From Hyphomonadaceae bacterium (GTDB taxonomy: Bacteria > Pseudomonadota > Alphaproteobacteria > Caulobacterales > Hyphomonadaceae), in assembly GCA_022844475.1 (NCBI GenBank), contig JALHLR010000007.1:4451-68450 (forward strand): a stretch of 64,000 nt of DNA, read 5' to 3'. Each line of letters begins with the position of its first letter. The first letter of the stretch is position 1. The notes under the pieces are model-generated. The model was not told where the DNA came from. It saw nothing but the letters and a program-made list of their open reading frames with translations, and did not search any database. Made by a program: the position numbers and the translations under genes. This document shows positions 1 through 64,000 of this stretch, in pieces.

Positions 1-2
1 GG

Positions 3-1310
3 CTACAGGATGTACTTCGACAAGTCCTTGTCGCCCGCCATGGCGGACAGCTTTTCACGTACATATGCGCCGGTGATGCTGAACGCCTCGCCATTGCGCT
101 CCGAGGCCGAAAAGCTGATCTCGTCCAGCACGCGCTCGAGAACCGTGTGCAGCCGACGCGCGCCGATGTTCTCGACCGTGTCATTCACCTGCACCGCAAT
201 GTCAGCAATCGCCGCGATTGCATCGGCGTCGAACGACAGATCGACCCCCTCTGTCTTCATCAGCGCGGTGTACTGCATGATGAGGTTGGCTTCGGGCTCG
301 GTGAGGATGCGCTTGAAATCATCGCGCGACAGCGCCTTCAGCTCGACACGGATCGGCAGGCGGCCCTGCAGTTCGGGCAGCAGGTCAGACGGCTTGGCCA
401 CATGGAAGGCGCCGGACGCGATGAAGAGGATGTGGTCGGTCTTCACCGGCCCGTGCTTGGTCGCAACCGTCGTGCCCTCGATCAGCGGAAGAAGGTCACG
501 CTGCACGCCTTCGCGTGAAACGTCCGCGCCGGCGCGCTCGGAGCGCGAGGCGATCTTGTCGATTTCGTCGAGGAAGACGATGCCATCCTCCTCGGTCACG
601 CGCAGCGCCTCACGCGTGACGGACTCCGCGTCGAGCAGCTTGTCGGATTCTTCCTGGAGCAGCGGCTTGTACGCTTCCTTCACAGTGGTGCGGACGCGTT
701 TGCTCCTCGCACCGAAGGATTTCGACAGCATGTCCGACAGGTTGATCATGCCGATCGATGCGCCGGGCTGGCCGGGAACCTCGAAGCCGCCGAGCGGGTT
801 CGACGCGTCGGCGACATCGACCTCGATCTCCTTGTCGTCGAGCTGCCCTGCCCGCAGCTTGGTGCGGAAGCTTTCGCGCGTTGATGGTTGCGCTGTCGCG
901 CCGACCAGCGCGCTGAGGACGCGCTCCTCGGCTGCGGCTTCAGCCTTGGCCTCGACCTCCTTGCGCCGGCGGTCGCGCACCATGCCGATGGCGATCTCGA
1001 CGAGATCACGAATGATCTGCTCGACATCGCGGCCGACATACCCGACCTCGGTGAACTTGGTCGCTTCGACTTTCAGGAAGGGCGCCTTCGCCAGCCGGGC
1101 AAGACGCCGCGAGATTTCGGTCTTGCCGACGCCCGTCGGCCCGATCATCAGGATGTTCTTCGGGGTCACTTCCTCGCGCAGCCCTTCGGCCAGCTGCTTG
1201 CGGCGCCAGCGATTGCGCAGCGCCAGGGCGACGGCGCGCTTGGCGTCAGGCTGGCCGACGATGAAGCGGTCAAGCTCGGAGACGATTTCGCGCGGAGTGA
1301 ATTCAGACAT
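3..1310 (-). CDS. hslU: ATP-dependent protease ATPase subunit HslU (ClpY)
   Basis: AAA+ unfoldase that feeds proteins to the HslV peptidase in the cytoplasm. The protein is 435 aa, the normal length for the family. It shows Walker [10 protein letters not shown] (about residues 57-65), the central-pore GYVG loop (90-93), a long variable I-domain, Walker B IVFLDEID (about 244-251), a GARR sensor-2 segment and the C-terminal LSKYIL tail that docks into HslV. I start at the ATG encoding [10 protein letters not shown] because AGGAAG lies just upstream; a TTG four codons earlier is possible. It is last in the leftward set hslV - membrane protein - hslU. Confidence 0.97.
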
Positions 1311-1331
1311 GGCTTCCTGCAAGACAGAGCT

Positions 1332-1374
1332 GGCATGAGCTAGGGATGCCGGGTCAGCTTCGCTAGCTCATGCC
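1332..1374. repeat. 12-bp inverted repeat upstream of hslU
   Basis: GGCATGAGCTAG (1332-1343) is repeated as its exact reverse complement CTAGCTCATGCC (1363-1374), with a 19-base loop. It sits in the 84-base gap between the membrane protein gene and hslU. There is no T-tract, so it does not look like an intrinsic terminator. In mRNA it would form a stem just before the hslU ribosome binding site, so a processing or stability element is possible. Function is inferred only. Confidence 0.5.
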
Positions 1375-1394
1375 TGCTCATGTCAGCAAGAAGA

Positions 1395-2552
1395 TTACGC
1401 CGGTTCCGGCGGGAAGATCCGCCCCAGCATTCCTTCCTGCGGGATCACCTTCAGCAGCCCACGCCGCGCCGTGCGCCAGCCGCCGCCCAGCAGGACGATC
1501 GCGCCGCCGATGATCAGCGCCGTCAGCATCAGCGTGTTGACCCCGCCGCCGCCGAACTCGTTGACCAGCACCCAAAGCGTCGCCGCAAAGGTGACAAGCC
1601 CCGAAACGATCAGGGCGCGCCGGTTGAGCGCCAGCGAGAGGAGCGCAAAGGCCAGCAGGACGAACAGCATCATGGTCGCTTCCGCCATGCTCGCCGGCGC
1701 AAATCCGGATCCAAGCAGGAGGCCGCGCACGCCAAAAATGATCTGCGGCGCAGCCGCCATGTGCAGCCAGAAGGCGTGATCCGACGAACGTGTCGAGCGC
1801 GTCGGGTCCTTCATGTCGAAGCCGATGGCCGCGGCAAGCGTGGCGAGGCCGATGACCAGCATGGCAAGACCGCTGCCGATCTGGCCGATACCGCTGAACT
1901 GAACGACTGCGGTATAGAAGAGGCCGGCGCACGAACCAGCCAGAAGGAAGAGCGAGAACGGCAGCCTGAAGCGCAGGAAGATCGCGCCAGCTGCCAGCGC
2001 CGCAGCAGCGAAACCAGCATAGCTGATGCTGGTGATGATGTCCCACGGGCTGACATCGCCGCTCTCTGCGCGCATCGCCGTGTCGACCGGGTCGATGAAG
2101 AAGCTGGCGAGGCCCGCAGCCATGATTGCCGACGCCCAGACGATGGCGATCGCCAGCGCCATCGACGGCAGGAGAAGCCGCCGCTTGCCGCAGAAGTATT
2201 CCGCCAGCAGCCATGCGCCGACAACCACGGGGACGGGCGACAGCACGATGGCGAGGCGGATCGAGTCAGCAAGTGCACGCCCTTCGGCGAGCGATTGCGG
2301 TTCCGACAGTGCGCCGAGACCCAGCACGTTGATGACGGAGATCGCCGACAGAAAGCCCAGACCCGTCATCAGAACGACAATGCCGATGGTGAGGAACACG
2401 TCATTGAAGTTGGAAAGAAAGCGCAGGTTCTCCGGATCGAGCATGCGCTCGGGATCGTTGCGCGCTTTCAGGAAGGCTTCGAAGCGCTTGGCGCCTTCGT
2501 CGCTGATCGCGCCCGCCTCGACGGCGGCGCGAATGTCGGTCTTGTCAAACAT
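1395..2552 (-). CDS. multi-pass membrane protein between hslV and hslU
   Basis: Protein of 385 aa with a soluble, mostly charged N-terminus of about 50 residues followed by roughly ten hydrophobic segments separated by short loops. The loop with AFWLH and AAPQ resembles a conserved motif I have seen in alphaproteobacterial membrane proteins of unknown function. I cannot name a family securely; a distant DUF2157-type protein is possible. The start overlaps the end of hslV by 8 bases, so it is translationally linked to the protease genes. Its place inside the hslVU operon suggests shared expression, not a shown role in proteolysis. Confidence 0.8.
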
Positions 2553-3093
2553 CCAGTGTCTCCAGGACGAAGTTGCTGTTTGTGTAGACGCAGACTTCCG
2601 CCGCGATCGTCATCGCCTTGCGTGCGATCTTTTCGGCGTCGTCTTCGTACTCATACAGCGCTCGTGCGGCGGACAGCGCGTAGTTGCCCCCTGAACCAAT
2701 GGCCGCGATCGGATGCTCCGGCTCGAGCACGTCGCCCCTGCCCGTGATGACGAGCAGGGAAGTCGCGTCGCCCACGATGATGAGGGCTTCGAGGTTGCGG
2801 AGGTATTTGTCAGTGCGCCAGTCCTTGGCGAGTTCCACGGCGGCGCGCTGAAGATTGCCGGGGAATCGTTCAAGCTTCTGGTCAAGTCTTTCGAACAGCG
2901 TGAAGGCGTCCGCCGTGGCGCCTGCGAACCCTGCGAGAATCTCACCCTTCTCGCCGAGACGCCGGACCTTGCGGGCATTGCCCTTCATGATCGTCTGCCC
3001 CATCGACACCTGCCCATCCCCCATGACGACGAGCTTGCGGCCCTTCTTCACAGCGAGAATGGTGGTTGAATGCCAAGTGGGCTCAGACGACAT
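2545..3093 (-). CDS. hslV: ATP-dependent protease peptidase subunit HslV (ClpQ)
   Basis: N-terminal-threonine peptidase of the HslUV complex, 182 aa. The sequence begins with a nine-residue propeptide (MSSEPTWHS) before the TTI motif, so Thr10 is the expected catalytic nucleophile after processing. The [10 protein letters not shown] and [10 protein letters not shown] blocks are typical of HslV. It is the first gene of the leftward operon and is divergent from the gene starting at 3229. Confidence 0.97.
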
Positions 3094-3228
3094 TGCTCAG
3101 GTTCCTGACCGTTGGGCAGTCTATGTCGGGTCAGATCGCGCAACAAGCAAATTTATCGACTTTCGATAATTCCGCGCGCTCACGCATGTCCGCTTGACCC
3201 GACATAATGTCCGTTATACCAGACACGA
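3094..3228. promoter_or_regulatory. divergent regulatory region with paired 12-bp boxes
   Basis: Two exact copies of TGACCCGACATA face outward: one on the minus strand (3122-3133) reading toward hslV, one on the plus strand (3195-3206) reading toward the gene at 3229. They lie 28 and 22 bases from the two start codons. Between them is a second perfect palindrome, TTATCGA-ctt-TCGATAA (3153-3169). The right copy overlaps TTGACC (3194-3199), a good -35 box, with TATACC 15 bases further on, which would give a leaderless transcript. Each gene therefore seems to carry the same promoter-proximal element; the binding factor is unknown. Confidence 0.5.
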
Positions 3229-3861
3229 ATGCCGCTCCTCAAGCCCATCGCCTTTCTTCTCCCCTGCCTCGCCGTGGGCGCCGGGCTCGCTCTCGTCTCG
3301 CTTGCCGTCGGCATATCGACTGGCTGGGCCGGGGCCGCTGCGCTGGTTGCATGGGCCTTCATCGCCCGGCGGCGCTGGCTGCAACTGGAAGCGACCAGCG
3401 GTCTCGAACCCGGCGCGCCCGAGCGCATCCTCTGGCTTCGTACCGCCGGCAACGCGCTTATCCTCGGCCACGTCGCCGCCTCTGTCCTGCTCGTGCGCGA
3501 CGACCTGCGGCTGGGCCACGACAACACCCTCGCCATCGATTCCTGGACGATCGCGCTGGGCCAGCTTGCCGCCACACTCCTCTTCCGCCGCGACGAGAAG
3601 GAGCGTGACGAACGTCATGCCGCCATCGCGGCACGTGGCGTCCGCGCCGGCTACACCGTGCTGATCGTCTGCCTCGTCGTGCTGCTTGGCTGGCTCGCTT
3701 ACGCCCCCCCGCCCCAGCGCAGCACGCTCTCCCACTTCGTGCTCGCAAACCTGATGCTCGTTCTCATACTGGCGTCGTACGGCGTCATGCTGCTGCGCCA
3801 GCTGATCGACTACGCCATCGACACGCGTCAGGCGCTGGCGGCGGAGCGACCCGCGTCATGA
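3229..3861 (+). CDS. membrane protein paired with an HTH regulator
   Basis: Protein of 210 aa with about five hydrophobic helices. A cytoplasmic loop [13 protein letters not shown] lies near residue 125, followed by two more helices. The acidic-basic DERxE-like loop recalls the DUF2178 group of small membrane proteins, which commonly sit next to YozG-type HTH regulators, as here. There is no clear Shine-Dalgarno; a leaderless start is plausible. Its stop codon overlaps the next start (ATGA). Confidence 0.75.
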
Positions 3862-4118
3862 CTGCCCCGCCCATCGGCAACAACCTGCGCCGCCTGCGTT
3901 TCGAGCATGACGGCATGAGCCAGGCCGATCTCGCCCGCATCGTCGGTGTCACGCGCCAGACCATCGTGGCGCTCGAAACCGGCCGCTACGCTCCCTCGCT
4001 CGAACTCGCGATGCGCCTCGCCACCGTCTTCGGCTGCAAAGTCGACAGCCTGTTCCACTGGACCGACGTCGACGCCGCGCGCGCCCTCTACAGCCGCAAA
4101 CCCGGAAACAGCACATGA
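3858..4118 (+). CDS. small XRE/YozG-type transcriptional regulator
   Basis: An 86-aa protein that is almost entirely one Cro/CI helix-turn-helix domain. The segment [20 protein letters not shown] is the HTH, followed by [14 protein letters not shown], the usual continuation in this family. It overlaps both neighbours by four bases (ATGA at each end), so the three genes 3229-5368 are one translationally coupled operon. It probably regulates that operon; the palindromes in 3094-3228 are candidate operators. That link is inference. Confidence 0.9.
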
Positions 4119-5368
4119 CCGCCCTCATTCCCGCGCGTCACCTGACGGCCGCCATCCTTCTCGCCATGACGCTCTGCTCCTGCACATCGCTCGCGCAGAC
4201 GCCAGGCGCCACCGTCACCGTGACGGTCGAGAGCGTCCGCTCCGATGGCGGTCAGGTCACCGGCAGCCTGTGCAACGATCCGAAGACGCCCTTCTGTTCA
4301 ACCTACGTTGCGCACACCAAAGCGGCCCCTGGCCGCTCCGTGCTGGTGTTTGAAGGTGTTGCGCCCGGCCGCTATTCGCTTTCCACCGTCCACGACGAGA
4401 ACGGCAATGGCCGCACCGAAGTCCCGCCGGAAGGCTATGGCTTCGGCAACAACTCGCCCGCTCCCATCTTCGACCTCTCGTCCTTCGAGGTTGCCGGCGA
4501 TAGGGCTACAACGGTGAGCCTCAACTATTACGGTGTAACGCGCACGGGCTCGCGCGGAATCGATCCGCCCGAAGGCGTCGTCCGCACCGACATCCGCAAC
4601 GATGGTCTCTACGGCCAGCTCTACACGCCGAAGAACGCCACGGGCCGCGTGCCCGCCGTCATCCTCATCGACGGATCGACTCCAGGCCTCGATGGCGTCA
4701 GCGTCCTCGCCGCCTCCTATGCGCGCGAAGGCGTCGCCGCCCTCGCCCTCGCCTATTTTGGCGAGACCGGCCTGCCATCTGCGATGACGAACATCCGCCT
4801 CGAATACTTCAAGACCGCCCTCGCCACGCTGAAAGCCCGCCGCGAAATTGATCCAGGCAAGATCGGCGTGCTCGGCGTCTCACGCGGCAGCGAACCCGCC
4901 ATCCTCTTGGCCGCCGACCATCACGATATCCGCGCCATCGTCGCGGTGGGGCCTAGCGCCGTCGTTTGGCAGGGCTACGATCCCGCCACGCCCGAAGCCA
5001 CCGTGGCGGCGTGGACCGCAGGCGGCCAACCGCTTCCCTTTCTCGTGGCCGACGCCGCGCTCTACGACCCCAACGGCCCACAGGCGCCGATGTTCGTCAG
5101 CGCGCTTGCGAAGCTGGGCACACGCAGCGAAGTCCTGCTCCCCGTCGAGAAGATCCATGGCCCGCTCCTCCTGATGTCCGGCAAGGACGACCGCGTCTGG
5201 CCCTCCGCCACAATGGCGCAGAGCATCGAAGCTCGCCTCCTGAACTCCGGCTTCGCTCACGACGTCGAGAACATCGTCTACGCCGGCTCCGGCCACTCCA
5301 TCCTCGGCAGTGAATCCGACGCCATCTCCCGCACCCTCGCTTTCTTCCAGCGCACACTGGGAGAATAG
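4115..5368 (+). CDS. secreted DUF2141 / acyl-CoA-thioesterase-type hydrolase fusion
   Basis: A 417-aa exported protein with two parts. Residues 1-28 are a signal sequence with a cysteine-rich end (LCSC), possibly a poor lipobox. Residues about 33-140 look like DUF2141, with the typical HDENGNG and EGYGFGNN motifs. The rest is an alpha/beta hydrolase resembling the C-terminal domain of BAAT/acyl-CoA thioesterases: nucleophile elbow GVSRGSE (Ser256), acid GKDDRV (about 356-361) and GSGHS (His394). The substrate is unknown. The fusion is unusual, as DUF2141 proteins normally stand alone. It is third in the operon with the HTH gene. Confidence 0.8.
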
Positions 5369-5412
5369 GAGGCGAAAATGGGGGAGACGGTTGTCGGTCT
5401 TTGCAGCCGGCT

Positions 5413-7506
5413 CTAAGCGGCGAACCGGTCCGCCGGTCGCGGCCTGTAGCTCCGCACGAACGCATCAAACTCCTCCGCCGGTAGCGGCGGCGAATAGTAG
5501 TAGCCCTGCCCGATCGTGCAGGCGCGGCGGAGCAGGAAGTCTGCCTGCTCCTTGGTCTCCACGCCTTCCGCGACCGTCTCCTGTCCCAGCGCTTCGGCCA
5601 TGGCGAGGATCATCTCGACGATGGCGGGGGCGTGCGGGTCGGTCGAGAGCGCGCGGATGAATTGCTGGTCGATCTTGAACACGTCGAACGGCAGGCGGGT
5701 GATCGCAGCGAAGTTGGAATGGCCGGTGCCGAAATCGTCGATGGCGAGGCGCACGCCGCGATTGCGCAACGGCCACATCGTGCGCGCCACGCGATCGCCA
5801 TCGGCGACGGCAGCGCTTTCGGTGATCTCGAGTTCGAGCAGGTTGGGCGGCAGGCCTGAATCGTCGAGCGCCTTGTAGACGGAACTCACAAAATCCGGAT
5901 CGTCGAACTGGTGCGGCGAGACGTTCACGGCGACCGACGAAACAATCCCCTTCCGGTTCCAGCCTGCGGCGGCAAAGCATGCATCGCGCATCACCTGCTT
6001 GCCGAGCTTCGCGATCAGGCCAAGCTCCTCGGCAATCGGGATGAACACGCCGGGCGAGACGATTGCGCCATCGGGCCTCCGCCAGCGCGCCAGCGCCTCT
6101 GCGCCCACAAGTTCGCCCGTTTCGAGCTTCACCTTGGGCTGGAAGACGGCGACAAATTCGCCGCGGTCGAGGCCATCGCGCAACTCGTCCTCAAGGCGCG
6201 ACTGCGCGCGCGCCTTGTCCAGCAGCCGCTGGTCGAAGAAGGCTGTGCGTGGCTCTGTCTGCTTCTTCGCTTCCTTGAGTGCGACTTCGGCAAGCTTGAG
6301 GATATCTGCGGCGCTTGTTGCATCGCCTGGCGCATGTGCAGCGCCGAACGATGCCGCAAGCCGCATCGCCTGGCCCTCGATCGTGAAGCCTTCGGCAATG
6401 GCGCGGCTGCAGGCTGTCATCAGGGCGTCGATGGCCTCGCGAGACGAACCTGGAAGGATGATGCCGAACTGATCCGCGCCGATGCGCCCCATGAAGCCGC
6501 CCGAAAGGCCTGACTGCGACAGCACCGCGCGTAACCGCTCCGCCACGCCGGCAAGAGCGATGTCGGCGACGCGTGGGCCATAGGTGACATTGACCTGCCG
6601 GAAGCGATCAAGATCGCAGACCACAAGGTGCGCGCCCTGTCCGGCGGCAACGGCAGCTTCGAGCCGGGACAGGAAGCGCAGCCGGTTGGGCAGCCGCGTC
6701 ACCGGGTCGGTATAGGCCATGGTGAGAGCCCGCCGCATGGCCGCCTCGGACCGTTCATGGACTTCGTCTATCGAGGTAAGCAATGGCTTCAGCAGCCGGT
6801 CGTCAGAGGAGTCCGCAAGCTTCGACTTGTCCTTCGGGTCGCGGCCGCGAATGCCGCGTTCGAGCACGGTCACCGGCCTCAGCGCCAGACGTGCGAGGCG
6901 ATAGATCAGCGGTGCGATCGCCAGAAGCACGAGCGAGAGAACGATTGCGTTGAGGCCGACAACGCCGAGCCACGTGTTCACGAACGGTCGCGGGATGAAG
7001 GAGTAGACCGCATAGCCCGCCGTCTGGTCGCCAACGCGGATCTGACGCGCGGCGTAGTAGCGTTCGCCAATGACGAGAATGCCGTTCGGCGTGCTGACCA
7101 GTTCGTCCATCGCCTCTGGAGATGGCAGCGAATCTCGCGCGCCATCCTGCGCAATCAGCTTCCACTGTGCGTCGAACACCGCTGACTGGCCGTCAGGCAT
7201 GCCAACCGACAGAGCATCGACGAGCGCCGGTATCTCGTCCCAATGGCCCGCTTCGGCATGCAGGCGGGCGATGTCGGCGAGAAGATTGGCGCCGGAATCG
7301 ACAGCGATCTGCCGCTGGTTGCGGATTTCACCCTGCGCGAGGAATGGAGTGATTACCCACTGAGCCAGAGCGGCGAAGAAAGCTGCGGCGACCGCGATCA
7401 TCGCCACCCTGCCCGCAAGACCCATGCGCCTCGCCCGCCGCCGTCTCGGGGCGGACCTGGCCTTGTCGGTCTTGTCCGGCTTGCGGGCCGACATCTGGGC
7501 AGTCAT
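5413..7506 (-). CDS. membrane c-di-GMP phosphodiesterase (EAL) with degenerate GGDEF
   Basis: Protein of 697 aa. A basic N-terminus precedes a transmembrane helix (about 32-52), a periplasmic sensing region, a second helix (about 180-202), a GGDEF domain and an EAL domain. The GGDEF signature reads GADQF (343-347), so cyclase activity is unlikely; it may still bind GTP and regulate. The EAL half keeps EAL (470-472), Asn528, EITES, IDDFGTG (589-595), FKID and VAEGVE, so hydrolysis of c-di-GMP is expected. It is transcribed alone, divergently from hisB. Confidence 0.93.
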   Translation of the reverse strand: MTAQMSARKPDKTDKARSAPRRRRARRMGLAGRVAMIAVAAAFFAALAQWVITPFLAQGEIRNQRQIAVDSGANLLADIARLHAEAGHWDEIPALVDALSVGMPDGQSAVFDAQWKLIAQDGARDSLPSPEAMDELVSTPNGILVIGERYYAARQIRVGDQTAGYAVYSFIPRPFVNTWLGVVGLNAIVLSLVLLAIAPLIYRLARLALRPVTVLERGIRGRDPKDKSKLADSSDDRLLKPLLTSIDEVHERSEAAMRRALTMAYTDPVTRLPNRLRFLSRLEAAVAAGQGAHLVVCDLDRFRQVNVTYGPRVADIALAGVAERLRAVLSQSGLSGGFMGRIGADQFGIILPGSSREAIDALMTACSRAIAEGFTIEGQAMRLAASFGAAHAPGDATSAADILKLAEVALKEAKKQTEPRTAFFDQRLLDKARAQSRLEDELRDGLDRGEFVAVFQPKVKLETGELVGAEALARWRRPDGAIVSPGVFIPIAEELGLIAKLGKQVMRDACFAAAGWNRKGIVSSVAVNVSPHQFDDPDFVSSVYKALDDSGLPPNLLELEITESAAVADGDRVARTMWPLRNRGVRLAIDDFGTGHSNFAAITRLPFDVFKIDQQFIRALSTDPHAPAIVEMILAMAEALGQETVAEGVETKEQADFLLRRACTIGQGYYYSPPLPAEEFDAFVRSYRPRPADRFAA

Positions 7507-7659
7507 CTGGCGCCGTTCTTTCGTGAATCAGGTGGCGCTCGAGGCAGCCAGCCCTTAAATGGCCCCCCTGGATGGATGGCGCATTCAGGATTCCTCGACC
7601 GTTCGCGGGTTAAGCTAGGTTTCGATAGCGAACGCACAGTTAATACCGGAGGGCCGCCC

Positions 7660-8259
7660 ATGGCGGACGGATCACGCAAGGCGGAAGTTGTCCGCACCAC
7701 CAAGGAGACCCAGATCAAGGTCGTCCTGGACGTGGATGGCTCTGGAAAGTCGACGGTTTCCACCGGCGTCGGCTTCTTCGACCACATGCTGGAAAGCTTC
7801 GCCAAGCACTCTGCCATGGATGTTAACGTCGAAGCGAAGGGCGACCTTCACATCGACCAGCATCACACCATGGAAGATGTGGGAATTGTGCTCGGCCAGG
7901 CGTTCAGGGAAGCCGTCGGCGGGTATTCGGGCGTCATTCGATTCGGCCACGCCTATGTGCCGATGGACGAAACGCTGGTTCGCGCATCGGTGGACCTGTG
8001 CAACCGGCCCTACCTGATCTGGAAGGTGAGCTTCACGCGCGACAAGGTCGGCGTTGTCGACACCGAGCTGTTCAAGGAATTCTTCCACGCCTTCGCGATG
8101 AACGCCGGCGTGTGCCTGCACCTTGAACTTCTGTACGGCGAGAACTCGCACCACATCGCCGAGGCCAGCTTCAAGTCGCTGGCCCGTGCGCTGCGCGCGG
8201 CCGCTGTGGTGGACGACCGGCTGAAGGGCCAGGTGGCGAGCACGAAGGGCAGCCTCTAG
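7660..8259 (+). CDS. hisB: imidazoleglycerol-phosphate dehydratase
   Basis: Catalyses dehydration of imidazole glycerol phosphate in histidine synthesis. The 199-aa protein is the monofunctional form without the phosphatase domain. It has the two metal-binding repeats seen as DLHIDQHHTMEDVG and GENSHHIAEASFK, plus GFFDHML. The reading frame is open much further upstream, but the ATG chosen has GGAGGG seven bases before it and gives the normal length. It is the first gene of the his cluster. Confidence 0.97.
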   Translation: MADGSRKAEVVRTTKETQIKVVLDVDGSGKSTVSTGVGFFDHMLESFAKHSAMDVNVEAKGDLHIDQHHTMEDVGIVLGQAFREAVGGYSGVIRFGHAYVPMDETLVRASVDLCNRPYLIWKVSFTRDKVGVVDTELFKEFFHAFAMNAGVCLHLELLYGENSHHIAEASFKSLARALRAAAVVDDRLKGQVASTKGSL

Positions 8260-8275
8260 ACGACAAGGGTGCGAT

Positions 8276-8563
8276 ATGGCGGCCTACCTGATCGGCAGTC
8301 TCGACATCACCGACCTTGCCGACTTCGCAGAATATGCCCGGCAGGCTCCTGCCGTGATCGCCCGCTATGGCGGTCGCTATGTCGTCCGCGGCGGCGCCGC
8401 CGAGATGGTCGAGGGCGAGGGCCCGCTGCATCGTCAGGTGGTTCTCGAGTTCCCCGACATGGCGGCGCTGAAGACGTGGTATGCATCGCCGGAATACGCA
8501 CCCCTCCTCGCCCTGCGCCAGAGGACGGCCCGCGCGAAGGTTATCTTCGTCGAAGGCGCCTGA
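8276..8563 (+). CDS. DUF1330 family protein
   Basis: A 95-aa protein of the DUF1330 ferredoxin-like (dimeric alpha/beta barrel) group. The pattern MAAYLIGSLDITD, then YGGRYVVRGG and a WYASPEYAPLLALR segment, is typical. No catalytic role is established for the family. It lies 16 bases after hisB and 31 before hisH, so it is an accessory member of the his operon. Confidence 0.9.
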   Translation: MAAYLIGSLDITDLADFAEYARQAPAVIARYGGRYVVRGGAAEMVEGEGPLHRQVVLEFPDMAALKTWYASPEYAPLLALRQRTARAKVIFVEGA

Positions 8564-8594
8564 CAGTTCGGGGCGAACGCGCTATCCCCGCGTC

Positions 8595-9236
8595 ATGACC
8601 CGCCTTGCAATCATCGACTACGGCTCGGGCAATGTCCGGTCCGTCCAGCGCGCGCTTGAAGCGGCTGCGAACCATCATGAGATCAGGCTGGATATTGTTC
8701 TTACCGACGAGCCTGCCCGCATCCGGCAGGCGGACCGGATTGTGCTTCCCGGCGTCGGCCACTTTGCCGATTGCGCGGCGGGGCTCGCCAGCCGCCCGGG
8801 CGTGACAGAGGCGCTGACCGAAACGGTGTTCCGCTCGAAGCGGCCCTTCCTTGGCATCTGCGTCGGCATGCAGCTGATGGCGAGCGTCGGCCGCGAAGAT
8901 GTGGAGACGCGCGGGCTGGGCTGGATACCCGGCACGGTCGAGCGCATCACGCCCACGCCGCCCCTGCCGGTGCCGCACATGGGCTGGAACGTTCTCACCG
9001 ACATGAGCGATCACCCCTGCCTCAACGGGCTCGGACCCGAGCCTCACGTCTATTTCGTGCACTCCTATGCGCTGAAGGCCGAACGCCGCGATCACGTGGC
9101 GGCGCGCTGCGACTACGGCGGCAAGTTCACGGCCGCAGTGGCGCGCGACAACATGTTCGGCACGCAATTCCATCCCGAGAAGAGCCAGGTTGCCGGACAG
9201 ACGCTGCTGGCGAATTTCCTGCGCTGGAAACCCTGA
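8595..9236 (+). CDS. hisH: imidazole glycerol phosphate synthase, glutaminase subunit
   Basis: Class I glutamine amidotransferase that supplies ammonia to HisF. The 213-aa protein has the oxyanion/nucleophile motif GICVGMQLM with the catalytic Cys and the distal FHPEKSQ with the catalytic His and Glu. The N-terminal IIDYGSGN is typical. I reject an upstream extension that overlaps the DUF1330 gene; the ATG at MTRLAIIDYG gives the family length. Confidence 0.97.
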   Translation: MTRLAIIDYGSGNVRSVQRALEAAANHHEIRLDIVLTDEPARIRQADRIVLPGVGHFADCAAGLASRPGVTEALTETVFRSKRPFLGICVGMQLMASVGREDVETRGLGWIPGTVERITPTPPLPVPHMGWNVLTDMSDHPCLNGLGPEPHVYFVHSYALKAERRDHVAARCDYGGKFTAAVARDNMFGTQFHPEKSQVAGQTLLANFLRWKP

Positions 9237-9341
9237 GGCGTCCCAACACGCGGAATTGGCTATCCATTTCCGTTGACAAGCGTAGCTTTCGCCCTTCCAA
9301 GGGCCACCTCCCCCCGCAACGCCCGGAGAAGGCGCACGGTC

Positions 9342-10064
9342 ATGAAACTGTATCCTGCGATCGACCTGAAGGACGGTGTCTGCGTCCGCCTTCTGCGCGG
9401 CGAGATGACAAGCGCAACCTCGTTCAACGATGATCCGGCCGACCAGGCGATGCGCTTTGCCGCAATGGGCTTCGAGGCGCTCCACGTCGTGGATCTCAAC
9501 GGCGCATTCGCTGGCCATTCAGTGAACCACAATGCGGTCTCTTCCATTCTCGACAGCATTCAGGCGCCGGTGCAGCTCGGCGGCGGCATCCGCGACATGG
9601 AAGGCGTCGAGCGCTGGCTGGACGCCGGTATTGCGCGCGTGATCCTCGGCACGGCGGCGGTGCGCAATCCGGCCTTCGTGAAGGAGGCCGCGAAGGCGTT
9701 CCCGGATCAGGTGGCTGTCGGCATCGACGCGCGTGAGGGGCTGGTGGCCGTGCAGGGCTGGGCTGAAGCGACCGACATGCATGCGGTGGAACTCGCAAAG
9801 GCGTTCGAAGGCTGCGGCGTCGCGGCCATCATCGTCACCGACATTGCCCGCGATGGTCTGAAAACCGGCGTGAACGTCGCGCTGACGGGAGAGCTGGCGG
9901 ATGCGGTGTCGATCCCGATCATCGCCTCGGGCGGGCTCAAGAATGTCGGCGACATCAAGGCGCTCAAGAGCCGCGCAGGCAAACCGATCGCGGGCGCTGT
10001 CCTTGGCAGGGCGCTCTATGATGGCGATATCGACCCGGCCGCGGCGCTGCTGGCAGCGCTCTGA
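9342..10064 (+). CDS. hisA: ProFAR isomerase (phosphoribosylformimino-AICAR-P isomerase)
   Basis: Fourth-step enzyme of histidine synthesis, a 240-aa TIM barrel. It starts [12 protein letters not shown] with the first catalytic Asp, and carries the second catalytic Asp in [11 protein letters not shown] near residue 168. GGGIRD and ASGGL phosphate-binding loops are present. GGAGAAGG precedes the chosen ATG. A long in-frame extension upstream is not supported. Confidence 0.97.
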
Positions 10065-10084
10065 TCCTGCTGTAGGCTGCACCC

Positions 10085-11032
10085 GTGCGGGATCCTGTTC
10101 GTATCATTCTGTGGGCGCTGGCTCTGCTTGCAGCCGGCCTGACTCTGCTCGGTCTCGGCGACAGGCTTGGGCTCGACGGGCGCCCGGGCTGGGTGCTCGA
10201 CCTTGTCGCGCACTGGCCGAAGCATGTGTTCCTGCTGGCGCTGTTGTCAGCTGCGCTGGCGGGATGGCGGCGGCTGGCCGGGGCGGCCGGGACCGCAGCA
10301 GCAGCGGCGGCGATCAATCTTGCGCTGGTGCTCGGGCCCGGCGGCTTTGCTCTGCCCCAGGCCGCGCCGCCCGACGCAAGACTGATACGCGTGGTGAGCG
10401 CGAATGTGCATGGATCCATCACGGCGCTGGAGCAGCTGGCGCTGCAGGCGCAATCATACGGTGCGGATGTTGTCTCGGCATATGAGGTCCCCGACGATCT
10501 GACGGCGGACGACATCGCACGCCTGTTTCCTGATCTGCCCGATCGCGGGATGCCGAGCGTCGGCCGGCATGACCTGAAGCTGATCCGGCGCTCCATGCTC
10601 GCGGCGCGCGCAGCGGATGCGATCGGCTACACAGCGTTCCCGAGCAGCCATGGCGTCATCATGCGCGCGCAGCTTGGCAACGTGCAGCTTGTGACCACCC
10701 ATCCGCCCTCCCCGGGCGACCCCGGCCTGAAAGGCGATCGCGACACACAGCTTGGTCAACTCGGAGAAGGTCTCGATGCATCGCGGCCATTCGTGATCGT
10801 CGGCGACTTCAACACGACGCCGTGGGGTCGCGCCTATCAGGCCACGCCTGGCGTGCGCGCTGGCGATCCGCGGTTCGATGGCACCTTCCCCTCTTTCGCC
10901 GGATGGTTCGGCCTGCCGATCGATCACGTGAAATTCGGCGGCGGCCTGGTGCTCACCGACTATCGCGCAGGGCCCAACATCGGGTCGGATCACCTCCCGC
11001 TGTTTGCGACGTTTGCGTTGCCGGCGCGCTGA
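10085..11032 (+). CDS. membrane-anchored endonuclease/exonuclease/phosphatase family protein
   Basis: A 315-aa protein with two or three hydrophobic helices in the first 100 residues and an EEP-fold domain after them. Family motifs are visible: SANVHG (Asn), AYEVPDD (metal-binding Glu), TTHP, VGDFNTTPW (Asp and Asn) and GSDHLPL (catalytic His). It probably cleaves phosphodiester or phosphate-ester bonds outside the inner membrane; the substrate is unknown. It starts at GTG 20 bases after hisA, so it is an odd passenger in the his operon. Confidence 0.88.
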   Translation: MRDPVRIILWALALLAAGLTLLGLGDRLGLDGRPGWVLDLVAHWPKHVFLLALLSAALAGWRRLAGAAGTAAAAAAINLALVLGPGGFALPQAAPPDARLIRVVSANVHGSITALEQLALQAQSYGADVVSAYEVPDDLTADDIARLFPDLPDRGMPSVGRHDLKLIRRSMLAARAADAIGYTAFPSSHGVIMRAQLGNVQLVTTHPPSPGDPGLKGDRDTQLGQLGEGLDASRPFVIVGDFNTTPWGRAYQATPGVRAGDPRFDGTFPSFAGWFGLPIDHVKFGGGLVLTDYRAGPNIGSDHLPLFATFALPAR

Positions 11033-11362
11033 AACACAGATAAAAAAGACTGTCGTTCTGTCCGCGCAGTCCAGCGCGCGACCTGAAGCCTGAAGAGGAG
11101 ACGCCGATGCATCACGCTCATTGCGCGACCGCTCGCCTCCATCTCACAGCTTCAGGATCACATGGACATTATTCGCTGGCTGGCGCGCTGCGCCTCCAGG
11201 TTGCGCTGGCCTAAGCCCAGCCCACCCGAACCGGACGACCAACGCGACCGGGCTCTCGCCGCCCGCAGCCTTCGCACGCGCCTCCCGCCTCACCTTCGTC
11301 GCGATATCGGGGCCGGTGGCGGGTAAGTTGACGCGACGCCTCTGGCGCGCGACTAGAAGCAA
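11033..11362 (+). other. 330-base gap before hisF
   Basis: The gap begins with a short A-rich stretch (acagataaaaaagac) and then becomes GC-rich. It contains the small His-rich reading frame annotated at 11107. Beyond that I see no T-tract terminator, only short GC-rich complementary segments such as AGCCC and GGGCT around 11217-11251. A longer overlapping frame at 11121-11369 has no ribosome binding site and looks spurious. Confidence 0.5.
11107..11214 (+). CDS. possible His-rich leader peptide upstream of hisF
   Basis: A 35-codon frame starting MHHAHC with six histidines (positions 2, 3, 5, 12, 19 and 21). It is preceded by GAGGAG seven bases before the ATG, a strong ribosome binding site. 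It ends 148 bases before hisF. Histidine-rich leaders control his operons by attenuation in other bacteria, but no terminator with a T-run follows here, so any control would have to work another way. It may be chance. Confidence 0.25.
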   Translation: MHHAHCATARLHLTASGSHGHYSLAGALRLQVALA

Positions 11363-12145
11363 ATGCTGAAAGTACGCGTCATTCCGTGTCTCGATGTGAA
11401 GGACGGGCGCACCGTGAAGGGCGTCAACTTCGTCGACCTGCGCGATGCGGGCGATCCGGTCGCGCTTGCCCGGGCCTACGATACGCAAGGGGCGGACGAG
11501 CTCTGCTTCCTCGACATCACTGCAAGCCATGAAAAGCGCGGCACGATGATCGAGGTCGTCGAACGCACCGCAGACGCCTGCTTCATGCCGCTGACCGTCG
11601 GCGGCGGCGTGCGAACGCCCGATGACATGGTGGCGATGCTGAAGGCCGGCGCCGACAAGGTGGCGATCAACACGGCCGCCGTGCTGGAGCCGGCCATTCT
11701 CACCGCGTGCGCGCGCAAGGTCGGATCGCAGGCCGTCGTCATGGCGCTGGACGTGAAGCGCGAGGGTGATGCCGGTTCGCCGCCAAGATGGGTGGTGTAC
11801 ACGCATGGCGGGCGCAACTCGACCGGCATGGACGCGATCGCGTTTGCCCGGCGTGCGGCTGAACTCGGTGCGGGCGAAATCCTGCTGACCTCGATGGACC
11901 GTGACGGCGCAAGGAACGGCTATGACATCGAACTGCTCCGGGCTGTCCGCGATGTGGTGCGCGTCCCGATCATCGCCTCCGGCGGCGCAGGCAATGTGCA
12001 GCACATGGCTGACGCCGTCATGAAAGGCGGCGCCGATGCCGTGCTGGCCGCATCGATCTTCCACTTTGGCGAGGCGTCAGTTGCGGACGCCAAGCGCGCG
12101 CTTGCGGCGGCCGGCGCACCCGTACGCATGACGGAGAATGCGTGA
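11363..12145 (+). CDS. hisF: imidazole glycerol phosphate synthase, cyclase subunit
   Basis: TIM-barrel partner of HisH that makes imidazole glycerol phosphate and AICAR. The 260-aa protein begins [16 protein letters not shown] with the first catalytic Asp, and [13 protein letters not shown] carries the second. The VGGGVR and ASGGAG phosphate loops are present. Its TGA overlaps the hisE ATG by one base. Confidence 0.97.
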
Positions 12146-12492
12146 TGCCACATGACCCCCTCGGGCCCGCCGCCTATCTTGGCGAAGTTCTGAACGATCT
12201 CGCCAAGACGATCGACGCACGCGTCGGCGATGATCCCTCGACATCCTGGACAGCGAAGCTGCTCGCAGGCGGGCCTGCCGTGACCGCGAAGAAGCTTGGT
12301 GAGGAAGGGGTCGAAGCGGCGCTGGCCGTCGCCTCGCAGAGCGATGCCGAGGTCGCGAAGGAAGCGGGCGACGTTCTCTATCACCTGCTCGTCGCCCTGC
12401 GCTCGCGGGGCGTGCCGCTGGATGCAGTTGCGAAAGTGCTGGCAGATCGCCAGGGCGCATCGGGCATCGCCGAGAAAGCCTCGCGCGGCTGA
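12145..12492 (+). CDS. hisE: phosphoribosyl-ATP pyrophosphatase
   Basis: Second-step enzyme of histidine synthesis, a 115-aa all-alpha NTP pyrophosphohydrolase. EEGVEAALA and EAGDVLYHLLVAL are the MazG-like metal-binding helices. I use the ATG inside TGATG; a GTG directly before it is also possible. The hisI partner is not fused and is not in this window. Confidence 0.96.
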   Translation: MPHDPLGPAAYLGEVLNDLAKTIDARVGDDPSTSWTAKLLAGGPAVTAKKLGEEGVEAALAVASQSDAEVAKEAGDVLYHLLVALRSRGVPLDAVAKVLADRQGASGIAEKASRG

Positions 12493-12518
12493 TCGCGCGT
12501 CAATCAGGGAGCTCCGAC

Positions 12519-12881
12519 ATGTCGGGCAAGTATGCCGAACGCATCGCGGACGTGGACGGCCATGTCGGTCAGCTGCTGAAGCTGGTTCCGGACTCGGTGA
12601 AGGCCTATGGCGGACTCTCGAAAGCGGCGCAGACCCCCGGCGCGCTTGATACAAGGACAAAGGAACTGATCGCGCTGGCCATCAGCGTCGCAACGCGATG
12701 CGATGGCTGCATCGCCTATCATGCGCGCAACTCTGTACGCGCCGGCGCAACGCGGCAGGAGATTGCCGAGATGCTGGCCGTGACGCTGCAGATGGGTGGC
12801 GGCCCCGGCATGGTCTACGCGGCGGATGCGTTGCGGGCCTATGACGAGTTCGCGGCTGCCACACCGGCCGTGAAGGCATGA
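12519..12881 (+). CDS. carboxymuconolactone decarboxylase (AhpD-like) family protein
   Basis: A 120-aa protein of the CMD family. The TRCDGCIAYH segment carries the CxxC and His of AhpD-like peroxidase/reductase members, so a thiol-based antioxidant role is more likely than true decarboxylase activity. It overlaps the following acetyltransferase gene by four bases (ATGA), so the two are co-translated. Confidence 0.9.
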   Translation: MSGKYAERIADVDGHVGQLLKLVPDSVKAYGGLSKAAQTPGALDTRTKELIALAISVATRCDGCIAYHARNSVRAGATRQEIAEMLAVTLQMGGGPGMVYAADALRAYDEFAAATPAVKA

Positions 12882-13378
12882 GCATCGCGGTCCGCCACGC
12901 CACGCGCAAAGATGCAGCGGAGATGGCGGAGCTGATAAACGCGATCATCGCCATCGGCGGCACGACAGCCTATGAAGAGCCCTTCGACGCGGCATCGATG
13001 GATGCGTCCTACATCTCCCTGCCGGAATTGGTGTCGTGCTTTGTCGCTGAAGCAGAGGGCGAGATCGTCGGCTTTCAGGGTCTGATGCGCTCATTCGATC
13101 CGGACGATATCCTGCCCGACGGCTGGGCGACGATCGGAACGTTTGCGCGCGTCGGACTGACGCAACGCGGCGTGGGCGGCGCCTTGTTCGCGCGGACGCT
13201 CCTCGCGGCGCGCGAGGCCGGCATCACCGTAATCGACGCGACGATTCGCGCGGACAACACGGGCGGCCTCGCCTTCTATGCGCGACAGGGCTTCGTCGAC
13301 TACGACCGGCTGGTCGGCGTGCCGCTCAGGAATGGCGCGCCGGTGGATCGCATCCGCAAGCGCTTCGACACGCGATGA
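12878..13378 (+). CDS. GNAT family N-acetyltransferase
   Basis: A 166-aa acetyltransferase. Motif A appears as QRGVGGALFARTLLA (acetyl-CoA pyrophosphate loop), followed by a DATIRADNTGGLAFYARQGF block, as in phosphinothricin-acetyltransferase-like proteins. The substrate cannot be read from the sequence. It is co-translated with the CMD-family gene and convergent with the Smr gene, only one base apart. Confidence 0.9.
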   Translation: MSIAVRHATRKDAAEMAELINAIIAIGGTTAYEEPFDAASMDASYISLPELVSCFVAEAEGEIVGFQGLMRSFDPDDILPDGWATIGTFARVGLTQRGVGGALFARTLLAAREAGITVIDATIRADNTGGLAFYARQGFVDYDRLVGVPLRNGAPVDRIRKRFDTR

Positions 13379-13379
13379 G

Positions 13380-13883
13380 CTAGCGCTTCGATCGCAGGAA
13401 GATGTAGGTGGCCCCCGCCCCGCCATGGCGCGGATGGGCGGGCGCATAGCCGGCGATGAACGGACGAAGGTCCGGATGCGCGATCCAGTCGAACAGGCGC
13501 GTGCGCAGGATGCCGGTTCCCAGCCGGCCCTTGCCGGTTATGACCAGCACACAGCGCGCGCCATTGCCGGCCTGGCGGAGAAGGAATTCGGTCAGCTCGC
13601 GGTGGGCGGTGTCCTGCGTGTGGCCGTGCAGGTCGAGCCGGGCGTCGATCTCGTTCTGCCCGCGGCGGATCTTGCGCTGGCCAGACATGTCCTCAGGCGG
13701 ACTGGGTTTGGCGCGCGGCGCTTTCGCTGGCGCAGCCTGCAGCGGAGCGGCGGCGCGACGGGCGTTTTCTGTCGCGTCGACGGGTTCAGCTTCGTCCTCG
13801 ATGACCCTGCCCGGCGCGAGGCGAACGGTTCGCGCGACGCGGGACCAGATCCTGCGTTCCTCAGGCGTCAGTCGGCGGGTCAT
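13380..13883 (-). CDS. Smr/MutS2-type domain protein
   Basis: A 167-aa protein: a basic, Pro/Ala-rich N-terminal half and a C-terminal Smr domain. DLHGHTQDTAHREL and VLVITGKGR are the two signature motifs of the Smr nuclease fold. Single-domain Smr proteins are linked to nucleic-acid cleavage; its target is unknown. It follows the Tim44-like gene by 21 bases on the same strand. Confidence 0.93.
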   Translation of the reverse strand: MTRRLTPEERRIWSRVARTVRLAPGRVIEDEAEPVDATENARRAAAPLQAAPAKAPRAKPSPPEDMSGQRKIRRGQNEIDARLDLHGHTQDTAHRELTEFLLRQAGNGARCVLVITGKGRLGTGILRTRLFDWIAHPDLRPFIAGYAPAHPRHGGAGATYIFLRSKR

Positions 13884-13904
13884 GCAAGGGTCTGGCGCAA
13901 CCGC

Positions 13905-14513
13905 TCAGGAGGCGGTGGCCACCTCGTCCAGCAGCCAGTTCGGGTCTTCCGAACGCAGCGGACGCTTGAACGTCCAGATTTCCTTGGCGGCGCGAAGGTT
14001 TTCACCATCAGACAGGTCGCTCTCGAACGAGACCAGCACGCGACCCATATGGCTTGCATCAACCGACGCCTCGACAATCCGGGCCTGGCGCACACGCATC
14101 AGCCGCATTGGCTCGGTTCCATCGCGCTGGCGGGCCGCAATCGCGTCGCTGTAGACCTCGAACACATCCTGATCGACGAGTTCGCGCAGCGCATCCCGGT
14201 CGCCTTCCGCAAAGGCCGTGACGATGAGTTCATAGGCCTTGCGGGCGCCGCGGACGAAATCGTCGGGCGAAAAAGACGGATCTTCGCTGGCGATAGCTTC
14301 CATACCGGCGGCGGCCGGGCCGGTGAAGGCCGGGCGCAACTTGCGATTGTCCTGCTCGGCGGCGCCATCGTCAGCCTGTTCGGCGGCGCGTACAGGCGCT
14401 TCGCGCAGCTGGCGTGCACGGGGCTCGGCCCCGGTCTTTTGCCCGAGTACGGCGTAAAGGCGGGAAATGACGAAAACCGCAATCGCCGCCAGGATGATCA
14501 GATCAATGTTCAA
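13905..14513 (-). CDS. Tim44/TimA-like domain membrane-anchored protein
   Basis: A 202-aa protein with one N-terminal transmembrane helix (residues about 5-20), a charged linker and a C-terminal Tim44-like domain (residues about 75-200). The Tim44 domain binds membranes and supports protein import in mitochondria; bacterial members are thought to act as adaptors at the inner membrane. It is divergent from secB, an arrangement also known in Caulobacter relatives. Confidence 0.88.
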   Translation of the reverse strand: MNIDLIILAAIAVFVISRLYAVLGQKTGAEPRARQLREAPVRAAEQADDGAAEQDNRKLRPAFTGPAAAGMEAIASEDPSFSPDDFVRGARKAYELIVTAFAEGDRDALRELVDQDVFEVYSDAIAARQRDGTEPMRLMRVRQARIVEASVDASHMGRVLVSFESDLSDGENLRAAKEIWTFKRPLRSEDPNWLLDEVATAS

Positions 14514-14674
14514 GACCGGCCTTCAACTCTCTTGGGCAGACAAGGCACAGTCCTTGGCGGCCGTCCCGCTAATATAGACACAAAACGCGCAGAGTCAGCC
14601 CGTTGTTGCCGCCGTCGCGCCAGCGTGATAGCCGCCCTGCCTCGTGCAACTGCTCTTTTCCGGACCCTGAGCCC

Positions 14675-15181
14675 ATGACCGACGCCGCAAATCCGGGATC
14701 CGATCAAGCCGCAACGCCCGCCGCCCCGCCCCCGGGACCGCCGATGATCCGCGTTCTGGCGCAGTACGTTAAGGACCTTTCATTCGAAAATCCGGGCCTG
14801 TTTGCCGGCCAGAATGCCGGCTCCGCGCCAGAGATCGAGCTCGGCATCGACGTTCGGGTCGAGCCGGGGCCGCCGGCGGAAAAGATTTTTGCTGTCGAGC
14901 TGAAACTCTCGGCCCGTGCGAAGCGGCAGGACACCGTCGTTTTCATCGTCGAGCTCGTCTATGCCGGCGTCGTCCAGCTGCAGGACGCCAACCCCCAGGA
15001 CGCGGAGCCGATGCTGCTGATCGAATGCCCGCGCCTGCTTTTCCCGTTCGCCCGCAGGATCATTGCGGACATCACACGAGAAGGCGGCCACCCGCCGCTG
15101 ATGATCGACCCCATCGATTTCGTCGGCCTGTACCGCCAGCAGCAGCAGCAACGCGCCGCAGCCGCTGCGCAGCCGGCCTGA
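14675..15181 (+). CDS. secB: protein-export chaperone SecB
   Basis: Cytoplasmic tetrameric chaperone that holds precursors for SecA. The 168-aa protein has a Pro/Ala-rich N-terminus, the VKDLSFENPG motif and the LLIECPRLLFPFARRII helix typical of SecB. I start at MTDAANPG; the frame is open upstream but lacks support there. The stop codon directly abuts the stop of the convergent dehydrogenase gene. Confidence 0.97.
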   Translation: MTDAANPGSDQAATPAAPPPGPPMIRVLAQYVKDLSFENPGLFAGQNAGSAPEIELGIDVRVEPGPPAEKIFAVELKLSARAKRQDTVVFIVELVYAGVVQLQDANPQDAEPMLLIECPRLLFPFARRIIADITREGGHPPLMIDPIDFVGLYRQQQQQRAAAAAQPA

Positions 15182-16219
15182 TCAGCAGGTCAGCACCATC
15201 TTCATCGCGCCATCGCGGCGATCGTTGAACAGCGCGTAGGCATGCGCGCCACCGGACAATGGCATGCGGTGCGAGATGAACTGCTCCGGCTTCAGCCGGC
15301 CGTTTCTCACCATCGGCACAAGCTCGGGCCAGTGTTTCACCACCGAGCAGAGGCTGGTGCGGAAGGTGAGCCCCCTGTTGAAGGCGAGCGCCATTGGGAA
15401 CGGGAATTGTTTTGTCTGATTGACGCCGATGGTGGAGACCGTCCCCTGCTTGCCGGCTAACGCCAGCGCAAGCTTCAACGTGGCGTCAGCGCCAACGGCT
15501 TCGACCACGCTGTCTGCGAGAAGGCCCTGCGTGAGTTCCTTGAGCGCGGCGCGTTCATCGCCCGGCGGCAGCGCAACCGCCCCGAGGCGTTCGGCCATCG
15601 CGCGGCGTTCGGCCACAAGGTCAACCGCGAAGACGCGCGAGGCGCCCAGCACAAAGGCGATCTCCACCGCCATCAGCCCGATCGGCCCCAGGCCGACGAC
15701 GGCGACAGTACCGCCGGGACGAATGTCTGCGTTGAGGGCGCCCAGATAGGCGGTTGGCAGGTTGTCCGTGAGCATCAGCGCCTGCTCATGGCTGAGCCCG
15801 TCCGGGATGATCGCAGCATTCTGGTCGGCATGCGGCACCATCACCGCTTCTGCCTGACAGCCGGGCAGCGCGTGGCTCAGGCCATAGCATCCGGTCGCGT
15901 TGTTGGTGCAGCGCACCGCATCCCCTGCCCGGCAGGCCGCGCATCTCCCGCATCCAACGGCGGCGGAGATCATTACCTCATCCCCGACCTTCAGCGTCTC
16001 GACGCTGGCGCCGATCTCGACGATTTCTCCGACTGCTTCGTGTCCGATACAGAAGCCGACATCATCGCTGAAACCGTGGCCCTGATAGATGTGCAGGTCG
16101 CTGCCGCAGATGCCGCAAGCCCTCACGCGCACGAGTGCTGCGTGCGGATTCGTCACCTTCGCGTCGGGTATGGTCTCGAAGCGGATATCCTTGGGTGCGT
16201 GATACGTCAGGGCCTTCAT
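15182..16219 (-). CDS. zinc-dependent alcohol dehydrogenase family protein
   Basis: A 345-aa medium-chain dehydrogenase. CGICGSDLH and GHEAVGE hold the catalytic-zinc ligands. CGRCAACRAG plus a following Cys form the structural zinc site, and VGLGPIGLMAVE is the NAD(P)-binding loop. The substrate is unclear; it resembles threonine/sorbitol-dehydrogenase-like members. GGAGGT lies before the chosen ATG (MKALTYH). Confidence 0.93.
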   Translation of the reverse strand: MKALTYHAPKDIRFETIPDAKVTNPHAALVRVRACGICGSDLHIYQGHGFSDDVGFCIGHEAVGEIVEIGASVETLKVGDEVMISAAVGCGRCAACRAGDAVRCTNNATGCYGLSHALPGCQAEAVMVPHADQNAAIIPDGLSHEQALMLTDNLPTAYLGALNADIRPGGTVAVVGLGPIGLMAVEIAFVLGASRVFAVDLVAERRAMAERLGAVALPPGDERAALKELTQGLLADSVVEAVGADATLKLALALAGKQGTVSTIGVNQTKQFPFPMALAFNRGLTFRTSLCSVVKHWPELVPMVRNGRLKPEQFISHRMPLSGGAHAYALFNDRRDGAMKMVLTC

Positions 16220-16285
16220 GCGCCACCTCCGGTCAGAAGCGCACTTAAGCCTGCGGAACGGCAAACAGCCAGAGCAGCTGCGTGA

Positions 16286-16993
16286 TCAGGAGTACGCCTT
16301 CCACACCGCATTTTCGCCGAGCGCCCCCACGAACGCCGCATGGGCGGCTGCTTCCTCAGGGTGGACGCGGGAAGGCAGCGGTGCGGCGCGTGGCAGACGG
16401 GGGGCGTAGATGACGTGGGCGGCGCGGCCGCTGCCTGCCCCGGAATTGGCGAACTCGAACTTGCGCTCGCGTCCGCCGCGCAGCTCAAGATAGGCCATCG
16501 CCAGAAGCTGCGCATCCAGCAATGCCCCGTGCAGGACACGGTCCTTGATGGAGATGTCGAAACGCTTGCACACGGCATCGAGCGAGGCTGGCGAGCCGGG
16601 GCGATGTTCGCGCGCCAGCACCAGGGTGTCGATGAAGCGCTCCTTCGCCAGCGTGGGACGGCCAAGGCGGGCAAGTTCCGCGTTCAGAAAACCGCGGTCG
16701 AATTCAGCGTTGTGTGCGACGATCTGGGAGTCGCCGAAGAAATCCATCAGCCTGTCGACCACCTGGTCGAACGAAGGCTTGCCGCGCAGCGTGTCGTTCG
16801 TGATGCCGGTGATGCGCACCGTCGCTTCTGACACCGGGCGGCCCGGGTTGATGTACATCTGGAATTCGCGGCCCGTGGGCAGGTAGTTGAACAGCTCGAT
16901 GCAGCCAACCTCGACAATCCGGTCGCACTGCGCCGGATCGATGTGATCGGGGTTGAGGCCCGTGGTTTCCGTGTCGAAGACGATTTCGCGCAT
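16286..16993 (-). CDS. dnaQ: DNA polymerase III epsilon subunit (proofreading exonuclease)
   Basis: 3'-5' exonuclease of the replicative polymerase, 235 aa. It shows Exo I FDTETTGL, Exo II HNAEFDRGFL and the Exo III HGALLDAQLLA region of the DEDDh type. The C-terminal tail is rich in Arg and Ala and would contact the alpha subunit. It is last in the leftward operon starting beside the origin; its ATG overlaps the coaE stop (TGATG). Confidence 0.97.
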   Translation of the reverse strand: MREIVFDTETTGLNPDHIDPAQCDRIVEVGCIELFNYLPTGREFQMYINPGRPVSEATVRITGITNDTLRGKPSFDQVVDRLMDFFGDSQIVAHNAEFDRGFLNAELARLGRPTLAKERFIDTLVLAREHRPGSPASLDAVCKRFDISIKDRVLHGALLDAQLLAMAYLELRGGRERKFEFANSGAGSGRAAHVIYAPRLPRAAPLPSRVHPEEAAAHAAFVGALGENAVWKAYS

Positions 16994-17613
16994 CAGCCTG
17001 TCTTGTCTTGTCCGCCTGCCGCCCTCGCCCGCAACTCCGCCAGGATTTCGTCGACCCGCTGTTCGGCGTGGGCGAAACCCCGGCTCGTATCGATGACGAA
17101 GTCGGCGCGGCCCCGCTTCACCGAATCGGGAACCTGCCGCGCAAGTATCGCCTCGAACTCGGCCTCGGTCATCTGGCCGCGCGCCAGCACCCGGGCCTTC
17201 TGCACATCCGGCGGCGCGCTGACCACAAGAATTGCATCCGCGCGCTTCTCGCCGCCGGTCTCGAACAGGAGCGGGATGTCCAGCACAACAATAGCGTGGC
17301 CATCGGCCGCCGCCTTTTCAAGGAAAGCGCGCTGCAATCCGCCGACAATCGGGTGTACGATCGCCTCCAGCCGCTTCATCGCGGCGGAATCGTCGATGAC
17401 GCGCTGGCGCAGCTTCGCGCGATCGATGCCGCCCAGATTGCCGGTAACGCCAGGAAACTCCGCCTCGATCGGCGCGACGGCCTCCCCTCCCGGCGCATAG
17501 ACAGCGTGGACAGCGGCATCGGCATCGTAGACAGGCACGCCGCGCGCCGCGAACATGGCCGCGGTTGCGGACTTGCCCATCCCGATTGAGCCCGTGAGCG
17601 CAAGTTTGATCAT
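16993..17613 (-). CDS. coaE: dephospho-CoA kinase
   Basis: Last step of CoA synthesis. The 206-aa P-loop kinase begins [16 protein letters not shown] (Walker A), with the DADAAVH segment and the DIPLLFE motif of the family. The start chosen overlaps the aroE stop codon (ATGA). Confidence 0.96.
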
Positions 17614-18440
17614 GCGCGCGCCGCGACCGCTGCCCGGCACGCCTCAAGCGCGCTGGCCTGATCCGGCGATAGCGAGAACCAGAGCTGAAACGCCGCAGCC
17701 GCCTGGCCGACCAGCATGGTGAGACCGTCATGCGCGGCCCAGCCGGCGCCTGCGGCTGCCTGCAGCGCCGGGGCCGCCGCCTTGCCATAGGAAAGATCGA
17801 GGAACGGCCGCCCCTGGCCCCGCGCAAGCTGCGGCAGGCTGGCTCCGGCGTGGCCAAGGCTTGCTGCGTTCACGATGATATCAGCCGAAGCGGAGAGCGC
17901 CTCGACGTCGGAGAGTTCGGCGGTGACAGCATGGGGCGCCAGTTCATTCGCAAGCGCTGCCGCATTCACCGGCGAGCGGTTCGCAATCGTGAGGTGGGCG
18001 CCGGCGCGATTGAGGGCAACCACCACCGCACGCGCCGCGCCGCCTGCGCCGATCAGCAGCACGCGAAGATTTCGCAACTCCTTGCCAGCGACGGCGTGCA
18101 TCGCCATCTCGAAGCCTGCCACATCTGTGTTGTGTGCAGTCCATGCCTCGCCATTGCGAACCAGCGTGTTGGCTGCGCCGACGATGCGCGCCTCGGGCGA
18201 AGAATTCGCGCTCGCTTCAAGAGCAGCGATCTTGTGCGGCAGCGTTACGTTGAGACCTGAATAGGCGCGCGCCATGTCGTGGATGTCGGCTGCGGCATTC
18301 TCCGATCTCAGGTGCACGCGCTCATAGTGTGCATCGAGCCCGGCTTCGCGCATCCAGGCATTGTGGATCAGCGGCGAGAGCGAGTGGGCGACCGGGTCGC
18401 CGACGACTGCGTAGCGCGCGGGCTCGGGCGAATTCTTCAT
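17610..18440 (-). CDS. aroE: shikimate dehydrogenase
   Basis: NADPH-dependent reduction of 3-dehydroshikimate. The 276-aa protein has the substrate motif SLSPLIHN, the catalytic Lys in NVTLPHK and the nucleotide loop GAGGAARAV. Both ends overlap neighbours (ATGA), consistent with one polycistronic mRNA running away from the origin. Confidence 0.96.
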
Positions 18441-19060
18441 TGGGGGAGCGAGCCACGATCGCGCAGCCACTGCATGAGCGGCAGAAGCGGCATGCCGAGA
18501 ATGGAAAAGTAGTCGCCGTCGATGCGGTCGAAGAGCTGCGCGCCGAGCCCTTCAAGCTGGTAGCAGCCGACGCTTTCAAACGCGGCGTCGCCGATCGCGT
18601 CGAGATAGGCTTGCAGAAAGTCCTCGGAGAAACTGCGCACGCGCAGCCGGGGCTGAGCAAGATGACGCCATACCGGCACGCCATCGACGCAGGCGACGAT
18701 GGCGCCCTGGAGGATGTGCGTCTTGCCCCGCAGGCGGCGGAGGATCTCGGCGGCGTCCTCGCGTGTCGCCACCTTGTCGAGCCCCTGCCCGTCGAGATCG
18801 AGCATCTGGTCACAGCCGAGCACCACGCCGGGATGCGAGATCGACACCTTCAGCGCCTTGGTTTCAGCCAGTAAATCCGCCTGCTTCGCGACGCTGGCGC
18901 CCTCGGCCCGAAGCGCGTCTTTCAGCGCCTCCTCGTCAACGCCCGAGCCAATCTGCTCGAACTGCAGCCCTGCCCCGCGCAGAACCGCTGCACGCGCCCT
19001 GCTTTTTGATGCGAGGATCAGGCGATGCGCCGGATCCGTCTGCGTCGAGTTTGAGCTCAC
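18437..19060 (-). CDS. Maf/YceF family nucleoside triphosphate pyrophosphatase
   Basis: A 207-aa protein of the Maf family, which hydrolyses non-canonical or modified nucleotides. The N-terminal LILASKSRARAAVL and the later GVVLGCDQML and SVGCYQLEG blocks are conserved. It is co-translated with the upstream DUF299 gene (ATGA overlap) and with aroE. Confidence 0.94.
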   Translation of the reverse strand: MSSNSTQTDPAHRLILASKSRARAAVLRGAGLQFEQIGSGVDEEALKDALRAEGASVAKQADLLAETKALKVSISHPGVVLGCDQMLDLDGQGLDKVATREDAAEILRRLRGKTHILQGAIVACVDGVPVWRHLAQPRLRVRSFSEDFLQAYLDAIGDAAFESVGCYQLEGLGAQLFDRIDGDYFSILGMPLLPLMQWLRDRGSLPQ

Positions 19061-19875
19061 CGGTTGTGTTCCTGGATTATGTTCAGGATCGCCGCGGCGG
19101 TCTCCTCAACCGAGCGCCGGCTGACATCGATGGTGGGCCATTTCATCCGCGCAAAGAGGCGATTTGCCTCGGTGATCTCCTGCTGGACGGTTTCCTCGTC
19201 CGCATAAGAGGTATCGGGCTGCTCGTTCAGGGACAGCAGGCGATGGCGTCGGATCTGCACCAGCCGGTCAGGCGAAATCTTCAACCCCACGACGAGCGGT
19301 GCGTTTGGACCGGTGAGAATCTCGGGAACCTCGACGCCGGGAACCAGTGGAACGTTGGCTGCCTTCACGCCGCGATTGCCGAGGTAGACGCAGGTCGGCG
19401 TCTTGGACGTGCGCGAAACGCCGACAAGCACGACGTCCGCCTCGCGCAGGCGGTCGGTGTGCTGGCCGTCATCATGCTGGAGCGCGAAGTTGATCGTTTC
19501 CATGCGGGCGAAGTATTCTGCGTCCAGGTGATACTGGCCGGCGACCTTGTGCGCCGAGGCGAGACCAAGATAGCGCGACAGCATGTTCACGGCGGGATCG
19601 ATGACAGCCAGCGTCGCCGAGCCGAGTTCCCTGCACCGCTCTTCCAGCCGCGCGCGCAACTCCTGGTCGGTGATGGTGTAGAGGACGACGCCCGGCGCGT
19701 TCTCGATCTCCTTGAGCACGCGCTCCAGCTGCTTCGGGCTGCGGACGAGATAGTAGTTGTGTTCCAGCGGCGCGACGTTGTCGAACTGGGCGCAGGCGGC
19801 GCGCATCACCGCATTGAGCGTTTCGCCCGTCGAATCCGAGACCAGGTGCACGTTGAAATACGTCTCGTAGGTCAT
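19057..19875 (-). CDS. pyruvate-phosphate-dikinase/PEP-synthase regulatory protein (DUF299)
   Basis: Bifunctional serine/threonine kinase and phosphorylase that switches PPDK or PEP synthase on and off. The 272-aa protein has the signature VGVSRTSKTPT P-loop near residue 150 and the N-terminal HLVSDSTGET motif. This is the first gene to the left of the proposed origin, the same position as its counterpart in Caulobacter crescentus. It heads the operon that ends with dnaQ. Confidence 0.94.
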   Translation of the reverse strand: MTYETYFNVHLVSDSTGETLNAVMRAACAQFDNVAPLEHNYYLVRSPKQLERVLKEIENAPGVVLYTITDQELRARLEERCRELGSATLAVIDPAVNMLSRYLGLASAHKVAGQYHLDAEYFARMETINFALQHDDGQHTDRLREADVVLVGVSRTSKTPTCVYLGNRGVKAANVPLVPGVEVPEILTGPNAPLVVGLKISPDRLVQIRRHRLLSLNEQPDTSYADEETVQQEITEANRLFARMKWPTIDVSRRSVEETAAAILNIIQEHNR

Positions 19876-19905
19876 CCGCTCCCCGGCATCCCCGCCCTGC
19901 CCCGA

Positions 19906-19914
19906 TGTGGACGT
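19906..19914 (-). promoter_or_regulatory. weak DnaA box
   Basis: ACGTCCACA on the minus strand keeps the TCCACA core of the DnaA box but differs at its 5' end. TCCCCA at 19918-19923, four bases away, resembles the weak origin boxes described in Caulobacter. Confidence 0.4.
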
Positions 19915-19941
19915 TCATCCCCAATACCGCTGGGAGCGGTT

Positions 19942-19950
19942 TGTGGACAA
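19942..19950 (-). promoter_or_regulatory. DnaA box
   Basis: TTGTCCACA on the minus strand differs from the consensus TTATCCACA at one base. It is the best DnaA box in the gap. Confidence 0.7.
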
Positions 19951-19961
19951 GCACCGGGATC

Positions 19962-20236
19962 GATTCGGCGCACGAACAAGCCACACGCTTGTCCTCAGGT
20001 GGAGAGACTGGAGAAGACTCTTCGATTCGGCGCCCATGAGTCCGGCCCGGGGGACTCGACTCGCGTTAAGGTCCTGTTAACGAAGAGCTTAATGAAACGT
20101 AAACGCTCCATCTGGAGTCGGAACATTTGGTGATTCACGGTGGGCGGTTGTGTGAGTGGATTGGGGATCGGCATTCCCCTCGACTTATGAACCGACTAAT
20201 CACCACCAGAGTCCATATGATTCAGAATCTAGATTC
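19962..20236. promoter_or_regulatory. cluster of twelve GANTC (CcrM) methylation sites
   Basis: GANTC occurs at 19962, 20016, 20024, 20038, 20053, 20058, 20115, 20132, 20209, 20219, 20225 and 20232 (first base given). Base composition alone would give only one or two in this length. In Caulobacterales CcrM methylates this motif late in the cell cycle, so the origin's methylation state would report replication. Confidence 0.85.
20066..20080. promoter_or_regulatory. full CtrA-binding site in the origin
   Basis: TTAAGGTCCTGTTAA is an exact TTAA-N7-TTAA match to the CtrA box. A further TTAA half-site follows at 20089-20092 with 8-base spacing. CtrA bound here would block initiation in swarmer-type cells and could also affect hemE transcription. 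Confidence 0.75.
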
Positions 20237-20263
20237 TCTTCTCTCTTGTCCGCCGGGTGATGT

Positions 20264-21295
20264 GTGAACGGGAAGCCCCTGCTCCGAGTGTTGAACGGTG
20301 AACGCATCGATCCCGTTCCTGTATGGATGATGCGTCAGGCTGGACGTCACCTTCCCGAATACCGGGAAGTGAGAGCGCGTGCGCGTGACTTCCTCGATTT
20401 CTGCTATTCCCCTTCCCTCGCCGCCGAAGCGACCTTGCAGCCGGTCCGGCGCTACAAGATGGATGGGGCAATCCTGTTCGCAGACATACTGCTCGTGCTT
20501 GACGCCATGGGCCGGAATGTCCGCTTTCTCGAAGGGGAGGGCCCCCGGGTCGATCCGGCGACGAAGGCGAAGGATCTTGCGGGCGTTCCGATGGAAAAGC
20601 TGCTCGCCAAGCTCGCCCCCGTTGGCGAGACCGTGGAGCGGGTGAAGGCGGCGCTTGATCCTGGCGTTACGCTGATCGGCTTTGCCGGCTCGCCGTGGAC
20701 GGTCGGTGTCTACGCCATTGAAGGGCGAGGCGGTACGGACAAGGCGGATTCGCGCAAGTTCGGCTATGAGCATCCCGAAGAGCTGGACGGCATGCTCGAC
20801 CAGCTGGTCGAGGCCAGCGCCCATTATCTGAAAATGCAGGCGGATGCGGGCGCGGATGCCCTCATGCTGTTCGAAAGCTGGGCCGAGGGCCTCGCGGAAG
20901 ACGCTTTCGACCGCTGGGTGATCGGACCGACGGCGAAGCTCGTAAAGCGCCTGCGCGCACTTGGGGTGACCCAGCCGATCCTCGGCTTTCCGCGCGGCGC
21001 CGGCATGCTGGTGCTGGATTATGCGGAGCGGACGGGCGTGAACGCAGTAGGTCTCGACACAGCCATCCCGCTGAAGCGGATCAATGCCATGCTGCCCAGG
21101 GGCATGGCCGTGCAGGGCAATCTTGATCCGATGCAGCTGGTTGCAGGCGGGCCGGGGCTCGAGGCGCGCGTCCACGACATCATCGATGGGCTCAAGGGCC
21201 GGCCGCATATTTTCAATCTGGGTCATGGTGTCACGCCGGAAACGCCGATTCCTCACGTAGAACGCGTGCTTCAGGCCCTGCGGAGCCATGTGTGA
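20264..21295 (+). CDS. hemE: uroporphyrinogen III decarboxylase
   Basis: Converts uroporphyrinogen III to coproporphyrinogen III in heme synthesis. The 343-aa protein has WMMRQAGRHLPEYRE near the N-terminus and GFAGSPWTV in the middle, both family signatures. The GTG start is forced: an in-frame stop lies six bases upstream. There is no good Shine-Dalgarno. It is the first gene right of the origin and overlaps hemH by four bases (GTGA). Confidence 0.97.
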   Translation: MNGKPLLRVLNGERIDPVPVWMMRQAGRHLPEYREVRARARDFLDFCYSPSLAAEATLQPVRRYKMDGAILFADILLVLDAMGRNVRFLEGEGPRVDPATKAKDLAGVPMEKLLAKLAPVGETVERVKAALDPGVTLIGFAGSPWTVGVYAIEGRGGTDKADSRKFGYEHPEELDGMLDQLVEASAHYLKMQADAGADALMLFESWAEGLAEDAFDRWVIGPTAKLVKRLRALGVTQPILGFPRGAGMLVLDYAERTGVNAVGLDTAIPLKRINAMLPRGMAVQGNLDPMQLVAGGPGLEARVHDIIDGLKGRPHIFNLGHGVTPETPIPHVERVLQALRSHV

Positions 21296-22341
21296 AGCCC
21301 GAGAAACTCGCCGTCGTCCTTTTCAATCTGGGCGGACCTGACGGCCCCGACGACGTCCAGCCCTTCCTGAAGAATCTCTTCAGCGATCCGGCCATCATTC
21401 GCGCGCCGACGCCCATTCGCTGGCTCATCGCGCGGCTGATCTCGAAGACGCGCGCGGCAAGCGCACGCGAGAATTACGGTCTTATGGGTGGCGGCTCTCC
21501 CCTTCTCCCCGAAACGCGGAAGCAGGCCGCGGCGCTTGACGCCGAACTGGCGAAGCGCGGCCACACCGCCAAGAGCTTCATCGCCATGCGCTACTGGAAG
21601 CCCTACGCCGCTGATGTTGTACGTGAGGTCAAAGCCTGGGGCGCAGACCGGGTGGTCCTGCTGCCGCTCTACCCGCAGTTTTCGTCGACCACGACGGCCT
21701 CCTCGCTCAAGAGCTGGGCAGAGGCCAAAGGTCCGGCAGGCGTTACGGTCTGCTGCTATCCCGACGGGGACAAATTCATCTCAGCCCACGCCCGCGCCCT
21801 GATCGGCGCATGGGAGGCCGCCGGCAAGCCGGGGAACATCCGTTGCCTGCTGTCGGCGCACGGCCTCCCCGAGACCGTTGTGCAGGCCGGCGACCCCTAT
21901 CAGTGGCAGGTCGAACTCACGGCCTCGAAGATCAAGCCCCTTTTGCCGCCCGAATGGGAGGTTGAGGTCTGCTACCAGTCGCGCGTCGGTCCGCTGAAAT
22001 GGATCGGCCCGGCGACCGACGAGTCGATCAGAAAGGCAGCGAGCGACGGCAAGAACATCCTGCTGTCACCCGTCGCCTTCGTGTCCGAACACATCGAGAC
22101 GCTGGTCGAACTCGACATCGAGTATCGCCACCTTGCCGACGAGCTTGGCGTGAAGACTTATCTGCGCGCCCCCGCCCTCAGCGTCGATCCGGGCTTCATC
22201 GAGACCCTGGCCGATCTCGTCGAGGATGCCGTCGGAGATGATGGGCCTGACAAGGTTCGCTCCTCCTGCGGCGGGCGCCTCTGCCCTGCCGACCGGAAGG
22301 ACTGTCCGAACCGCCGGGCGTTGGCTACCAAGGCCGCCTGA
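21292..22341 (+). CDS. hemH: ferrochelatase, probably iron-sulfur type
   Basis: Inserts ferrous iron into protoporphyrin IX. The 349-aa protein shows MRYWKPY, PLYPQFSSTTTAS, SAHGLPE (catalytic His) and SEHIETLVELDIE (Glu). The C-terminus has CGGRLCPADRKDC, three Cys in a spacing that recalls the [2Fe-2S] ligands of Caulobacter ferrochelatase; an internal CCYPDG could give the fourth. Start is GTG within the hemE stop region. Confidence 0.96.
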   Translation: MKPEKLAVVLFNLGGPDGPDDVQPFLKNLFSDPAIIRAPTPIRWLIARLISKTRAASARENYGLMGGGSPLLPETRKQAAALDAELAKRGHTAKSFIAMRYWKPYAADVVREVKAWGADRVVLLPLYPQFSSTTTASSLKSWAEAKGPAGVTVCCYPDGDKFISAHARALIGAWEAAGKPGNIRCLLSAHGLPETVVQAGDPYQWQVELTASKIKPLLPPEWEVEVCYQSRVGPLKWIGPATDESIRKAASDGKNILLSPVAFVSEHIETLVELDIEYRHLADELGVKTYLRAPALSVDPGFIETLADLVEDAVGDDGPDKVRSSCGGRLCPADRKDCPNRRALATKAA

Positions 22342-22359
22342 ACGATCGGGGCAGTGCAG

Positions 22360-22788
22360 ATGTTCGAATGGTTTCGCGCGATCCACATCATCGGGGTCAT
22401 CGCCTGGATGGCCGGGCTGATGATCTATCCGCGCCTGCTGGTCTACCGGCTGGAAGCACACGGTGATGCCCGCTTCGAGGCGGCGATGGACAAGGCCGCC
22501 GGGTCGACGCGAAAGATAATCCTCAACCCGACCATGGTCATCGTCTGGCTGATGGGTCTCGCCATGATCGGCGACAACTGGGAATTCTATGTCACGCAGG
22601 CCTGGTTCTGGGGCAAGATCTTGCTCGTGGTCGGTCTTTCGGGCTTCCACGGCTACCTGCTTGGCCTGGGCAGGAAGGTCGCCGCCGGCGAGCGTCCGAT
22701 CGAGCCCCGCAAGCTTCGGATGATGAACGAAATTCCCATGATCGTCGCCATCCTGGCCGTGATCCTGGTCGTGGTGCAGCCCTTCTAG
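22360..22788 (+). CDS. hemJ: protoporphyrinogen IX oxidase HemJ (UPF0093)
   Basis: A 142-aa membrane protein with four hydrophobic helices. The conserved RAIHIIGVIAWMAGL helix holds the His required in HemJ, and YPRLLVYR follows. HemJ oxidises protoporphyrinogen to protoporphyrin, the step just before HemH, so the three heme genes form one functional operon. I use the ATG; a GTG two codons earlier is possible. Confidence 0.92.
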   Translation: MFEWFRAIHIIGVIAWMAGLMIYPRLLVYRLEAHGDARFEAAMDKAAGSTRKIILNPTMVIVWLMGLAMIGDNWEFYVTQAWFWGKILLVVGLSGFHGYLLGLGRKVAAGERPIEPRKLRMMNEIPMIVAILAVILVVVQPF

Positions 22789-22813
22789 CAGCGGCGCGAA
22801 CACCCATATTCGC

Positions 22814-22842
22814 TTGACCCGCCAAGCATTTGGCGGTCTAAC
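22814..22842 (+). promoter_or_regulatory. rho promoter with palindrome in the spacer
   Basis: TTGACC (22814-22819) and TCTAAC (22837-22842) are separated by exactly 17 bases. The spacer contains the inverted repeat CCGCCAA-gcat-TTGGCGG (22819-22836), so a repressor bound there would cover the promoter. The rho mRNA would have a leader of about 105 bases. The hairpin is not followed by a T-run and so is not an obvious terminator for hemJ. Confidence 0.55.
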
Positions 22843-22952
22843 CGCGATCGTCGGCCGTCCGGTCGATACCCTTTCCCTTCTCAAAATTTGTCCGTCAGAC
22901 CCGCGCCTCGCGCCATCTCCCGGGCAAACCACAGCCGAAATGTACCTACCAA

Positions 22953-24254
22953 ATGTCTGACGACGTCATCGAAGCGCACGAGCCGGAACACGAGCGCGTG
23001 CTGCTCAACGACCTGAAGAAGAAAACACCGGCCGAACTGCTGGCCATGGCGGAAGAGCTCGAGGTCGAAGGCGCCTCGCTCCTGTCCAAGCAGGAACTGA
23101 TGTTCGGCGTTCTCAAGGAACTGGCCGAACGCGATGTCGAGATCATCGGCGTCGGCGTGGTCGAAGTCCTGCCCGACGGGTTCGGCTTCCTGCGGTCGCC
23201 GCAGTCGAACTACCTGGCCGGTCCCGACGATATCTACGTCCAGCCGCAGATGATCCGCAAAATGGGCCTGAGGACCGGCGACACGGTCGAGGGCACGATC
23301 CGGGGCCCCCGCGATGGGGAGCGCTATTTTGCACTTGTCCGCGTCGCGACCGTCAACTTCGAGGATCCCGAGCGCGCCCGCCACAAGGTGCCGTTCGACA
23401 ACCTCACTCCGCTCTATCCCGACGAGCGCCTTCACATGGAGCCCAGGGATCCGACCAAAAAGGATCGTTCTGGCCGCGTGATCGACATCGTCTCGCCGAT
23501 CGGCAAGGGCCAGCGCGCACTGATTGTTGCTCCGCCCAGAACCGGCAAGACCGTCCTGCTGCAGAATATCGCGCAGTCGGTCGCCGAAAATCACCCCGAG
23601 TGCTACCTGATCGTGCTCCTCATCGACGAACGTCCCGAGGAAGTCACCGACATGCAGCGTTCGGTGAAAGGCGAAGTCATCTCCTCCACCTTCGACGAGC
23701 CTGCGACCCGCCACGTCGCGGTCGCCGAGATGGTCATCGAGAAAGCCAAACGCCTCGCCGAACATGGCCGCGATGTCGTGATCCTGCTCGACTCGATCAC
23801 GCGCCTCGGCCGCGCCTACAACACGGTCGTCCCCTCCTCGGGCAAGGTGCTCACCGGCGGTGTTGACGCCAACGCCCTGCAGAAACCGAAGCGCTTCTTC
23901 GGCGCAGCGCGTAACCTGGAAGAAGGCGGCTCGCTCACCATCATCGCGACGGCGCTGATCGAAACCGGCTCGCGCATGGACGAAGTCATCTTCGAGGAAT
24001 TCAAGGGTACGGGTAACTCCGAGATCATCCTCGACCGCAAGGTTTCCGACAAACGCATCTTCCCCGCGATCGACATCCTCAAGTCGGGCACGCGGAAAGA
24101 AGAACTGCTCACCGACGCCAAGGAGCTGCAGAAGATCTACGTCCTCCGCCGCATCCTCAACCCGATGGGCGCGCAGGATGCGATCGAGTTCCTGCTCGAC
24201 AAGATCAAGCAGACAAAGACGAACGGCGAATTCTTCGCTGCGATGAACAACTAG
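22953..24254 (+). CDS. rho: transcription termination factor Rho
   Basis: Hexameric RNA helicase for factor-dependent termination. The 433-aa protein has an N-terminal helical cap, the RNA-binding OB fold ([12 protein letters not shown]), Walker [11 protein letters not shown], the [11 protein letters not shown] segment, Walker [13 protein letters not shown] and the Q/R loops [13 protein letters not shown]. There is no large insertion. It is followed by a strong intrinsic terminator. Confidence 0.98.
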
Positions 24255-24278
24255 ACGCTCACGCATTCACGAAAAGCA

Positions 24279-24317
24279 AAACCCCGCCTCCGGACCGGAG
24301 GCGGGGTTTCTTTTTTT
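24279..24317. terminator. bidirectional intrinsic terminator after rho
   Basis: A 15-bp perfect stem (AAACCCCGCCTCCGG with its complement) is followed on the plus strand by TTTCTTTTTTT and on the minus strand by TTTTGCTTTT. It separates rho from the small convergent gene at 24339. Confidence 0.93.
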
Positions 24318-24338
24318 CATCCGCCCTGTCGGCCCGCG

Positions 24339-24551
24339 CTACGCCAGCGCCGGGGCCATGCCTCGCCGCACGATCCGCGGCCGCTCCATTGTCGTCACCG
24401 TCGCTTCAGTCTTGCGGGAGTTGTCCCGCGGTTCGGGCGCCGCCACGCCCAGCCTGCTTCTCAGATCCTCGATCGACCATGCTCGCCTCATTGTCTCGTT
24501 CCTCTCGTCCGCTTCCGGCGCCCACTCCGGTTCACGCACTTGCTGGTTCAT
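24339..24551 (-). CDS. small protein of unknown function, convergent with rho
   Basis: A 70-aa, charged, soluble frame beginning MNQQVREPEW with an RRAWSIEDLRSRLG helix in the middle. AAGGAG lies six bases before the ATG, a strong ribosome binding site, which is the main reason to accept it. It ends just before the shared bidirectional terminator. I recognise no family. It could still be chance in GC-rich DNA. Confidence 0.5.
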   Translation of the reverse strand: MNQQVREPEWAPEADERNETMRRAWSIEDLRSRLGVAAPEPRDNSRKTEATVTTMERPRIVRRGMAPALA

Positions 24552-24718
24552 TCCCACTCCTTACGCTCGCCCGACACGAGAAGAATGCGCGACGAGCCTT
24601 ACCCAACTCCGAACGCGAAGACGTTCTGGAAAAAATCTCGACGACGTGATTTCGATGAGCAAAGCCTTGCAGCGCAAGGCCGATGTCGAATTGTCTGCGA
24701 GCGTGCTAGGGATCGTGC

Positions 24719-25324
24719 ATGCCGATCACACGTCACTTCGTTTCAGAGATCTATCGCGAGAGCATCGGCGACGCCGACCTCAACGCCGACCTGCTCGATG
24801 CATCGAAGATGCTCGCGAAGGAAGACAAGGCCGGCCGCGCCTGGTGCCGCGAGCACGGCTATCAGGGCTACACGTCCTACGCCTCGCTCAACGATCTTCC
24901 GCAGCGCGCGACATGCTTCGACCAGCTTGTCCGTGTACTGAAGACACATACGGAAACGTTCGCCTCTCACCTGCAGATGGACCTGCGTGGCAAACGGCTG
25001 AAGCTCGACAGCCTGTGGGTCAACGTGCTCGAGCCTGGCGGCTCTCACACCGGCCACATCCACCCACACTGCGTGATGTCGGGGACTTACTATGTGCGTG
25101 TGCCCGATGGCGCATCGTCGCTGAAGTTCGAGGACCCGCGGCTGGCGATGATGATGGCCGCCCCCGCCCCGCGCGAGGATGCCGACGATGAGCACCGCCG
25201 CTTCGTCTACGTCGCGCCCAGGGCCGGCGAGGTCCTGCTCTGGGAAAGCTGGCTGCGCCACGAGGTGACCGTCAACCGCGCGGCCACGCCCAGGATCAGC
25301 ATCAGCTTCAACTACCGGGTCTGA
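24719..25324 (+). CDS. TIGR02466-type putative 2OG-Fe(II) oxygenase
   Basis: A 201-aa protein of the double-stranded beta-helix type. GSHTGHIHPHCVMSGTYYV supplies candidate metal-binding His residues, and WLRHEVTVNR near the C-terminus supplies the distal His, followed by the conserved PRISISFNYR end. This matches the TIGR02466 group. The substrate is unknown. It stands alone between the rho terminator and the first parS site. Confidence 0.85.
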   Translation: MPITRHFVSEIYRESIGDADLNADLLDASKMLAKEDKAGRAWCREHGYQGYTSYASLNDLPQRATCFDQLVRVLKTHTETFASHLQMDLRGKRLKLDSLWVNVLEPGGSHTGHIHPHCVMSGTYYVRVPDGASSLKFEDPRLAMMMAAPAPREDADDEHRRFVYVAPRAGEVLLWESWLRHEVTVNRAATPRISISFNYRV

Positions 25325-25356
25325 CCGGCTGGCGCCGTTCACACGTCTTGCCAAAG

Positions 25357-25372
25357 CGTTTCACGTGAAACG
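25357..25372. promoter_or_regulatory. parS site 1 (intergenic)
   Basis: CGTTTCACGTGAAACG, a perfect palindrome with the parS core GTTTCACGTGAAAC bound by ParB. It is the parS site nearest the origin, about 5.2 kb away. Just beyond it (25379-25409) a short direct repeat of CCCCCGGTAGCGCC occurs twice. Confidence 0.9.
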
Positions 25373-25438
25373 TTGCGCCCCCCCCGGTAGCGCCCCCCGG
25401 TAGCGCCCGCCGGACCGGGCCAGGGATGGCCCTACTGG

Positions 25439-26125
25439 TCAGCTGAGGCCTCTGGCGAAGAAGTCCAGGGTCCGCTGGTTGGCCTTCTGCGCGTCATCCC
25501 GGTGGAAATGCTTGCCTCCTTCACGGGCGAAGGCGTGGTCGCGGCCCGGATACCAGTAGAGCTGGAAGGTTGGCGCGGTCAGCCCGGCCTTCATCCTGGC
25601 CTGACTGTCCTTCGAGACGAATCCGTCCTCCTCCGCGATGTGAAGCAGCGCCGGTTTGCGGGCCCTGCCGGCCTCACCAAGGTAGTTGTCGATCCCGACG
25701 CCGTAATAGCTCACGCTTGCGTCTGCATCGGTCCTCGTACTGGTCAGGAAGGCCAGGAGGCCGCCGAGACAGTAGCCGACAGCCCCGACCTTCGAATGCC
25801 CCTGGGCGCGCGTCCGGGCGATTGTGGAGGCGATATCCTCGACGCCTTTGTCGACGTTGAAGGTCTTGAAGTAGGAGAAGGCCTTCTCCCATTCCGCGTC
25901 GGTCTGGTCGGTGATGTCGATGCCCGGTTCGATACGCCAGAACAGGTCCGGGCATACCGCCGTATAGCCTTCCTCCGCGAGGTCGTCGGCGATGTCCCGC
26001 ATCACCTTGTTCACCCCGAAGATCTCCTGGATGACCACGATGGCCGGCCCGCCTCTGGTTTTACCGTCAGCGACATACGCGCCGAACGATCCGTCTTTTC
26101 CCTGGATGGTAATCCTGCGGCCCAT
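25439..26125 (-). CDS. dienelactone hydrolase family protein
   Basis: A 228-aa alpha/beta hydrolase. The triad is seen as Cys in GYCLGG, Asp in AEEDGFVS and His in GRDHAFAR, as in carboxymethylenebutenolidase. QEIFGVN near residue 35 is also typical. Gene neighbours give no pathway. I start at MGRRITIQG, preceded by GGGAGAG; a longer in-frame start would overlap mnmE on the other strand. Confidence 0.92.
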   Translation of the reverse strand: MGRRITIQGKDGSFGAYVADGKTRGGPAIVVIQEIFGVNKVMRDIADDLAEEGYTAVCPDLFWRIEPGIDITDQTDAEWEKAFSYFKTFNVDKGVEDIASTIARTRAQGHSKVGAVGYCLGGLLAFLTSTRTDADASVSYYGVGIDNYLGEAGRARKPALLHIAEEDGFVSKDSQARMKAGLTAPTFQLYWYPGRDHAFAREGGKHFHRDDAQKANQRTLDFFARGLS

Positions 26126-26219
26126 GCCCGGCTCTCCCGTTCTGGATTGTTGGCTGTCCGGGTTGTAGGGCTCGGTATGGCCACAACAAGCCGCTTTGGC
26201 CCGGTATGGCCGGAGCAAC

Positions 26220-27596
26220 ATGACTGTCAGACGCGGCCCTACCGATACGATCATCGCCCTCGCGTCCGGCGCCGGCCGAGCCGGCATTGCGGTCATACGC
26301 GCATCAGGAGCGGCCTCGTCGGCCCTACTGCGCCAGCTCAGCGCCCATGAGCCGGGTGTTTCACGTGAAACACCGATGCCCGCGCCGCGCCGCGCCGCGA
26401 TCCGCGCTCTCCATGACTCCGATGGCGCATTCCTCGATGAGGCGCTGGTTCTCTGGATGCCGGGGCCGAATTCCTACACCGGCGAAGACACGGCCGAATT
26501 CCATGTCCATGGCGGCGCGGCCGTCATCGCGGCCGTGCTGGACGCCGCGCTCCGGACCGGCCTTTGTCGGGTGGCCGAGCCTGGGGAGTTCACCCGGAGG
26601 GCCTTTGATGCAGGGCAGATCGACCTCACCCAGGCAGAGGCGATCGGCGACCTGATCGACGCCGAGACGGAGGGTCAGCGACGCCAGGCCGGGCGCCTTT
26701 ATCAGGGCGAGGCGGCGCGAACCTTCGAGGGATGGCGGGGGCTTCTGATGTCCGCGATGGCGGCGCTCGAAGCCTCCATCGACTTTCCAGACGAGGCTGA
26801 CATTCCCGGCGAAGTCGACCTCTCCGCGCTCGAGCCGATCGAGGCGCTGGCCGCCGAACTCGAGGCGGCCCTTGGTGATGCGGGCCGGCTTAACGCTGTG
26901 CGGGAGGGCTTCCGGATTGCCATCCTGGGGCCGCCGAACGCCGGGAAGTCATCGCTGATGAACCGGCTTGCCCGGCGGGAGGCCGCCATTGTGTCCCCGA
27001 TTGCGGGAACGACGCGCGACGTGGTGGAGGTTCGCCTGGTTCTGGCCGGCTTTCCGGTCTGGGTTGCCGACACCGCCGGACTGCGGGAGGCGACAGACGC
27101 GATCGAGGCCGAGGGGGTGCGCCGGGCGCTGGCGCGCGCCGAGGAAGCCGACCTCCGGATCTGGGTCAGCGATGCGTCGGCGGATGTTTCACGTGAAACA
27201 TTGGCCTCTCACCGGCCGGGCGACATCGAGGTCCTGAACAAGGCCGACCTGGTCGGGACGGCCCCGGCGCGGGCGGGCGGGGAAGATGTCTTCGTCGTAT
27301 CGGCAAGGACCGGGGCCGGGTTCGAAGCGCTGGAGCGGCGTCTGGTCCATATTGTCCGCGAGCGTCTGGAGAGGGATGAGGCGCCTCTGGTGACCCGGGC
27401 CAGGCATCGCGAGCTTGTCGAGGAGGCGCTTCGCGACGTCGAAAGGGCGCTTGCAGGGGCACAGTCAGGGATCGGCGCCGAGCTGGTATCCGAAGACCTG
27501 CGCCTTGCGGCCAGGGCCCTGGGGCGCATCACAGGGACAATTGATGCAGAAGACCTGCTGGAGCGGATCTTCAGCCAGTTCTGCGTCGGCAAGTAG
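26220..27596 (+). CDS. mnmE: tRNA modification GTPase MnmE (TrmE)
   Basis: With MnmG it adds the cmnm5 group to U34 of tRNAs. The 458-aa protein has the N-terminal folate-binding domain, an inserted G domain (GPPNAGKSS, GTTRDVV, DTAGLRE, NKAD) and the C-terminal catalytic motif CVGK. Two parS palindromes lie inside the gene; both are read as VSRET (residues 47-51 and 323-327). CGGAG precedes the ATG. Confidence 0.97.
   Translation: MTVRRGPTDTIIALASGAGRAGIAVIRASGAASSALLRQLSAHEPGVSRETPMPAPRRAAIRALHDSDGAFLDEALVLWMPGPNSYTGEDTAEFHVHGGAAVIAAVLDAALRTGLCRVAEPGEFTRRAFDAGQIDLTQAEAIGDLIDAETEGQRRQAGRLYQGEAARTFEGWRGLLMSAMAALEASIDFPDEADIPGEVDLSALEPIEALAAELEAALGDAGRLNAVREGFRIAILGPPNAGKSSLMNRLARREAAIVSPIAGTTRDVVEVRLVLAGFPVWVADTAGLREATDAIEAEGVRRALARAEEADLRIWVSDASADVSRETLASHRPGDIEVLNKADLVGTAPARAGGEDVFVVSARTGAGFEALERRLVHIVRERLERDEAPLVTRARHRELVEEALRDVERALAGAQSGIGAELVSEDLRLAARALGRITGTIDAEDLLERIFSQFCVGK
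26357..26372. promoter_or_regulatory. parS site 2 (inside mnmE)
   Basis: TGTTTCACGTGAAACA, the full 16-base parS palindrome, encoding VSRET in the N-terminal domain of MnmE. Confidence 0.93.
27185..27200. promoter_or_regulatory. parS site 3 (inside mnmE)
   Basis: TGTTTCACGTGAAACA, the full palindrome, read again as VSRET in the G-domain region of MnmE. Confidence 0.93.
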
Positions 27597-27601
27597 GCCG
27601 A

Positions 27602-27617
27602 TGTTTCACGTGAAACA
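27602..27617. promoter_or_regulatory. parS site 4 (intergenic)
   Basis: TGTTTCACGTGAAACA, the full palindrome, five bases after the mnmE stop codon. Confidence 0.93.
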
Positions 27618-27883
27618 CTGGCCGACGGGGGCTGCCCTTACATAGCGTGGGCGGCGCGCCTGGAGGTTTGGCTGCCGCAAAGCGGCCGGTATCGTCCCTG
27701 GCCCAGCGCCGATATGGCTTCCTGGGCTGTGGCACCCCTGAAATGAGGACATCGCTTGGCCACAAAGCGGGTTTTTCAGCTAATTCATTGTATTGGTGGA
27801 CTAAATTGTCTTTTCACCCCGCAAGGGGACCGATTCACGGAAACTGCCGAGTTTCCGCCCGTGACGCGACTTTCCAGTGGCAA

Positions 27884-27899
27884 CGTTTCACGTGAAACA
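27884..27899. promoter_or_regulatory. parS site 5 (intergenic)
   Basis: CGTTTCACGTGAAACA, the parS core with one altered flank, 68 bases before mnmG. Confidence 0.9.
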
Positions 27900-27967
27900 T
27901 CCGAGGCGCCTCGACGTCGGTGGCGCGGTCCCTTAAATGACCGCCTCAATCCACAGGCAGCCGCCGC

Positions 27968-29866
27968 ATGACCGCGCACTCTGAAACATTCGATGTGATC
28001 GTCATCGGCGGCGGGCATGCCGGCGCCGAAGCGGCTGCCGCTGCTGCCCGCTTCGGGGCCAGGACGGCGCTGGTCACCCATAAGCTTTCGACGATTGGCG
28101 AGATGTCGTGCAATCCGGCCATCGGCGGATTGGGCAAGGGACACCTGGTCCGGGAAGTCGATGCGCTGGATGGCGTAATGGGCCGCGCGGCTGATCGCGG
28201 CGGCATCCAGTTCCGCATGCTCAACCGTTCCAAGGGGCCGGCTGTGCGTGGGCCGCGAACACAGGCCGATCGCAAACTCTATCGCGAAGCCGTCCAGTCG
28301 ATCCTGGGCGAATACGAAAACCTGACGCTGATCGAGGATGGGGTCGAAGACCTCGTCATCGAGCGTGGCCAGGTCGCAGGCGTCATCGGCCAGTCGGGCC
28401 GGTCGTGGCGGGCAGGCGCGGTCGTGGTGACGACGGGGACATTCCTCAAAGGCCTGATCCATATCGGCGAGAAGCGGATCCCCGCAGGCCGCGTCGGCGA
28501 GGCGCCGGCGATCGGATTGTCGGACCGGCTTTACGGGCTTGGCCTCCAGATGGGTCGGCTGAAGACCGGAACGCCTGCCCGGCTTCGCGCCTCGAGCATC
28601 AACTGGTCGGACCTCGAAATGCAGGCGGCCGATGCCGAGCCGATCCCCTTCTCATTCCTGAATGACCGTATCGACGTGCCGCAGATCGCCTGTGGCATCA
28701 CCTGGACGTCGGCGGACGTTCACGCCGTGATCGGCGACAATCTCCACAGGTCCGCCGTCTATTCGGGGGCCATCGCCGGGCGTGGCCCGCGCTATTGCCC
28801 CTCGATCGAGGACAAGGTGAAGCGGTTTGCCGATCGCGACAAACACCAGATCTTCCTCGAGCCGGAAGGCCTGCCCGGCACCGAGTATGGCGACACCATC
28901 TATCCCAACGGGATTTCGACCTCTCTGCCCGAGGACGTGCAGGAGGCTTTCATCCGGAAGATCCATGGGCTCGCAGACGTCGAGATCCTCCGCTTCGGCT
29001 ATGCAATCGAATACGACTATGTCGACCCGCGCGAGCTTACGCCCGACCTCGCCGTGAAGCGCCTGCCCGGGCTTTACCTGGCGGGCCAGATCAATGGCAC
29101 GACAGGCTATGAAGAGGCTGCAGGACAAGGACTTGTGGCCGGTCTCAACGCGGCGCGCTTTGCGGGCGGGAACGACCCATACATCCTCGATCGGAGCCGC
29201 GCCTATATCGGCGTGATGATCGACGACCTCGTCACGCGGGGCGTCTCGGAGCCCTATCGCATGTTCACCTCGCGGGCCGAATACCGGCTGAGCCTGCGGG
29301 CCGACAATGCCGACCAGCGGCTGACGGAAGAGGGTGTCGGTGCAGGAGTTGTGGGCGCCCACAGGCGTGAAGCGTTTCACGTGAAACGTTCATCGATCGA
29401 CGCGGCGCGGGCCAGGCTCAACGCGCTGACGCTTACGCCGAACGAGGCGCGCGGCCACGGCATCATGATCAACCTCGATGGCAAGCGGCGCAATGCGCTG
29501 GAGATCCTGGCCTATGTCGGCGTCGACTTCACGCGGCTGCGCAGCGTGTGGCCGGAACTCTCCGATGTGACGCCGCAGGTGGCGGAGCAGATGGAGATCG
29601 AGGCGGCCTATGCAGGCTATCTCGACCGCCAGGAGGCGGACATCGTCGCCTTCCGGAAGGACGAAGACATGCGCCTGCCAGCCGATCTCGACTATCGCGC
29701 GATCGGCGGACTCTCGAACGAAGCGAAGGACAAGCTCTCGACCGTGCGGCCGGCAACTCTGGGCCAGGCGGCGCGGATCGAAGGCATGACGCCCGGGGCG
29801 ATTACTGCCGTGCTCGGGCATCTGAAGCGGACGGCCAGGAAGGTCGGGCGTGCCGCTCAGGGGTGA
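27968..29866 (+). CDS. mnmG: tRNA uridine-5-carboxymethylaminomethyl modification enzyme MnmG (GidA)
   Basis: FAD-dependent partner of MnmE. The 632-aa protein begins with the FAD-binding [12 protein letters not shown] motif, then [20 protein letters not shown] and [16 protein letters not shown], all MnmG signatures. A parS palindrome lies near residue 470 and is read in a different frame from those in mnmE, giving FHVKR. The C-terminal helical domain is complete. Confidence 0.97.
29373..29388. promoter_or_regulatory. parS site 6 (inside mnmG)
   Basis: CGTTTCACGTGAAACG, a perfect palindrome with the parS core; it encodes FHVKR in MnmG. Confidence 0.9.
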
Positions 29867-29950
29867 TGGGCTTGCGGCCGGCGATGGCGAGCAGTGCGCA
29901 AAGCGCCCATCCGTCGAACAACGCGCACGTGCTTACGGAAGGTTCGACTG

Positions 29951-30616
29951 ATGCCCTGGCCCACTCACGATGAAGATGGCTTCGGGCCTGAAGACGCAGC
30001 CGGGCTGACCGGTGTTTCACGTGAAACACTGGCCCGCGTCCGTTCCTATCTTGCCGTGCTGGACGTATGGCGCGAGCGAATCAATCTGATCGGGCCCGGA
30101 GAGGGGCGCCACCTGTGGCGGCGCCATGTGCTCGACAGCCTTCAGCTGCTCGACCAGATCGGGCCGGAGCACAGGAATATTGTTGATCTCGGCTCCGGGG
30201 CCGGATTTCCCGGACTGCTGATCGCAGCCGCCATGCTCGAGCGGCCAGGGGCATCGGTGACGCTCGTGGAGAAGAGCCCCCGGAAAACCGAATTCCTTGA
30301 AGCGGCTATTGCCCATGTGGGCCTGCCTGCCAGGGTTCTGACGACACGCATCGAGGACCCGCCGGCGTCACTTGTCAGGGATCGTTTCGATCTGCTCACG
30401 GCGCGGGCGCTGGCGCCGCTGCCGAAGCTTTTGGGGTATGGTTACGCATGGCTTAAACCTTCCGGTAAGGCCCTGCTGATGAAAGGTAGGGACACCGCCG
30501 CCGAATTGGCGGAGGCCCGCCTCTCCTGGACCTTCAAGGTCGCCGAGCGGCAGAGCCTCTCCAGTCCGGAAGGGCGCGTGCTGACGATTTCGTCGATTGA
30601 ACCCCGGAGGGCCTGA
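29951..30616 (+). CDS. rsmG: 16S rRNA (guanine-527-N7)-methyltransferase
   Basis: SAM-dependent methylation of G527 of 16S rRNA. The 221-aa protein has INLIG, the SAM loop DLGSGAGFPGLLIA and LTARALAPL. A parS site is embedded near the N-terminus as VSRET (residues 22-26). GGAAGG precedes the ATG. Its TGA overlaps the parA ATG by one base. Confidence 0.96.
   Translation: MPWPTHDEDGFGPEDAAGLTGVSRETLARVRSYLAVLDVWRERINLIGPGEGRHLWRRHVLDSLQLLDQIGPEHRNIVDLGSGAGFPGLLIAAAMLERPGASVTLVEKSPRKTEFLEAAIAHVGLPARVLTTRIEDPPASLVRDRFDLLTARALAPLPKLLGYGYAWLKPSGKALLMKGRDTAAELAEARLSWTFKVAERQSLSSPEGRVLTISSIEPRRA
30013..30028. promoter_or_regulatory. parS site 7 (inside rsmG)
   Basis: TGTTTCACGTGAAACA, the full palindrome; encodes VSRET. 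It is the last site before parAB, about 600 bases upstream of parA. Confidence 0.93.
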
Positions 30617-31401
30617 TGCGCGTCATCGCCGTCGCCAACCAGAAGGGCGGAGTGGGCAAGACCACGACCGCCATCAATCTCGGCACCGCGCTCGCAGCGG
30701 TGGGCAAGCGCGTGCTCGTTATGGATTGCGATGCGCAGGGCAACGCTTCCACGGGCCTCGGCGTCGAGCCGATGGCGCGCGCCAAGACCAGCTATGATGT
30801 GCTGGTCGGCGATGGCGGCATGGTCGATGCGATCGTGAAAACGAAAGTGCCGAACCTCGATCTCATCCCGGGCGATGAAAACCTCGCCGGCGTCGAGACG
30901 ATGCTGCACAATGATCCGGAGAAGAACTTCAAGCTGAGGCAAGCCTTCGCTGCGTTCGCGAAGCTGGGCCGTGACTACGACACGGTGCTGATCGATTGCC
31001 CGCCCTCGCTGTCGACCGTGACGATCAATGCCATGGTTGCGGCCAACGCCGTGCTCGTTCCGCTGCAGTGCGAGTTCCTGGCGATGGAAGGTCTCTCGCA
31101 GATTCTTCGCACCATCGAGCTGGTACGCTCGGGCCTCAATCCCGATCTCGAAGTGCAGGGCGTCGTGCTGACCATGTACGACAAGCGGAACAACCTCTCC
31201 GACCAGGTCGCCACAGAAGTGCGCACCTACCTCGGCTCCAAGGTTTACCAGACAGTCATACCCCGGAATGTACGTTTGTCCGAGGCCCCGTCCTTCGGAC
31301 TACCGGCCATACTCTATGACCACAAATGCTCCGGCAGCGAGGCCTACATAATGCTCGCCCAGGAGCTGATGCAGCGTGAACGCGAGAGGGCGGCGGCGTG
31401 A
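30616..31401 (+). CDS. parA: chromosome partitioning ATPase ParA
   Basis: Deviant-Walker ATPase that moves ParB-parS complexes to the new pole. The 261-aa protein starts MRVIAVANQKGGVGKTTT, with the signature Lys of the deviant P-loop, then MDCDAQGNAS and LIDCPPSL. There is no N-terminal HTH extension, as expected for the chromosomal type. It is co-translated with rsmG and parB. Confidence 0.98.
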   Translation: MRVIAVANQKGGVGKTTTAINLGTALAAVGKRVLVMDCDAQGNASTGLGVEPMARAKTSYDVLVGDGGMVDAIVKTKVPNLDLIPGDENLAGVETMLHNDPEKNFKLRQAFAAFAKLGRDYDTVLIDCPPSLSTVTINAMVAANAVLVPLQCEFLAMEGLSQILRTIELVRSGLNPDLEVQGVVLTMYDKRNNLSDQVATEVRTYLGSKVYQTVIPRNVRLSEAPSFGLPAILYDHKCSGSEAYIMLAQELMQRERERAAA

Positions 31402-32342
31402 CCCAACCTATGAAACAGGCAAGACTAGGCCGCGGATTGTCGGCCCTGCTGGGCGACTATGCCGGCGCACGCAACGCCATCGAGGGCGGCGAATCCGTGG
31501 CGGCCGAAGCCAATGCTCCGTCTACGGAAGATCTGTCGGCGTCGGAGATCGCGATTGATCGCATCGTGCCGAACCCGAAGCAGCCGCGGCGCACTTTCGT
31601 CGAGGCTGACCTCGAGGAGCTGACCGAGTCGATCAGGACCAAGGGCGTCATCCAGCCTATCCTGGTGCGCCCCGATCCGTCGCAGCCGGAAATGTTCGAG
31701 ATCATCGCAGGCGAGCGGCGCTGGCGCGCGGCGCGGCGCGCCGGTCTCTCGATGGTGCCGGCCGTCGTGCGCGAGATGGACGATCGCGAGATGCTCGAGA
31801 TCGCCATCATCGAGAACGTGCAGCGCGCCGACCTCAATGCCGTGGAAGAAGCCGAAGCCTACAAGGCGCTGATCGACCGGTTCGGGCGGACGCAGGAGTC
31901 GGTCGCGCAGCAGGTCGGCAAGAGCCGCGAGCATGTGTCGAACACGCTGCGCCTGCTGTCGCTTCCCGAAGACGTGCGCGAGCATGTGCGCGAGGCGCGT
32001 CTGACACCGGGCCATGCGCGCGCGCTGATGAAGACATCAGATCCGTCAGGCTTCGCCGCGACGGTGATCGCAAGGCAGCTGTCGGTGCGCGAGACAGAGG
32101 CGCTGTCCAAGGCGGACAAGGTATCGGGCGGCAAGTCCGCGGTGGACGCCGACAAGGACGTCGACACCAAGGCGCTGGAACTCGACCTGCAGCGCGCGCT
32201 GGGGCTGGACGTCGACATCCGCCACATGAACGGCAAGGGCGGAGAGGTGCGCATCAGGTATGCGCAGCTGGAACAGCTCGACGAGATCTGCCGGCTCCTC
32301 TCGCGGCCGCGTGCCGTGGTCGCGAACGACGGGCTGGACTAG
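31398..32342 (+). CDS. parB: centromere-binding protein ParB (CTPase)
   Basis: Binds parS, spreads as a CTP-dependent clamp and stimulates ParA. The 314-aa protein has a short N-terminal LGRGLSALLG motif (ParA contact), CTP-binding GERRWRAARRAG and ENVQRADLN, the HTH around SREHVSNTLRLLSLP, and a C-terminal dimerisation domain. It starts at GTG overlapping the parA stop. Its targets are the seven parS sites just upstream. Confidence 0.98.
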   Translation: MTQPMKQARLGRGLSALLGDYAGARNAIEGGESVAAEANAPSTEDLSASEIAIDRIVPNPKQPRRTFVEADLEELTESIRTKGVIQPILVRPDPSQPEMFEIIAGERRWRAARRAGLSMVPAVVREMDDREMLEIAIIENVQRADLNAVEEAEAYKALIDRFGRTQESVAQQVGKSREHVSNTLRLLSLPEDVREHVREARLTPGHARALMKTSDPSGFAATVIARQLSVRETEALSKADKVSGGKSAVDADKDVDTKALELDLQRALGLDVDIRHMNGKGGEVRIRYAQLEQLDEICRLLSRPRAVVANDGLD

Positions 32343-32362
32343 ATCCGGCTGGCGCCTGGCAG

Positions 32363-32380
32363 GCGAGGACAGGTCCTCGC
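32363..32380. terminator. hairpin between convergent parB and holA
   Basis: GCGAGGAC-ag-GTCCTCGC is a perfect 8-bp stem that directly abuts the holA stop codon. There is no T-run on either side, so it may act with Rho or as an mRNA 3'-end stabiliser. Confidence 0.45.
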
Positions 32381-33394
32381 TCAGATTGTGCGCGTCGCAA
32401 TCCGGTGGATCAGGTTGCGGATGATCGCGTCCGATGGCGCTCCCGCCTGCTTGCAGGATTTCTCGGCGTCGTAGAGCCGGGCGATGGTCCGCTGCAGCGC
32501 AGGTCCGCGCCAGTCGCGGACGGCGCGCGAGAAGGCGGGCCACTCTTTCTCGAACACGGGCGGGCGCAGGCGCATGCCGGATCCTGCGCCTGACCCCACC
32601 GCGTCGATCACGCGCAGCATGCGGAAGTGCAGGGTGCGCAGGGCGGAGATCGGATTGCCGCCGGCGTCGAGATAGCGGTTGATCGACAACGTCGCCTGCG
32701 CGGTGTCTCCGAGGATCGCCGCATCGGCTGCGTCGTCAGCGCCGCGCGGCTGTTCGGCCGAGGCAAGCAGGCTGATGTCATGCGCCGTCACGGCGCGGCC
32801 GAGGCCGATGGCGTAGAGTTCGAGTTTCTCAAGTTCGGAAAGTGCGAGGCGGCGATCACCGGGCAGTTCCGCGACAAAGGCGGCGAGGGCGGGCTCTTCC
32901 ATCGCGACGCCTGCGGCGGCGAGGCGACGGGTCACCAGATCGTTGATCGTCGCTTCATCATCGGCATAGAGCTGCAGCGCCTGTGCGGCGTCGGAGGCTT
33001 CGAACGCACCGCGCAGCTTGCTCGCCTTGCCAAGATCGCCGCCTTCGATGATCCAGGCGGCTTCAGGACTGAGCAGACCCTTCTCGATATCGCCAAGGAT
33101 TTCGATGACGGGCTTCGCGCTCGTCTCGCGCTCGATCCGTACACGGACAAGCCGGTCTCCGCCCATGAGTGAGCGTGCGACCAGCTCGTCGGCGAGCGTC
33201 TGCGGATCACGCTTCAGGTCGTCGTCTGACAGCTTGACCAGGTTGAAGGGATCGATACCGGGGACCCAGCGCTGCGCCAGCATGTCGGCGGCCGTGGAGA
33301 CAAGTCCCGGGTCGCCGCCGAAGACGAGGGCGATGCGCGTCTTCCCCTGCGGCTTGTCGCAGAAGGCGAGGGCGCGTGCGCCCGCGAGCTTCAT
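32381..33394 (-). CDS. holA: DNA polymerase III delta subunit
   Basis: Clamp-loader subunit that opens the beta clamp. The 337-aa protein has the RNA-polymerase-independent HolA layout: an N-terminal VFGGDPGLVS region, WIIEGGDL in the middle and the C-terminal collar helices with ALRTLHFRML. Sequence identity within this family is low, so the call leans partly on context downstream of lptE, the usual arrangement. Confidence 0.9.
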   Translation of the reverse strand: MKLAGARALAFCDKPQGKTRIALVFGGDPGLVSTAADMLAQRWVPGIDPFNLVKLSDDDLKRDPQTLADELVARSLMGGDRLVRVRIERETSAKPVIEILGDIEKGLLSPEAAWIIEGGDLGKASKLRGAFEASDAAQALQLYADDEATINDLVTRRLAAAGVAMEEPALAAFVAELPGDRRLALSELEKLELYAIGLGRAVTAHDISLLASAEQPRGADDAADAAILGDTAQATLSINRYLDAGGNPISALRTLHFRMLRVIDAVGSGAGSGMRLRPPVFEKEWPAFSRAVRDWRGPALQRTIARLYDAEKSCKQAGAPSDAIIRNLIHRIATRTI

Positions 33395-33966
33395 GGCGTG
33401 GTGGGCGCCGGTTGGGCAGGCTGCGCAGGCTGCGCAGGCGCAACCGGGGAGCGGCCGGTCTTCGGGTCCACCGTCTTGCCCGCGGCGATGATCATCTCGG
33501 CGCGGATCGAGCGCGCGAGCAGTGTTGCAAGCCGCTCCTGCGCCGCCGTCTGGGCTGCGAGGTCGCTATAGGCCGCGTCGGCGAAGTTGAAGCTCGCCCG
33601 TTCCTCCACCGTGCCGGTGCCGAGAATGGCGCCGCCCGTCCCGCGCAGTGTCCAGGTGGCGACGCCGACATAGTCGGAGCGCGAGGCTGCCTGGTCGGGC
33701 GCAAAGGCGAGCCGTTCGATCGCTTGCCGAAGCGCAATGTCGAGCGTGCCGGCGCTGAAGCCCGGAACACCCTGTCCCACGGAGCGAACGAGCTCCTGGC
33801 GCAGGAAGTGACCTGTGCGGCCCGAGGCGGTGCCGGCGGTCGCGGTGGCGCGGATTTCGTTGATCGTGATCGGGCCGGTGCTTGCCTGTCCTCCGCCATA
33901 GACGGGCGAGAAACCGCAGGCGGTGAGCGGCAGGAGGGCGAGGGCAAGGAAGGCTGCGCGGATCAT
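33391..33966 (-). CDS. lptE: LPS-assembly lipoprotein LptE
   Basis: Outer-membrane lipoprotein that plugs LptD. The 191-aa protein has a signal peptide with lipobox LTAC followed by GFSPVYG, the family hallmark. The C-terminus ends in three PAQ repeats, encoded by a short tandem DNA repeat around 33417-33443 that may vary in copy number. Both ends overlap neighbouring genes (leuS and holA), the standard leuS-lptE-holA order. Confidence 0.94.
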
Positions 33967-36578
33967 GATGCGACGATATTGACGATACGGCCGGGGACCA
34001 CAATCACCTTTCGCACGGTGAGACCGGCCAGATGTTGCGTCACCGCATCATCTTCGCGCGCGGCGGCTTCCACCGCCGCAGGGTCGGCGCTTGCGGCGAC
34101 GGTTATTTCCGCGCGCTTCTTGCCGTTGATCTGGACCGGAAGGGTGAGCGTGTCGGAGACCAGCAGGGCAGGGTCGGGGGTTGGCCATTTTGCTGTCGCC
34201 ACCATCCCGCCGCCGCCCAGCAGCGCCCAGCATTCTTCTGACAGGTGCGGCGCGAAGGGCGCGGCGATCTGGGCGAACAGGCGCAGCGCCTCGCGGCGGG
34301 CCGTGGCCATGCCGGGAAGCGTGGATTGCTCGGCTTTGCGCAGAGCATTGCCCAGCTCGTTCATGCGGGCGATGCCGACATTGAAGTGGAATTTCTCGAT
34401 GCCGTTGGTCACATCGCGCACCGTGCGATGGGCGAGGCGGCGCAGCTCCAGCGGCTCGCCGCTGTCGGCCGGGCCATCGTCTGCGGCAGGCGCAGCTTCA
34501 ACCAGCGACCAGAGTTTCTGGATCGAGCCCCACGCGCCGCGCACACCGGCGTCGGTCCATTCGAAATCGCGCTCTGGGGGAGAGTCCGACAGGACGAACC
34601 AGCGCGCAACGTCTGCACCGTAGTCGGCGATGATCTGGATCGGATCAACGACGTTCTTCTTCGACTTCGACATCTTCTCGACGCCGCCGATCGTGACAGG
34701 CTTGCCGCTCGAGATTTCGACCAGCGCCCCGTCGCGCTTCTCGATCTCCTCGGGCAGGAGCCACTGGCCGTCCGCAGACCTGTAGGTCTCGTGCGTGACC
34801 ATGCCCTGCGTGAAGAGGCCGGCGAAGGGTTCGCCGCTGGGCAGGTCGAGCAGGCCGATGTCGCGCAGGGCGCGGGTGAAGAAGCGCGAGTAGAGCAGGT
34901 GGAGAACCGCATGCTCGACACCGCCGATATACTGGTCGACCGGCAGCCAGTAGCCGGCTTCTTCCCTGTTGATCGGCTCTTTCGATTTCGGATCGCAGAA
35001 GCGCGCAAAGTACCAGGATGAATCGACAAACGTGTCCATCGTGTCGGTTTCGCGTTCCGCCTTGCCGGCGCATTTCGGACACGTGACGTGTTTCCACGTC
35101 GGATGGCGCGCCAGCGGATTGCCGGGCTCGGAGAAGTCCGCATTGTCCGGCAGCCGCACCGGCAGCTGATCGTCGGGTACAGGTACAGTGCCGCACGCCG
35201 CACACTTGATGACGGGGATCGGACATCCCCAGTAGCGCTGGCGCGAGACGCCCCAGTCGCGCAGGCGGTATTGCGTGGTGGCCTCGCCGGCCTGACGATT
35301 CACCAGCGCCTTGATCGCAGCCGTGATCGCATCCTTCGTCGAGAGCCCGTCCAGGAAGTCGGAATTGTAGATCGTGCCATCGCCGGCATAGGCCTCGCCG
35401 CGCACGGTGTAGGTTTCAGGATCGGCGCCAGGCGGCAGCACGACCGGCTTGAAGGGCAGGCCGTATTTCTCCGCGAACTCGATGTCGCGCTGGTCGCCTG
35501 CGGGCGAGCCGAAGATCGCGCCAGTGCCATAGGTCGACAGCACGAAGTTCGCCGCCCAGACGGGCAGCTCCCAGCTGGGATCGAACGGATGCTTCACGCG
35601 GATGCCGAGGTCGATCCCGACCTTGTCGGCCTTCTCGATGTCGGCTTCGGACGTGCCGCGCGCGGCGCAATCGGCCATGAACCTGGCCACGTCTGGGCGC
35701 GACCTGGCGATCTGCCTGGTTAGCGGATGGTCCGGCGCGAGCGCGAGGAAGGCCGCGCCGAACAGCGTGTCGGGGCGTGTGGTGAAGACCTCGATCGGGT
35801 CGGTCGCGTGATTGCGGCCGAGGGCGTCCTTGTCGCTCGGCAGGAAATCCGGCGCGTGCGCGATTTCCCACCAGATCTTCGCGCCCTGCGATTTGCCAAT
35901 CCAGTTGGCCTGCATGGTGCGGACCTTGTCGGGCCAGCGGTCGAGCGAATTCAGGTCTTCCAGCAGGTCATCACCATACTTCGTGATGCGGAAGAACCAC
36001 TGCTCAAGCTCGCGCTGCTCGACAACCGCGCCGGAGCGCCAGCCGCGACCGTCCACCACCTGCTCGTTGGCGAGCACGGTGTTCTCGACCGGATCCCAGT
36101 TCACCTTGGCGGAGCGGCGATAGACGAGGTCGTTCGCCAGCATCTTCAGGAAGATGCGCTGCTGCTGTTCGTAATAGTCAGGCTCGCAGGTGGTGACCTC
36201 CTTCGACCAGTCGAAGGACAGGCCGAGCGGCGCGAACTGATCCTTCATCGCCTGGATGTTCTGCAGCGTCCAGGTGCGGGGCTGGGCTTGTCTCTCGATG
36301 GCGGCGTTCTCGGCAGGCAGGCCGAACGCATCCCAGCCCATCGGGTGCAGGACGTTGTAGCCATTGGCGATGCGATAGCGGGCGACGACATCGCCCATCG
36401 CATAGTTGCGGACATGGCCCATGTGCAGCCGGCCCGACGGGTAGGGGAACATCTCGAGGATGTAGGCCTTCGGCATGTCGCCCGCTTCCCTTGCGGACTT
36501 CGCGCGGAAGACCTGTGCGCGCTCCCAGGCTGCGCGCCATTTCGGCTCTGTCTCTTTGGGATTGTAGCGGGTGGCCAT
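33963..36578 (-). CDS. leuS: leucyl-tRNA synthetase
   Basis: Class I synthetase, 871 aa, normal length. [15 protein letters not shown] holds the HIGH-type motif (HMGH at 52-55) and [13 protein letters not shown] the KMSKS loop. The zinc-binding and CP1 editing domains lie between. I start at [14 protein letters not shown], the usual N-terminus; an upstream in-frame extension is not conserved in type. Confidence 0.98.
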
Positions 36579-36646
36579 CGTGTCGCTCGTGTCCGTTCGG
36601 AAGCGGGGGTTTGCATATCCCGCCGCCAAACGAAAGGCGACGGGAC

Positions 36647-37102
36647 TTATTCGTCGCCGCCGAGTCGAAGCTGGCGGGCCTTGGCAAGGATGGCGTTCTC
36701 GAGCGCGATATTGGTGTCCGGGCTTACCGAGGCGGGCACCCAGGCGCCGCCAACCAGCGTTTCACGGAACACGGCGGCCGAAATGCCATCGGCGCGCAGT
36801 CGCGTATCCAGGATGTAGACAGTGGCCTTCAGGCGCTCATCGGCTTTCGACGGGTTGGCGTACCAGTCGGTGATGACGACGCCGCCATAGGGGTCTGCAG
36901 ATGCAAGCGGAAGGAAAGACAGCGTGTCGAGCGTGGCGCGCCACAGATAGGCGTTGACGCCCAGGTTGCCGGTTTCTTCGGGCCCCAGCTGGGCGCTGGA
37001 GGATTCGGCCGAGCTTGCGGTGGAGGAGCCGAAGATGGTGCAGCCCGAGGCCACCAGGCCGGCGGAAACCATCAGGGCGGCAGTCGCCACACGTGAAAAC
37101 AT
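36647..37102 (-). CDS. DUF3576 lipoprotein
   Basis: A 151-aa protein with a signal peptide ending in lipobox VASGC and then the DUF3576 domain ([26 protein letters not shown], and an Arg-rich C-terminal helix). Function is unknown, but this family commonly sits upstream of leuS-lptE, which suggests an envelope role. It is divergent from the porin-like gene. Confidence 0.9.
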
Positions 37103-37294
37103 CACCACGTCACTCCGTCATCCGGCGCACTGCGCCCCCAGGGGAAGCCCCCCGCTCGACAAAGGGGGAGGCCAGGGAGCCGCTTCCTTAGCTGCTGGCC
37201 GGTCCCGCACGCAAGGGCCGAGCACCGTTAGCCCCGCCGCAACACCGCCTCATATAGAGCGTGGAGTGAACTGAGATTGCGGAGGAATTCTGGC

Positions 37295-38518
37295 ATGCGC
37301 CGACCTATTTCGCCGAACCTGACGCTTGCAGCGCTCGCCCTTGGCGCAGCTGGACCCGCTTTCGCCCAGTCGGGCGACGGCGAATGGCAGACGAAGGCCG
37401 AGGCCGTGCTGGTCGCTGCCGCGATCGACGAGGGCGATCCCATAGCGCCCGCGGGAGATGTGCTGCTGGGCTCGGCAATGCTGGAGGTCTCCCGCGCCGA
37501 CACGTTCGAGAACGGGCTCACGCTCGGCTGGCTGGGCGCGCTGCGTTTTGAACGGGATGCGGCCTCGCGGCCAGCATTTGCGGGCGCGTTTGCCGCCTGT
37601 CCGGCGGCTGTGCCGGTGTGCCCTTCGGCTGGCGGGCTGTCGCCGGTCGCTCCGTCAACCGGCCTTGTCGTGGGCGGTGTGCCGAGGGATGAGAACGGCT
37701 TCGTGGCGCTGGAGGCGGCGTCGGTGTCGCTCGCCGGGCCATGGGGCGAGGGGGTGCTGGGCTGGGACGCCGGCGCCGCAGCGCGGCTCGATGCGCGTGC
37801 TCCAAGCGTTCTCAACCGGGCCTCGGCCTATTCGACGGGCCTTGACCCAACGGCGCTCAGCGTCGTGAGGGCGCGCAATGACGCGACCGGGTCATCGGCG
37901 AAGGCGAGCTATCTTTCGCCACGCTGGCTTGGGTTGCGCCTGGGCGTCTCCTACACGCCCGAAGCCAGTGAGCGTACCGCCGACTTCGACCCGGATTTCA
38001 GCGGACCCGGGCTGGCTTCTGCCCAGCTCGAGAATGTCTGGGAGGGCGCCGTTTCGTTCGCCCGTCAGTTTGCCGAGCAGGATCTGCGCCTCCGCGGCGC
38101 TGTCACCTACACGAACGCCGCCTCCGCGACCTCGCTTGCAGCCTTTGGCGACTACGAAGCCTGGGGCGCAGGCATGGAAGTCGAGCATGACGGCTGGACT
38201 GGCGGCGCCCGCTGGCTGTCCAGCAACAACGCCTGGAGGTCGGGCGGGGGCGATTACGAGGCCTTGGAAGTTGGCCTCGTGAAGGACGTCGAGGGCTGGC
38301 GGTTCGGCGTCGAGGCTGGCTGGGCTTCGGACGGGCTTCTGGACGTGGAAGGCGCCAGCTGGCTGGTCGGCGTCAGCCACGACATTTCCGAAAACCTGGC
38401 GCTCGGGCTCGCCTGGAGTGCTGCTCAGGCAGACATTCCGGTACCGGCCGGAATCAGCTCCGGCCACAGAAATGCCAGTAATGACGGGCTCTTGGTCGAG
38501 TTCACTGTGCGCAATTAG
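37295..38518 (+). CDS. porin-like outer-membrane beta-barrel protein
   Basis: A 407-aa protein with a signal peptide (MRRPISPNLTLAALALGAAGPAFAQ) and many short alternating hydrophobic strands with aromatic girdles, for example in the LGLRLGVSYTPE and WRFGVEAGWASDG segments. This fits the Gram-negative porin superfamily. The usual C-terminal Phe is replaced by Asn. GGAGG precedes the ATG. The transported solute cannot be inferred. Confidence 0.78.
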   Translation: MRRPISPNLTLAALALGAAGPAFAQSGDGEWQTKAEAVLVAAAIDEGDPIAPAGDVLLGSAMLEVSRADTFENGLTLGWLGALRFERDAASRPAFAGAFAACPAAVPVCPSAGGLSPVAPSTGLVVGGVPRDENGFVALEAASVSLAGPWGEGVLGWDAGAAARLDARAPSVLNRASAYSTGLDPTALSVVRARNDATGSSAKASYLSPRWLGLRLGVSYTPEASERTADFDPDFSGPGLASAQLENVWEGAVSFARQFAEQDLRLRGAVTYTNAASATSLAAFGDYEAWGAGMEVEHDGWTGGARWLSSNNAWRSGGGDYEALEVGLVKDVEGWRFGVEAGWASDGLLDVEGASWLVGVSHDISENLALGLAWSAAQADIPVPAGISSGHRNASNDGLLVEFTVRN

Positions 38519-38556
38519 TGACACCCTCTGGCGAAAGAGAGCCAAAGGGCAGCGAA

Positions 38557-38570
38557 TTAACTCCTGTTAA
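38557..38570. promoter_or_regulatory. CtrA-like element with 6-base spacing
   Basis: TTAA-ctcctg-TTAA lies 47 bases before the NtrZ-like gene; the canonical CtrA site has seven spacer bases, so binding is uncertain. A GANTC site (38583-38587) follows, as at several cell-cycle promoters in Caulobacterales. Confidence 0.35.
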
Positions 38571-38617
38571 CTTTTGTAGGCCGAGTCGCGGGTATTATGT
38601 CAGGCAAGAGGGTGGAC

Positions 38618-39118
38618 ATGCGTATTTCCACGTCATTGCTGTGTCTGGCCGCCTCACTGGCGGCAGCCCCTGCGTTCGCGCAGGGAACGACGCAGCCTTC
38701 TGCGAAACCGCAGGCCCAGCCTCTTTCGCAGTCCACTGCCCAGCTTGGCGCCAAGGCGGCGCAGCCCTCCCCGTTCACGTTCGGCCTTGGGCTGAACAAG
38801 GGCGGCTCCGAGCATTCGCTGCTGCCGGTTGGCCCGATCACAAAGGACGAGCTGGAGCTTACCTGGAAGCCGGCGAACAACTGGGATGTCACGCTCGACC
38901 TCACCAGCCGCTCGCCCAACGAGCTGCCCAGCCAGCTTTTCCCGCGCGAGGAAGTCACCGCGGGCGTTACCTATCAGGTCACGCCGCGCTTCCGTCTCGG
39001 CGGCGGCGTTACCGTCAAGGGCAACTCGGTCGCCGAGTCGCTGTCTGACCCCGCCACCCGCTTCGGCAAGGAAGGCTCGGAAGCCTCCGTGCGCATCGAG
39101 TCCGCGTTCTCGTTCTAG
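38618..39118 (+). CDS. NtrZ-like periplasmic protein
   Basis: A 166-aa exported protein: signal peptide ending AFAQG, a Gln/Pro/Ala-rich linker, then a beta-rich domain. The block EVTAGVTYQVTPRFRLGGGV resembles the NtrZ family of Caulobacterales, periplasmic regulators of the NtrY kinase. No ntrY is in this window. I start at MRISTSL, after an AGAGGG ribosome binding site. Confidence 0.6.
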   Translation: MRISTSLLCLAASLAAAPAFAQGTTQPSAKPQAQPLSQSTAQLGAKAAQPSPFTFGLGLNKGGSEHSLLPVGPITKDELELTWKPANNWDVTLDLTSRSPNELPSQLFPREEVTAGVTYQVTPRFRLGGGVTVKGNSVAESLSDPATRFGKEGSEASVRIESAFSF

Positions 39119-39711
39119 CGTTTCCCCCAACCCGTCATCACGCTATCGATCGCCGCCCATCCCGCCGCGTGGCGCATTGCGCTTGCTGCATTGACCGCAT
39201 CGACGCCTCCGAGGGCGTAGACCGGGAGCGGCGCCCATCCCGCGAGCTGGCGGAAACGCAGCGGGCCCATTGCGGGACCAGCTGTCGGGCTGCGACTGGG
39301 AAAGACCGTCGAGACGATCACCGCGTCAATTCCAAGCCGCATCGCCCTTGCGATGGCGGCGCGTGAATGGGCCGCCGCCGTCTCGACCATGCCTTTGGCG
39401 CGGGGACGGACGCCCCGCAGCAGGCGTTCCGGCCAGTGCACGCCGCTCGCCCCGATCCGCATTGCCAGCGCGGGGTCCGCCGAAACGAGCAGGATCAGTC
39501 CGCGACGGCGGCAGAGCTGCGCCAGGGCAAGCCCCGTCGCGACGCGCCTGGCCTGCCCATAATGTCGCCAGATCACGCCCATGCCGCGCGGCAGGCGCCC
39601 AACGATGGCGAGCGGATCCGGCGTGCGCGCCGGGTCGGTCACGAAGAAAGCGCGGGGCAGGGCCTCGCCATTGAGGGCTTTCGCGCCTTTTGCGGCGCGC
39701 GCAGCCGCCAT
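39115..39711 (-). CDS. thiamine-phosphate-synthase/TenI family protein
   Basis: A 198-aa TIM-barrel protein related to ThiE/TenI. FFVTDPARTPDP, LLVSADPALAMRIGASGVHWPE and YALGGVDAVNA fit the family, but several ThiE active-site residues are not evident, so it is probably TenI-like and not a true synthase. The start is uncertain: an upstream ATG at 39768 would share the CATG of the divergent YggS start. Confidence 0.75.
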   Translation of the reverse strand: MAAARAAKGAKALNGEALPRAFFVTDPARTPDPLAIVGRLPRGMGVIWRHYGQARRVATGLALAQLCRRRGLILLVSADPALAMRIGASGVHWPERLLRGVRPRAKGMVETAAAHSRAAIARAMRLGIDAVIVSTVFPSRSPTAGPAMGPLRFRQLAGWAPLPVYALGGVDAVNAASAMRHAAGWAAIDSVMTGWGKR

Positions 39712-39766
39712 GAGCTTGCGGCGGATCGCTGCCTGCGCTTTGGAAGAGTGCGTTTGAGAGGCGGAC

Positions 39767-40447
39767 ATGAACGACGTCACCGATCCCGGCATTGCGGCTG
39801 CCCGCAGCGATGTTCTTGCCCGCATCGCGGCCGCCGCCAATAGCGCAGGCCGCGATCCGGCATCCGTCGCGCTGGTGGCCGTCTCGAAGACACAGCCCGA
39901 CGATCGCATCCAGGCGATGCTGGCGACGGGCCAGCGCGTGTTCGGCGAGAACCGCGTGCAGGAGGCGCAAGCGCGCTGGGAAAAGCGCCGCGCAGGGTTC
40001 AGCGATCTCGAACTGCGCCTGGTCGGTCCATTGCAGTCAAACAAGGCAAGGGAAGCCGTCGCGCTGTTCGACGTGATCGAGACGCTTGATCGGGCGAAGC
40101 TGGCAGGCGCGCTGGCGGATGCCTGCGCAAAGGCCGGCCGCGCGCCGAGGCTCTATGTGCAGGTCAACACGGGCGAGGAAGACCAGAAGGCGGGCGTCGC
40201 ACCGCAGGAAGCCGACGCCTTCATCGCTGCCATGCGAGGCGAGTATGGCTTTGCGATCGAGGGTCTGATGTGCATCCCGCCCGCTGAGGAACCCCCAGGT
40301 CCGCACTTTGCGTTGCTGGCGAAGATCGCCGCGCGCAATGGCCTGGCGAAACTGTCGATGGGTATGAGCGCGGACTACGAGCTCGCCGTGCTGTTCGGCG
40401 CGACCAGTGTGCGGGTGGGATCGGCCTTGTTCGGAGCGCGCATGTAG
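39767..40447 (+). CDS. PLP-binding protein, YggS/PROSC family
   Basis: A 226-aa alanine-racemase-fold protein that buffers pyridoxal phosphate. The PLP lysine is in ALVAVSKTQPDD, followed by GENRVQEAQARW, VQVNTGEE and SMGMSADYELAV, all conserved. It is single-domain and monomeric in known members. Confidence 0.95.
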   Translation: MNDVTDPGIAAARSDVLARIAAAANSAGRDPASVALVAVSKTQPDDRIQAMLATGQRVFGENRVQEAQARWEKRRAGFSDLELRLVGPLQSNKAREAVALFDVIETLDRAKLAGALADACAKAGRAPRLYVQVNTGEEDQKAGVAPQEADAFIAAMRGEYGFAIEGLMCIPPAEEPPGPHFALLAKIAARNGLAKLSMGMSADYELAVLFGATSVRVGSALFGARM

Positions 40448-40453
40448 CGTGAT

Positions 40454-40472
40454 CCGGCTGCTTTGCAGCCGG
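40454..40472. repeat. hairpin after the YggS gene
   Basis: CCGGCTGC-ttt-GCAGCCGG is a perfect 8-bp stem in the gap between convergent genes. No T-run follows, so intrinsic termination is doubtful. Confidence 0.45.
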
Positions 40473-40510
40473 CCCCGGGGGTCGGAGAGTCAGGGCGCGA
40501 AGCGGACGGA

Positions 40511-41167
40511 TCAGGCGGTCGCCGCCACCTTCTCCTTCAGAGCACGATCCCGATACGGCCCAACCCTGCTCATGCCCCAGGCCATCATGATCTGTGCGCC
40601 GGCATAGGTGATCCAGACTGCGCCGGGGAAGACATCCACGTTCGCGAACTTCTCTGCGGCGATCAGGGTATCGGAGATCATGAAGATCACCGCGCCGAGG
40701 CGCGCCAGCATCGGCGCCTTCACGACAAAGGCTGTCGCGACCATCGTCGTGATGATCGCCTGATAGATCAGGGCCGGGATCAGGAGATCGCCCATGCCAG
40801 GCAGCAGCCAGGAAAGAAGGAGGAGTGATACGATAACGACAAGCACGGCAACGGGATAGTCGCGCTTGTTCGGTCCCAGGATGCGTCCCCATTCGAGGAA
40901 GGCCAGAACGTAGAAGATGTGCCCGATCGCAAAGGCGCCCATGCCGGCGACGAAGATGAGTTCCAGCAGCACGTCTCCCGTCGCGCAGAAGAGCAGGGCG
41001 GCGCCCGCCAGCCACGCCCGCTGGCTCAGCGCATAAAGCCCGAGCAGCACAATGCCCGCCGCTTTCCAGACAAGGCCGCCGGGATGCGCGAGGTTTACCC
41101 ACTCATTTGCGAGGTGGGACAGCGCGACAATGGCGCCGGCGAGAAACAGCAGCGTGCGGGTGTTCAT
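40511..41167 (-). CDS. lysoplasmalogenase-like YhhN family membrane protein
   Basis: A 218-aa protein with about eight helices. It has the YhhN-type acidic positions in FCATGDVLLEL and MISDTLIAAEKF and the GHIFYVLAFL helix. Characterised relatives hydrolyse the vinyl ether of lysoplasmalogens; whether this one does is unknown. Confidence 0.88.
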   Translation of the reverse strand: MNTRTLLFLAGAIVALSHLANEWVNLAHPGGLVWKAAGIVLLGLYALSQRAWLAGAALLFCATGDVLLELIFVAGMGAFAIGHIFYVLAFLEWGRILGPNKRDYPVAVLVVIVSLLLLSWLLPGMGDLLIPALIYQAIITTMVATAFVVKAPMLARLGAVIFMISDTLIAAEKFANVDVFPGAVWITYAGAQIMMAWGMSRVGPYRDRALKEKVAATA

Positions 41168-41232
41168 CCGCGCTTGCTAGCCGTGTGCGGGCTGGATGTC
41201 GATTTGTCGTGAGGGCAGCTGGCGAGCCCAGG

Positions 41233-41727
41233 CTAGCGCACGATCTCCAGCACATCCCCCGGCTTCGCCGCCGCCAGCAGCGCGAGCAGGTCGTCCAGCC
41301 CGCACGCGACACATCCCTCCGTTGAGGAATAATCCGGGCGCGCCACATGAAGGAAGATCGCGCTGCCCTTCCCGGGAACCACCGGAGCGTCGTTGTAGCC
41401 GAGCTCCACGATCAGGTCGTAGACATGGTCCTCGCGCCAGAGTTTCTCGTGGCCAGCCGGGTAGGGCAGGATCACGGGGCGGTTGTAGAAGGCGTCGGCC
41501 GGATCGTCGCACCACCCCGCCTCGGCGATCAGCGGCTCCACTGGCAGGCTGGTCGCCGGCCGGGCGAGGCGATCCGGACGCCAGTAGACGCAGCGCATCG
41601 GCCAGGCGCCCAGCGGCGTCGCCCCATCGCCCTCGTGCTTCGATTCCGCCGGCGTAACCCCGCTCCTGCCCATCGCGCAGCGCGCTTCGCCGCCAGGCCA
41701 GCATAGTCTGCCGGTTGAATCGGCCAT
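41233..41727 (-). CDS. L,D-transpeptidase (YkuD-type) family protein
   Basis: A 164-aa protein with the catalytic pattern His (FLHVARPD) followed by STEGCVA, where Cys is the nucleophile of YkuD-type transpeptidases. KHEGDGATPLG and YWRPDRL are typical of the proteobacterial subgroup. No clear signal peptide is present from this start; an ATG six codons upstream is an alternative. It probably acts on peptidoglycan if exported. Confidence 0.85.
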   Translation of the reverse strand: MADSTGRLCWPGGEARCAMGRSGVTPAESKHEGDGATPLGAWPMRCVYWRPDRLARPATSLPVEPLIAEAGWCDDPADAFYNRPVILPYPAGHEKLWREDHVYDLIVELGYNDAPVVPGKGSAIFLHVARPDYSSTEGCVACGLDDLLALLAAAKPGDVLEIVR

Positions 41728-41854
41728 GAAGGACGCGCCGCTCATGCCTGCCGCCAGCCTCGCTATCTGGTTCGTGATGGCTTCCTTGCTTGGAGCATCG
41801 TACCTACACTTGATAAGCCATGCACGCAGAATGCAGGGCCGGGAGATGCCGCAG

Positions 41855-42541
41855 ATGACAGCCGCCAAGACGATCCTGCTGGTCGATGACGATCAGGAAC
41901 TGCGCGAGGCCCTCGCCGAGCAGTTCGAACTGCATGAGGGATTCCGGATCGAGCATGCGGGATCGGCAGGCGAGGGTATCAGGAAGGCCGAGGAAGTCCG
42001 TGCCGATCTCATCATCCTCGACGTCGAGCTACCCGACATGGATGGCCGCGACGCCTGCCGCCTGATGCGCAAGCACGGCATCGCTGCGCCGATCGTGATG
42101 CTGACCGGCCAGTCGACGGATGCAGATGCCATCCTCGGCCTCGATTCCGGGGCCAATGACTACGTCATCAAGCCCTTCAAGTTCTCGGTCCTGCTGGCGC
42201 GCGTGCGCGCACACCTGCGCACATTCGAGCAGAGCGAGGATGCGACCTTCCGGCTCGGACCCTACGAGTTCCGCCCGTCGGCCAAGCTGCTGATCGACGA
42301 GAAGGAACGAAAAGTCCGCCTCACCGAGAAGGAAACCAACATCCTGAAATATCTCTATCGCGCCGGCGGCAAGCCGGTCGGGCGCGAGGAGCTTCTCTCG
42401 GAAGTTTGGGGCTACAACGCCAACGTCACCACGCACACGCTGGAGACACACATCTACCGCCTGCGCCAGAAGATCGAGCCCGATCCCGCGAATGCACGCC
42501 TGTTGCTGACGGAGAGCGGCGGGTATCGGCTGCAGGCTTGA
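41855..42541 (+). CDS. OmpR-family response regulator (orphan)
   Basis: A 228-aa two-domain regulator. The receiver has LLVDDDQE, phospho-acceptor Asp in ILDVELPDMDG and the Lys in VIKPFKF. The C-terminal winged helix includes LTEKETNILKYLY and VTTHTLETHIYRLRQKIE. No histidine kinase is next to it. The start is set by GGGAGA eight bases before the third of three nearby ATGs. Confidence 0.93.
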   Translation: MTAAKTILLVDDDQELREALAEQFELHEGFRIEHAGSAGEGIRKAEEVRADLIILDVELPDMDGRDACRLMRKHGIAAPIVMLTGQSTDADAILGLDSGANDYVIKPFKFSVLLARVRAHLRTFEQSEDATFRLGPYEFRPSAKLLIDEKERKVRLTEKETNILKYLYRAGGKPVGREELLSEVWGYNANVTTHTLETHIYRLRQKIEPDPANARLLLTESGGYRLQA

Positions 42542-42640
42542 GCAGGGGCCGTCCTGGCCCCGAAGCTGCCGGTCGACATGCAAGCCTGGGGAGGCCCGGG
42601 GATTCTGGGGCAGCTCAGAGGCTGTCTAACGGGGGTCTCA

Positions 42641-43024
42641 ATGTCGGATACCGAATCGATTGGTGCATTCGCCATCGTGCCAAGCAACGATCTCTCCTCT
42701 GCCATTCCATTCTGGGAACGACTTGGATTCTCGCGCACCGGCGGCGAAGATCAGTACGTCATCATGGAGGGCTGGGGTTGTGAAGTTCACCTGACGCAGG
42801 CAGGTGGCGGTGCATGGCGCGTTCCGGCGGAGAACAACCCCTTCGGTGTTTTCATTCGCACCCCGCAGGTTGAAGATATCGCAGCGCGCGTAGACGACCT
42901 CGTCATCCGGCCGGGAGGCGTGCTGCGCCATCGCGAATGGGGCATGTACGAGGTGGGAATTGCAGGCCCGGATAATCTCCTGGTCCGGATCGGCTGGCCG
43001 TCCGCTCTGATCAACGCCAGCTGA
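42641..43024 (+). CDS. VOC (glyoxalase/bleomycin-resistance fold) family protein
   Basis: A 127-aa protein with the paired beta-alpha-beta-beta-beta pattern of the VOC family: AFAIVPSNDLSSAIPFWERLGF, then a strand-rich half ending GIAGPDNLLVRIGW. It resembles bleomycin-resistance-type members, but drug binding is not shown. GGGGGT precedes the ATG. Confidence 0.85.
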   Translation: MSDTESIGAFAIVPSNDLSSAIPFWERLGFSRTGGEDQYVIMEGWGCEVHLTQAGGGAWRVPAENNPFGVFIRTPQVEDIAARVDDLVIRPGGVLRHREWGMYEVGIAGPDNLLVRIGWPSALINAS

Positions 43025-43027
43025 ACT

Positions 43028-43067
43028 CAACGACACTTCAGCCCAACGACACTTCAGAACGTGTCGT
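43028..43067. repeat. tandem 14-base repeat with hairpin potential
   Basis: CAACGACACTTCAG occurs twice (43028-43041 and 43044-43057), followed by GTGTCGT (43061-43067), which can pair with ACGACAC from either copy. It lies between two convergent genes, so the two possible stems may help end transcription. Confidence 0.45.
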
Positions 43068-43103
43068 CTGCTGGAAGCGGCTGCTTCAGGCGAGTTACCG
43101 CCG

Positions 43104-43718
43104 CTACGCGCACCCCTCAACATACTGGATGCTCGGTCCGCCGGCGTGGATCGCGCCGACTTTCCCCGTGCCGTCGATCTCGTAGACGATGCCGCGGGCA
43201 GCCTCGTCCTCCATGTAAGTATCGTCGCGCGGCCCGCCTTCCCAGACAGTGATGTATTCTGCGGGCGCATCCTGGTATTTGTGCGGGCTTGCGGTCGCGG
43301 CGGCGCCATAGGCGGCCTTCACGGCTGCAGCCGTGTCGCCAAGGCCAAGCCCCTTGTCGGTCTTCAGGATCGACATGTCGGCGATGCTCAAGCGGGTAAG
43401 CTTGCCGGCTTCAAGCATGACCCAGAGATTTTCGGGGACGTTCTTCGGCTGGAACTCGACGCAATCGCTGCCGGGAATACCGACGGCGTCGGGATTGCGG
43501 GTGTCACCGGCGGCGGCGACCACTTCGTCCCGGGTCATGCCGATCTTCAGCGGGCCCCATCCGGTGGCGGTCAGCAAGTCGCCGGCGGCGGAGGAGGGCG
43601 CTGCTTCAGGCGGCGCGGCAGGCGCCTCGGCAGGCGCAGGCGCTTCGCCTGCCGGGCCGCAGGCTGCCAGTGCCAGTGCGAGAGCGGACAGCGTGGAGAA
43701 AAGGGCGAGGCGCTTCAT
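43104..43718 (-). CDS. lipoprotein of unknown function
   Basis: A 204-aa protein with signal peptide and lipobox LAAC, a Pro/Ala-rich linker (residues about 25-50) and a globular domain. The GPLKIGMTRDEVVAAAG segment resembles the strand-helix repeat of small SmpA/OmlA-like or related lipoproteins. Two pairs of Cys may form disulfides. GGGGGT precedes the ATG. Confidence 0.78.
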   Translation of the reverse strand: MKRLALFSTLSALALALAACGPAGEAPAPAEAPAAPPEAAPSSAAGDLLTATGWGPLKIGMTRDEVVAAAGDTRNPDAVGIPGSDCVEFQPKNVPENLWVMLEAGKLTRLSIADMSILKTDKGLGLGDTAAAVKAAYGAAATASPHKYQDAPAEYITVWEGGPRDDTYMEDEAARGIVYEIDGTGKVGAIHAGGPSIQYVEGCA

Positions 43719-43780
43719 GACGGACCCCCGATTGGCGCGGCAATTGCGGGATAACACAGACCGCCAGCCCAGCCGAGCGG

Positions 43781-44596
43781 CTAGGCTGCGGCAGTCACGG
43801 TGACAGTCACCGGGACATGATCGGAAGGTTTTTCCCCGCCGCGCTCTTCGGTGTGAATCCTGTAGCTGGCGATATCGACAAGGGGCGTCGCGCGCTTGTC
43901 CGCCCACCAGTGATCGAGCCGGCGGCCGCGATTGGAGACTTTCCAGTCAGCAGCCCGATAGCTCCACCAGGTGTAGAGCTTTTCATCCGGCCGGTGCTTG
44001 GCGCGGGCGATGTCAGTGAACCTGCCCTCGGCAAGCACGCGCTTGAGGCCGTCCGTCTCCACCGGGGTGTGGCTCACCACATTCAGCAGCTGGCGGTGCG
44101 ACCAGACATCGTTCTCTTCCGGCGCAATATTGATGTCGCCGGCCACCAGCAACGGCATCGCCGAGCGTTTCGCAGCGCGAGCGGCATAGACCTCGCGCAT
44201 GCGCTCGACGAAATCGAGCTTGTGCGCGAACTTCTCGTTGATCTCAGGATCAGGGATATCGGCGCCTGCGGGCACATAGAGATTCTGCACCTCGAACCCG
44301 GCAACCTTCACCGCCGCACAGCGCGCATGCCCATGACGGCAGAGCCCCGGCGTCTCAAGCGGCTCGATCGGCAGCTTCGATACGATCGCGACGCCATGCA
44401 TCCCTTTCTGGCCAGAGAGGTGGATATGCCTGTAGCCCGCCGCTTCGAACGCCTTGCGCGGAAACTGGTCATCGAGGCATTTGATCTCCTGCAGGCACAG
44501 GACATCCGCCTTCTCACGCTTGAGGAAAGCGACGACGCGGTCGATGCGGAGGCGAACCGAATTGATGTTCCAGGTCGCCAGGGACAGGCGGTTCAT
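43781..44596 (-). CDS. xthA: exodeoxyribonuclease III
   Basis: AP endonuclease and 3' exonuclease of base-excision repair. The 271-aa protein shows ATWNINSV, LCLQEIK (metal Glu), GDINIAPEENDVW, LDHWWAD and KPSDHVPV (catalytic His). The order ftsK-lolA-xthA on one strand is common in alphaproteobacteria; here extra genes lie between ftsK and lolA. Confidence 0.97.
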   Translation of the reverse strand: MNRLSLATWNINSVRLRIDRVVAFLKREKADVLCLQEIKCLDDQFPRKAFEAAGYRHIHLSGQKGMHGVAIVSKLPIEPLETPGLCRHGHARCAAVKVAGFEVQNLYVPAGADIPDPEINEKFAHKLDFVERMREVYAARAAKRSAMPLLVAGDINIAPEENDVWSHRQLLNVVSHTPVETDGLKRVLAEGRFTDIARAKHRPDEKLYTWWSYRAADWKVSNRGRRLDHWWADKRATPLVDIASYRIHTEERGGEKPSDHVPVTVTVTAAA

Positions 44597-44988
44597 GTGG
44601 TCGGGAAAGCCGGGATGCGTGGGGTGACGGTATCATCCGACCATCGGGTGCGCCGGTCCGCAAATCAAGGAAAAGCGCCATGCCGTCGCAACGGCAGGCC
44701 CGTCCCAAAGCTGACGCGCCCGGCCGCGGGGACAGCCAGGCGCGCCTTGCGCCCCGGGGGCGCTGATGGGCCGGGGGATAGCTCCGGCATTCGATCCGCT
44801 GCAAGTGCCCGCGGGGGGAAGCTCGGGCGCGAGCGTACTCGATCCACGTTGCAATCAGGACACGAGCCACATGATTTGTCACCCGAGGTATGGTTAAAAT
44901 TTGTGTGTGTCAGGAACGCTACGGGCGGGTCGTGCGGCCAGGCGCCTGCGAAAACGGGGCGGCTTGAAGCCGCCCCGGTTGAAAATCG
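44597..44988. other. 392-base gap between lolA and xthA
   Basis: The gap is GC-rich with no convincing gene. It has the lolA terminator at its right end and, at 44890-44897, ATGGTTAA, whose complement TTAACCAT is the eight-base CtrA-type half-site, reading toward xthA. It is flanked by an AT-rich run (ttaaaatttgtgtgtgt), so a promoter may lie here. Small frames in this area overlap xthA and lack ribosome binding sites. Confidence 0.45.
44951..44977 (-). terminator. intrinsic terminator after lolA
   Basis: CGGGGCGGCTT pairs with AAGCCGCCCCG around a one-base centre, giving a GC-rich stem followed by TTTT on the minus strand, 12 bases past the lolA stop codon. Confidence 0.75.
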
Positions 44989-45768
44989 CTAGCGGCGGTC
45001 GTCGCCGGCGTCGCTGGGGTCTTTCACCACGAAGAGCGATGGCTTGAGCGAGACATTCTTCTTGATGCCGCTCAGCTGGACACGGGTCTCCGCGCCTGTC
45101 CCGTCAATCTGACGCCAGCCGAGAAGTTCGAAATCGGACTGGCGGAATTGCAGGATCATCTTGCCCTCCGCCTCGCCGGTCTTGTCGACCAGCGTGACAT
45201 AGTGCGAGCCGCTCGAGGTCTGCACGTCCGTCACGCTGCCGTCCTTGCGCAGGTCGATGTTCGAACGCAGGAACAGGTTCAGCGGCGTCGAAGACAGGGG
45301 AACTGCGTCATACGCCTTCCGCCTGGGCTCCTCGATCGACACCGTGGTGCCGTCTGACACGATGAAGATGGGCTCGGGCACGGTGTACTCGAAGCGAACC
45401 TTGCCGGGGCGGCTGATATAGAAGGCGCCGTTCGACGGCGAGCCTGAAGGATCCACCTGGGTGAAGCTGCCCTGCACAGTCTTGGTGTCGCTCATCGCCT
45501 TGGCGACGCGGTCAATGATCGCGTTGCGGTCAAGCGCGCCGGGCGCCTGCACCTTGACGATCTGTGCGCCGGACTGTGCGCCAATCGCGGGCGCAGGCCT
45601 GGGCGCGACAACCTTCGGCGCCGCAAACACCGGCGCGGGGGCAGGGGTCACCGCCGGGGCGATAACCGGGGTCGACGGCAGGGGGGCAATTTCCAGGGGC
45701 GCCGGCGCAGCCAGGGCTTGCGCGGACACGGACAGGGCGAGGGGGAAGAAGGTGGTGAGGATGCTCAT
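44989..45768 (-). CDS. lolA: LolA-family outer-membrane lipoprotein carrier
   Basis: Periplasmic chaperone that carries lipoproteins to the outer membrane. The 259-aa protein has a signal peptide (MSILTTFFPLALSVSAQALA), a Pro/Ala-rich linker of about 50 residues, then the LolA fold with GSFTQVDPSG, FYISRPGKVRFEY and RQSDFELLGWRQID. The linker is longer than usual. I choose the ATG after GAGGTTGG; a longer in-frame start would spoil the signal peptide. Confidence 0.88.
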   Translation of the reverse strand: MSILTTFFPLALSVSAQALAAPAPLEIAPLPSTPVIAPAVTPAPAPVFAAPKVVAPRPAPAIGAQSGAQIVKVQAPGALDRNAIIDRVAKAMSDTKTVQGSFTQVDPSGSPSNGAFYISRPGKVRFEYTVPEPIFIVSDGTTVSIEEPRRKAYDAVPLSSTPLNLFLRSNIDLRKDGSVTDVQTSSGSHYVTLVDKTGEAEGKMILQFRQSDFELLGWRQIDGTGAETRVQLSGIKKNVSLKPSLFVVKDPSDAGDDRR

Positions 45769-45893
45769 GGCGACCAACCTCGGCCGCGCGACAGGCGAAA
45801 ACAAGACCGGCTCAAGGAATTTTCGCCCTGTTTTCATGAACATCGGTTCAGCCCTATGCTTTTTCGAAACGCTTTGCAGGGAGACCTAACGCG

Positions 45894-46298
45894 ATGGGCC
45901 CAAAGCAGTTTCATGATGTGGTGATGAGCTTGCCGCACACGGAACTCTCGACCTCCTATGGCCACCCCGCCTACAAGGCTTTTGGAAAATTCCTGACGCG
46001 CTTGCGCTGCGAGGACGACAGCGTGGTGCTGGGGCAGGTCTCTTTTGACGAACGCGAGATGCTCTGCGCGGCCGATCCGGAGACATTCCACTTCACCGAT
46101 CATTACCGGAATTACCCGATGGTTCTCGCGCGGCTGAAACACCTCGATGCGAAGACGCTGCGCGGGTATCTGGACAGGCAATGGCGCCATAATGCGCCCA
46201 AGAAATGGCTCAAGGCTTGGGACGAGGGGGCGGCGCTGCCTGCAAAATTGCCCAGGCCCGCTCGCCGTGGAACAGGTTCGAGGAAGAAGACGCGATGA
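45894..46298 (+). CDS. MmcQ/YjbR family protein
   Basis: A 134-aa protein of the MmcQ/YjbR fold (double-wing DNA-binding-like). The pattern FHDVVMSLPHTELSTSYGHPAYK and the C-terminal LRGYLDRQWRHNAPKKW block are typical. The exact role is unknown. It overlaps the next small gene by four bases (ATGA). Confidence 0.88.
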   Translation: MGPKQFHDVVMSLPHTELSTSYGHPAYKAFGKFLTRLRCEDDSVVLGQVSFDEREMLCAADPETFHFTDHYRNYPMVLARLKHLDAKTLRGYLDRQWRHNAPKKWLKAWDEGAALPAKLPRPARRGTGSRKKTR

Positions 46299-46594
46299 AG
46301 ACGTTGCTGATCCTGCTGCTTGCCGCCGCTCTGGCGGCCGGCGGTTATCTCACCCGGCCGGATGAGAAGGCGCACGAGGCGAATGCCGAGACGCAGCTTT
46401 CCTCGACGCGCGGTGGCTTCGATATCGGCGAGCTGATTGCCGACAAGGTGTTCGGCGCAAGCACCAGGGACAGCCGCAAGTTCGAGGATCTCTTCGTCGC
46501 AACGAAGTACACCGTGAAGGCCGACAACGCGGTGATCATGGAATGCCTCGGTCTCTATGCTCAGTTCCTCTGCTCGCAGCCCGAGAAGAAATAG
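46295..46594 (+). CDS. small membrane-anchored protein, paralogue 1
   Basis: A 99-aa protein with a signal-anchor helix and then a short domain. Residues FEDLFVATKYTV ... MECLGLYAQFLC near the C-terminus match the next gene closely. Two conserved Cys could form a disulfide outside the membrane. Function unknown. It is coupled to the YjbR gene by an ATGA overlap. Confidence 0.7.
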   Translation: MKTLLILLLAAALAAGGYLTRPDEKAHEANAETQLSSTRGGFDIGELIADKVFGASTRDSRKFEDLFVATKYTVKADNAVIMECLGLYAQFLCSQPEKK

Positions 46595-46649
46595 GCCATA
46601 AGGACTGGCGCGGGGCGCTTGTGGCAAAGGGGGCCGGAGCGGGATTGCA

Positions 46650-46940
46650 ATGCGTGGTTTTCTGGTTCTGCTGGTCCTCGCCGGACTTGTCGGCGCAGGC
46701 GGCTGGTACACGCGGCCAAGCCACGGACTTCATCGTGGCGTGGCGAGTTCGCTGATGGCTGAGGGACGCGTTGCGCGCCCGGAACAGGCGCCGGGCGCAT
46801 GGGCATTCGACGATTTCTTCGTTGCAACACACTCGACCATGACGTCAGACGATCGTGAGGTGCTCGAATGCTGGGGCTTCTTCACCCGCTTTCTCTGCAC
46901 GGGCGCAACCCCGCGGGCGGACGCCACGATTGCGGGCTGA
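46650..46940 (+). CDS. small membrane-anchored protein, paralogue 2
   Basis: A 96-aa protein with the same layout as the previous gene: N-terminal hydrophobic helix followed by YTRP, then FDDFFVATHSTM ... LECWGFFTRFLC. The two genes are a tandem duplication that has diverged strongly. Function unknown. Confidence 0.68.
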   Translation: MRGFLVLLVLAGLVGAGGWYTRPSHGLHRGVASSLMAEGRVARPEQAPGAWAFDDFFVATHSTMTSDDREVLECWGFFTRFLCTGATPRADATIAG

Positions 46941-46951
46941 GATCATCGAGG

Positions 46952-47238
46952 ATGCGCGATGGCAAGGCGATGTCCTGCGGTGGCGGCGATGTTCTCGCCA
47001 CGCTCATCGGCCTTTGCATCCAGCTCAAGCCTACGCTGGAGGACATGCGCGCCGGCGTCGAGGAGGGGCTGAGCGCCTATGCGGCCGACAACCTGAAGGC
47101 AGGACAGGCGATGCCGGAAGTGAGCGGTGTCGGATCGCGTGACGGGCGGTCGCGGTCTCGCATTCGGCATGCGTGGGCCAGAAGACCTTTTCCTGTGCCG
47201 GCGGGTTCAAGGTGACGATCTGCCAGCAACCCGACTGA
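46952..47238 (+). pseudogene. possible frameshifted third small gene
   Basis: A frame starting MRDGKAMSCGGGDV looks coding up to about position 47135 and then turns Arg-rich. The neighbouring frame is open from 47143 to a TGA at 47236-47238 and reads as a Cys-rich, plausible tail (HSACVGQKTFSCAGGFK). A one-base shift near 47140 would join them into a roughly 95-aa protein. It is either a decayed gene or a sequencing error. It is followed by a terminator. Confidence 0.4.
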
Positions 47239-47256
47239 AGGCCTCTGCGGAATGAA

Positions 47257-47296
47257 AAAAGCCGGCCCCTGACATCTAAGTCGGGAGCCGGCCTTT
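47257..47296. terminator. bidirectional terminator between small genes and csp
   Basis: Arms built on GCCGGC (47261-47266 and 47287-47292) extend inward through CCC/GGG and GAC/GTC with small bulges. On the minus strand it ends in TTTTTT, so it mainly serves the cold-shock gene; on the plus strand it has TTT. Confidence 0.85.
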
Positions 47297-47360
47297 CTCG
47301 TTCCTGTCAGCGGCGCGGCTGCACGCGCTCGCCATCAGGACAGCCATTTGGCGACAGGGT

Positions 47361-47570
47361 TTAGCTGACGCGCAGGTTCACGGCCGACATTTTGCCGGAG
47401 CGCTTGTCGGCTTGTTCTTCGAACGACACTTTCTGGCCGTCGACGAGGCCACGAAGGCCGGCAGCTTCCACGGCGCTGATGTGGACGAAAACGTCCTTCG
47501 CGCCGTTATCCGGCTGGATGAAGCCGTAGCCTTTGGTGGTGTTGAACCATTTAACAGTTCCGGTCGCCAT
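47361..47570 (-). CDS. cold-shock domain protein
   Basis: A 69-aa single cold-shock domain. RNA-binding motifs KGYGFIQP (RNP1) and VFVHIS (RNP2) are intact, with the KWFN start typical of CspA. It acts as an RNA chaperone. AGGAAG precedes the ATG. The promoter at 47724 gives a long leader. Confidence 0.97.
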
Positions 47571-47872
47571 TTCTGGGTCTTCCTTGCAAACAAACGTGAC
47601 GACGTCCGCGCGTACGCGGTCCGCCCTTGGATCATCAAGCGTGGGTGGATGTCGTCAGCAGGCGCCGGTAGCCAATTACGGTGCGGCGTCGGGCCAAGTC
47701 GTCGGCCGAAACTCGATGGCGGGCTTATAGCGCATCTGGGCGCGCTTGGCAAAAGCGTTCGGCGCCGGTCAGTTTGCCTTGATTATTGGCCCCTGCGGGC
47801 GCATTTCATACATGTCGTTCTTTGAAAGCGCAGGCGCATGTCTGCACGGAGGGCGCCCACAAGGAGGCCCCG
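47571..47872. other. 302-base divergent gap holding the csp leader
   Basis: The left half is the untranslated leader of the cold-shock gene on the minus strand. The right half leads to the plus-strand gene at 47873; TTGATT at 47779-47784 might be part of its promoter, but I cannot set a -10 box. No other gene is supported. Confidence 0.5.
47724..47752 (-). promoter_or_regulatory. csp promoter
   Basis: On the minus strand TTGCCA and TATAAG are separated by exactly 17 bases. A start about 145 bases before the ATG follows, which would give the long structured 5' leader that cold-shock genes often use for temperature control. Confidence 0.65.
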
Positions 47873-48151
47873 GTGTCCATCGAAGACAGAATTCCCCAGC
47901 TGACGGACAAGGAGCTGGAGAACCTCCACGACAATGCCGACCGGATTTCGAAGGGCGCCGCCTCGAAGCAGCAGGGCGAAGCCGCCCGTCTCCTGCCGAT
48001 CATCGCCAACGCGCTCGTCGAGCGGAAGAAGACGCGCGCGAGCGAAGCCGCCGAGAAGAAAGTGACGCGCCAGAAGGACATGGCCGACGCCCGCGCCAAG
48101 AAGGCTGCGCAGCGCAAGGCCGCGAAGGCTGAAGAGGCCTCCGCCGAGTAG
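47873..48151 (+). CDS. small Lys/Ala-rich conserved-type protein
   Basis: A 92-aa protein. The first half is an acidic helical segment (LTDKELENLHDNADRI); the second half is a Lys/Ala/Arg-rich tail like that of histone-H1-type proteins. The GTG start has AAGGAGG five bases ahead. No enzymatic motif. Nucleic-acid binding by the tail is plausible but inferred. Confidence 0.7.
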   Translation: MSIEDRIPQLTDKELENLHDNADRISKGAASKQQGEAARLLPIIANALVERKKTRASEAAEKKVTRQKDMADARAKKAAQRKAAKAEEASAE

Positions 48152-48176
48152 GGCGCGCACCAGAGTTCAAAACAAG

Positions 48177-48205
48177 AAAGGCCGGCTCGCATGAGCCGGC
48201 CTTTT
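48177..48205. terminator. bidirectional intrinsic terminator
   Basis: AAAGGCCGGCTC-gcat-GAGCCGGCCTTT is a perfect 12-bp stem with T-runs on both strands. It serves the plus-strand gene at 47873 and the convergent ftsK. Confidence 0.92.
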
Positions 48206-48242
48206 CTGTTCGAAGCCGCTCTGTTCGAAGCCGCGAATGTGC

Positions 48243-50834
48243 TCAGGCCGCGTCGTCGTCGCGGTCAGCGCCGCGGCCCGCGTCACGCGACAGGATCTGG
48301 CGCTTGCCCGCATGGTCTGCGGCGGAGATGACGCCTTCGCGCTCCATCCGCTCGATCATCGAGGCTGCGCGGTTGTAGCCGATGCGCAGGACACGCTGCA
48401 CGTAGGAGGTGGTGGGACGCTTGTCGCGCACCACGGCCGCCACCGCCTCGCGGTACATGTCCTCTTCCGGATCCCCCGACGATGTGCCGAAAGCTGCGTC
48501 AGCAACTGAGGACTCTTCCTCCACCGGATCGGTGATGCCTTCGACATATTGTGGCGTGCCCTGGTCCTTGAGCCAGTTCACCACGCGCTCGACTTCCTCG
48601 TCCTTCACGAACGGGCCGTGCACGCGGGAGATCTTGCCGCCCGACTGCATCCACAGCAGGTCGCCCATGCCGAGCAGCTGCTCGGCCCCCTGTTCACCGA
48701 GAATCGTCCGGGAATCGATCTTGGTCGTGACCATGTAGGAGATGCGGGTCGGGAAGTTCGCCTTGATCGTGCCGGTGATGACATCGACCGATGGACGCTG
48801 CGTGGCGGTGATCAGGTGGATGCCCGCCGCGCGCGCCATCTGGGCGATACGCTGGACGGCGCCTTCGATGTCCTTGCCCGCGACCAGCATCAGGTCGGCC
48901 ATTTCATCGATGATCACGACGATATGCGGCATGGGCTCGGGCTTCATCGCCTCGTTTTCCCAGATCGCTTCGCCGGTTTCCTTGTTCCAGCCGGTCTGCA
49001 CCTGGCGTGTGAGATGCTCGCCCCTGGCTGCGGCTTCCTCGGCCTTCTGGTTGAAGCCGGCAAGGTTGCGCACGCCCATCTTGGACATGATCTCGTAGCG
49101 GCTCTCCATCTCGCGCACGACCCATTTAAGGGCGAGCACGGCCTTCTGCGGATCGGTCACCACCGGCGCCAGAAGATGCGGGATGCCCTCGTATATCGAC
49201 AGTTCGAGCATCTTCGGGTCGATCATGATGAAGCGGCACTTCTCGGGCGGCAGCTTGAACATCAGCGACAGGATCATCGCGTTGATGCCCACCGACTTGC
49301 CCGAACCGGTGGTGCCGGCGATGAGCAGGTGAGGCATCTTGCCGAGATCGCCGATCTGCGGCTGCCCCTCGATGCTCTCGCCCAGTGCGAGTGGGAGGGC
49401 CATTCGCGCGCGCGTGAACTCGTTCGAGCTCAGCAGGTCGCGGAGATAGACCGTCTCGCGGTTCGGGTTGGGCAATTCGATGCCGATGGCGTTGCGGCCC
49501 GGAATGACCGCGACACGCGCAGAGGTCGCCGACATCGCGCGCGCGATGTCTTCGGCCAGCGCGATGACCTTGGAGGAGCGCACGCCGGCGGCGGGTTCAA
49601 GCTCGAACAGGGTGACAACCGGGCCAGGCCGCACTTCCGTGATGCGGCCCTTGATGCCGAATTCGTTGAGCACGCCGGCCAGGCGATCGGCCATGTCCAG
49701 AAGGCGGGCCTCGTCGACGTCCGAACGGCGCGGCGGGGGAATGTCGAGCAGCTCGATCGGCGGCACCGCCGTGTTCGGATCGCGCACGCGTGTGGCCTGC
49801 GGCGCGCGGGGGGTGGACTGCTGCTGCGCGGGCTGCTGGGCCGGCGCTGCTGCCTGTGCCGGCTGCATTGTCTGCGCAGGCTGCTGAGGGCGCGAGATGG
49901 TGCGCGGCGGAACGGCAGATGCCGCCGGCGCCTCGGCCGGCACGGGGCGGCCTTCGAGCACGCGCGGAACGATCGGACGCTGGCGCGCCTGCGTCTCGGA
50001 GTTCTCGACGGCGTTGAAGAAGCCTCGCTCGCCATCCTCGAAACCGTCTTCCTCGGTGTAGACGATCGGCTCGATCACTTCGCGAGGCTTGTGGCCCAGC
50101 AGGCGCATGACGCCCTGCACCAGGCCGCCTGCAGCGACCGGGCGTGAGGAGAGGGCGGGTACGCCCGCGACGGCGAGCTGAGGGTCCATCTCGCGCTCGG
50201 GCTTGGAGGTGAGCGCACGCCAGAGCGAAGTCGCGTCGCTTGCGCCCATCCCCATCGCCATCGCAGCGAACAGAATCGTGCAGAGGCCGGCGAGGGCGGA
50301 GGCCCAGACCTGCGCTTCAGGTATCTTGAGTGCTGCGAAAGGCGTCGAGATGATCACGAGCATCACTTCGCCGACCACGCCGCCAAGACCGGCCGACATG
50401 TCCCACGATTTCGGGATCGGCCATTCGGCAAGGCAGCACGCTGCGAACAGGATGGCGGCAAGCCCCCACATCCAGGCGGCCGGATCCTGCTGGCCGATGG
50501 CGAAGGCGCGACGCACGCCGCCGATCATCAGGCCAAAGCCGAGCAGGATGGCGGTCCAGCCAAAACCTTGCATCAGCACGTCGCCAAGGGCTGCGCCGAC
50601 ATGACCGAACATGTTCTCCGGGCCAGCCTCGCTCACCAGTCCGGTCGCGGCGTCGCGCACGCGGGCGACAGCCATGTTGAAACTCGGGTCGCCTGCCGAA
50701 TAGGACGAACAGGCCCCGCAGATGACCACGCCGGCCGAGAAGGCCGCCAGCCCCGAGAGGAACCGGCTGAACGCGCTTGAGCCCCGCGCGTCGCCGCCGT
50801 GGTCTTCGGAATGCGGCGCACGCGGTTGCGGCAT
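48243..50834 (-). CDS. ftsK: DNA translocase FtsK
   Basis: Divisome-linked DNA pump that clears the chromosome terminus. The 863-aa protein has four N-terminal transmembrane helices, a Pro/Gln/Ala-rich linker (about residues 290-350), the motor domain with Walker A GTTGSGKSVG and Walker B VVIIDEMADLM, and a C-terminal winged-helix gamma domain (SYVQRVLRIGYNRAASMIERME) for KOPS reading. ATG preceded by GAGGACGAAGG. Confidence 0.97.
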   Translation of the reverse strand: MPQPRAPHSEDHGGDARGSSAFSRFLSGLAAFSAGVVICGACSSYSAGDPSFNMAVARVRDAATGLVSEAGPENMFGHVGAALGDVLMQGFGWTAILLGFGLMIGGVRRAFAIGQQDPAAWMWGLAAILFAACCLAEWPIPKSWDMSAGLGGVVGEVMLVIISTPFAALKIPEAQVWASALAGLCTILFAAMAMGMGASDATSLWRALTSKPEREMDPQLAVAGVPALSSRPVAAGGLVQGVMRLLGHKPREVIEPIVYTEEDGFEDGERGFFNAVENSETQARQRPIVPRVLEGRPVPAEAPAASAVPPRTISRPQQPAQTMQPAQAAAPAQQPAQQQSTPRAPQATRVRDPNTAVPPIELLDIPPPRRSDVDEARLLDMADRLAGVLNEFGIKGRITEVRPGPVVTLFELEPAAGVRSSKVIALAEDIARAMSATSARVAVIPGRNAIGIELPNPNRETVYLRDLLSSNEFTRARMALPLALGESIEGQPQIGDLGKMPHLLIAGTTGSGKSVGINAMILSLMFKLPPEKCRFIMIDPKMLELSIYEGIPHLLAPVVTDPQKAVLALKWVVREMESRYEIMSKMGVRNLAGFNQKAEEAAARGEHLTRQVQTGWNKETGEAIWENEAMKPEPMPHIVVIIDEMADLMLVAGKDIEGAVQRIAQMARAAGIHLITATQRPSVDVITGTIKANFPTRISYMVTTKIDSRTILGEQGAEQLLGMGDLLWMQSGGKISRVHGPFVKDEEVERVVNWLKDQGTPQYVEGITDPVEEESSVADAAFGTSSGDPEEDMYREAVAAVVRDKRPTTSYVQRVLRIGYNRAASMIERMEREGVISAADHAGKRQILSRDAGRGADRDDDAA

Positions 50835-50983
50835 GCCTTCGTCCTCACTGGAACAAGGTTAAATCAGCACGGCGACACTGGGGCGGCGGGGCTTAACGGG
50901 GCGCTACCAAAGCTGCCCCCAGGCAGCAGTTATGCGGGAAAATATCGTTACGGCCCCGTTGTTGTTTCGGGGTTGTTTCGGGC

Positions 50984-51023
50984 AAAAAAAGGGTCCCGGA
51001 CGCACAGACGCACATCCGGGACC
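50984..51023 (-). terminator. minus-strand terminator before ftsK with no known transcript
   Basis: TCCGGGACC and GGTCCCGGA form a 9-bp GC-rich stem with a 14-base loop, followed on the minus strand by seven T. It is placed to stop a leftward transcript arising between here and amtB, so it implies a small RNA or an attenuated ftsK leader. Confidence 0.75.
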
Positions 51024-51110
51024 AACCCCATGATCCGGCCTTTCGACCGTCCATGCGATCCCTCTAACGCCATTTGGCGCAGCCACACGCCGGGCGCCCG
51101 GTTTATGGTG

Positions 51111-51133
51111 CAGTGCAAGAAAATCTTGCACTG
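51111..51133. promoter_or_regulatory. NtrC-like palindrome upstream of amtB
   Basis: CAGTGCAAGA-aaa-TCTTGCACTG is a perfect 10-bp inverted repeat. Its core, TGCA-N9-TGCA, has the spacing of NtrC enhancer sites (TGCACYA-N3-TGGTGCA). It lies about 195 bases before amtB. I found only a poor sigma-54 promoter match (around 51274-51290). Confidence 0.5.
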
Positions 51134-51326
51134 AAGGGCAGCGAGTGACCGACGCGGCGCCCAATTTTTGTGCAATCGACGTTGAGTCCGGAGGCGCGTC
51201 GTGCGGGCCGCTTGTCCGCAAGTCACGCCCCACCCCCTATCACAGATGCATCCTCCCGGGGGTCTCGCGGGTCCGTGGGGGTGCGTTTGTATGCGCCGGT
51301 TGCGTTGCCAACCTCAGGGGAGTCAA

Positions 51327-52895
51327 ATGTTTAACAAGATCAGTCGACTGGATCGACTTTCGCTTTGGGGGGCCGGCGTCAAGGCCGGACTGGCGGCCAT
51401 GGCCGCCGCAGTTATGTTTTCGACGCTGAGCCCGGCTTCGGCGCAGCAGCCGGCGGAAGCCCCGCCGGCCGCGGAAGCGCCCGCGGCAGCACCGGTCGAT
51501 CCGACCGCCGCAGCGCCTGAGGCTGCGGTTGCCGAAGAGCCGGCCGCCGCCGAAGAAGCCGCACCCGTCGAGCTTACCGTCGACAAGGGCGACACGGCCT
51601 GGATGCTCGTTTCGACCGTCCTCGTCCTCCTCATGATCATCCCGGGCCTTGCCCTGTTCTATGGCGGTCTCGTTCGCTCCAAGAACATGATCTCGCTGCT
51701 CAGCCAGGTCCTGATCGTGACCGCGATCGGGATGATCGCCTGGGTCGGCTGGGGCTATTCGATGGCCTTCACCGATGGCGGGAGTCTCAACCAGTTTGTT
51801 GGCGGCTTCTCGAAGGTCGGCCTTGCGGGCGTCGATACGTCCACACTGGTCGAAACCTTCTCGGTCGGCGTCGCCATCCCCGAGATCGTCTTCGTTGCCT
51901 TCCAGATGACCTTTGCGTGCATAACCACCGCCCTCGTGCTCGGCGGCGTTGCTGAACGTGCGAAATTCTGGGGCGTCGTGCTCTTCGCGGTCCTCTGGCC
52001 GATCGTCGTCTACTACCCGATGGCCCACATGGTCTGGTGGTGGGGCGGCCCGATCATGGCGTCCGATCCTGCGAACGCTGAAGCGCTCGCGGCCGGCGCC
52101 GGCCTGATCTGGTCCTTCGGCGCACTCGACTTCGCCGGCGGCACCGTCGTTCACATCAACTCGGGTATCGCGGCCCTCGTCGGCGCGCTGATCCTCGGCA
52201 AACGCAAGTCCTACAAGTCTGAACCGATCCGTCCGCACAACCTGACCTTCACGCTGATCGGCACCGGTCTTCTGTGGGTTGGCTGGGTTGGCTTCAACGC
52301 TGGTTCGAACCTCGAATCGAACGCCTATGCCGGTCTTGCGCTGATCAACACCTTCGTCGCGACAGCTGCTGGCGCTCTCTCCTGGGCTCTTGCCGAAGCC
52401 GTGATCAAGAAGAAGCCGAGCCTGCTCGGCATGGCGTCCGGCGCAGTTGCGGGTCTTGTCGCAATCACGCCCGCCGCCGGCTTCTCCGGCCCGGTCGGCG
52501 CGATCGTGCTCGGCCTGGTCGTAGGCCCGATCTGTCTGTTCGCCTGCTCGGGTCTCAAGAACATGCTGGGCTATGATGACTCGCTCGACGTGTTCGGCAT
52601 CCACGGCGTGGGCGGCATCGTCGGCGCAATCGGCACCGGCATTGTTGTCGCCCCGCAACTGGGCGGCGCGGGTATCGTCGACTACGCCAATGGCGGCGTC
52701 GCGATCTACTCAGACTATGTCACGCAGGTGATCGCACAGCTGAAAGGCGTCGGCGTCACCATCGTGTGGTCCGGCATCGGCTCGGCCATTGTCTGGTTCA
52801 TCGTCAAGCTGGTCACCGGCGGCCGCGTGAAGGAAGAGATCGAGGAAGAAGGCCTCGATCTCAACGAACACGGTGAATCGGCCTACCACACCTAG
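51327..52895 (+). CDS. amtB: ammonium transporter AmtB
   Basis: Ammonium channel of the inner membrane. The 522-aa protein is longer than usual because an Ala/Pro/Glu-rich segment (about residues 40-85) follows the signal peptide. Eleven helices carry the twin-His motifs around HMVWWW, VVHINSG and FGIHGVGG. The C-terminal tail contacts GlnK in other bacteria; no glnK is adjacent. GGGGAG precedes the ATG. Confidence 0.96.
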   Translation: MFNKISRLDRLSLWGAGVKAGLAAMAAAVMFSTLSPASAQQPAEAPPAAEAPAAAPVDPTAAAPEAAVAEEPAAAEEAAPVELTVDKGDTAWMLVSTVLVLLMIIPGLALFYGGLVRSKNMISLLSQVLIVTAIGMIAWVGWGYSMAFTDGGSLNQFVGGFSKVGLAGVDTSTLVETFSVGVAIPEIVFVAFQMTFACITTALVLGGVAERAKFWGVVLFAVLWPIVVYYPMAHMVWWWGGPIMASDPANAEALAAGAGLIWSFGALDFAGGTVVHINSGIAALVGALILGKRKSYKSEPIRPHNLTFTLIGTGLLWVGWVGFNAGSNLESNAYAGLALINTFVATAAGALSWALAEAVIKKKPSLLGMASGAVAGLVAITPAAGFSGPVGAIVLGLVVGPICLFACSGLKNMLGYDDSLDVFGIHGVGGIVGAIGTGIVVAPQLGGAGIVDYANGGVAIYSDYVTQVIAQLKGVGVTIVWSGIGSAIVWFIVKLVTGGRVKEEIEEEGLDLNEHGESAYHT

Positions 52896-52968
52896 GGCAC
52901 GGAAAACTCTCCCCTGGCTACCGGCCGCTGCCGGCGCGGCGGCCGGGGAAGGGGTGGAGATGAGAGGA

Positions 52969-53002
52969 GGGGTGCGGTCATTCGACCGCGCCCCTTTTTC
53001 TT
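52969..53002 (+). terminator. intrinsic terminator after amtB
   Basis: GGGGTGCGGTC-attc-GACCGCGCCCC is an 11-bp stem with one wobble pair, followed by TTTTTCTTT. It ends 29 bases before the next start codon. Confidence 0.88.
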
Positions 53003-53030
53003 TGCGGCCCGGCGGGTCTATGTCTCTGAG

Positions 53031-54239
53031 ATGACCGAACCCGCAAAAGTCCATGCCTGCGACGTCGCCATTGCCGGCGGAGGTCCCGTCGGACTGACGC
53101 TTGCGCTCGCCCTCGCACGGAAGGGCTTCGACGTGGTGGTCGCGGATGCTGCGCCACCGCCGGGCGGGGGCACGGCGGATGCCCGCGCATGGTTCATCGC
53201 CTATGGCTGCTGGCGGATCTTTCGCGCCCTCGGTCTCGAGACTGAAGTACTGGCAGGCGCCGAGCCGGTCACGCAGGTTGAGGCGGAAGGCCGCGTCGGC
53301 GCCATCTCCTTCATCGCCGAGGACAGTGGCGAGCCGGTGCTCGGCTACATGGTCGAAGCGGGCGCGCTGGCGGCGGCGCTGCATACCGCCGTGGCCGCGG
53401 AAAAGCGCGTCACGCTTCTCTCGCGCACCCGCATCGAAAGCGTGACGTTTGGCGATCCCCGCGCCGTGCTGAAACTTGCCGATGGCGAGATTCATGCGCC
53501 GCTCGTCGTCGGCTGCGATGGCGCGCGCTCCATCGTGCGCCGCCAGGCCGGGCTTCGCTTCGAGGGGCACGACTATGACGCCGCCGCCGTCTCGACCACG
53601 GTCAGACTCGCAAGGCCGCACAATGGCCTCGCGCGGCAGGTCTTCCTGCCCAACGGACCCATGGCGGTGCTGCCGCTGCAGGGGGACCGCGCCAATCTGA
53701 TCTGGACCGAGAAGGCGGCGGTCGCATCAGCTCTCGTCGATCTCGACGCAAGCGGGTTCGAACGCGAGCTTGCCAAGCGCGCCGGAGACTTCGTTCCGGG
53801 CGCGACGCTTGACGGACCGCGCGTCAGCTTTCCCATCGGCCTCTACATCGCCGAACGTTTCGAAGGCCCACGCGTCGCACTGGCAGGCGATGCAGCTCAT
53901 GTCATTCACCCGCTGGCCGGGCAGGGCCTCAATCTCGGCCTCAAGGATGTTGCCGCGCTGGTCGATGTGATCTCCGGCGCCGCCCGTGCCGGTCTCGACA
54001 TCGGCGCAGAGGGCGCGCTGGCGCCCTACACGCGCTGGCGGCGGGGCGATGTGGTTGCCACGGCCGCCGCCATGGAAGGTTTCGCGCGCACGTTCACATC
54101 AGCCCTTCCGATCCGCCTGGCTGCTGGCGCGGCCATGGCGCTTGCGGGCGCAATCCCGCCCGCCCGCAAATTGTTCGCACGCGAGGCCGGCGGCGATCTC
54201 GGCGAGCTGCCTAGCCTGATGCAGGCCGCATCCCGTTAA
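53031..54239 (+). CDS. UbiH/UbiF/Coq6-family FAD monooxygenase
   Basis: A 402-aa flavoprotein. FAD loop VAIAGGGPVGLTLALAL, the DG motif VGCDGARSIVRR and the GD motif LAGDAAHVIHPLAGQGLNLGLKD define the ubiquinone-hydroxylase group. It probably hydroxylates a ring carbon of the ubiquinone precursor; which position cannot be told from sequence alone. Confidence 0.92.
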   Translation: MTEPAKVHACDVAIAGGGPVGLTLALALARKGFDVVVADAAPPPGGGTADARAWFIAYGCWRIFRALGLETEVLAGAEPVTQVEAEGRVGAISFIAEDSGEPVLGYMVEAGALAAALHTAVAAEKRVTLLSRTRIESVTFGDPRAVLKLADGEIHAPLVVGCDGARSIVRRQAGLRFEGHDYDAAAVSTTVRLARPHNGLARQVFLPNGPMAVLPLQGDRANLIWTEKAAVASALVDLDASGFERELAKRAGDFVPGATLDGPRVSFPIGLYIAERFEGPRVALAGDAAHVIHPLAGQGLNLGLKDVAALVDVISGAARAGLDIGAEGALAPYTRWRRGDVVATAAAMEGFARTFTSALPIRLAAGAAMALAGAIPPARKLFAREAGGDLGELPSLMQAASR

Positions 54240-54275
54240 TCGTCTGGTCAGCAGGGCGCCTACAGGGTCGCCACA

Positions 54276-56003
54276 ATGAAGCCCGCAGCACTCCCGACCC
54301 CCGCAAATGACGCGGCGCCACACCCGCTGGCCGCCATTGCACGCAGCTGGCCGGGCGCAGCCCTTGCCGTCGACGCTGCCGGCATCGTCATCTCAGCAAG
54401 TCCGCTGTCGGGCTTTGCCGCCGGAATGAACGCGCCCTTCGCGCTGCCATCGGCTGCCATCGCCTCGCAGATCGTCGACAAGGCGGGCCGCAGCTGGCGC
54501 CTCTCTGCGCCGGTTGATGGCCGCCGCCTCGCAACGTCCGACACCCGCGAGGAGCCAGACGCCGCACAGCGCTTCACAGCCGCCGTCAGCCACGAAATCC
54601 GCACCCCGCTCAACGGAATTCTCGGCATGGCCGCATTGCTCGAGGAAACCGACCTGACGCCAGCGCAGCGGGACTATGCCGGCGCAATCCGCAAATCCGG
54701 CTCGCGCCTGCTCGACCTGCTCAACAACGTGCTCGACTATTCGCGCATGGAAGCAGGAGACATTCCGCTCGACGAGGCGCCCTTCGACACAAGTGATCTG
54801 GTGCAGGACGTCGCCGAACTCCTTGCCCCGCGCGCGCACGCGGCCGGCCTCGACATCGCCGGTGTCGCTCACCCCGACCTCCCGCCGCGCATGACCGGAG
54901 ACGAAGGCCGGTTGCGGCAGATCCTCTTCAACCTCGCCGGCAACGCGATCAAGTTCACCGAGAAGGGCGCGGTTCTGATCGAAGCGCGGCCAGGCGCTGG
55001 CGGCGAGGGCCTCGTCCTCGTCGTACGCGACACGGGTGCGGGCATCCCCGATCACGCCAAGGCGCATCTCTTCGAGGCGTTCTCCCAGGTCAGCGCCGCC
55101 GACGCGCGCCGCGATGGCGGCGTGGGGCTCGGTCTCGCAATTGTCACGCGACTGGTCGAGGCGATGAAGGGCAGGGTGAGCCTCAGCTCCGCCTACGGCA
55201 ACGGCGCGATGTTCGTGGTCGAGCTGCCGATTCAGGCAGCCCCCGGATCGGCGCAGTGCACGCGGCCGCAACGATCGCTGCGCGTCGCGCTGGACCTGCC
55301 GCCCGCATCGACGCTCGCCTGCATGTCGGCGCTTGGCCGCGAAGGCGGGCGCCTGGTTCAGGACTGGAAGGTCGCCGACCTCGTCCTCCTGGATGCCGCG
55401 CTGCCCCCGGCGCAGATCGAAACAATCGCAAGGGCAAAGCGCACGCTGGTCGTGCTGCGTCCGGGCGACCGTGGCCGCATCGAACAGTTCCGCCAGATGG
55501 GAAGCGCCGGCTACCTGATCCGACCGCTGCGCGCCGCGTCGCTTCTTGAACGGGTCGGGCTGGCGCTGGACAATGTCGCCCCTGCCGAGCTCCCGCCCGA
55601 GCGCAAGCCGGGAGAGGCCGGTTCCGTGCTGATCGCCGACGACAATGCCGTGAACGCCCTCCTTTTCCGTAGCGCCCTGACCGCCGCGGGGTTCCGCGTC
55701 GATACTGCCGGAACCGGCGCGGAGGCGCTGGAAAGAGTGGGCGAAACCGACTATTCCGTGATCTTCATGGACATCCGCATGCCGGTCATGGATGGCCTCG
55801 AGGCGACGCGGCGTATTCGCGGTCTCGCAGGGCCCGTCGCACAGACGCCCATCGTGGCGCTGACCGCTGATATCGATCCCGAACTGGAAGAGCGCTGCCG
55901 CAACGCCGGCGTCTCCCAGCTCGCCGCCAAGCCCATCGACCCGACACGTCTGCGCCAACTCGCCGAGCGCTGGGCGCGCACCCACGCAAAGGCCGCCGAA
56001 TGA
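54276..56003 (+). CDS. hybrid histidine kinase with a degenerate first receiver
   Basis: A 575-aa soluble protein. N-terminal 85 residues are a possible small sensor; then HisKA with AVSHEIRTPLNGI, an HATPase with NLAGNAIKF, DTGAGIP and GVGLGLAI, a pseudo-receiver that lacks the acidic pair, and a complete receiver (ADDNAVNALL, MDIRMPVMDG, LTAD, AKPID). No transmembrane helix, so it senses a cytoplasmic cue. It overlaps the transporter gene by four bases (ATGA). Confidence 0.92.
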   Translation: MKPAALPTPANDAAPHPLAAIARSWPGAALAVDAAGIVISASPLSGFAAGMNAPFALPSAAIASQIVDKAGRSWRLSAPVDGRRLATSDTREEPDAAQRFTAAVSHEIRTPLNGILGMAALLEETDLTPAQRDYAGAIRKSGSRLLDLLNNVLDYSRMEAGDIPLDEAPFDTSDLVQDVAELLAPRAHAAGLDIAGVAHPDLPPRMTGDEGRLRQILFNLAGNAIKFTEKGAVLIEARPGAGGEGLVLVVRDTGAGIPDHAKAHLFEAFSQVSAADARRDGGVGLGLAIVTRLVEAMKGRVSLSSAYGNGAMFVVELPIQAAPGSAQCTRPQRSLRVALDLPPASTLACMSALGREGGRLVQDWKVADLVLLDAALPPAQIETIARAKRTLVVLRPGDRGRIEQFRQMGSAGYLIRPLRAASLLERVGLALDNVAPAELPPERKPGEAGSVLIADDNAVNALLFRSALTAAGFRVDTAGTGAEALERVGETDYSVIFMDIRMPVMDGLEATRRIRGLAGPVAQTPIVALTADIDPELEERCRNAGVSQLAAKPIDPTRLRQLAERWARTHAKAAE

Positions 56004-57754
56004 CCGAGGCAGCAGCAACAGCGAACGTCGCCAAGCCCGTCCCGCGCTGGCTGCGGGCGCTGAAGGCGCTGCGCCATCGCAAGATGCTGGCGATGCTGCT
56101 TCTCTCGCTTGCGGCCGGTATCCCCTATGGCGCCGTGCTCGGCACGCTCAACGCCTGGCTTACATCAGAAGGCGTAACCCCGAGCCAGATCGGCATCCTG
56201 AATTTCATCATCCTCGCCTATTCGTTCAAGCTGATCTGGGCGCCCGGATTCCAGAAGGCGTGGTTCCCCCGCATCGGCATTCCCTTCCTGAGGAATTTCG
56301 GCCCCAGGCGCAGCTGGTTGCTGGTGATGCAGCTGATCGTCGCCTGCCTGCTCGGTCTCCTCGCTCTCTCCCGTCCGTCCGAGGGCGTGCTCTATCTCGC
56401 TGGCATCAGCGTGATCGTGGCGATCGCGTCCTCCGTGCATGATATCGTTCTCGAGGCCTGGCGTATCGAGATCGCCGAGTCCGACGAGGACCGTGACCTG
56501 ATGTCGGCGGTCTACCAGATGGGCTACCGCTTCGCGGGCCTGTTCACCGGACTCTTTGCGCTCACGCTGGCAGACCACATCCCGTGGTCGACCGTCTACC
56601 TGATCATCGCCGCCGGCATGGCTGTTTCCGCCACCGGCACCCTGGTCGCGCAGGAGCCCGACCATTCATCGACCGAGAAGGGCGGCCATGACACGCGCCC
56701 ATCCTTCGCAGCATCATTCCCGCCGGGGACAGTGCAGACCTCGGTCGCCGTCGTTGCCGCAGGCTGGGCCGTCGCGATCGGCATCATCGTTGTGTTCTTC
56801 ATCGACTCGCTGACTCAGACGCCGCCGCCATCGACCGCGATCTTCACGCGCGTCCAGGCGCCGATCATCGTCTCCCTGCTGATCCTGCTGCCGGGCCTGA
56901 TTGCGGCGTGGTTGCTGCGGCGCCAGCCGGTCGCTGCAGCCCACGTCACGCCGCCCGGGTCGTGGACGACCAGGGCCGCCGACACACTCTTCCACACCAT
57001 TCTCGACCCGCTGATGGATCTCGTGCAGCGCCTGCGCTGGGCCGTCATCCTCGTACTTGGCCTCGTACTGATGTACCGCTTCGTCGACCTGATCTGGGGC
57101 GGCTTTGCCTATCCTTTCTATCTCGGTGATCCCACGGTTGGCCTCACCGGCAACCCCGATATCAGCCAGGGCGCACTCGGCCACTCCAACACCGATGTCG
57201 CCATCGCCTCGAAAACCATCGGCGTCTTCATGACTGTGGCAGGTTCGGTGATCTGCGGCGTCGCACTGATCGCGATCGGCCGCCTTCCTTGCCTTGTCTT
57301 CGGCGCGCTGATCGCAGCCCTCACCAACCTGATTTTCGCAGATCTCGCGGCAGGCGGCGCAGGCATGGACGCCTTCCTCGCAATGACAGGCATAGGCCCC
57401 GCGCTTGCTGGCTTCGGCGATCCGGCCCTCGCGCGTCTCATCGTTGCGATCGCGGTCGAGAACATCGCCGGCGGTTTCGCCAGCGTCGCCTTTGTCGCCT
57501 ACCTCACAGCCATGGTGAACCCGAAATTCGCCGCGGTTCAGTATGCGCTGCTCGGCTCGCTGGTGATGCTGATCGGCTCTCTCGGCCGCGCCGAACTCGG
57601 CACCTTCATCGAGACCAACGGCTACCACGACTTCTTCATCCTGACCGTCTGGATCGGAATGATCGCAGTCGTTCTGGCCGCCGCCGAATGGGCGCGGCAA
57701 GGGATGAAGAAGAAGCCCCTGGCCGAAGCTGCAGCGCCGCAGGCGGCGGCGTAG
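56000..57754 (+). CDS. AmpG-like MFS transporter
   Basis: A 584-aa membrane protein with twelve or more helices. LAAGIPYGAVLGTLNAWLTSEG and YSFKLIWAPGF are the AmpG/PAT signature. AmpG imports anhydromuropeptides for cell-wall recycling. A large soluble loop (about residues 215-240) is present. Coupled translation with the hybrid kinase suggests the two may work in one envelope response. Confidence 0.88.
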   Translation: MTEAAATANVAKPVPRWLRALKALRHRKMLAMLLLSLAAGIPYGAVLGTLNAWLTSEGVTPSQIGILNFIILAYSFKLIWAPGFQKAWFPRIGIPFLRNFGPRRSWLLVMQLIVACLLGLLALSRPSEGVLYLAGISVIVAIASSVHDIVLEAWRIEIAESDEDRDLMSAVYQMGYRFAGLFTGLFALTLADHIPWSTVYLIIAAGMAVSATGTLVAQEPDHSSTEKGGHDTRPSFAASFPPGTVQTSVAVVAAGWAVAIGIIVVFFIDSLTQTPPPSTAIFTRVQAPIIVSLLILLPGLIAAWLLRRQPVAAAHVTPPGSWTTRAADTLFHTILDPLMDLVQRLRWAVILVLGLVLMYRFVDLIWGGFAYPFYLGDPTVGLTGNPDISQGALGHSNTDVAIASKTIGVFMTVAGSVICGVALIAIGRLPCLVFGALIAALTNLIFADLAAGGAGMDAFLAMTGIGPALAGFGDPALARLIVAIAVENIAGGFASVAFVAYLTAMVNPKFAAVQYALLGSLVMLIGSLGRAELGTFIETNGYHDFFILTVWIGMIAVVLAAAEWARQGMKKKPLAEAAAPQAAA

Positions 57755-57760
57755 GGCGCC

Positions 57761-60028
57761 TCAACCGTTGGGATTGTAAGCTGCAAACGCCGCCAGGTTC
57801 ACGATGTCCTGCGCTGTCGCATCAAGCTGCGCAATCTGCACCGACGACTTCAGGCCCACCAGCAGCGGCCCAAGCACCGTGACGCCGCCAAGCGTCGCGG
57901 CGATCTTGGTCGAGATCGCCGCCGAGTGAATCGCGGGCATCACCAGCACGTTGGCGGCGCCGGTGAGACGGCAGAACGGATAAAGCCGCCGCGCCTCGGG
58001 ATTCAGCGCAACGTCGACGGCCATCTCGCCGTCATACTCGAAGCCGACATCGCCCTTCGCATCGAGCAGGGCCACAGCATCGCGCACTTTCGCCATCCGC
58101 TCGCCCGGCGGATTGCCGAACGTCGAGTAGGAAAGGAACGCCACACGCGGCGTGAAGCCGAGCTTGTGCGCCGCTGTCGCTGCCGAGATGGCGATCTCGG
58201 CCAGCTCCTGTGCGCCAGGCATCTCGGTGACGCTGGTGTCGGCGATCATGATCGGCCCGGTCTTGCCGATGATGATCGACAGGCCGATCGGACGCACGTC
58301 CTTGCGCGGATCGATGGCCTGCAGAATGTCAGACAGCGACGTCGCATAGTTGCGCGTCACGCCCGTCACCATGCCGTCTGCATGGCCAAGAGCGACCATG
58401 GTCGCACCGAACACGTTGCGATCCTGGTTGATCATCCGCTGCGCATCGCGCTGCAGATAGCCCTGCCGCTGCAGGCGTCCATACAGGAACTCGGTATAGA
58501 CGTCCTTCTGGTCCGAGACGCGCGCATTCATGATCTGCAGCTCGCCGGCGGGAATGCCCAGCAGCTGCATGTTGCGGGTCACCTGCTCTTCGCGGCCGAC
58601 AAGAATTGGCTCGCCGAGTTCCTGCGTCTTGAACTGCCATGCCGCGCGGATCACGGCCGGCTCTTCGCCCTCCGCAAACACGATCCGCTTGCGTGTTTCG
58701 GACCGGACCTTGCCGTAGACGCGCTGCAGGAAGGCCGCCGCTGGGTCGAGACGCTGCGCGAGTGAATCGCGATAGGCCTGCATGTCGGCGATCGGCTTGC
58801 GCGCGACGCCCGTGTCCATCGCCGCCTGGGCAACGAGAGGCGGCACATACCAGATCAGGCGCGGATCAAACGGGGCTGGGATGATGTAATCCGGTCCGAA
58901 GGACGGCCGCGCGCCTGCATAGGCCGCCGCCACTTCATCCGGCACGTCTTCGCGCGCCAGCTGCGCCAGCGCCTGCGCCGCGGCGACCTTCATCTCTTCG
59001 TTGATCGTCCGCGCCCGCACGTCGAGCGCGCCGCGGAAGATATAGGGGAAGCCCAGCACGTTGTTGATCTGGTTCGGATAGTCCGAGCGGCCGGTTGCGA
59101 TGATTGCGTCCGTGCGCACCTCGCGGATTTCCTCCGGCGTTATTTCCGGATCCGGGTTCGCCATCGGGAAGATCATCGGGTTCTTCGCCATGGACTTCAC
59201 CATGGCCTGCGTGACCGTGCCCTTGGCCGACAGACCCATGAACACGTCGGCGCCTTCAAAGGCCTCGGCAAGCGTGCGCTTCTTGGTCTTCACCGCGAAG
59301 CCTGACTTGAACTGGTCCATGCCTTCGGTGCGACCTTCGTAGATGACGCCCGACCGGTCGACCATCAGGATGTTGTCGCGCTTCACGCCGAGGTGACGGA
59401 TCAGGCCCGCCACCGAGAGGCCCGCAGCGCCTGCTCCCGAAATCACCACCTTCACGTCCGACAACTTCCGACCGGTGATCTTGCACGCATTGATCAGGCC
59501 GGCCGTCGCGATGATCGCCGTGCCATGCTGGTCGTCATGGAAAACCGGAATGTCGAGCTTCGCGCGCAGCTCGCTCTCGATGATGAAGCACTCGGGCGCC
59601 TTGATGTCCTCGAGATTGATCCCGCCCCATGTCGCGCCAATCGCGCGCACGCAGTCGATGAATTTCTGCGGGTCCTTCTCGTCAACCTCGATGTCGATCG
59701 AATCGACGTCCGCGAACCGCTTGAAGAGCACGCTCTTGCCCTCCATCACCGGCTTCGACGCCATCGGCCCGAGATCGCCCAGGCCGAGGATCGCGGTCCC
59801 GTTGGTGATCACCGCCACCATATTGCCCTTCGACGTATAGTCGTAGGCCAGCTCCGGATTGGCCGCGATCGCCAGCACAGGGATCGCCACGCCCGGCGAA
59901 TACGCGAGCGACAGATCCTTCTGCGTCGCCATCGGCTTGGTGGGCGTTACCGACAGCTTCCCTGGCTGTGGATAGCGGTGAAAGGCGAGGGCTTCCTCGT
60001 CTGTGAAGCTGGGGCGTTTGGTTGTCAT
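57761..60028 (-). CDS. maeB: NADP-dependent malic enzyme with phosphotransacetylase-like domain
   Basis: Oxidative decarboxylation of malate to pyruvate. The 755-aa protein is the long MaeB form: malic-enzyme N-half (YSPGVA, GLGDLGP, FHDDQHGTA, ISGAGAAG) and a C-terminal PTA-like half (FAEGEEP, MIADTSV) that is thought to be regulatory. It converges with the AmpG-like gene, six bases apart. Confidence 0.97.
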   Translation of the reverse strand: MTTKRPSFTDEEALAFHRYPQPGKLSVTPTKPMATQKDLSLAYSPGVAIPVLAIAANPELAYDYTSKGNMVAVITNGTAILGLGDLGPMASKPVMEGKSVLFKRFADVDSIDIEVDEKDPQKFIDCVRAIGATWGGINLEDIKAPECFIIESELRAKLDIPVFHDDQHGTAIIATAGLINACKITGRKLSDVKVVISGAGAAGLSVAGLIRHLGVKRDNILMVDRSGVIYEGRTEGMDQFKSGFAVKTKKRTLAEAFEGADVFMGLSAKGTVTQAMVKSMAKNPMIFPMANPDPEITPEEIREVRTDAIIATGRSDYPNQINNVLGFPYIFRGALDVRARTINEEMKVAAAQALAQLAREDVPDEVAAAYAGARPSFGPDYIIPAPFDPRLIWYVPPLVAQAAMDTGVARKPIADMQAYRDSLAQRLDPAAAFLQRVYGKVRSETRKRIVFAEGEEPAVIRAAWQFKTQELGEPILVGREEQVTRNMQLLGIPAGELQIMNARVSDQKDVYTEFLYGRLQRQGYLQRDAQRMINQDRNVFGATMVALGHADGMVTGVTRNYATSLSDILQAIDPRKDVRPIGLSIIIGKTGPIMIADTSVTEMPGAQELAEIAISAATAAHKLGFTPRVAFLSYSTFGNPPGERMAKVRDAVALLDAKGDVGFEYDGEMAVDVALNPEARRLYPFCRLTGAANVLVMPAIHSAAISTKIAATLGGVTVLGPLLVGLKSSVQIAQLDATAQDIVNLAAFAAYNPNG

Positions 60029-60151
60029 GTATGGACTGGCGGCTTTAGGACTTGAGGGCGGCGTCGCGTGTGACTAGGCAAGTCTCGCCGAGGACGCAGG
60101 CGCCCGGCGGGGCAGGCGCGCATTGAGCCGCAAAAGAGGTTGGAATCAAGC

Positions 60152-62887
60152 GTGAAAGGGCCCGCACCCTCTCCACCGGAGCAGGAAGTTGCTCAAACTG
60201 GCGCCCCGGCGGTCGCCGCGCTTCCCTCCCTGGAGGGCGCAACGCCTTTCATGGCGCAATATCTCGAGATGAAGACCCGCCATCCGGACGCCATGCTGTT
60301 CTTCCGGATGGGCGATTTCTACGAGCTGTTCTTCGAGGACGCGATCCTTGCCGGCCAGGTGCTCGGCATCACCCAGACCCATCGCGGCCAGCACAACGGC
60401 CAGCCTATCCCAATGGCCGGCGTGCCCTATCACGCGGCCGAGGGCTATCTGGCCCGCCTGATCAAGGCCGGCCACCGCGTCGCCGTCTGCGAACAGGTCG
60501 AGGACCCCGCGGAGGCGAAGAAGCGCGGATCGAAAGCCGTAGTCCGCCGCGAGATCGTCCGCATCGTCACCCCCGGCACGATCACCGAGGAGTCCCTCCT
60601 CGAAGCCCGCTCCGCCAACTGCCTCGCCGCCATAGGCCTCGCCGGGGGAGGGCGCGAAGCTGCCCTCGCGCTCGCCGACGTCTCGACCGGCCGCCTCGAA
60701 CTCTTCACCCTCGCGCCTGCCTCCCTCGAAGACGTGCTTGGCGCCATCGCCCCGCGCGAAGTCCTCGTCGCCGACAGCGTCATGTCCCATCCTGACGTCG
60801 CCCGCGCCACGCAGGGCCTGACCCTCACCCCGCGCCCCGACGCCCGCGCCGACGCCAAACTCGGCGAGCGTCTGGTGAAGGACGCGTACGGCGTCTCCAC
60901 GCTGGACGGCTTCGGAACCTTCTCCCGCGCCGAACTCATCGCTGCGGGTCTCCTGTTCGACTATCTCGCCGTCACGCAGGCTGGCGGGCAGGCGCGCCTC
61001 GACCCGCCCATCCGCACCGCGCCCGACAGCTTTCTCGCCATCGACCCTGCCACCCGCGCCAGCCTCGAAATCGAGCGCTCATCGCGGGGCGCGCGCCAGG
61101 GCTCGCTCGTCGCAGCCATCGACCGTACCGTCACAGCCGCCGGCGCCCGCCTGCTGGCCCACCGCCTCAGCCGCCCATCCCGCAACCGCGGGGAAATCGA
61201 ACAGCGCCTCGACGCCGTCGCCTTCTTCCTTGACGCATCTGACCGCCGCGACTTCGCCCGCGACGCCCTCAAGCGCGCCAGTGACATCGAACGCGCCCGC
61301 ATGCGCCTCTCCCTCAGAAGGGGAGGCCCGCGCGACCTCTCCGCACTCGCCGCCTGCCTGCGCGTCGGCGAGGAAATCTGCGCGGATCTTTCTTCGCAGG
61401 ACGCGCCCCCCGCCGAGATCGCCTCCGCCTGCGCCGCGCTCACACTCGCCGACAAGCCGCGCCTCGGCGCCTTCGCGGGCCAGGTGGCTGCCGCCCTCGC
61501 GCGCGATCTGCCTGCGCAGACGCGGGACGGCGGCTTCATCGCTACGGGCTTCGATCCAGCGCTGGATGAGACCCGCATGCTGAAGGAAGACGCCCGCACC
61601 ATCATCGCGCATCTCGAAGCGCAGTACGCAACAGACACCGCCATTTCCGGCCTCCGCATCAAGCACAACAACGTCCTCGGCTACTTCATCGAGGTAAGCG
61701 CCAGGCACGGCGATCAGCTGATGAAACCGCCGCTCGCCGCAACCTTCATCCATCGCCAGACCATGGCGAACGCGATGCGTTTCTCCACGACGCAGCTGAA
61801 CGAACTCGAGGCGAAAATCTCGCGTGCGGATGGAGAGGCGCTCGCCCGCGAGATGGAAATCTTCAATCGCCTCGTCGCGGAAGCCGACGCGCTCGGCCCC
61901 GAACTCGTGGCTGTGGCCGATGGTCTTGCACGCCTCGACGTCGCCGCCGCCAATGCCGAATGGGCCACCGACCTCTCCGCCACCCGACCCGAAATCGCCG
62001 ATGCGCCTGTCTTCGAGGCGGAAGGCGCGCGTCATCCCGTCGTGGAAGCCGCCCTTCGCGCGCAGGGGCAGGGCTTCACCGCCAACGACTGCCGCCTCGA
62101 TGCGCGTGGATCATCGGGGCCGCGCCTCACGCTCATCACCGGCCCGAACATGGCCGGCAAATCCACCTTCCTGCGCCAGAACGTGCTCCTTGCGATTCTC
62201 GCGCAGGCCGGCTGCTACGTCCCCGCGCGAAAATTTCGCCTCGGACTTGCCGACCGCATCTTCTCCCGCGTCGGCGCCTCGGACGATCTCTCGCGCGGCC
62301 GCTCAACCTTCATGGTCGAGATGATCGAGACCGCCGCGATCCTGAATCAGGCTACGCATGACTCCATCGTCATCCTCGACGAAGTCGGTCGTGGAACATC
62401 AACCTGGGACGGCCTCGCCATCGCCTGGGCCGCCGTCGAACACCTGCACGACGTCAACAGGTGCCGCGCCCTGTTCGCCACGCACTATCACGAACTCACC
62501 GGCCTCGCAGACACGCTCGCTGCGTGCAGCAATGCCAGCCTGCGCGCCCAGGAATGGAAAGGCGACCTCGTCTTCCTTCATGAAGTGAAACCCGGTCCTG
62601 CCGACCGCTCCTACGGCGTGCAGGTCGCCAAGCTCGCAGGCCTGCCCAGCGCCGCCGTCAAGCGCGCCGAAGCCGTTCTGAAAAGGCTCGAAGCAAAAGA
62701 GGGCGGGGTAAAACGCCTCGAAGAACTCCCGCTCTTCGCCAGCTTTGCGGAGCCGCCCGCCGAAATTTTCGCTCCGTCAGAAGCCGACACCATCCTCGCC
62801 ACCCTCGACCCCGACACGCTGACCCCGAAAGAGGCGCTCGAACTCGTCTACCGCCTCAAGGCCGGGGCGGGCCCGAAGCCGGTCTGA
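60152..62887 (+). CDS. mutS: DNA mismatch repair protein MutS
   Basis: Recognises mismatches and starts repair. The 911-aa protein has the mismatch-wedge motif GDFYELF, the lever/clamp region, Walker A TGPNMAGKST and Walker B ILDEVGRGTSTWDG. The start is uncertain: I use the GTG at VKGPAPSP; a TTG four codons earlier is nearer to AGAGG, and the conserved body begins at MAQYLEMK. It is divergent from maeB. Confidence 0.96.
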   Translation: MKGPAPSPPEQEVAQTGAPAVAALPSLEGATPFMAQYLEMKTRHPDAMLFFRMGDFYELFFEDAILAGQVLGITQTHRGQHNGQPIPMAGVPYHAAEGYLARLIKAGHRVAVCEQVEDPAEAKKRGSKAVVRREIVRIVTPGTITEESLLEARSANCLAAIGLAGGGREAALALADVSTGRLELFTLAPASLEDVLGAIAPREVLVADSVMSHPDVARATQGLTLTPRPDARADAKLGERLVKDAYGVSTLDGFGTFSRAELIAAGLLFDYLAVTQAGGQARLDPPIRTAPDSFLAIDPATRASLEIERSSRGARQGSLVAAIDRTVTAAGARLLAHRLSRPSRNRGEIEQRLDAVAFFLDASDRRDFARDALKRASDIERARMRLSLRRGGPRDLSALAACLRVGEEICADLSSQDAPPAEIASACAALTLADKPRLGAFAGQVAAALARDLPAQTRDGGFIATGFDPALDETRMLKEDARTIIAHLEAQYATDTAISGLRIKHNNVLGYFIEVSARHGDQLMKPPLAATFIHRQTMANAMRFSTTQLNELEAKISRADGEALAREMEIFNRLVAEADALGPELVAVADGLARLDVAAANAEWATDLSATRPEIADAPVFEAEGARHPVVEAALRAQGQGFTANDCRLDARGSSGPRLTLITGPNMAGKSTFLRQNVLLAILAQAGCYVPARKFRLGLADRIFSRVGASDDLSRGRSTFMVEMIETAAILNQATHDSIVILDEVGRGTSTWDGLAIAWAAVEHLHDVNRCRALFATHYHELTGLADTLAACSNASLRAQEWKGDLVFLHEVKPGPADRSYGVQVAKLAGLPSAAVKRAEAVLKRLEAKEGGVKRLEELPLFASFAEPPAEIFAPSEADTILATLDPDTLTPKEALELVYRLKAGAGPKPV

Positions 62888-62909
62888 CGCACGTCGCCGT
62901 ATGTTTTGC

Positions 62910-62928
62910 GGGCGGCTCGCCCCGTTTT
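62910..62928 (+). terminator. weak candidate terminator after mutS
   Basis: GGGCG-gct-CGCCC followed by CGTTTT, 22 bases past the mutS stop. The stem is only five pairs, so the call is tentative. Confidence 0.3.
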
Positions 62929-63005
62929 ACCGCCCCATCCGCGAAGGCCATTGACGCGCGCGCCAAGCAAACATTGAGTGCGGGCTCAGGGACAGGACTC
63001 CATCC

Positions 63006-64000
63006 ATGCAATCTGCCGCCACGCGCGTGATCGACCGCCGTTTCTTCCTCATGGGCAGCGCCGCTGTCAGCGTGCTCGCAGCCTGCAGCCAGCCAGTGCA
63101 GGCAAAGGCGGTCCCCGTACCGCCGGTCGCGAAGAAAGTCCCCACGACCATCACCCAGCTCGGCCGGACGCGCGAGGATGAGTACCAGTGGATCAAGGAT
63201 GATCGCTGGCAGGAAGTGCTGAAGGACCCGTCGATCCTCAAGAAGGATGTGCACGATTATCTGACGGCGGAGAACGCCTATCACGACGCGATGATGGAGA
63301 GCGCCGGGCCGCTGCGGGACAAGCTGTTCGAGGAGATGAAGGGCCGCATCAAGCAGGACGATTCCAGCGTTCCGGCGCCCGATGGTCCCTGGGCCTATTT
63401 CCATCGCTACGTGGCCGGCCAGTCCCATCCGGTCTACGCCCGCACGCCGCGCGCGGGCGGGGCGGAGGAGATCCTGCTCGACGCCAACCCGCTCGCCGAA
63501 GGCAAGGCCTTCTTCGAGATCGGCTTCGCCAGTCACTCGCCAGACCACAGGCTGTTCGCCTACGCCGCCGACGTCCAGGGCTCGGAAGTCTACACAATCT
63601 ACATCAAGGACCTCGGCACCGGCGAGGTGTTGCCGAGCCCGATCACGGACGGCTATGGCGGCTTCACCTTCTCGCCCGACAGTGCCTACCTCTTCTGGGT
63701 CTGGCGCGAGCAGAACGGTCGTCCGGCGAAAATCTTCCGCCGCCCCGTGCGCGGCGCCGCGGCCGACGACGTGATGGTCTACGAGGAAAAGGACATCGGC
63801 AAATTCCTCGATGTCGGCGTCAGCGAATCCGGCGCCTTCATCATGATCTATGCCGGGGACGGGGAGACCAGCGAGTTCCACACCATACCGGCAAGCGCGC
63901 CCACGTCCGCGCCAACGCTGTTCGCCGAACGCAAGACGGGTGAGCTGTACACGCCCGTCCATTTCGACGGGCGCTGGTATATCGTCACCAATGCCGATGG
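63006..64000 (+). CDS. S9-family oligopeptidase (oligopeptidase B-like), partial
   Basis: The frame is open to the window end (331 codons seen); the catalytic domain lies beyond. The N-terminus has a twin-arginine-type signal (DRRFFLMGSAA) that also ends in a lipobox-like LAAC, so export by Tat and lipid anchoring are possible. The part seen is the start and the beta-propeller of the prolyl-oligopeptidase type (YQWIKDD, AYFHRY, FSPDSAYLFW, YIKDLGTGE). An oligopeptidase B-like enzyme fits best. Confidence 0.85.
   Translation, partial: MQSAATRVIDRRFFLMGSAAVSVLAACSQPVQAKAVPVPPVAKKVPTTITQLGRTREDEYQWIKDDRWQEVLKDPSILKKDVHDYLTAENAYHDAMMESAGPLRDKLFEEMKGRIKQDDSSVPAPDGPWAYFHRYVAGQSHPVYARTPRAGGAEEILLDANPLAEGKAFFEIGFASHSPDHRLFAYAADVQGSEVYTIYIKDLGTGEVLPSPITDGYGGFTFSPDSAYLFWVWREQNGRPAKIFRRPVRGAAADDVMVYEEKDIGKFLDVGVSESGAFIMIYAGDGETSEFHTIPASAPTSAPTLFAERKTGELYTPVHFDGRWYIVTNAD

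Follow-up and report, generated by a model that had tools for sequence, protein, structure and literature searches.

The predicted replication origin of a Hyphomonadaceae bacterium carries twelve GANTC sites, the target of CcrM, within 275 bases, a cluster without equal in the sampled part of its genome. The sites are conserved in number and placement among close relatives, dense arrays recur in separate lineages, and a ccrM gene is present in the genome. The explanation we favour, with about even confidence, is that the array consists of CcrM sites maintained by selection and that the origin senses its own methylation state, which would delay its re-firing. Coordinates refer to the window, the whole 64 kb stretch of DNA that was analysed.

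The GANTC array and the predicted origin

The intergenic region between ppsR and hemE (19876..20263) is predicted to be a chromosomal origin of the Caulobacter type, based on synteny, a CtrA box and nearby parS and parAB. We take this gap to be the location of the Caulobacter origin; it is conserved in 58 of the 60 genomes sampled from the order Caulobacterales. Left of ppsR lie maf, aroE and coaE, and right of hemE lie rho and then mnmE, mnmG, rsmG, parA and parB, all named by best family match, with maf and aroE under the curated cut-offs. The parS-like sites are found at 5-10 kb and parAB at 10-12 kb from the predicted origin. There are seven such sites at 25357-30028, scattered through 4.7 kb within and next to mnmE, mnmG and rsmG; four are exact copies of TGTTTCACGTGAAACA and three have one or two mismatches. 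The original prediction had already placed the cluster in the origin, and the gap, the CtrA box and parS/parAB back that assignment. The features are as follows.

19057..19875, minus strand: ppsR, pyruvate phosphate dikinase / PEP synthase regulator of the DUF299 type, left flank (NCBIfam NF003742, 330 bits, cut-off 225)
19876..20263, no strand: ppsR-hemE intergenic region, predicted origin by synteny, enclosing all 12 GANTC
19942..19950, minus strand: DnaA-box-like TTGTCCACA, one mismatch to TTATCCACA
19962..20042, no strand: left GANTC group (19962, 20016, 20024, 20038), kept in 5, 7, 7 and 9 of 9 core own-genus origins
20053..20062, plus strand: tandem GANTC pair GACTCGACTC (20053, 20058), ending 3 bases ahead of the CtrA box
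20066..20080, plus strand: CtrA box TTAA-N7-TTAA, exact match
20089..20103: second CtrA box, one mismatch
20115..20136, no strand: middle GANTC pair (20115, 20132), kept in 6 and 8 of 9 core own-genus origins
20162..20167, minus strand: W-box-like TCCCCA (TGGGGA on the plus strand), hexamer match
20208..20247, plus strand: predicted unwinding element, the least stable 40-mer of 19601-20700 in a nearest-neighbour profile, with GANTC at 20209, 20219, 20225 and 20232
20264..21295, plus strand: hemE, uroporphyrinogen decarboxylase, right flank (NCBIfam TIGR01464, 370 bits, cut-off 303); its GTG start is the choice of the ORF lister

Candidate DnaA-type sites in the origin comprise one DnaA box with one mismatch, two exact W-box hexamers and several G-boxes with two mismatches. 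Of the W-box-like sequence at 20162-20167, TGGGGA is present in 8 and GGGGA in all 9 of the core own-genus origins. IHF sites were searched for with the pattern WATCAANNNNTTR. This pattern, which is loose and is not the Cori IHF sequence of PMC4285127, was absent from 19700-20500 when up to one mismatch was allowed. The GANTC at 20132 lies inside TGATTCACG (20131-20139), which has two mismatches to TGATCCACA, given as the Caulobacter DnaA G-box consensus in extracts of the same paper (PMC4285127). GC skew had no clear switch at the predicted origin inside the 64 kb window, and Rfam at gathering thresholds returned no match in 15000-25000. The sequence GATTCGGCGC stands at both 19962 and 20024, a possible direct repeat on the left side of the origin that includes a CcrM site.

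The window contains 102 GANTC, of which 12 fall in 19962-20236; a thirteenth site near the array (19832) is within ppsR. The recount therefore agrees with the twelve sites originally reported. About one had been expected from base composition, and indeed 0.87 per 275 bases follows from the composition of the window and 1.05 from the local composition, though dinucleotide shuffles raise the expectation to about two (2.28, sd 1.36). None of 5,000 such shuffles reached 12, which rules out composition alone as the cause. The rest of the window has at most 3 GANTC in any 275 bases. For comparison the own genome was sampled over 462.8 kb, made up of twenty 20 kb stretches together with the window minus the origin, or about 15% of an assembly of 3.17 Mb with an estimated completeness of 78%. 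The sample holds 867 GANTC (1.87 per kb). As the shuffles gave no more than 8 sites and the sample no more than 5 per 275 bases, the array is much denser than chance would give and has no match in the sample; a comparable density elsewhere, which the original prediction had named as a reason to abandon it, did not appear there. Five GANTC in 275 bases were seen at three further places of the own-genome sample (L321 10740, L328 3788 and L070 13762). The sites at 20053 and 20058 are adjacent, as had been noted; the four sites said to lie within 18 bases (20219-20236) are in fact three, and four occupy 28 bases (20209-20236).

Distribution of dense origins across lineages

The family set was built from 105 genomes, of which 103 yielded a ppsR match. 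Besides the window, 100 of 102 relatives were examined (G095 and G149 left out), and three loci with no hemE in the piece were dropped, giving 98 origins. The order set comprised 58 origins from 60 genomes, as two loci whose piece lacked hemE were dropped. For the class set 144 genomes were searched, 99 had ppsR, and 62 of the 68 loci examined showed the gap. The named set used 68 of 80 loci; five of these, taken as Hyphomonadaceae, were excluded from the outside-family set, and one of the five, L177, assigned by record title and identity only, is in neither set. Matching loci in named GTDB records place the family as Hyphomonadaceae, and each group was named after one such record: g1 is the own genus and includes 'Hyphomonadaceae bacterium UBA7672', g2 contains Hyphomonas johnsonii and is called the Hyphomonas group, g3 is Henriciella and g26 is the group of Hirschia maritima.

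GANTC density follows lineage: dense origins occur in some Hyphomonadaceae genera and, separately, in Microvirga/Enterovirga. In the own genus 9 of the 11 origins carry 9-14 sites and two deep members carry 2 and 3. The single g27 origin has 12 sites, the 40 origins of the Hyphomonas group 5-10 each (H. johnsonii itself 5), the 29 Henriciella origins 3-11, each of the three g26 origins 5, and the 14 origins of g25, g28, g29, g30 and g31 0-4. Outside the family 142 of 167 distinct origins have 0-4 sites, with a median of 6.1 per kb. Only 3 of the 167 have 20 or more per kb: Enterovirga with 8 sites and two Microvirga with 12 and 11; a further Microvirga stays at 18 per kb (7 sites). Within the family this threshold is attained by 9 of 11 own-genus, 24 of 40 Hyphomonas-group and 3 of 29 Henriciella origins. 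All 300 of their own shuffles were exceeded by 6 of 167 origins outside the family, and by 9 of 11, 32 of 40 and 6 of 29 origins in the three genera respectively. With 30.9 GANTC per kb the own origin is third of 265. Eleven origins of the Caulobacteraceae group contain 1-6 sites each in 523-595 bases, 36 in total, which supports the original statement that this origin goes beyond the few sites described for Caulobacter.

A PpsR tree of 108 rows was used to follow the trait. The rows, partly hand-picked, were every third g2 locus, every second g3 and other-order locus, the first 18 of the 62 class loci, and nine hand-picked named loci. In this set and at a cut of 18 per kb, the division into 'at least 18' and 'less' requires eight state changes, a count which does not separate gain from loss. 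The tree was made by a quick method and 35 of its 104 inner branches are open. The own genus with g27, the Hyphomonas group and Microvirga/Enterovirga fall apart as separate lineages. Sister genera have 0-5 GANTC despite near-universal CcrM, which means that the family can do without the array.

Conservation and placement of the sites

Among the 256 gapped tetramers of the form XYNZW, GANTC has the highest excess over shuffles both in nine own-genus origins (106 versus 24.4, 4.35-fold) and in the 98 origins of the family (646 versus 177.8, 3.63-fold), and the second-highest excess in the four Microvirga/Enterovirga origins. Within the own genus it is retained in 75% of pairs versus 32% for other tetramers, ranking second of 11 comparable patterns; GTNAA, which is part of the CtrA box, is retained better. 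Both GANTC of the tandem pair are aligned in 9 of 9 core own-genus origins, and GACTCGACTC recurs in 2 of the 3 g26 origins and in the sole g27 origin.

A selected CcrM target is expected to keep its core G, A, T and C fixed and to leave N free, and this pattern appears in the Hyphomonas group. In a hand-picked set of 17 of its 40 origins, one alignment block has GANTC in all 17 with N being T five times, C five, A four and G three; two more blocks show it in 16 of the 17, N taking three different bases in one and two in the other. This set and a Henriciella set of 16 were hand-picked; the N test was repeated on all 39 and 29 origins; a single Hyphomonas-group gap of 775 bases was excluded from the alignments and from the unwinding-element count, which covers 39 of the 40. 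Among the 27 non-redundant of the 39, 71% of GANTC is retained between pairs, and the identity of N in retained sites is 0.605 versus 0.891 for the other gapped tetramers pooled. Of 49 compared patterns only TTNTC (0.46) and GCNTG (0.60) match or undercut this N identity, and their retention (0.35 and 0.28) is at most half that of GANTC. Against the selection argument, N is no freer than elsewhere in the own genus (0.858 versus 0.870), nor clearly freer in Henriciella (0.801 versus 0.860). The weak or absent signal in the own genus may reflect origins that are too similar, or neighbouring bases that are bound by something else.

These data bear on whether GANTC is merely part of the motif of another protein, or a product of biased composition, with methylation being incidental. 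The mostly fixed N bases of the own genus would fit such an account, as would the general over-representation of intergenic GANTC in CcrM-bearing alphaproteobacteria described in extracts of PMC3973325. However, none of the shuffles reached 12, no other sampled 275 bases held more than 5, N is free in the Hyphomonas group, and the flanks vary among sites and genera, and we consider the account very improbable.

Besides the tandem pair next to the CtrA box, two placements stand out. In the own genus at least two GANTC lie in the least stable 40-mer, the likely unwinding element, of 11 of 11 origins, including those with only 2-3 sites in total; the number there is 2-4, and in the nine core origins it averages 3.33 versus 0.57 expected. 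The same loading is seen in g27, in 1 of 3 g26 origins and in 3 of 4 Microvirga/Enterovirga origins, and is rare in the class sample (2 of 62) and in other families of the order (5 of 45). In the Hyphomonas group 166 of 328 GANTC take the form GANTCACA/TGTGANTC; in background DNA from one of its genomes only 6 of 360 do. NCACA is one half of the DnaA box consensus, and the CcrM target thus appears to overlap this half in half of the sites. Neither placement could be accepted as a general arrangement: fusion to a DnaA half-box holds in the Hyphomonas group and fails in the own genus (just 4 of 111 GANTC), while loading of the unwinding element holds in the own genus and fails for Hyphomonas-group origins (2 of 39) and those of Henriciella (0 of 29). 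Since each is confined to some lineages no arrangement is common to all, and similar density was reached with different partners. A GANTC spacing of 6 is common to all three large genera (9, 9 and 17 times); the own genus also has spacings of 5 and 8, and otherwise spacings vary by genus. Some Henriciella-group origins (L016, L134 and L136) contain the triple GAATCYGACTCYGAATC with 6-base spacing.

CcrM, proposed mechanism and known systems

Lack of a ccrM gene would have spoken against the original prediction, but the own genome encodes a CcrM of 389 aa with a DPPY motif, identified by eye, and a C-terminal RAMA domain (PF18755, 77.3 bits, cut-off 35.2). RAMA-domain matches of the CcrM type are present in 103 of the 105 family genomes and in 4 of 4 Microvirga/Enterovirga. 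Two GANTC lie upstream of ccrM in the own genome (L103 2704 and 2733). In the Hyphomonas-group genome G112 seven GANTC begin within 118 bases (L336 10095-10216) directly upstream of ccrM (L336 8972-10054, minus strand), and for this genome, origin aside, it was the sole sampled 20 kb stretch in which more than 4 GANTC fell within 275 bases. SeqA (PF03925) was found in none of the 105 family genomes, and among 14 control genomes only E. coli was positive, so any protein reader of the mark would be new.

We infer that the sites are methylated in this organism with a timing set by its cell cycle, and that methylation affects DnaA, CtrA or melting. At firing, all twelve sites would be fully methylated. 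Passage of the fork would render them hemimethylated together, and they would stay that way up to the late stage of the cycle at which CcrM acts. Hemimethylated sites at the unwinding element and beside the CtrA box, as well as those within DnaA half-boxes of the Hyphomonas group, would hamper DnaA assembly or melting; weaker DnaA or CtrA assembly or melting would then delay re-firing, and competence would be regained upon full methylation. Extracts of PMC8116508 state that ccrM expression in Caulobacter is confined to the S to G2 transition and that new DNA remains hemimethylated till replication ends; with such timing, hemimethylation would persist during most of S phase. Extracts of PMC3973325 put the share of Caulobacter cells with hemimethylated GANTC close to the origin at about 80%. 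At ori2 of Agrobacterium a hypermethylated state is reported to cause over-initiation, and a hypomethylated one often delay (PMC11514494, in extract). Counting against the mechanism, DNA content is reported to be normal in C. crescentus after loss of ccrM (PMC3973325).

The array might instead serve transcription, with GcrA and sigma-70 on methylated GANTC driving hemE (or ppsR) from promoters located within the origin, so that methylation would adjust gene expression and affect replication only indirectly. Four GANTC do stand directly ahead of hemE, but the sites are scattered across 275 bases and not gathered at one promoter. GcrA is encoded in 99 of the 105 family genomes, with no match in the own genome, which is 78% complete, and in Caulobacter its preferred targets, which it activates, are reportedly promoters whose GANTC is fully or hemimethylated (PMC8116508). 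Its extended motif YGAKTCK, which may vary between species (PMC8725594, in extract), is not enriched, neither in the own origin (3 of 12 sites versus 209 of 866 in the background) nor in Hyphomonas-group origins (15 of 328 versus 75 of 360). This makes GcrA less likely as the main user, and we regard a transcriptional role as unlikely.

As to sequestration, a protein unrelated to SeqA could bind clustered hemimethylated GANTC and withhold the freshly copied origin, in the manner of SeqA with GATC. The comparably dense oriC of E. coli, with 11 GATC in 232 bases, lends itself to this comparison, as do the common close pairs with spacing 6 in all three large genera, SeqA requiring at least two hemimethylated sites (according to a title cited in PMC5145175). 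Yet spacings other than 6 differ by genus, and the search, which covered SeqA only, supplied no candidate protein; we judge sequestration to be quite unlikely. Returning to methylation-sensitive firing, a broader version can be put forward only tentatively: that CcrM-licensed origins arose several times in Alphaproteobacteria, in a UBA7672-like genus and its neighbours, in the Hyphomonas group and in Microvirga/Enterovirga, and came, without SeqA, to resemble E. coli oriC in how densely its Dam sites are packed and where they lie, by way of methylation-sensitive DnaA or melting or of an undiscovered reader of hemimethylated GANTC.

Extracts of the literature on CcrM and alphaproteobacterial origins credit C. 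crescentus and its close relatives with 'several' origin GANTC and describe repABC origins as GANTC-rich. These extracts contained no description of GANTC-dense chromosomal origins in Hyphomonadaceae or Microvirga, of conservation with a free N, or of placement of origin GANTC in unwinding elements or DnaA half-boxes. Methylation-based once-per-cycle firing was put forward for Caulobacter, where later evidence contradicted it; since Caulobacteraceae origins are poor in GANTC, Caulobacter may have been the wrong test organism. The comparative Cori study of Shaheen et al. 2009 may list the GANTC of Caulobacter relatives. Cultured species exist in both Hyphomonas and Microvirga, as the named strains Microvirga lupini, M. 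pudoricolor and Hyphomonas johnsonii show, and many origins of these genera carry 7-12 GANTC, which makes the question of methylation-dependent firing directly testable.

The model of 2008 for Cori likewise treats full methylation as the licence, firing requiring the fully methylated state (PMC2217572, in extract), but it was made for Caulobacter, where it was later contradicted, and is here applied to dense-array origins. Cori itself resembles the own origin in its ppsR-hemE locus, CtrA box, DnaA-box-like and W-box-like sites and a CcrM in the genome, and probably differs in having sparser GANTC, to judge by the 11 other origins of the Caulobacteraceae group. It also has five CtrA boxes according to PMC2217572, versus one exact and one with a mismatch here. 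Replicons of the repABC type and A. tumefaciens ori2 share GANTC-rich origins and promoters and an initiation that shifts with the level of CcrM (extracts of PMC6090056 and PMC11514494), but are RepC-dependent secondary replicons in which the effect is mainly through repABC/repE transcription, whereas the present case is a chromosomal origin of the DnaA type. There is also a likeness in layout to the Dam/SeqA system of E. coli oriC, with about one site per 20-25 bases (11 GATC in 232, 12 GANTC in 275), sites that are dense at the origin and rare elsewhere (462.8 kb sample), and sites in the unwinding region, as all three 13-mers of oriC start with GATC and the own origin has GANTC in its predicted unwinding element. 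GATC of oriC is also reported to overlap weak DnaA sites (PMC4285127). Here GANTC and CcrM take the place of GATC and Dam, and SeqA is absent. If the favoured reading is true, it would be a SeqA-free solution, in which a methyl-mark licence is made from different parts, and the origin may hold a built-in 'already copied' mark, as in E. coli, from other components.
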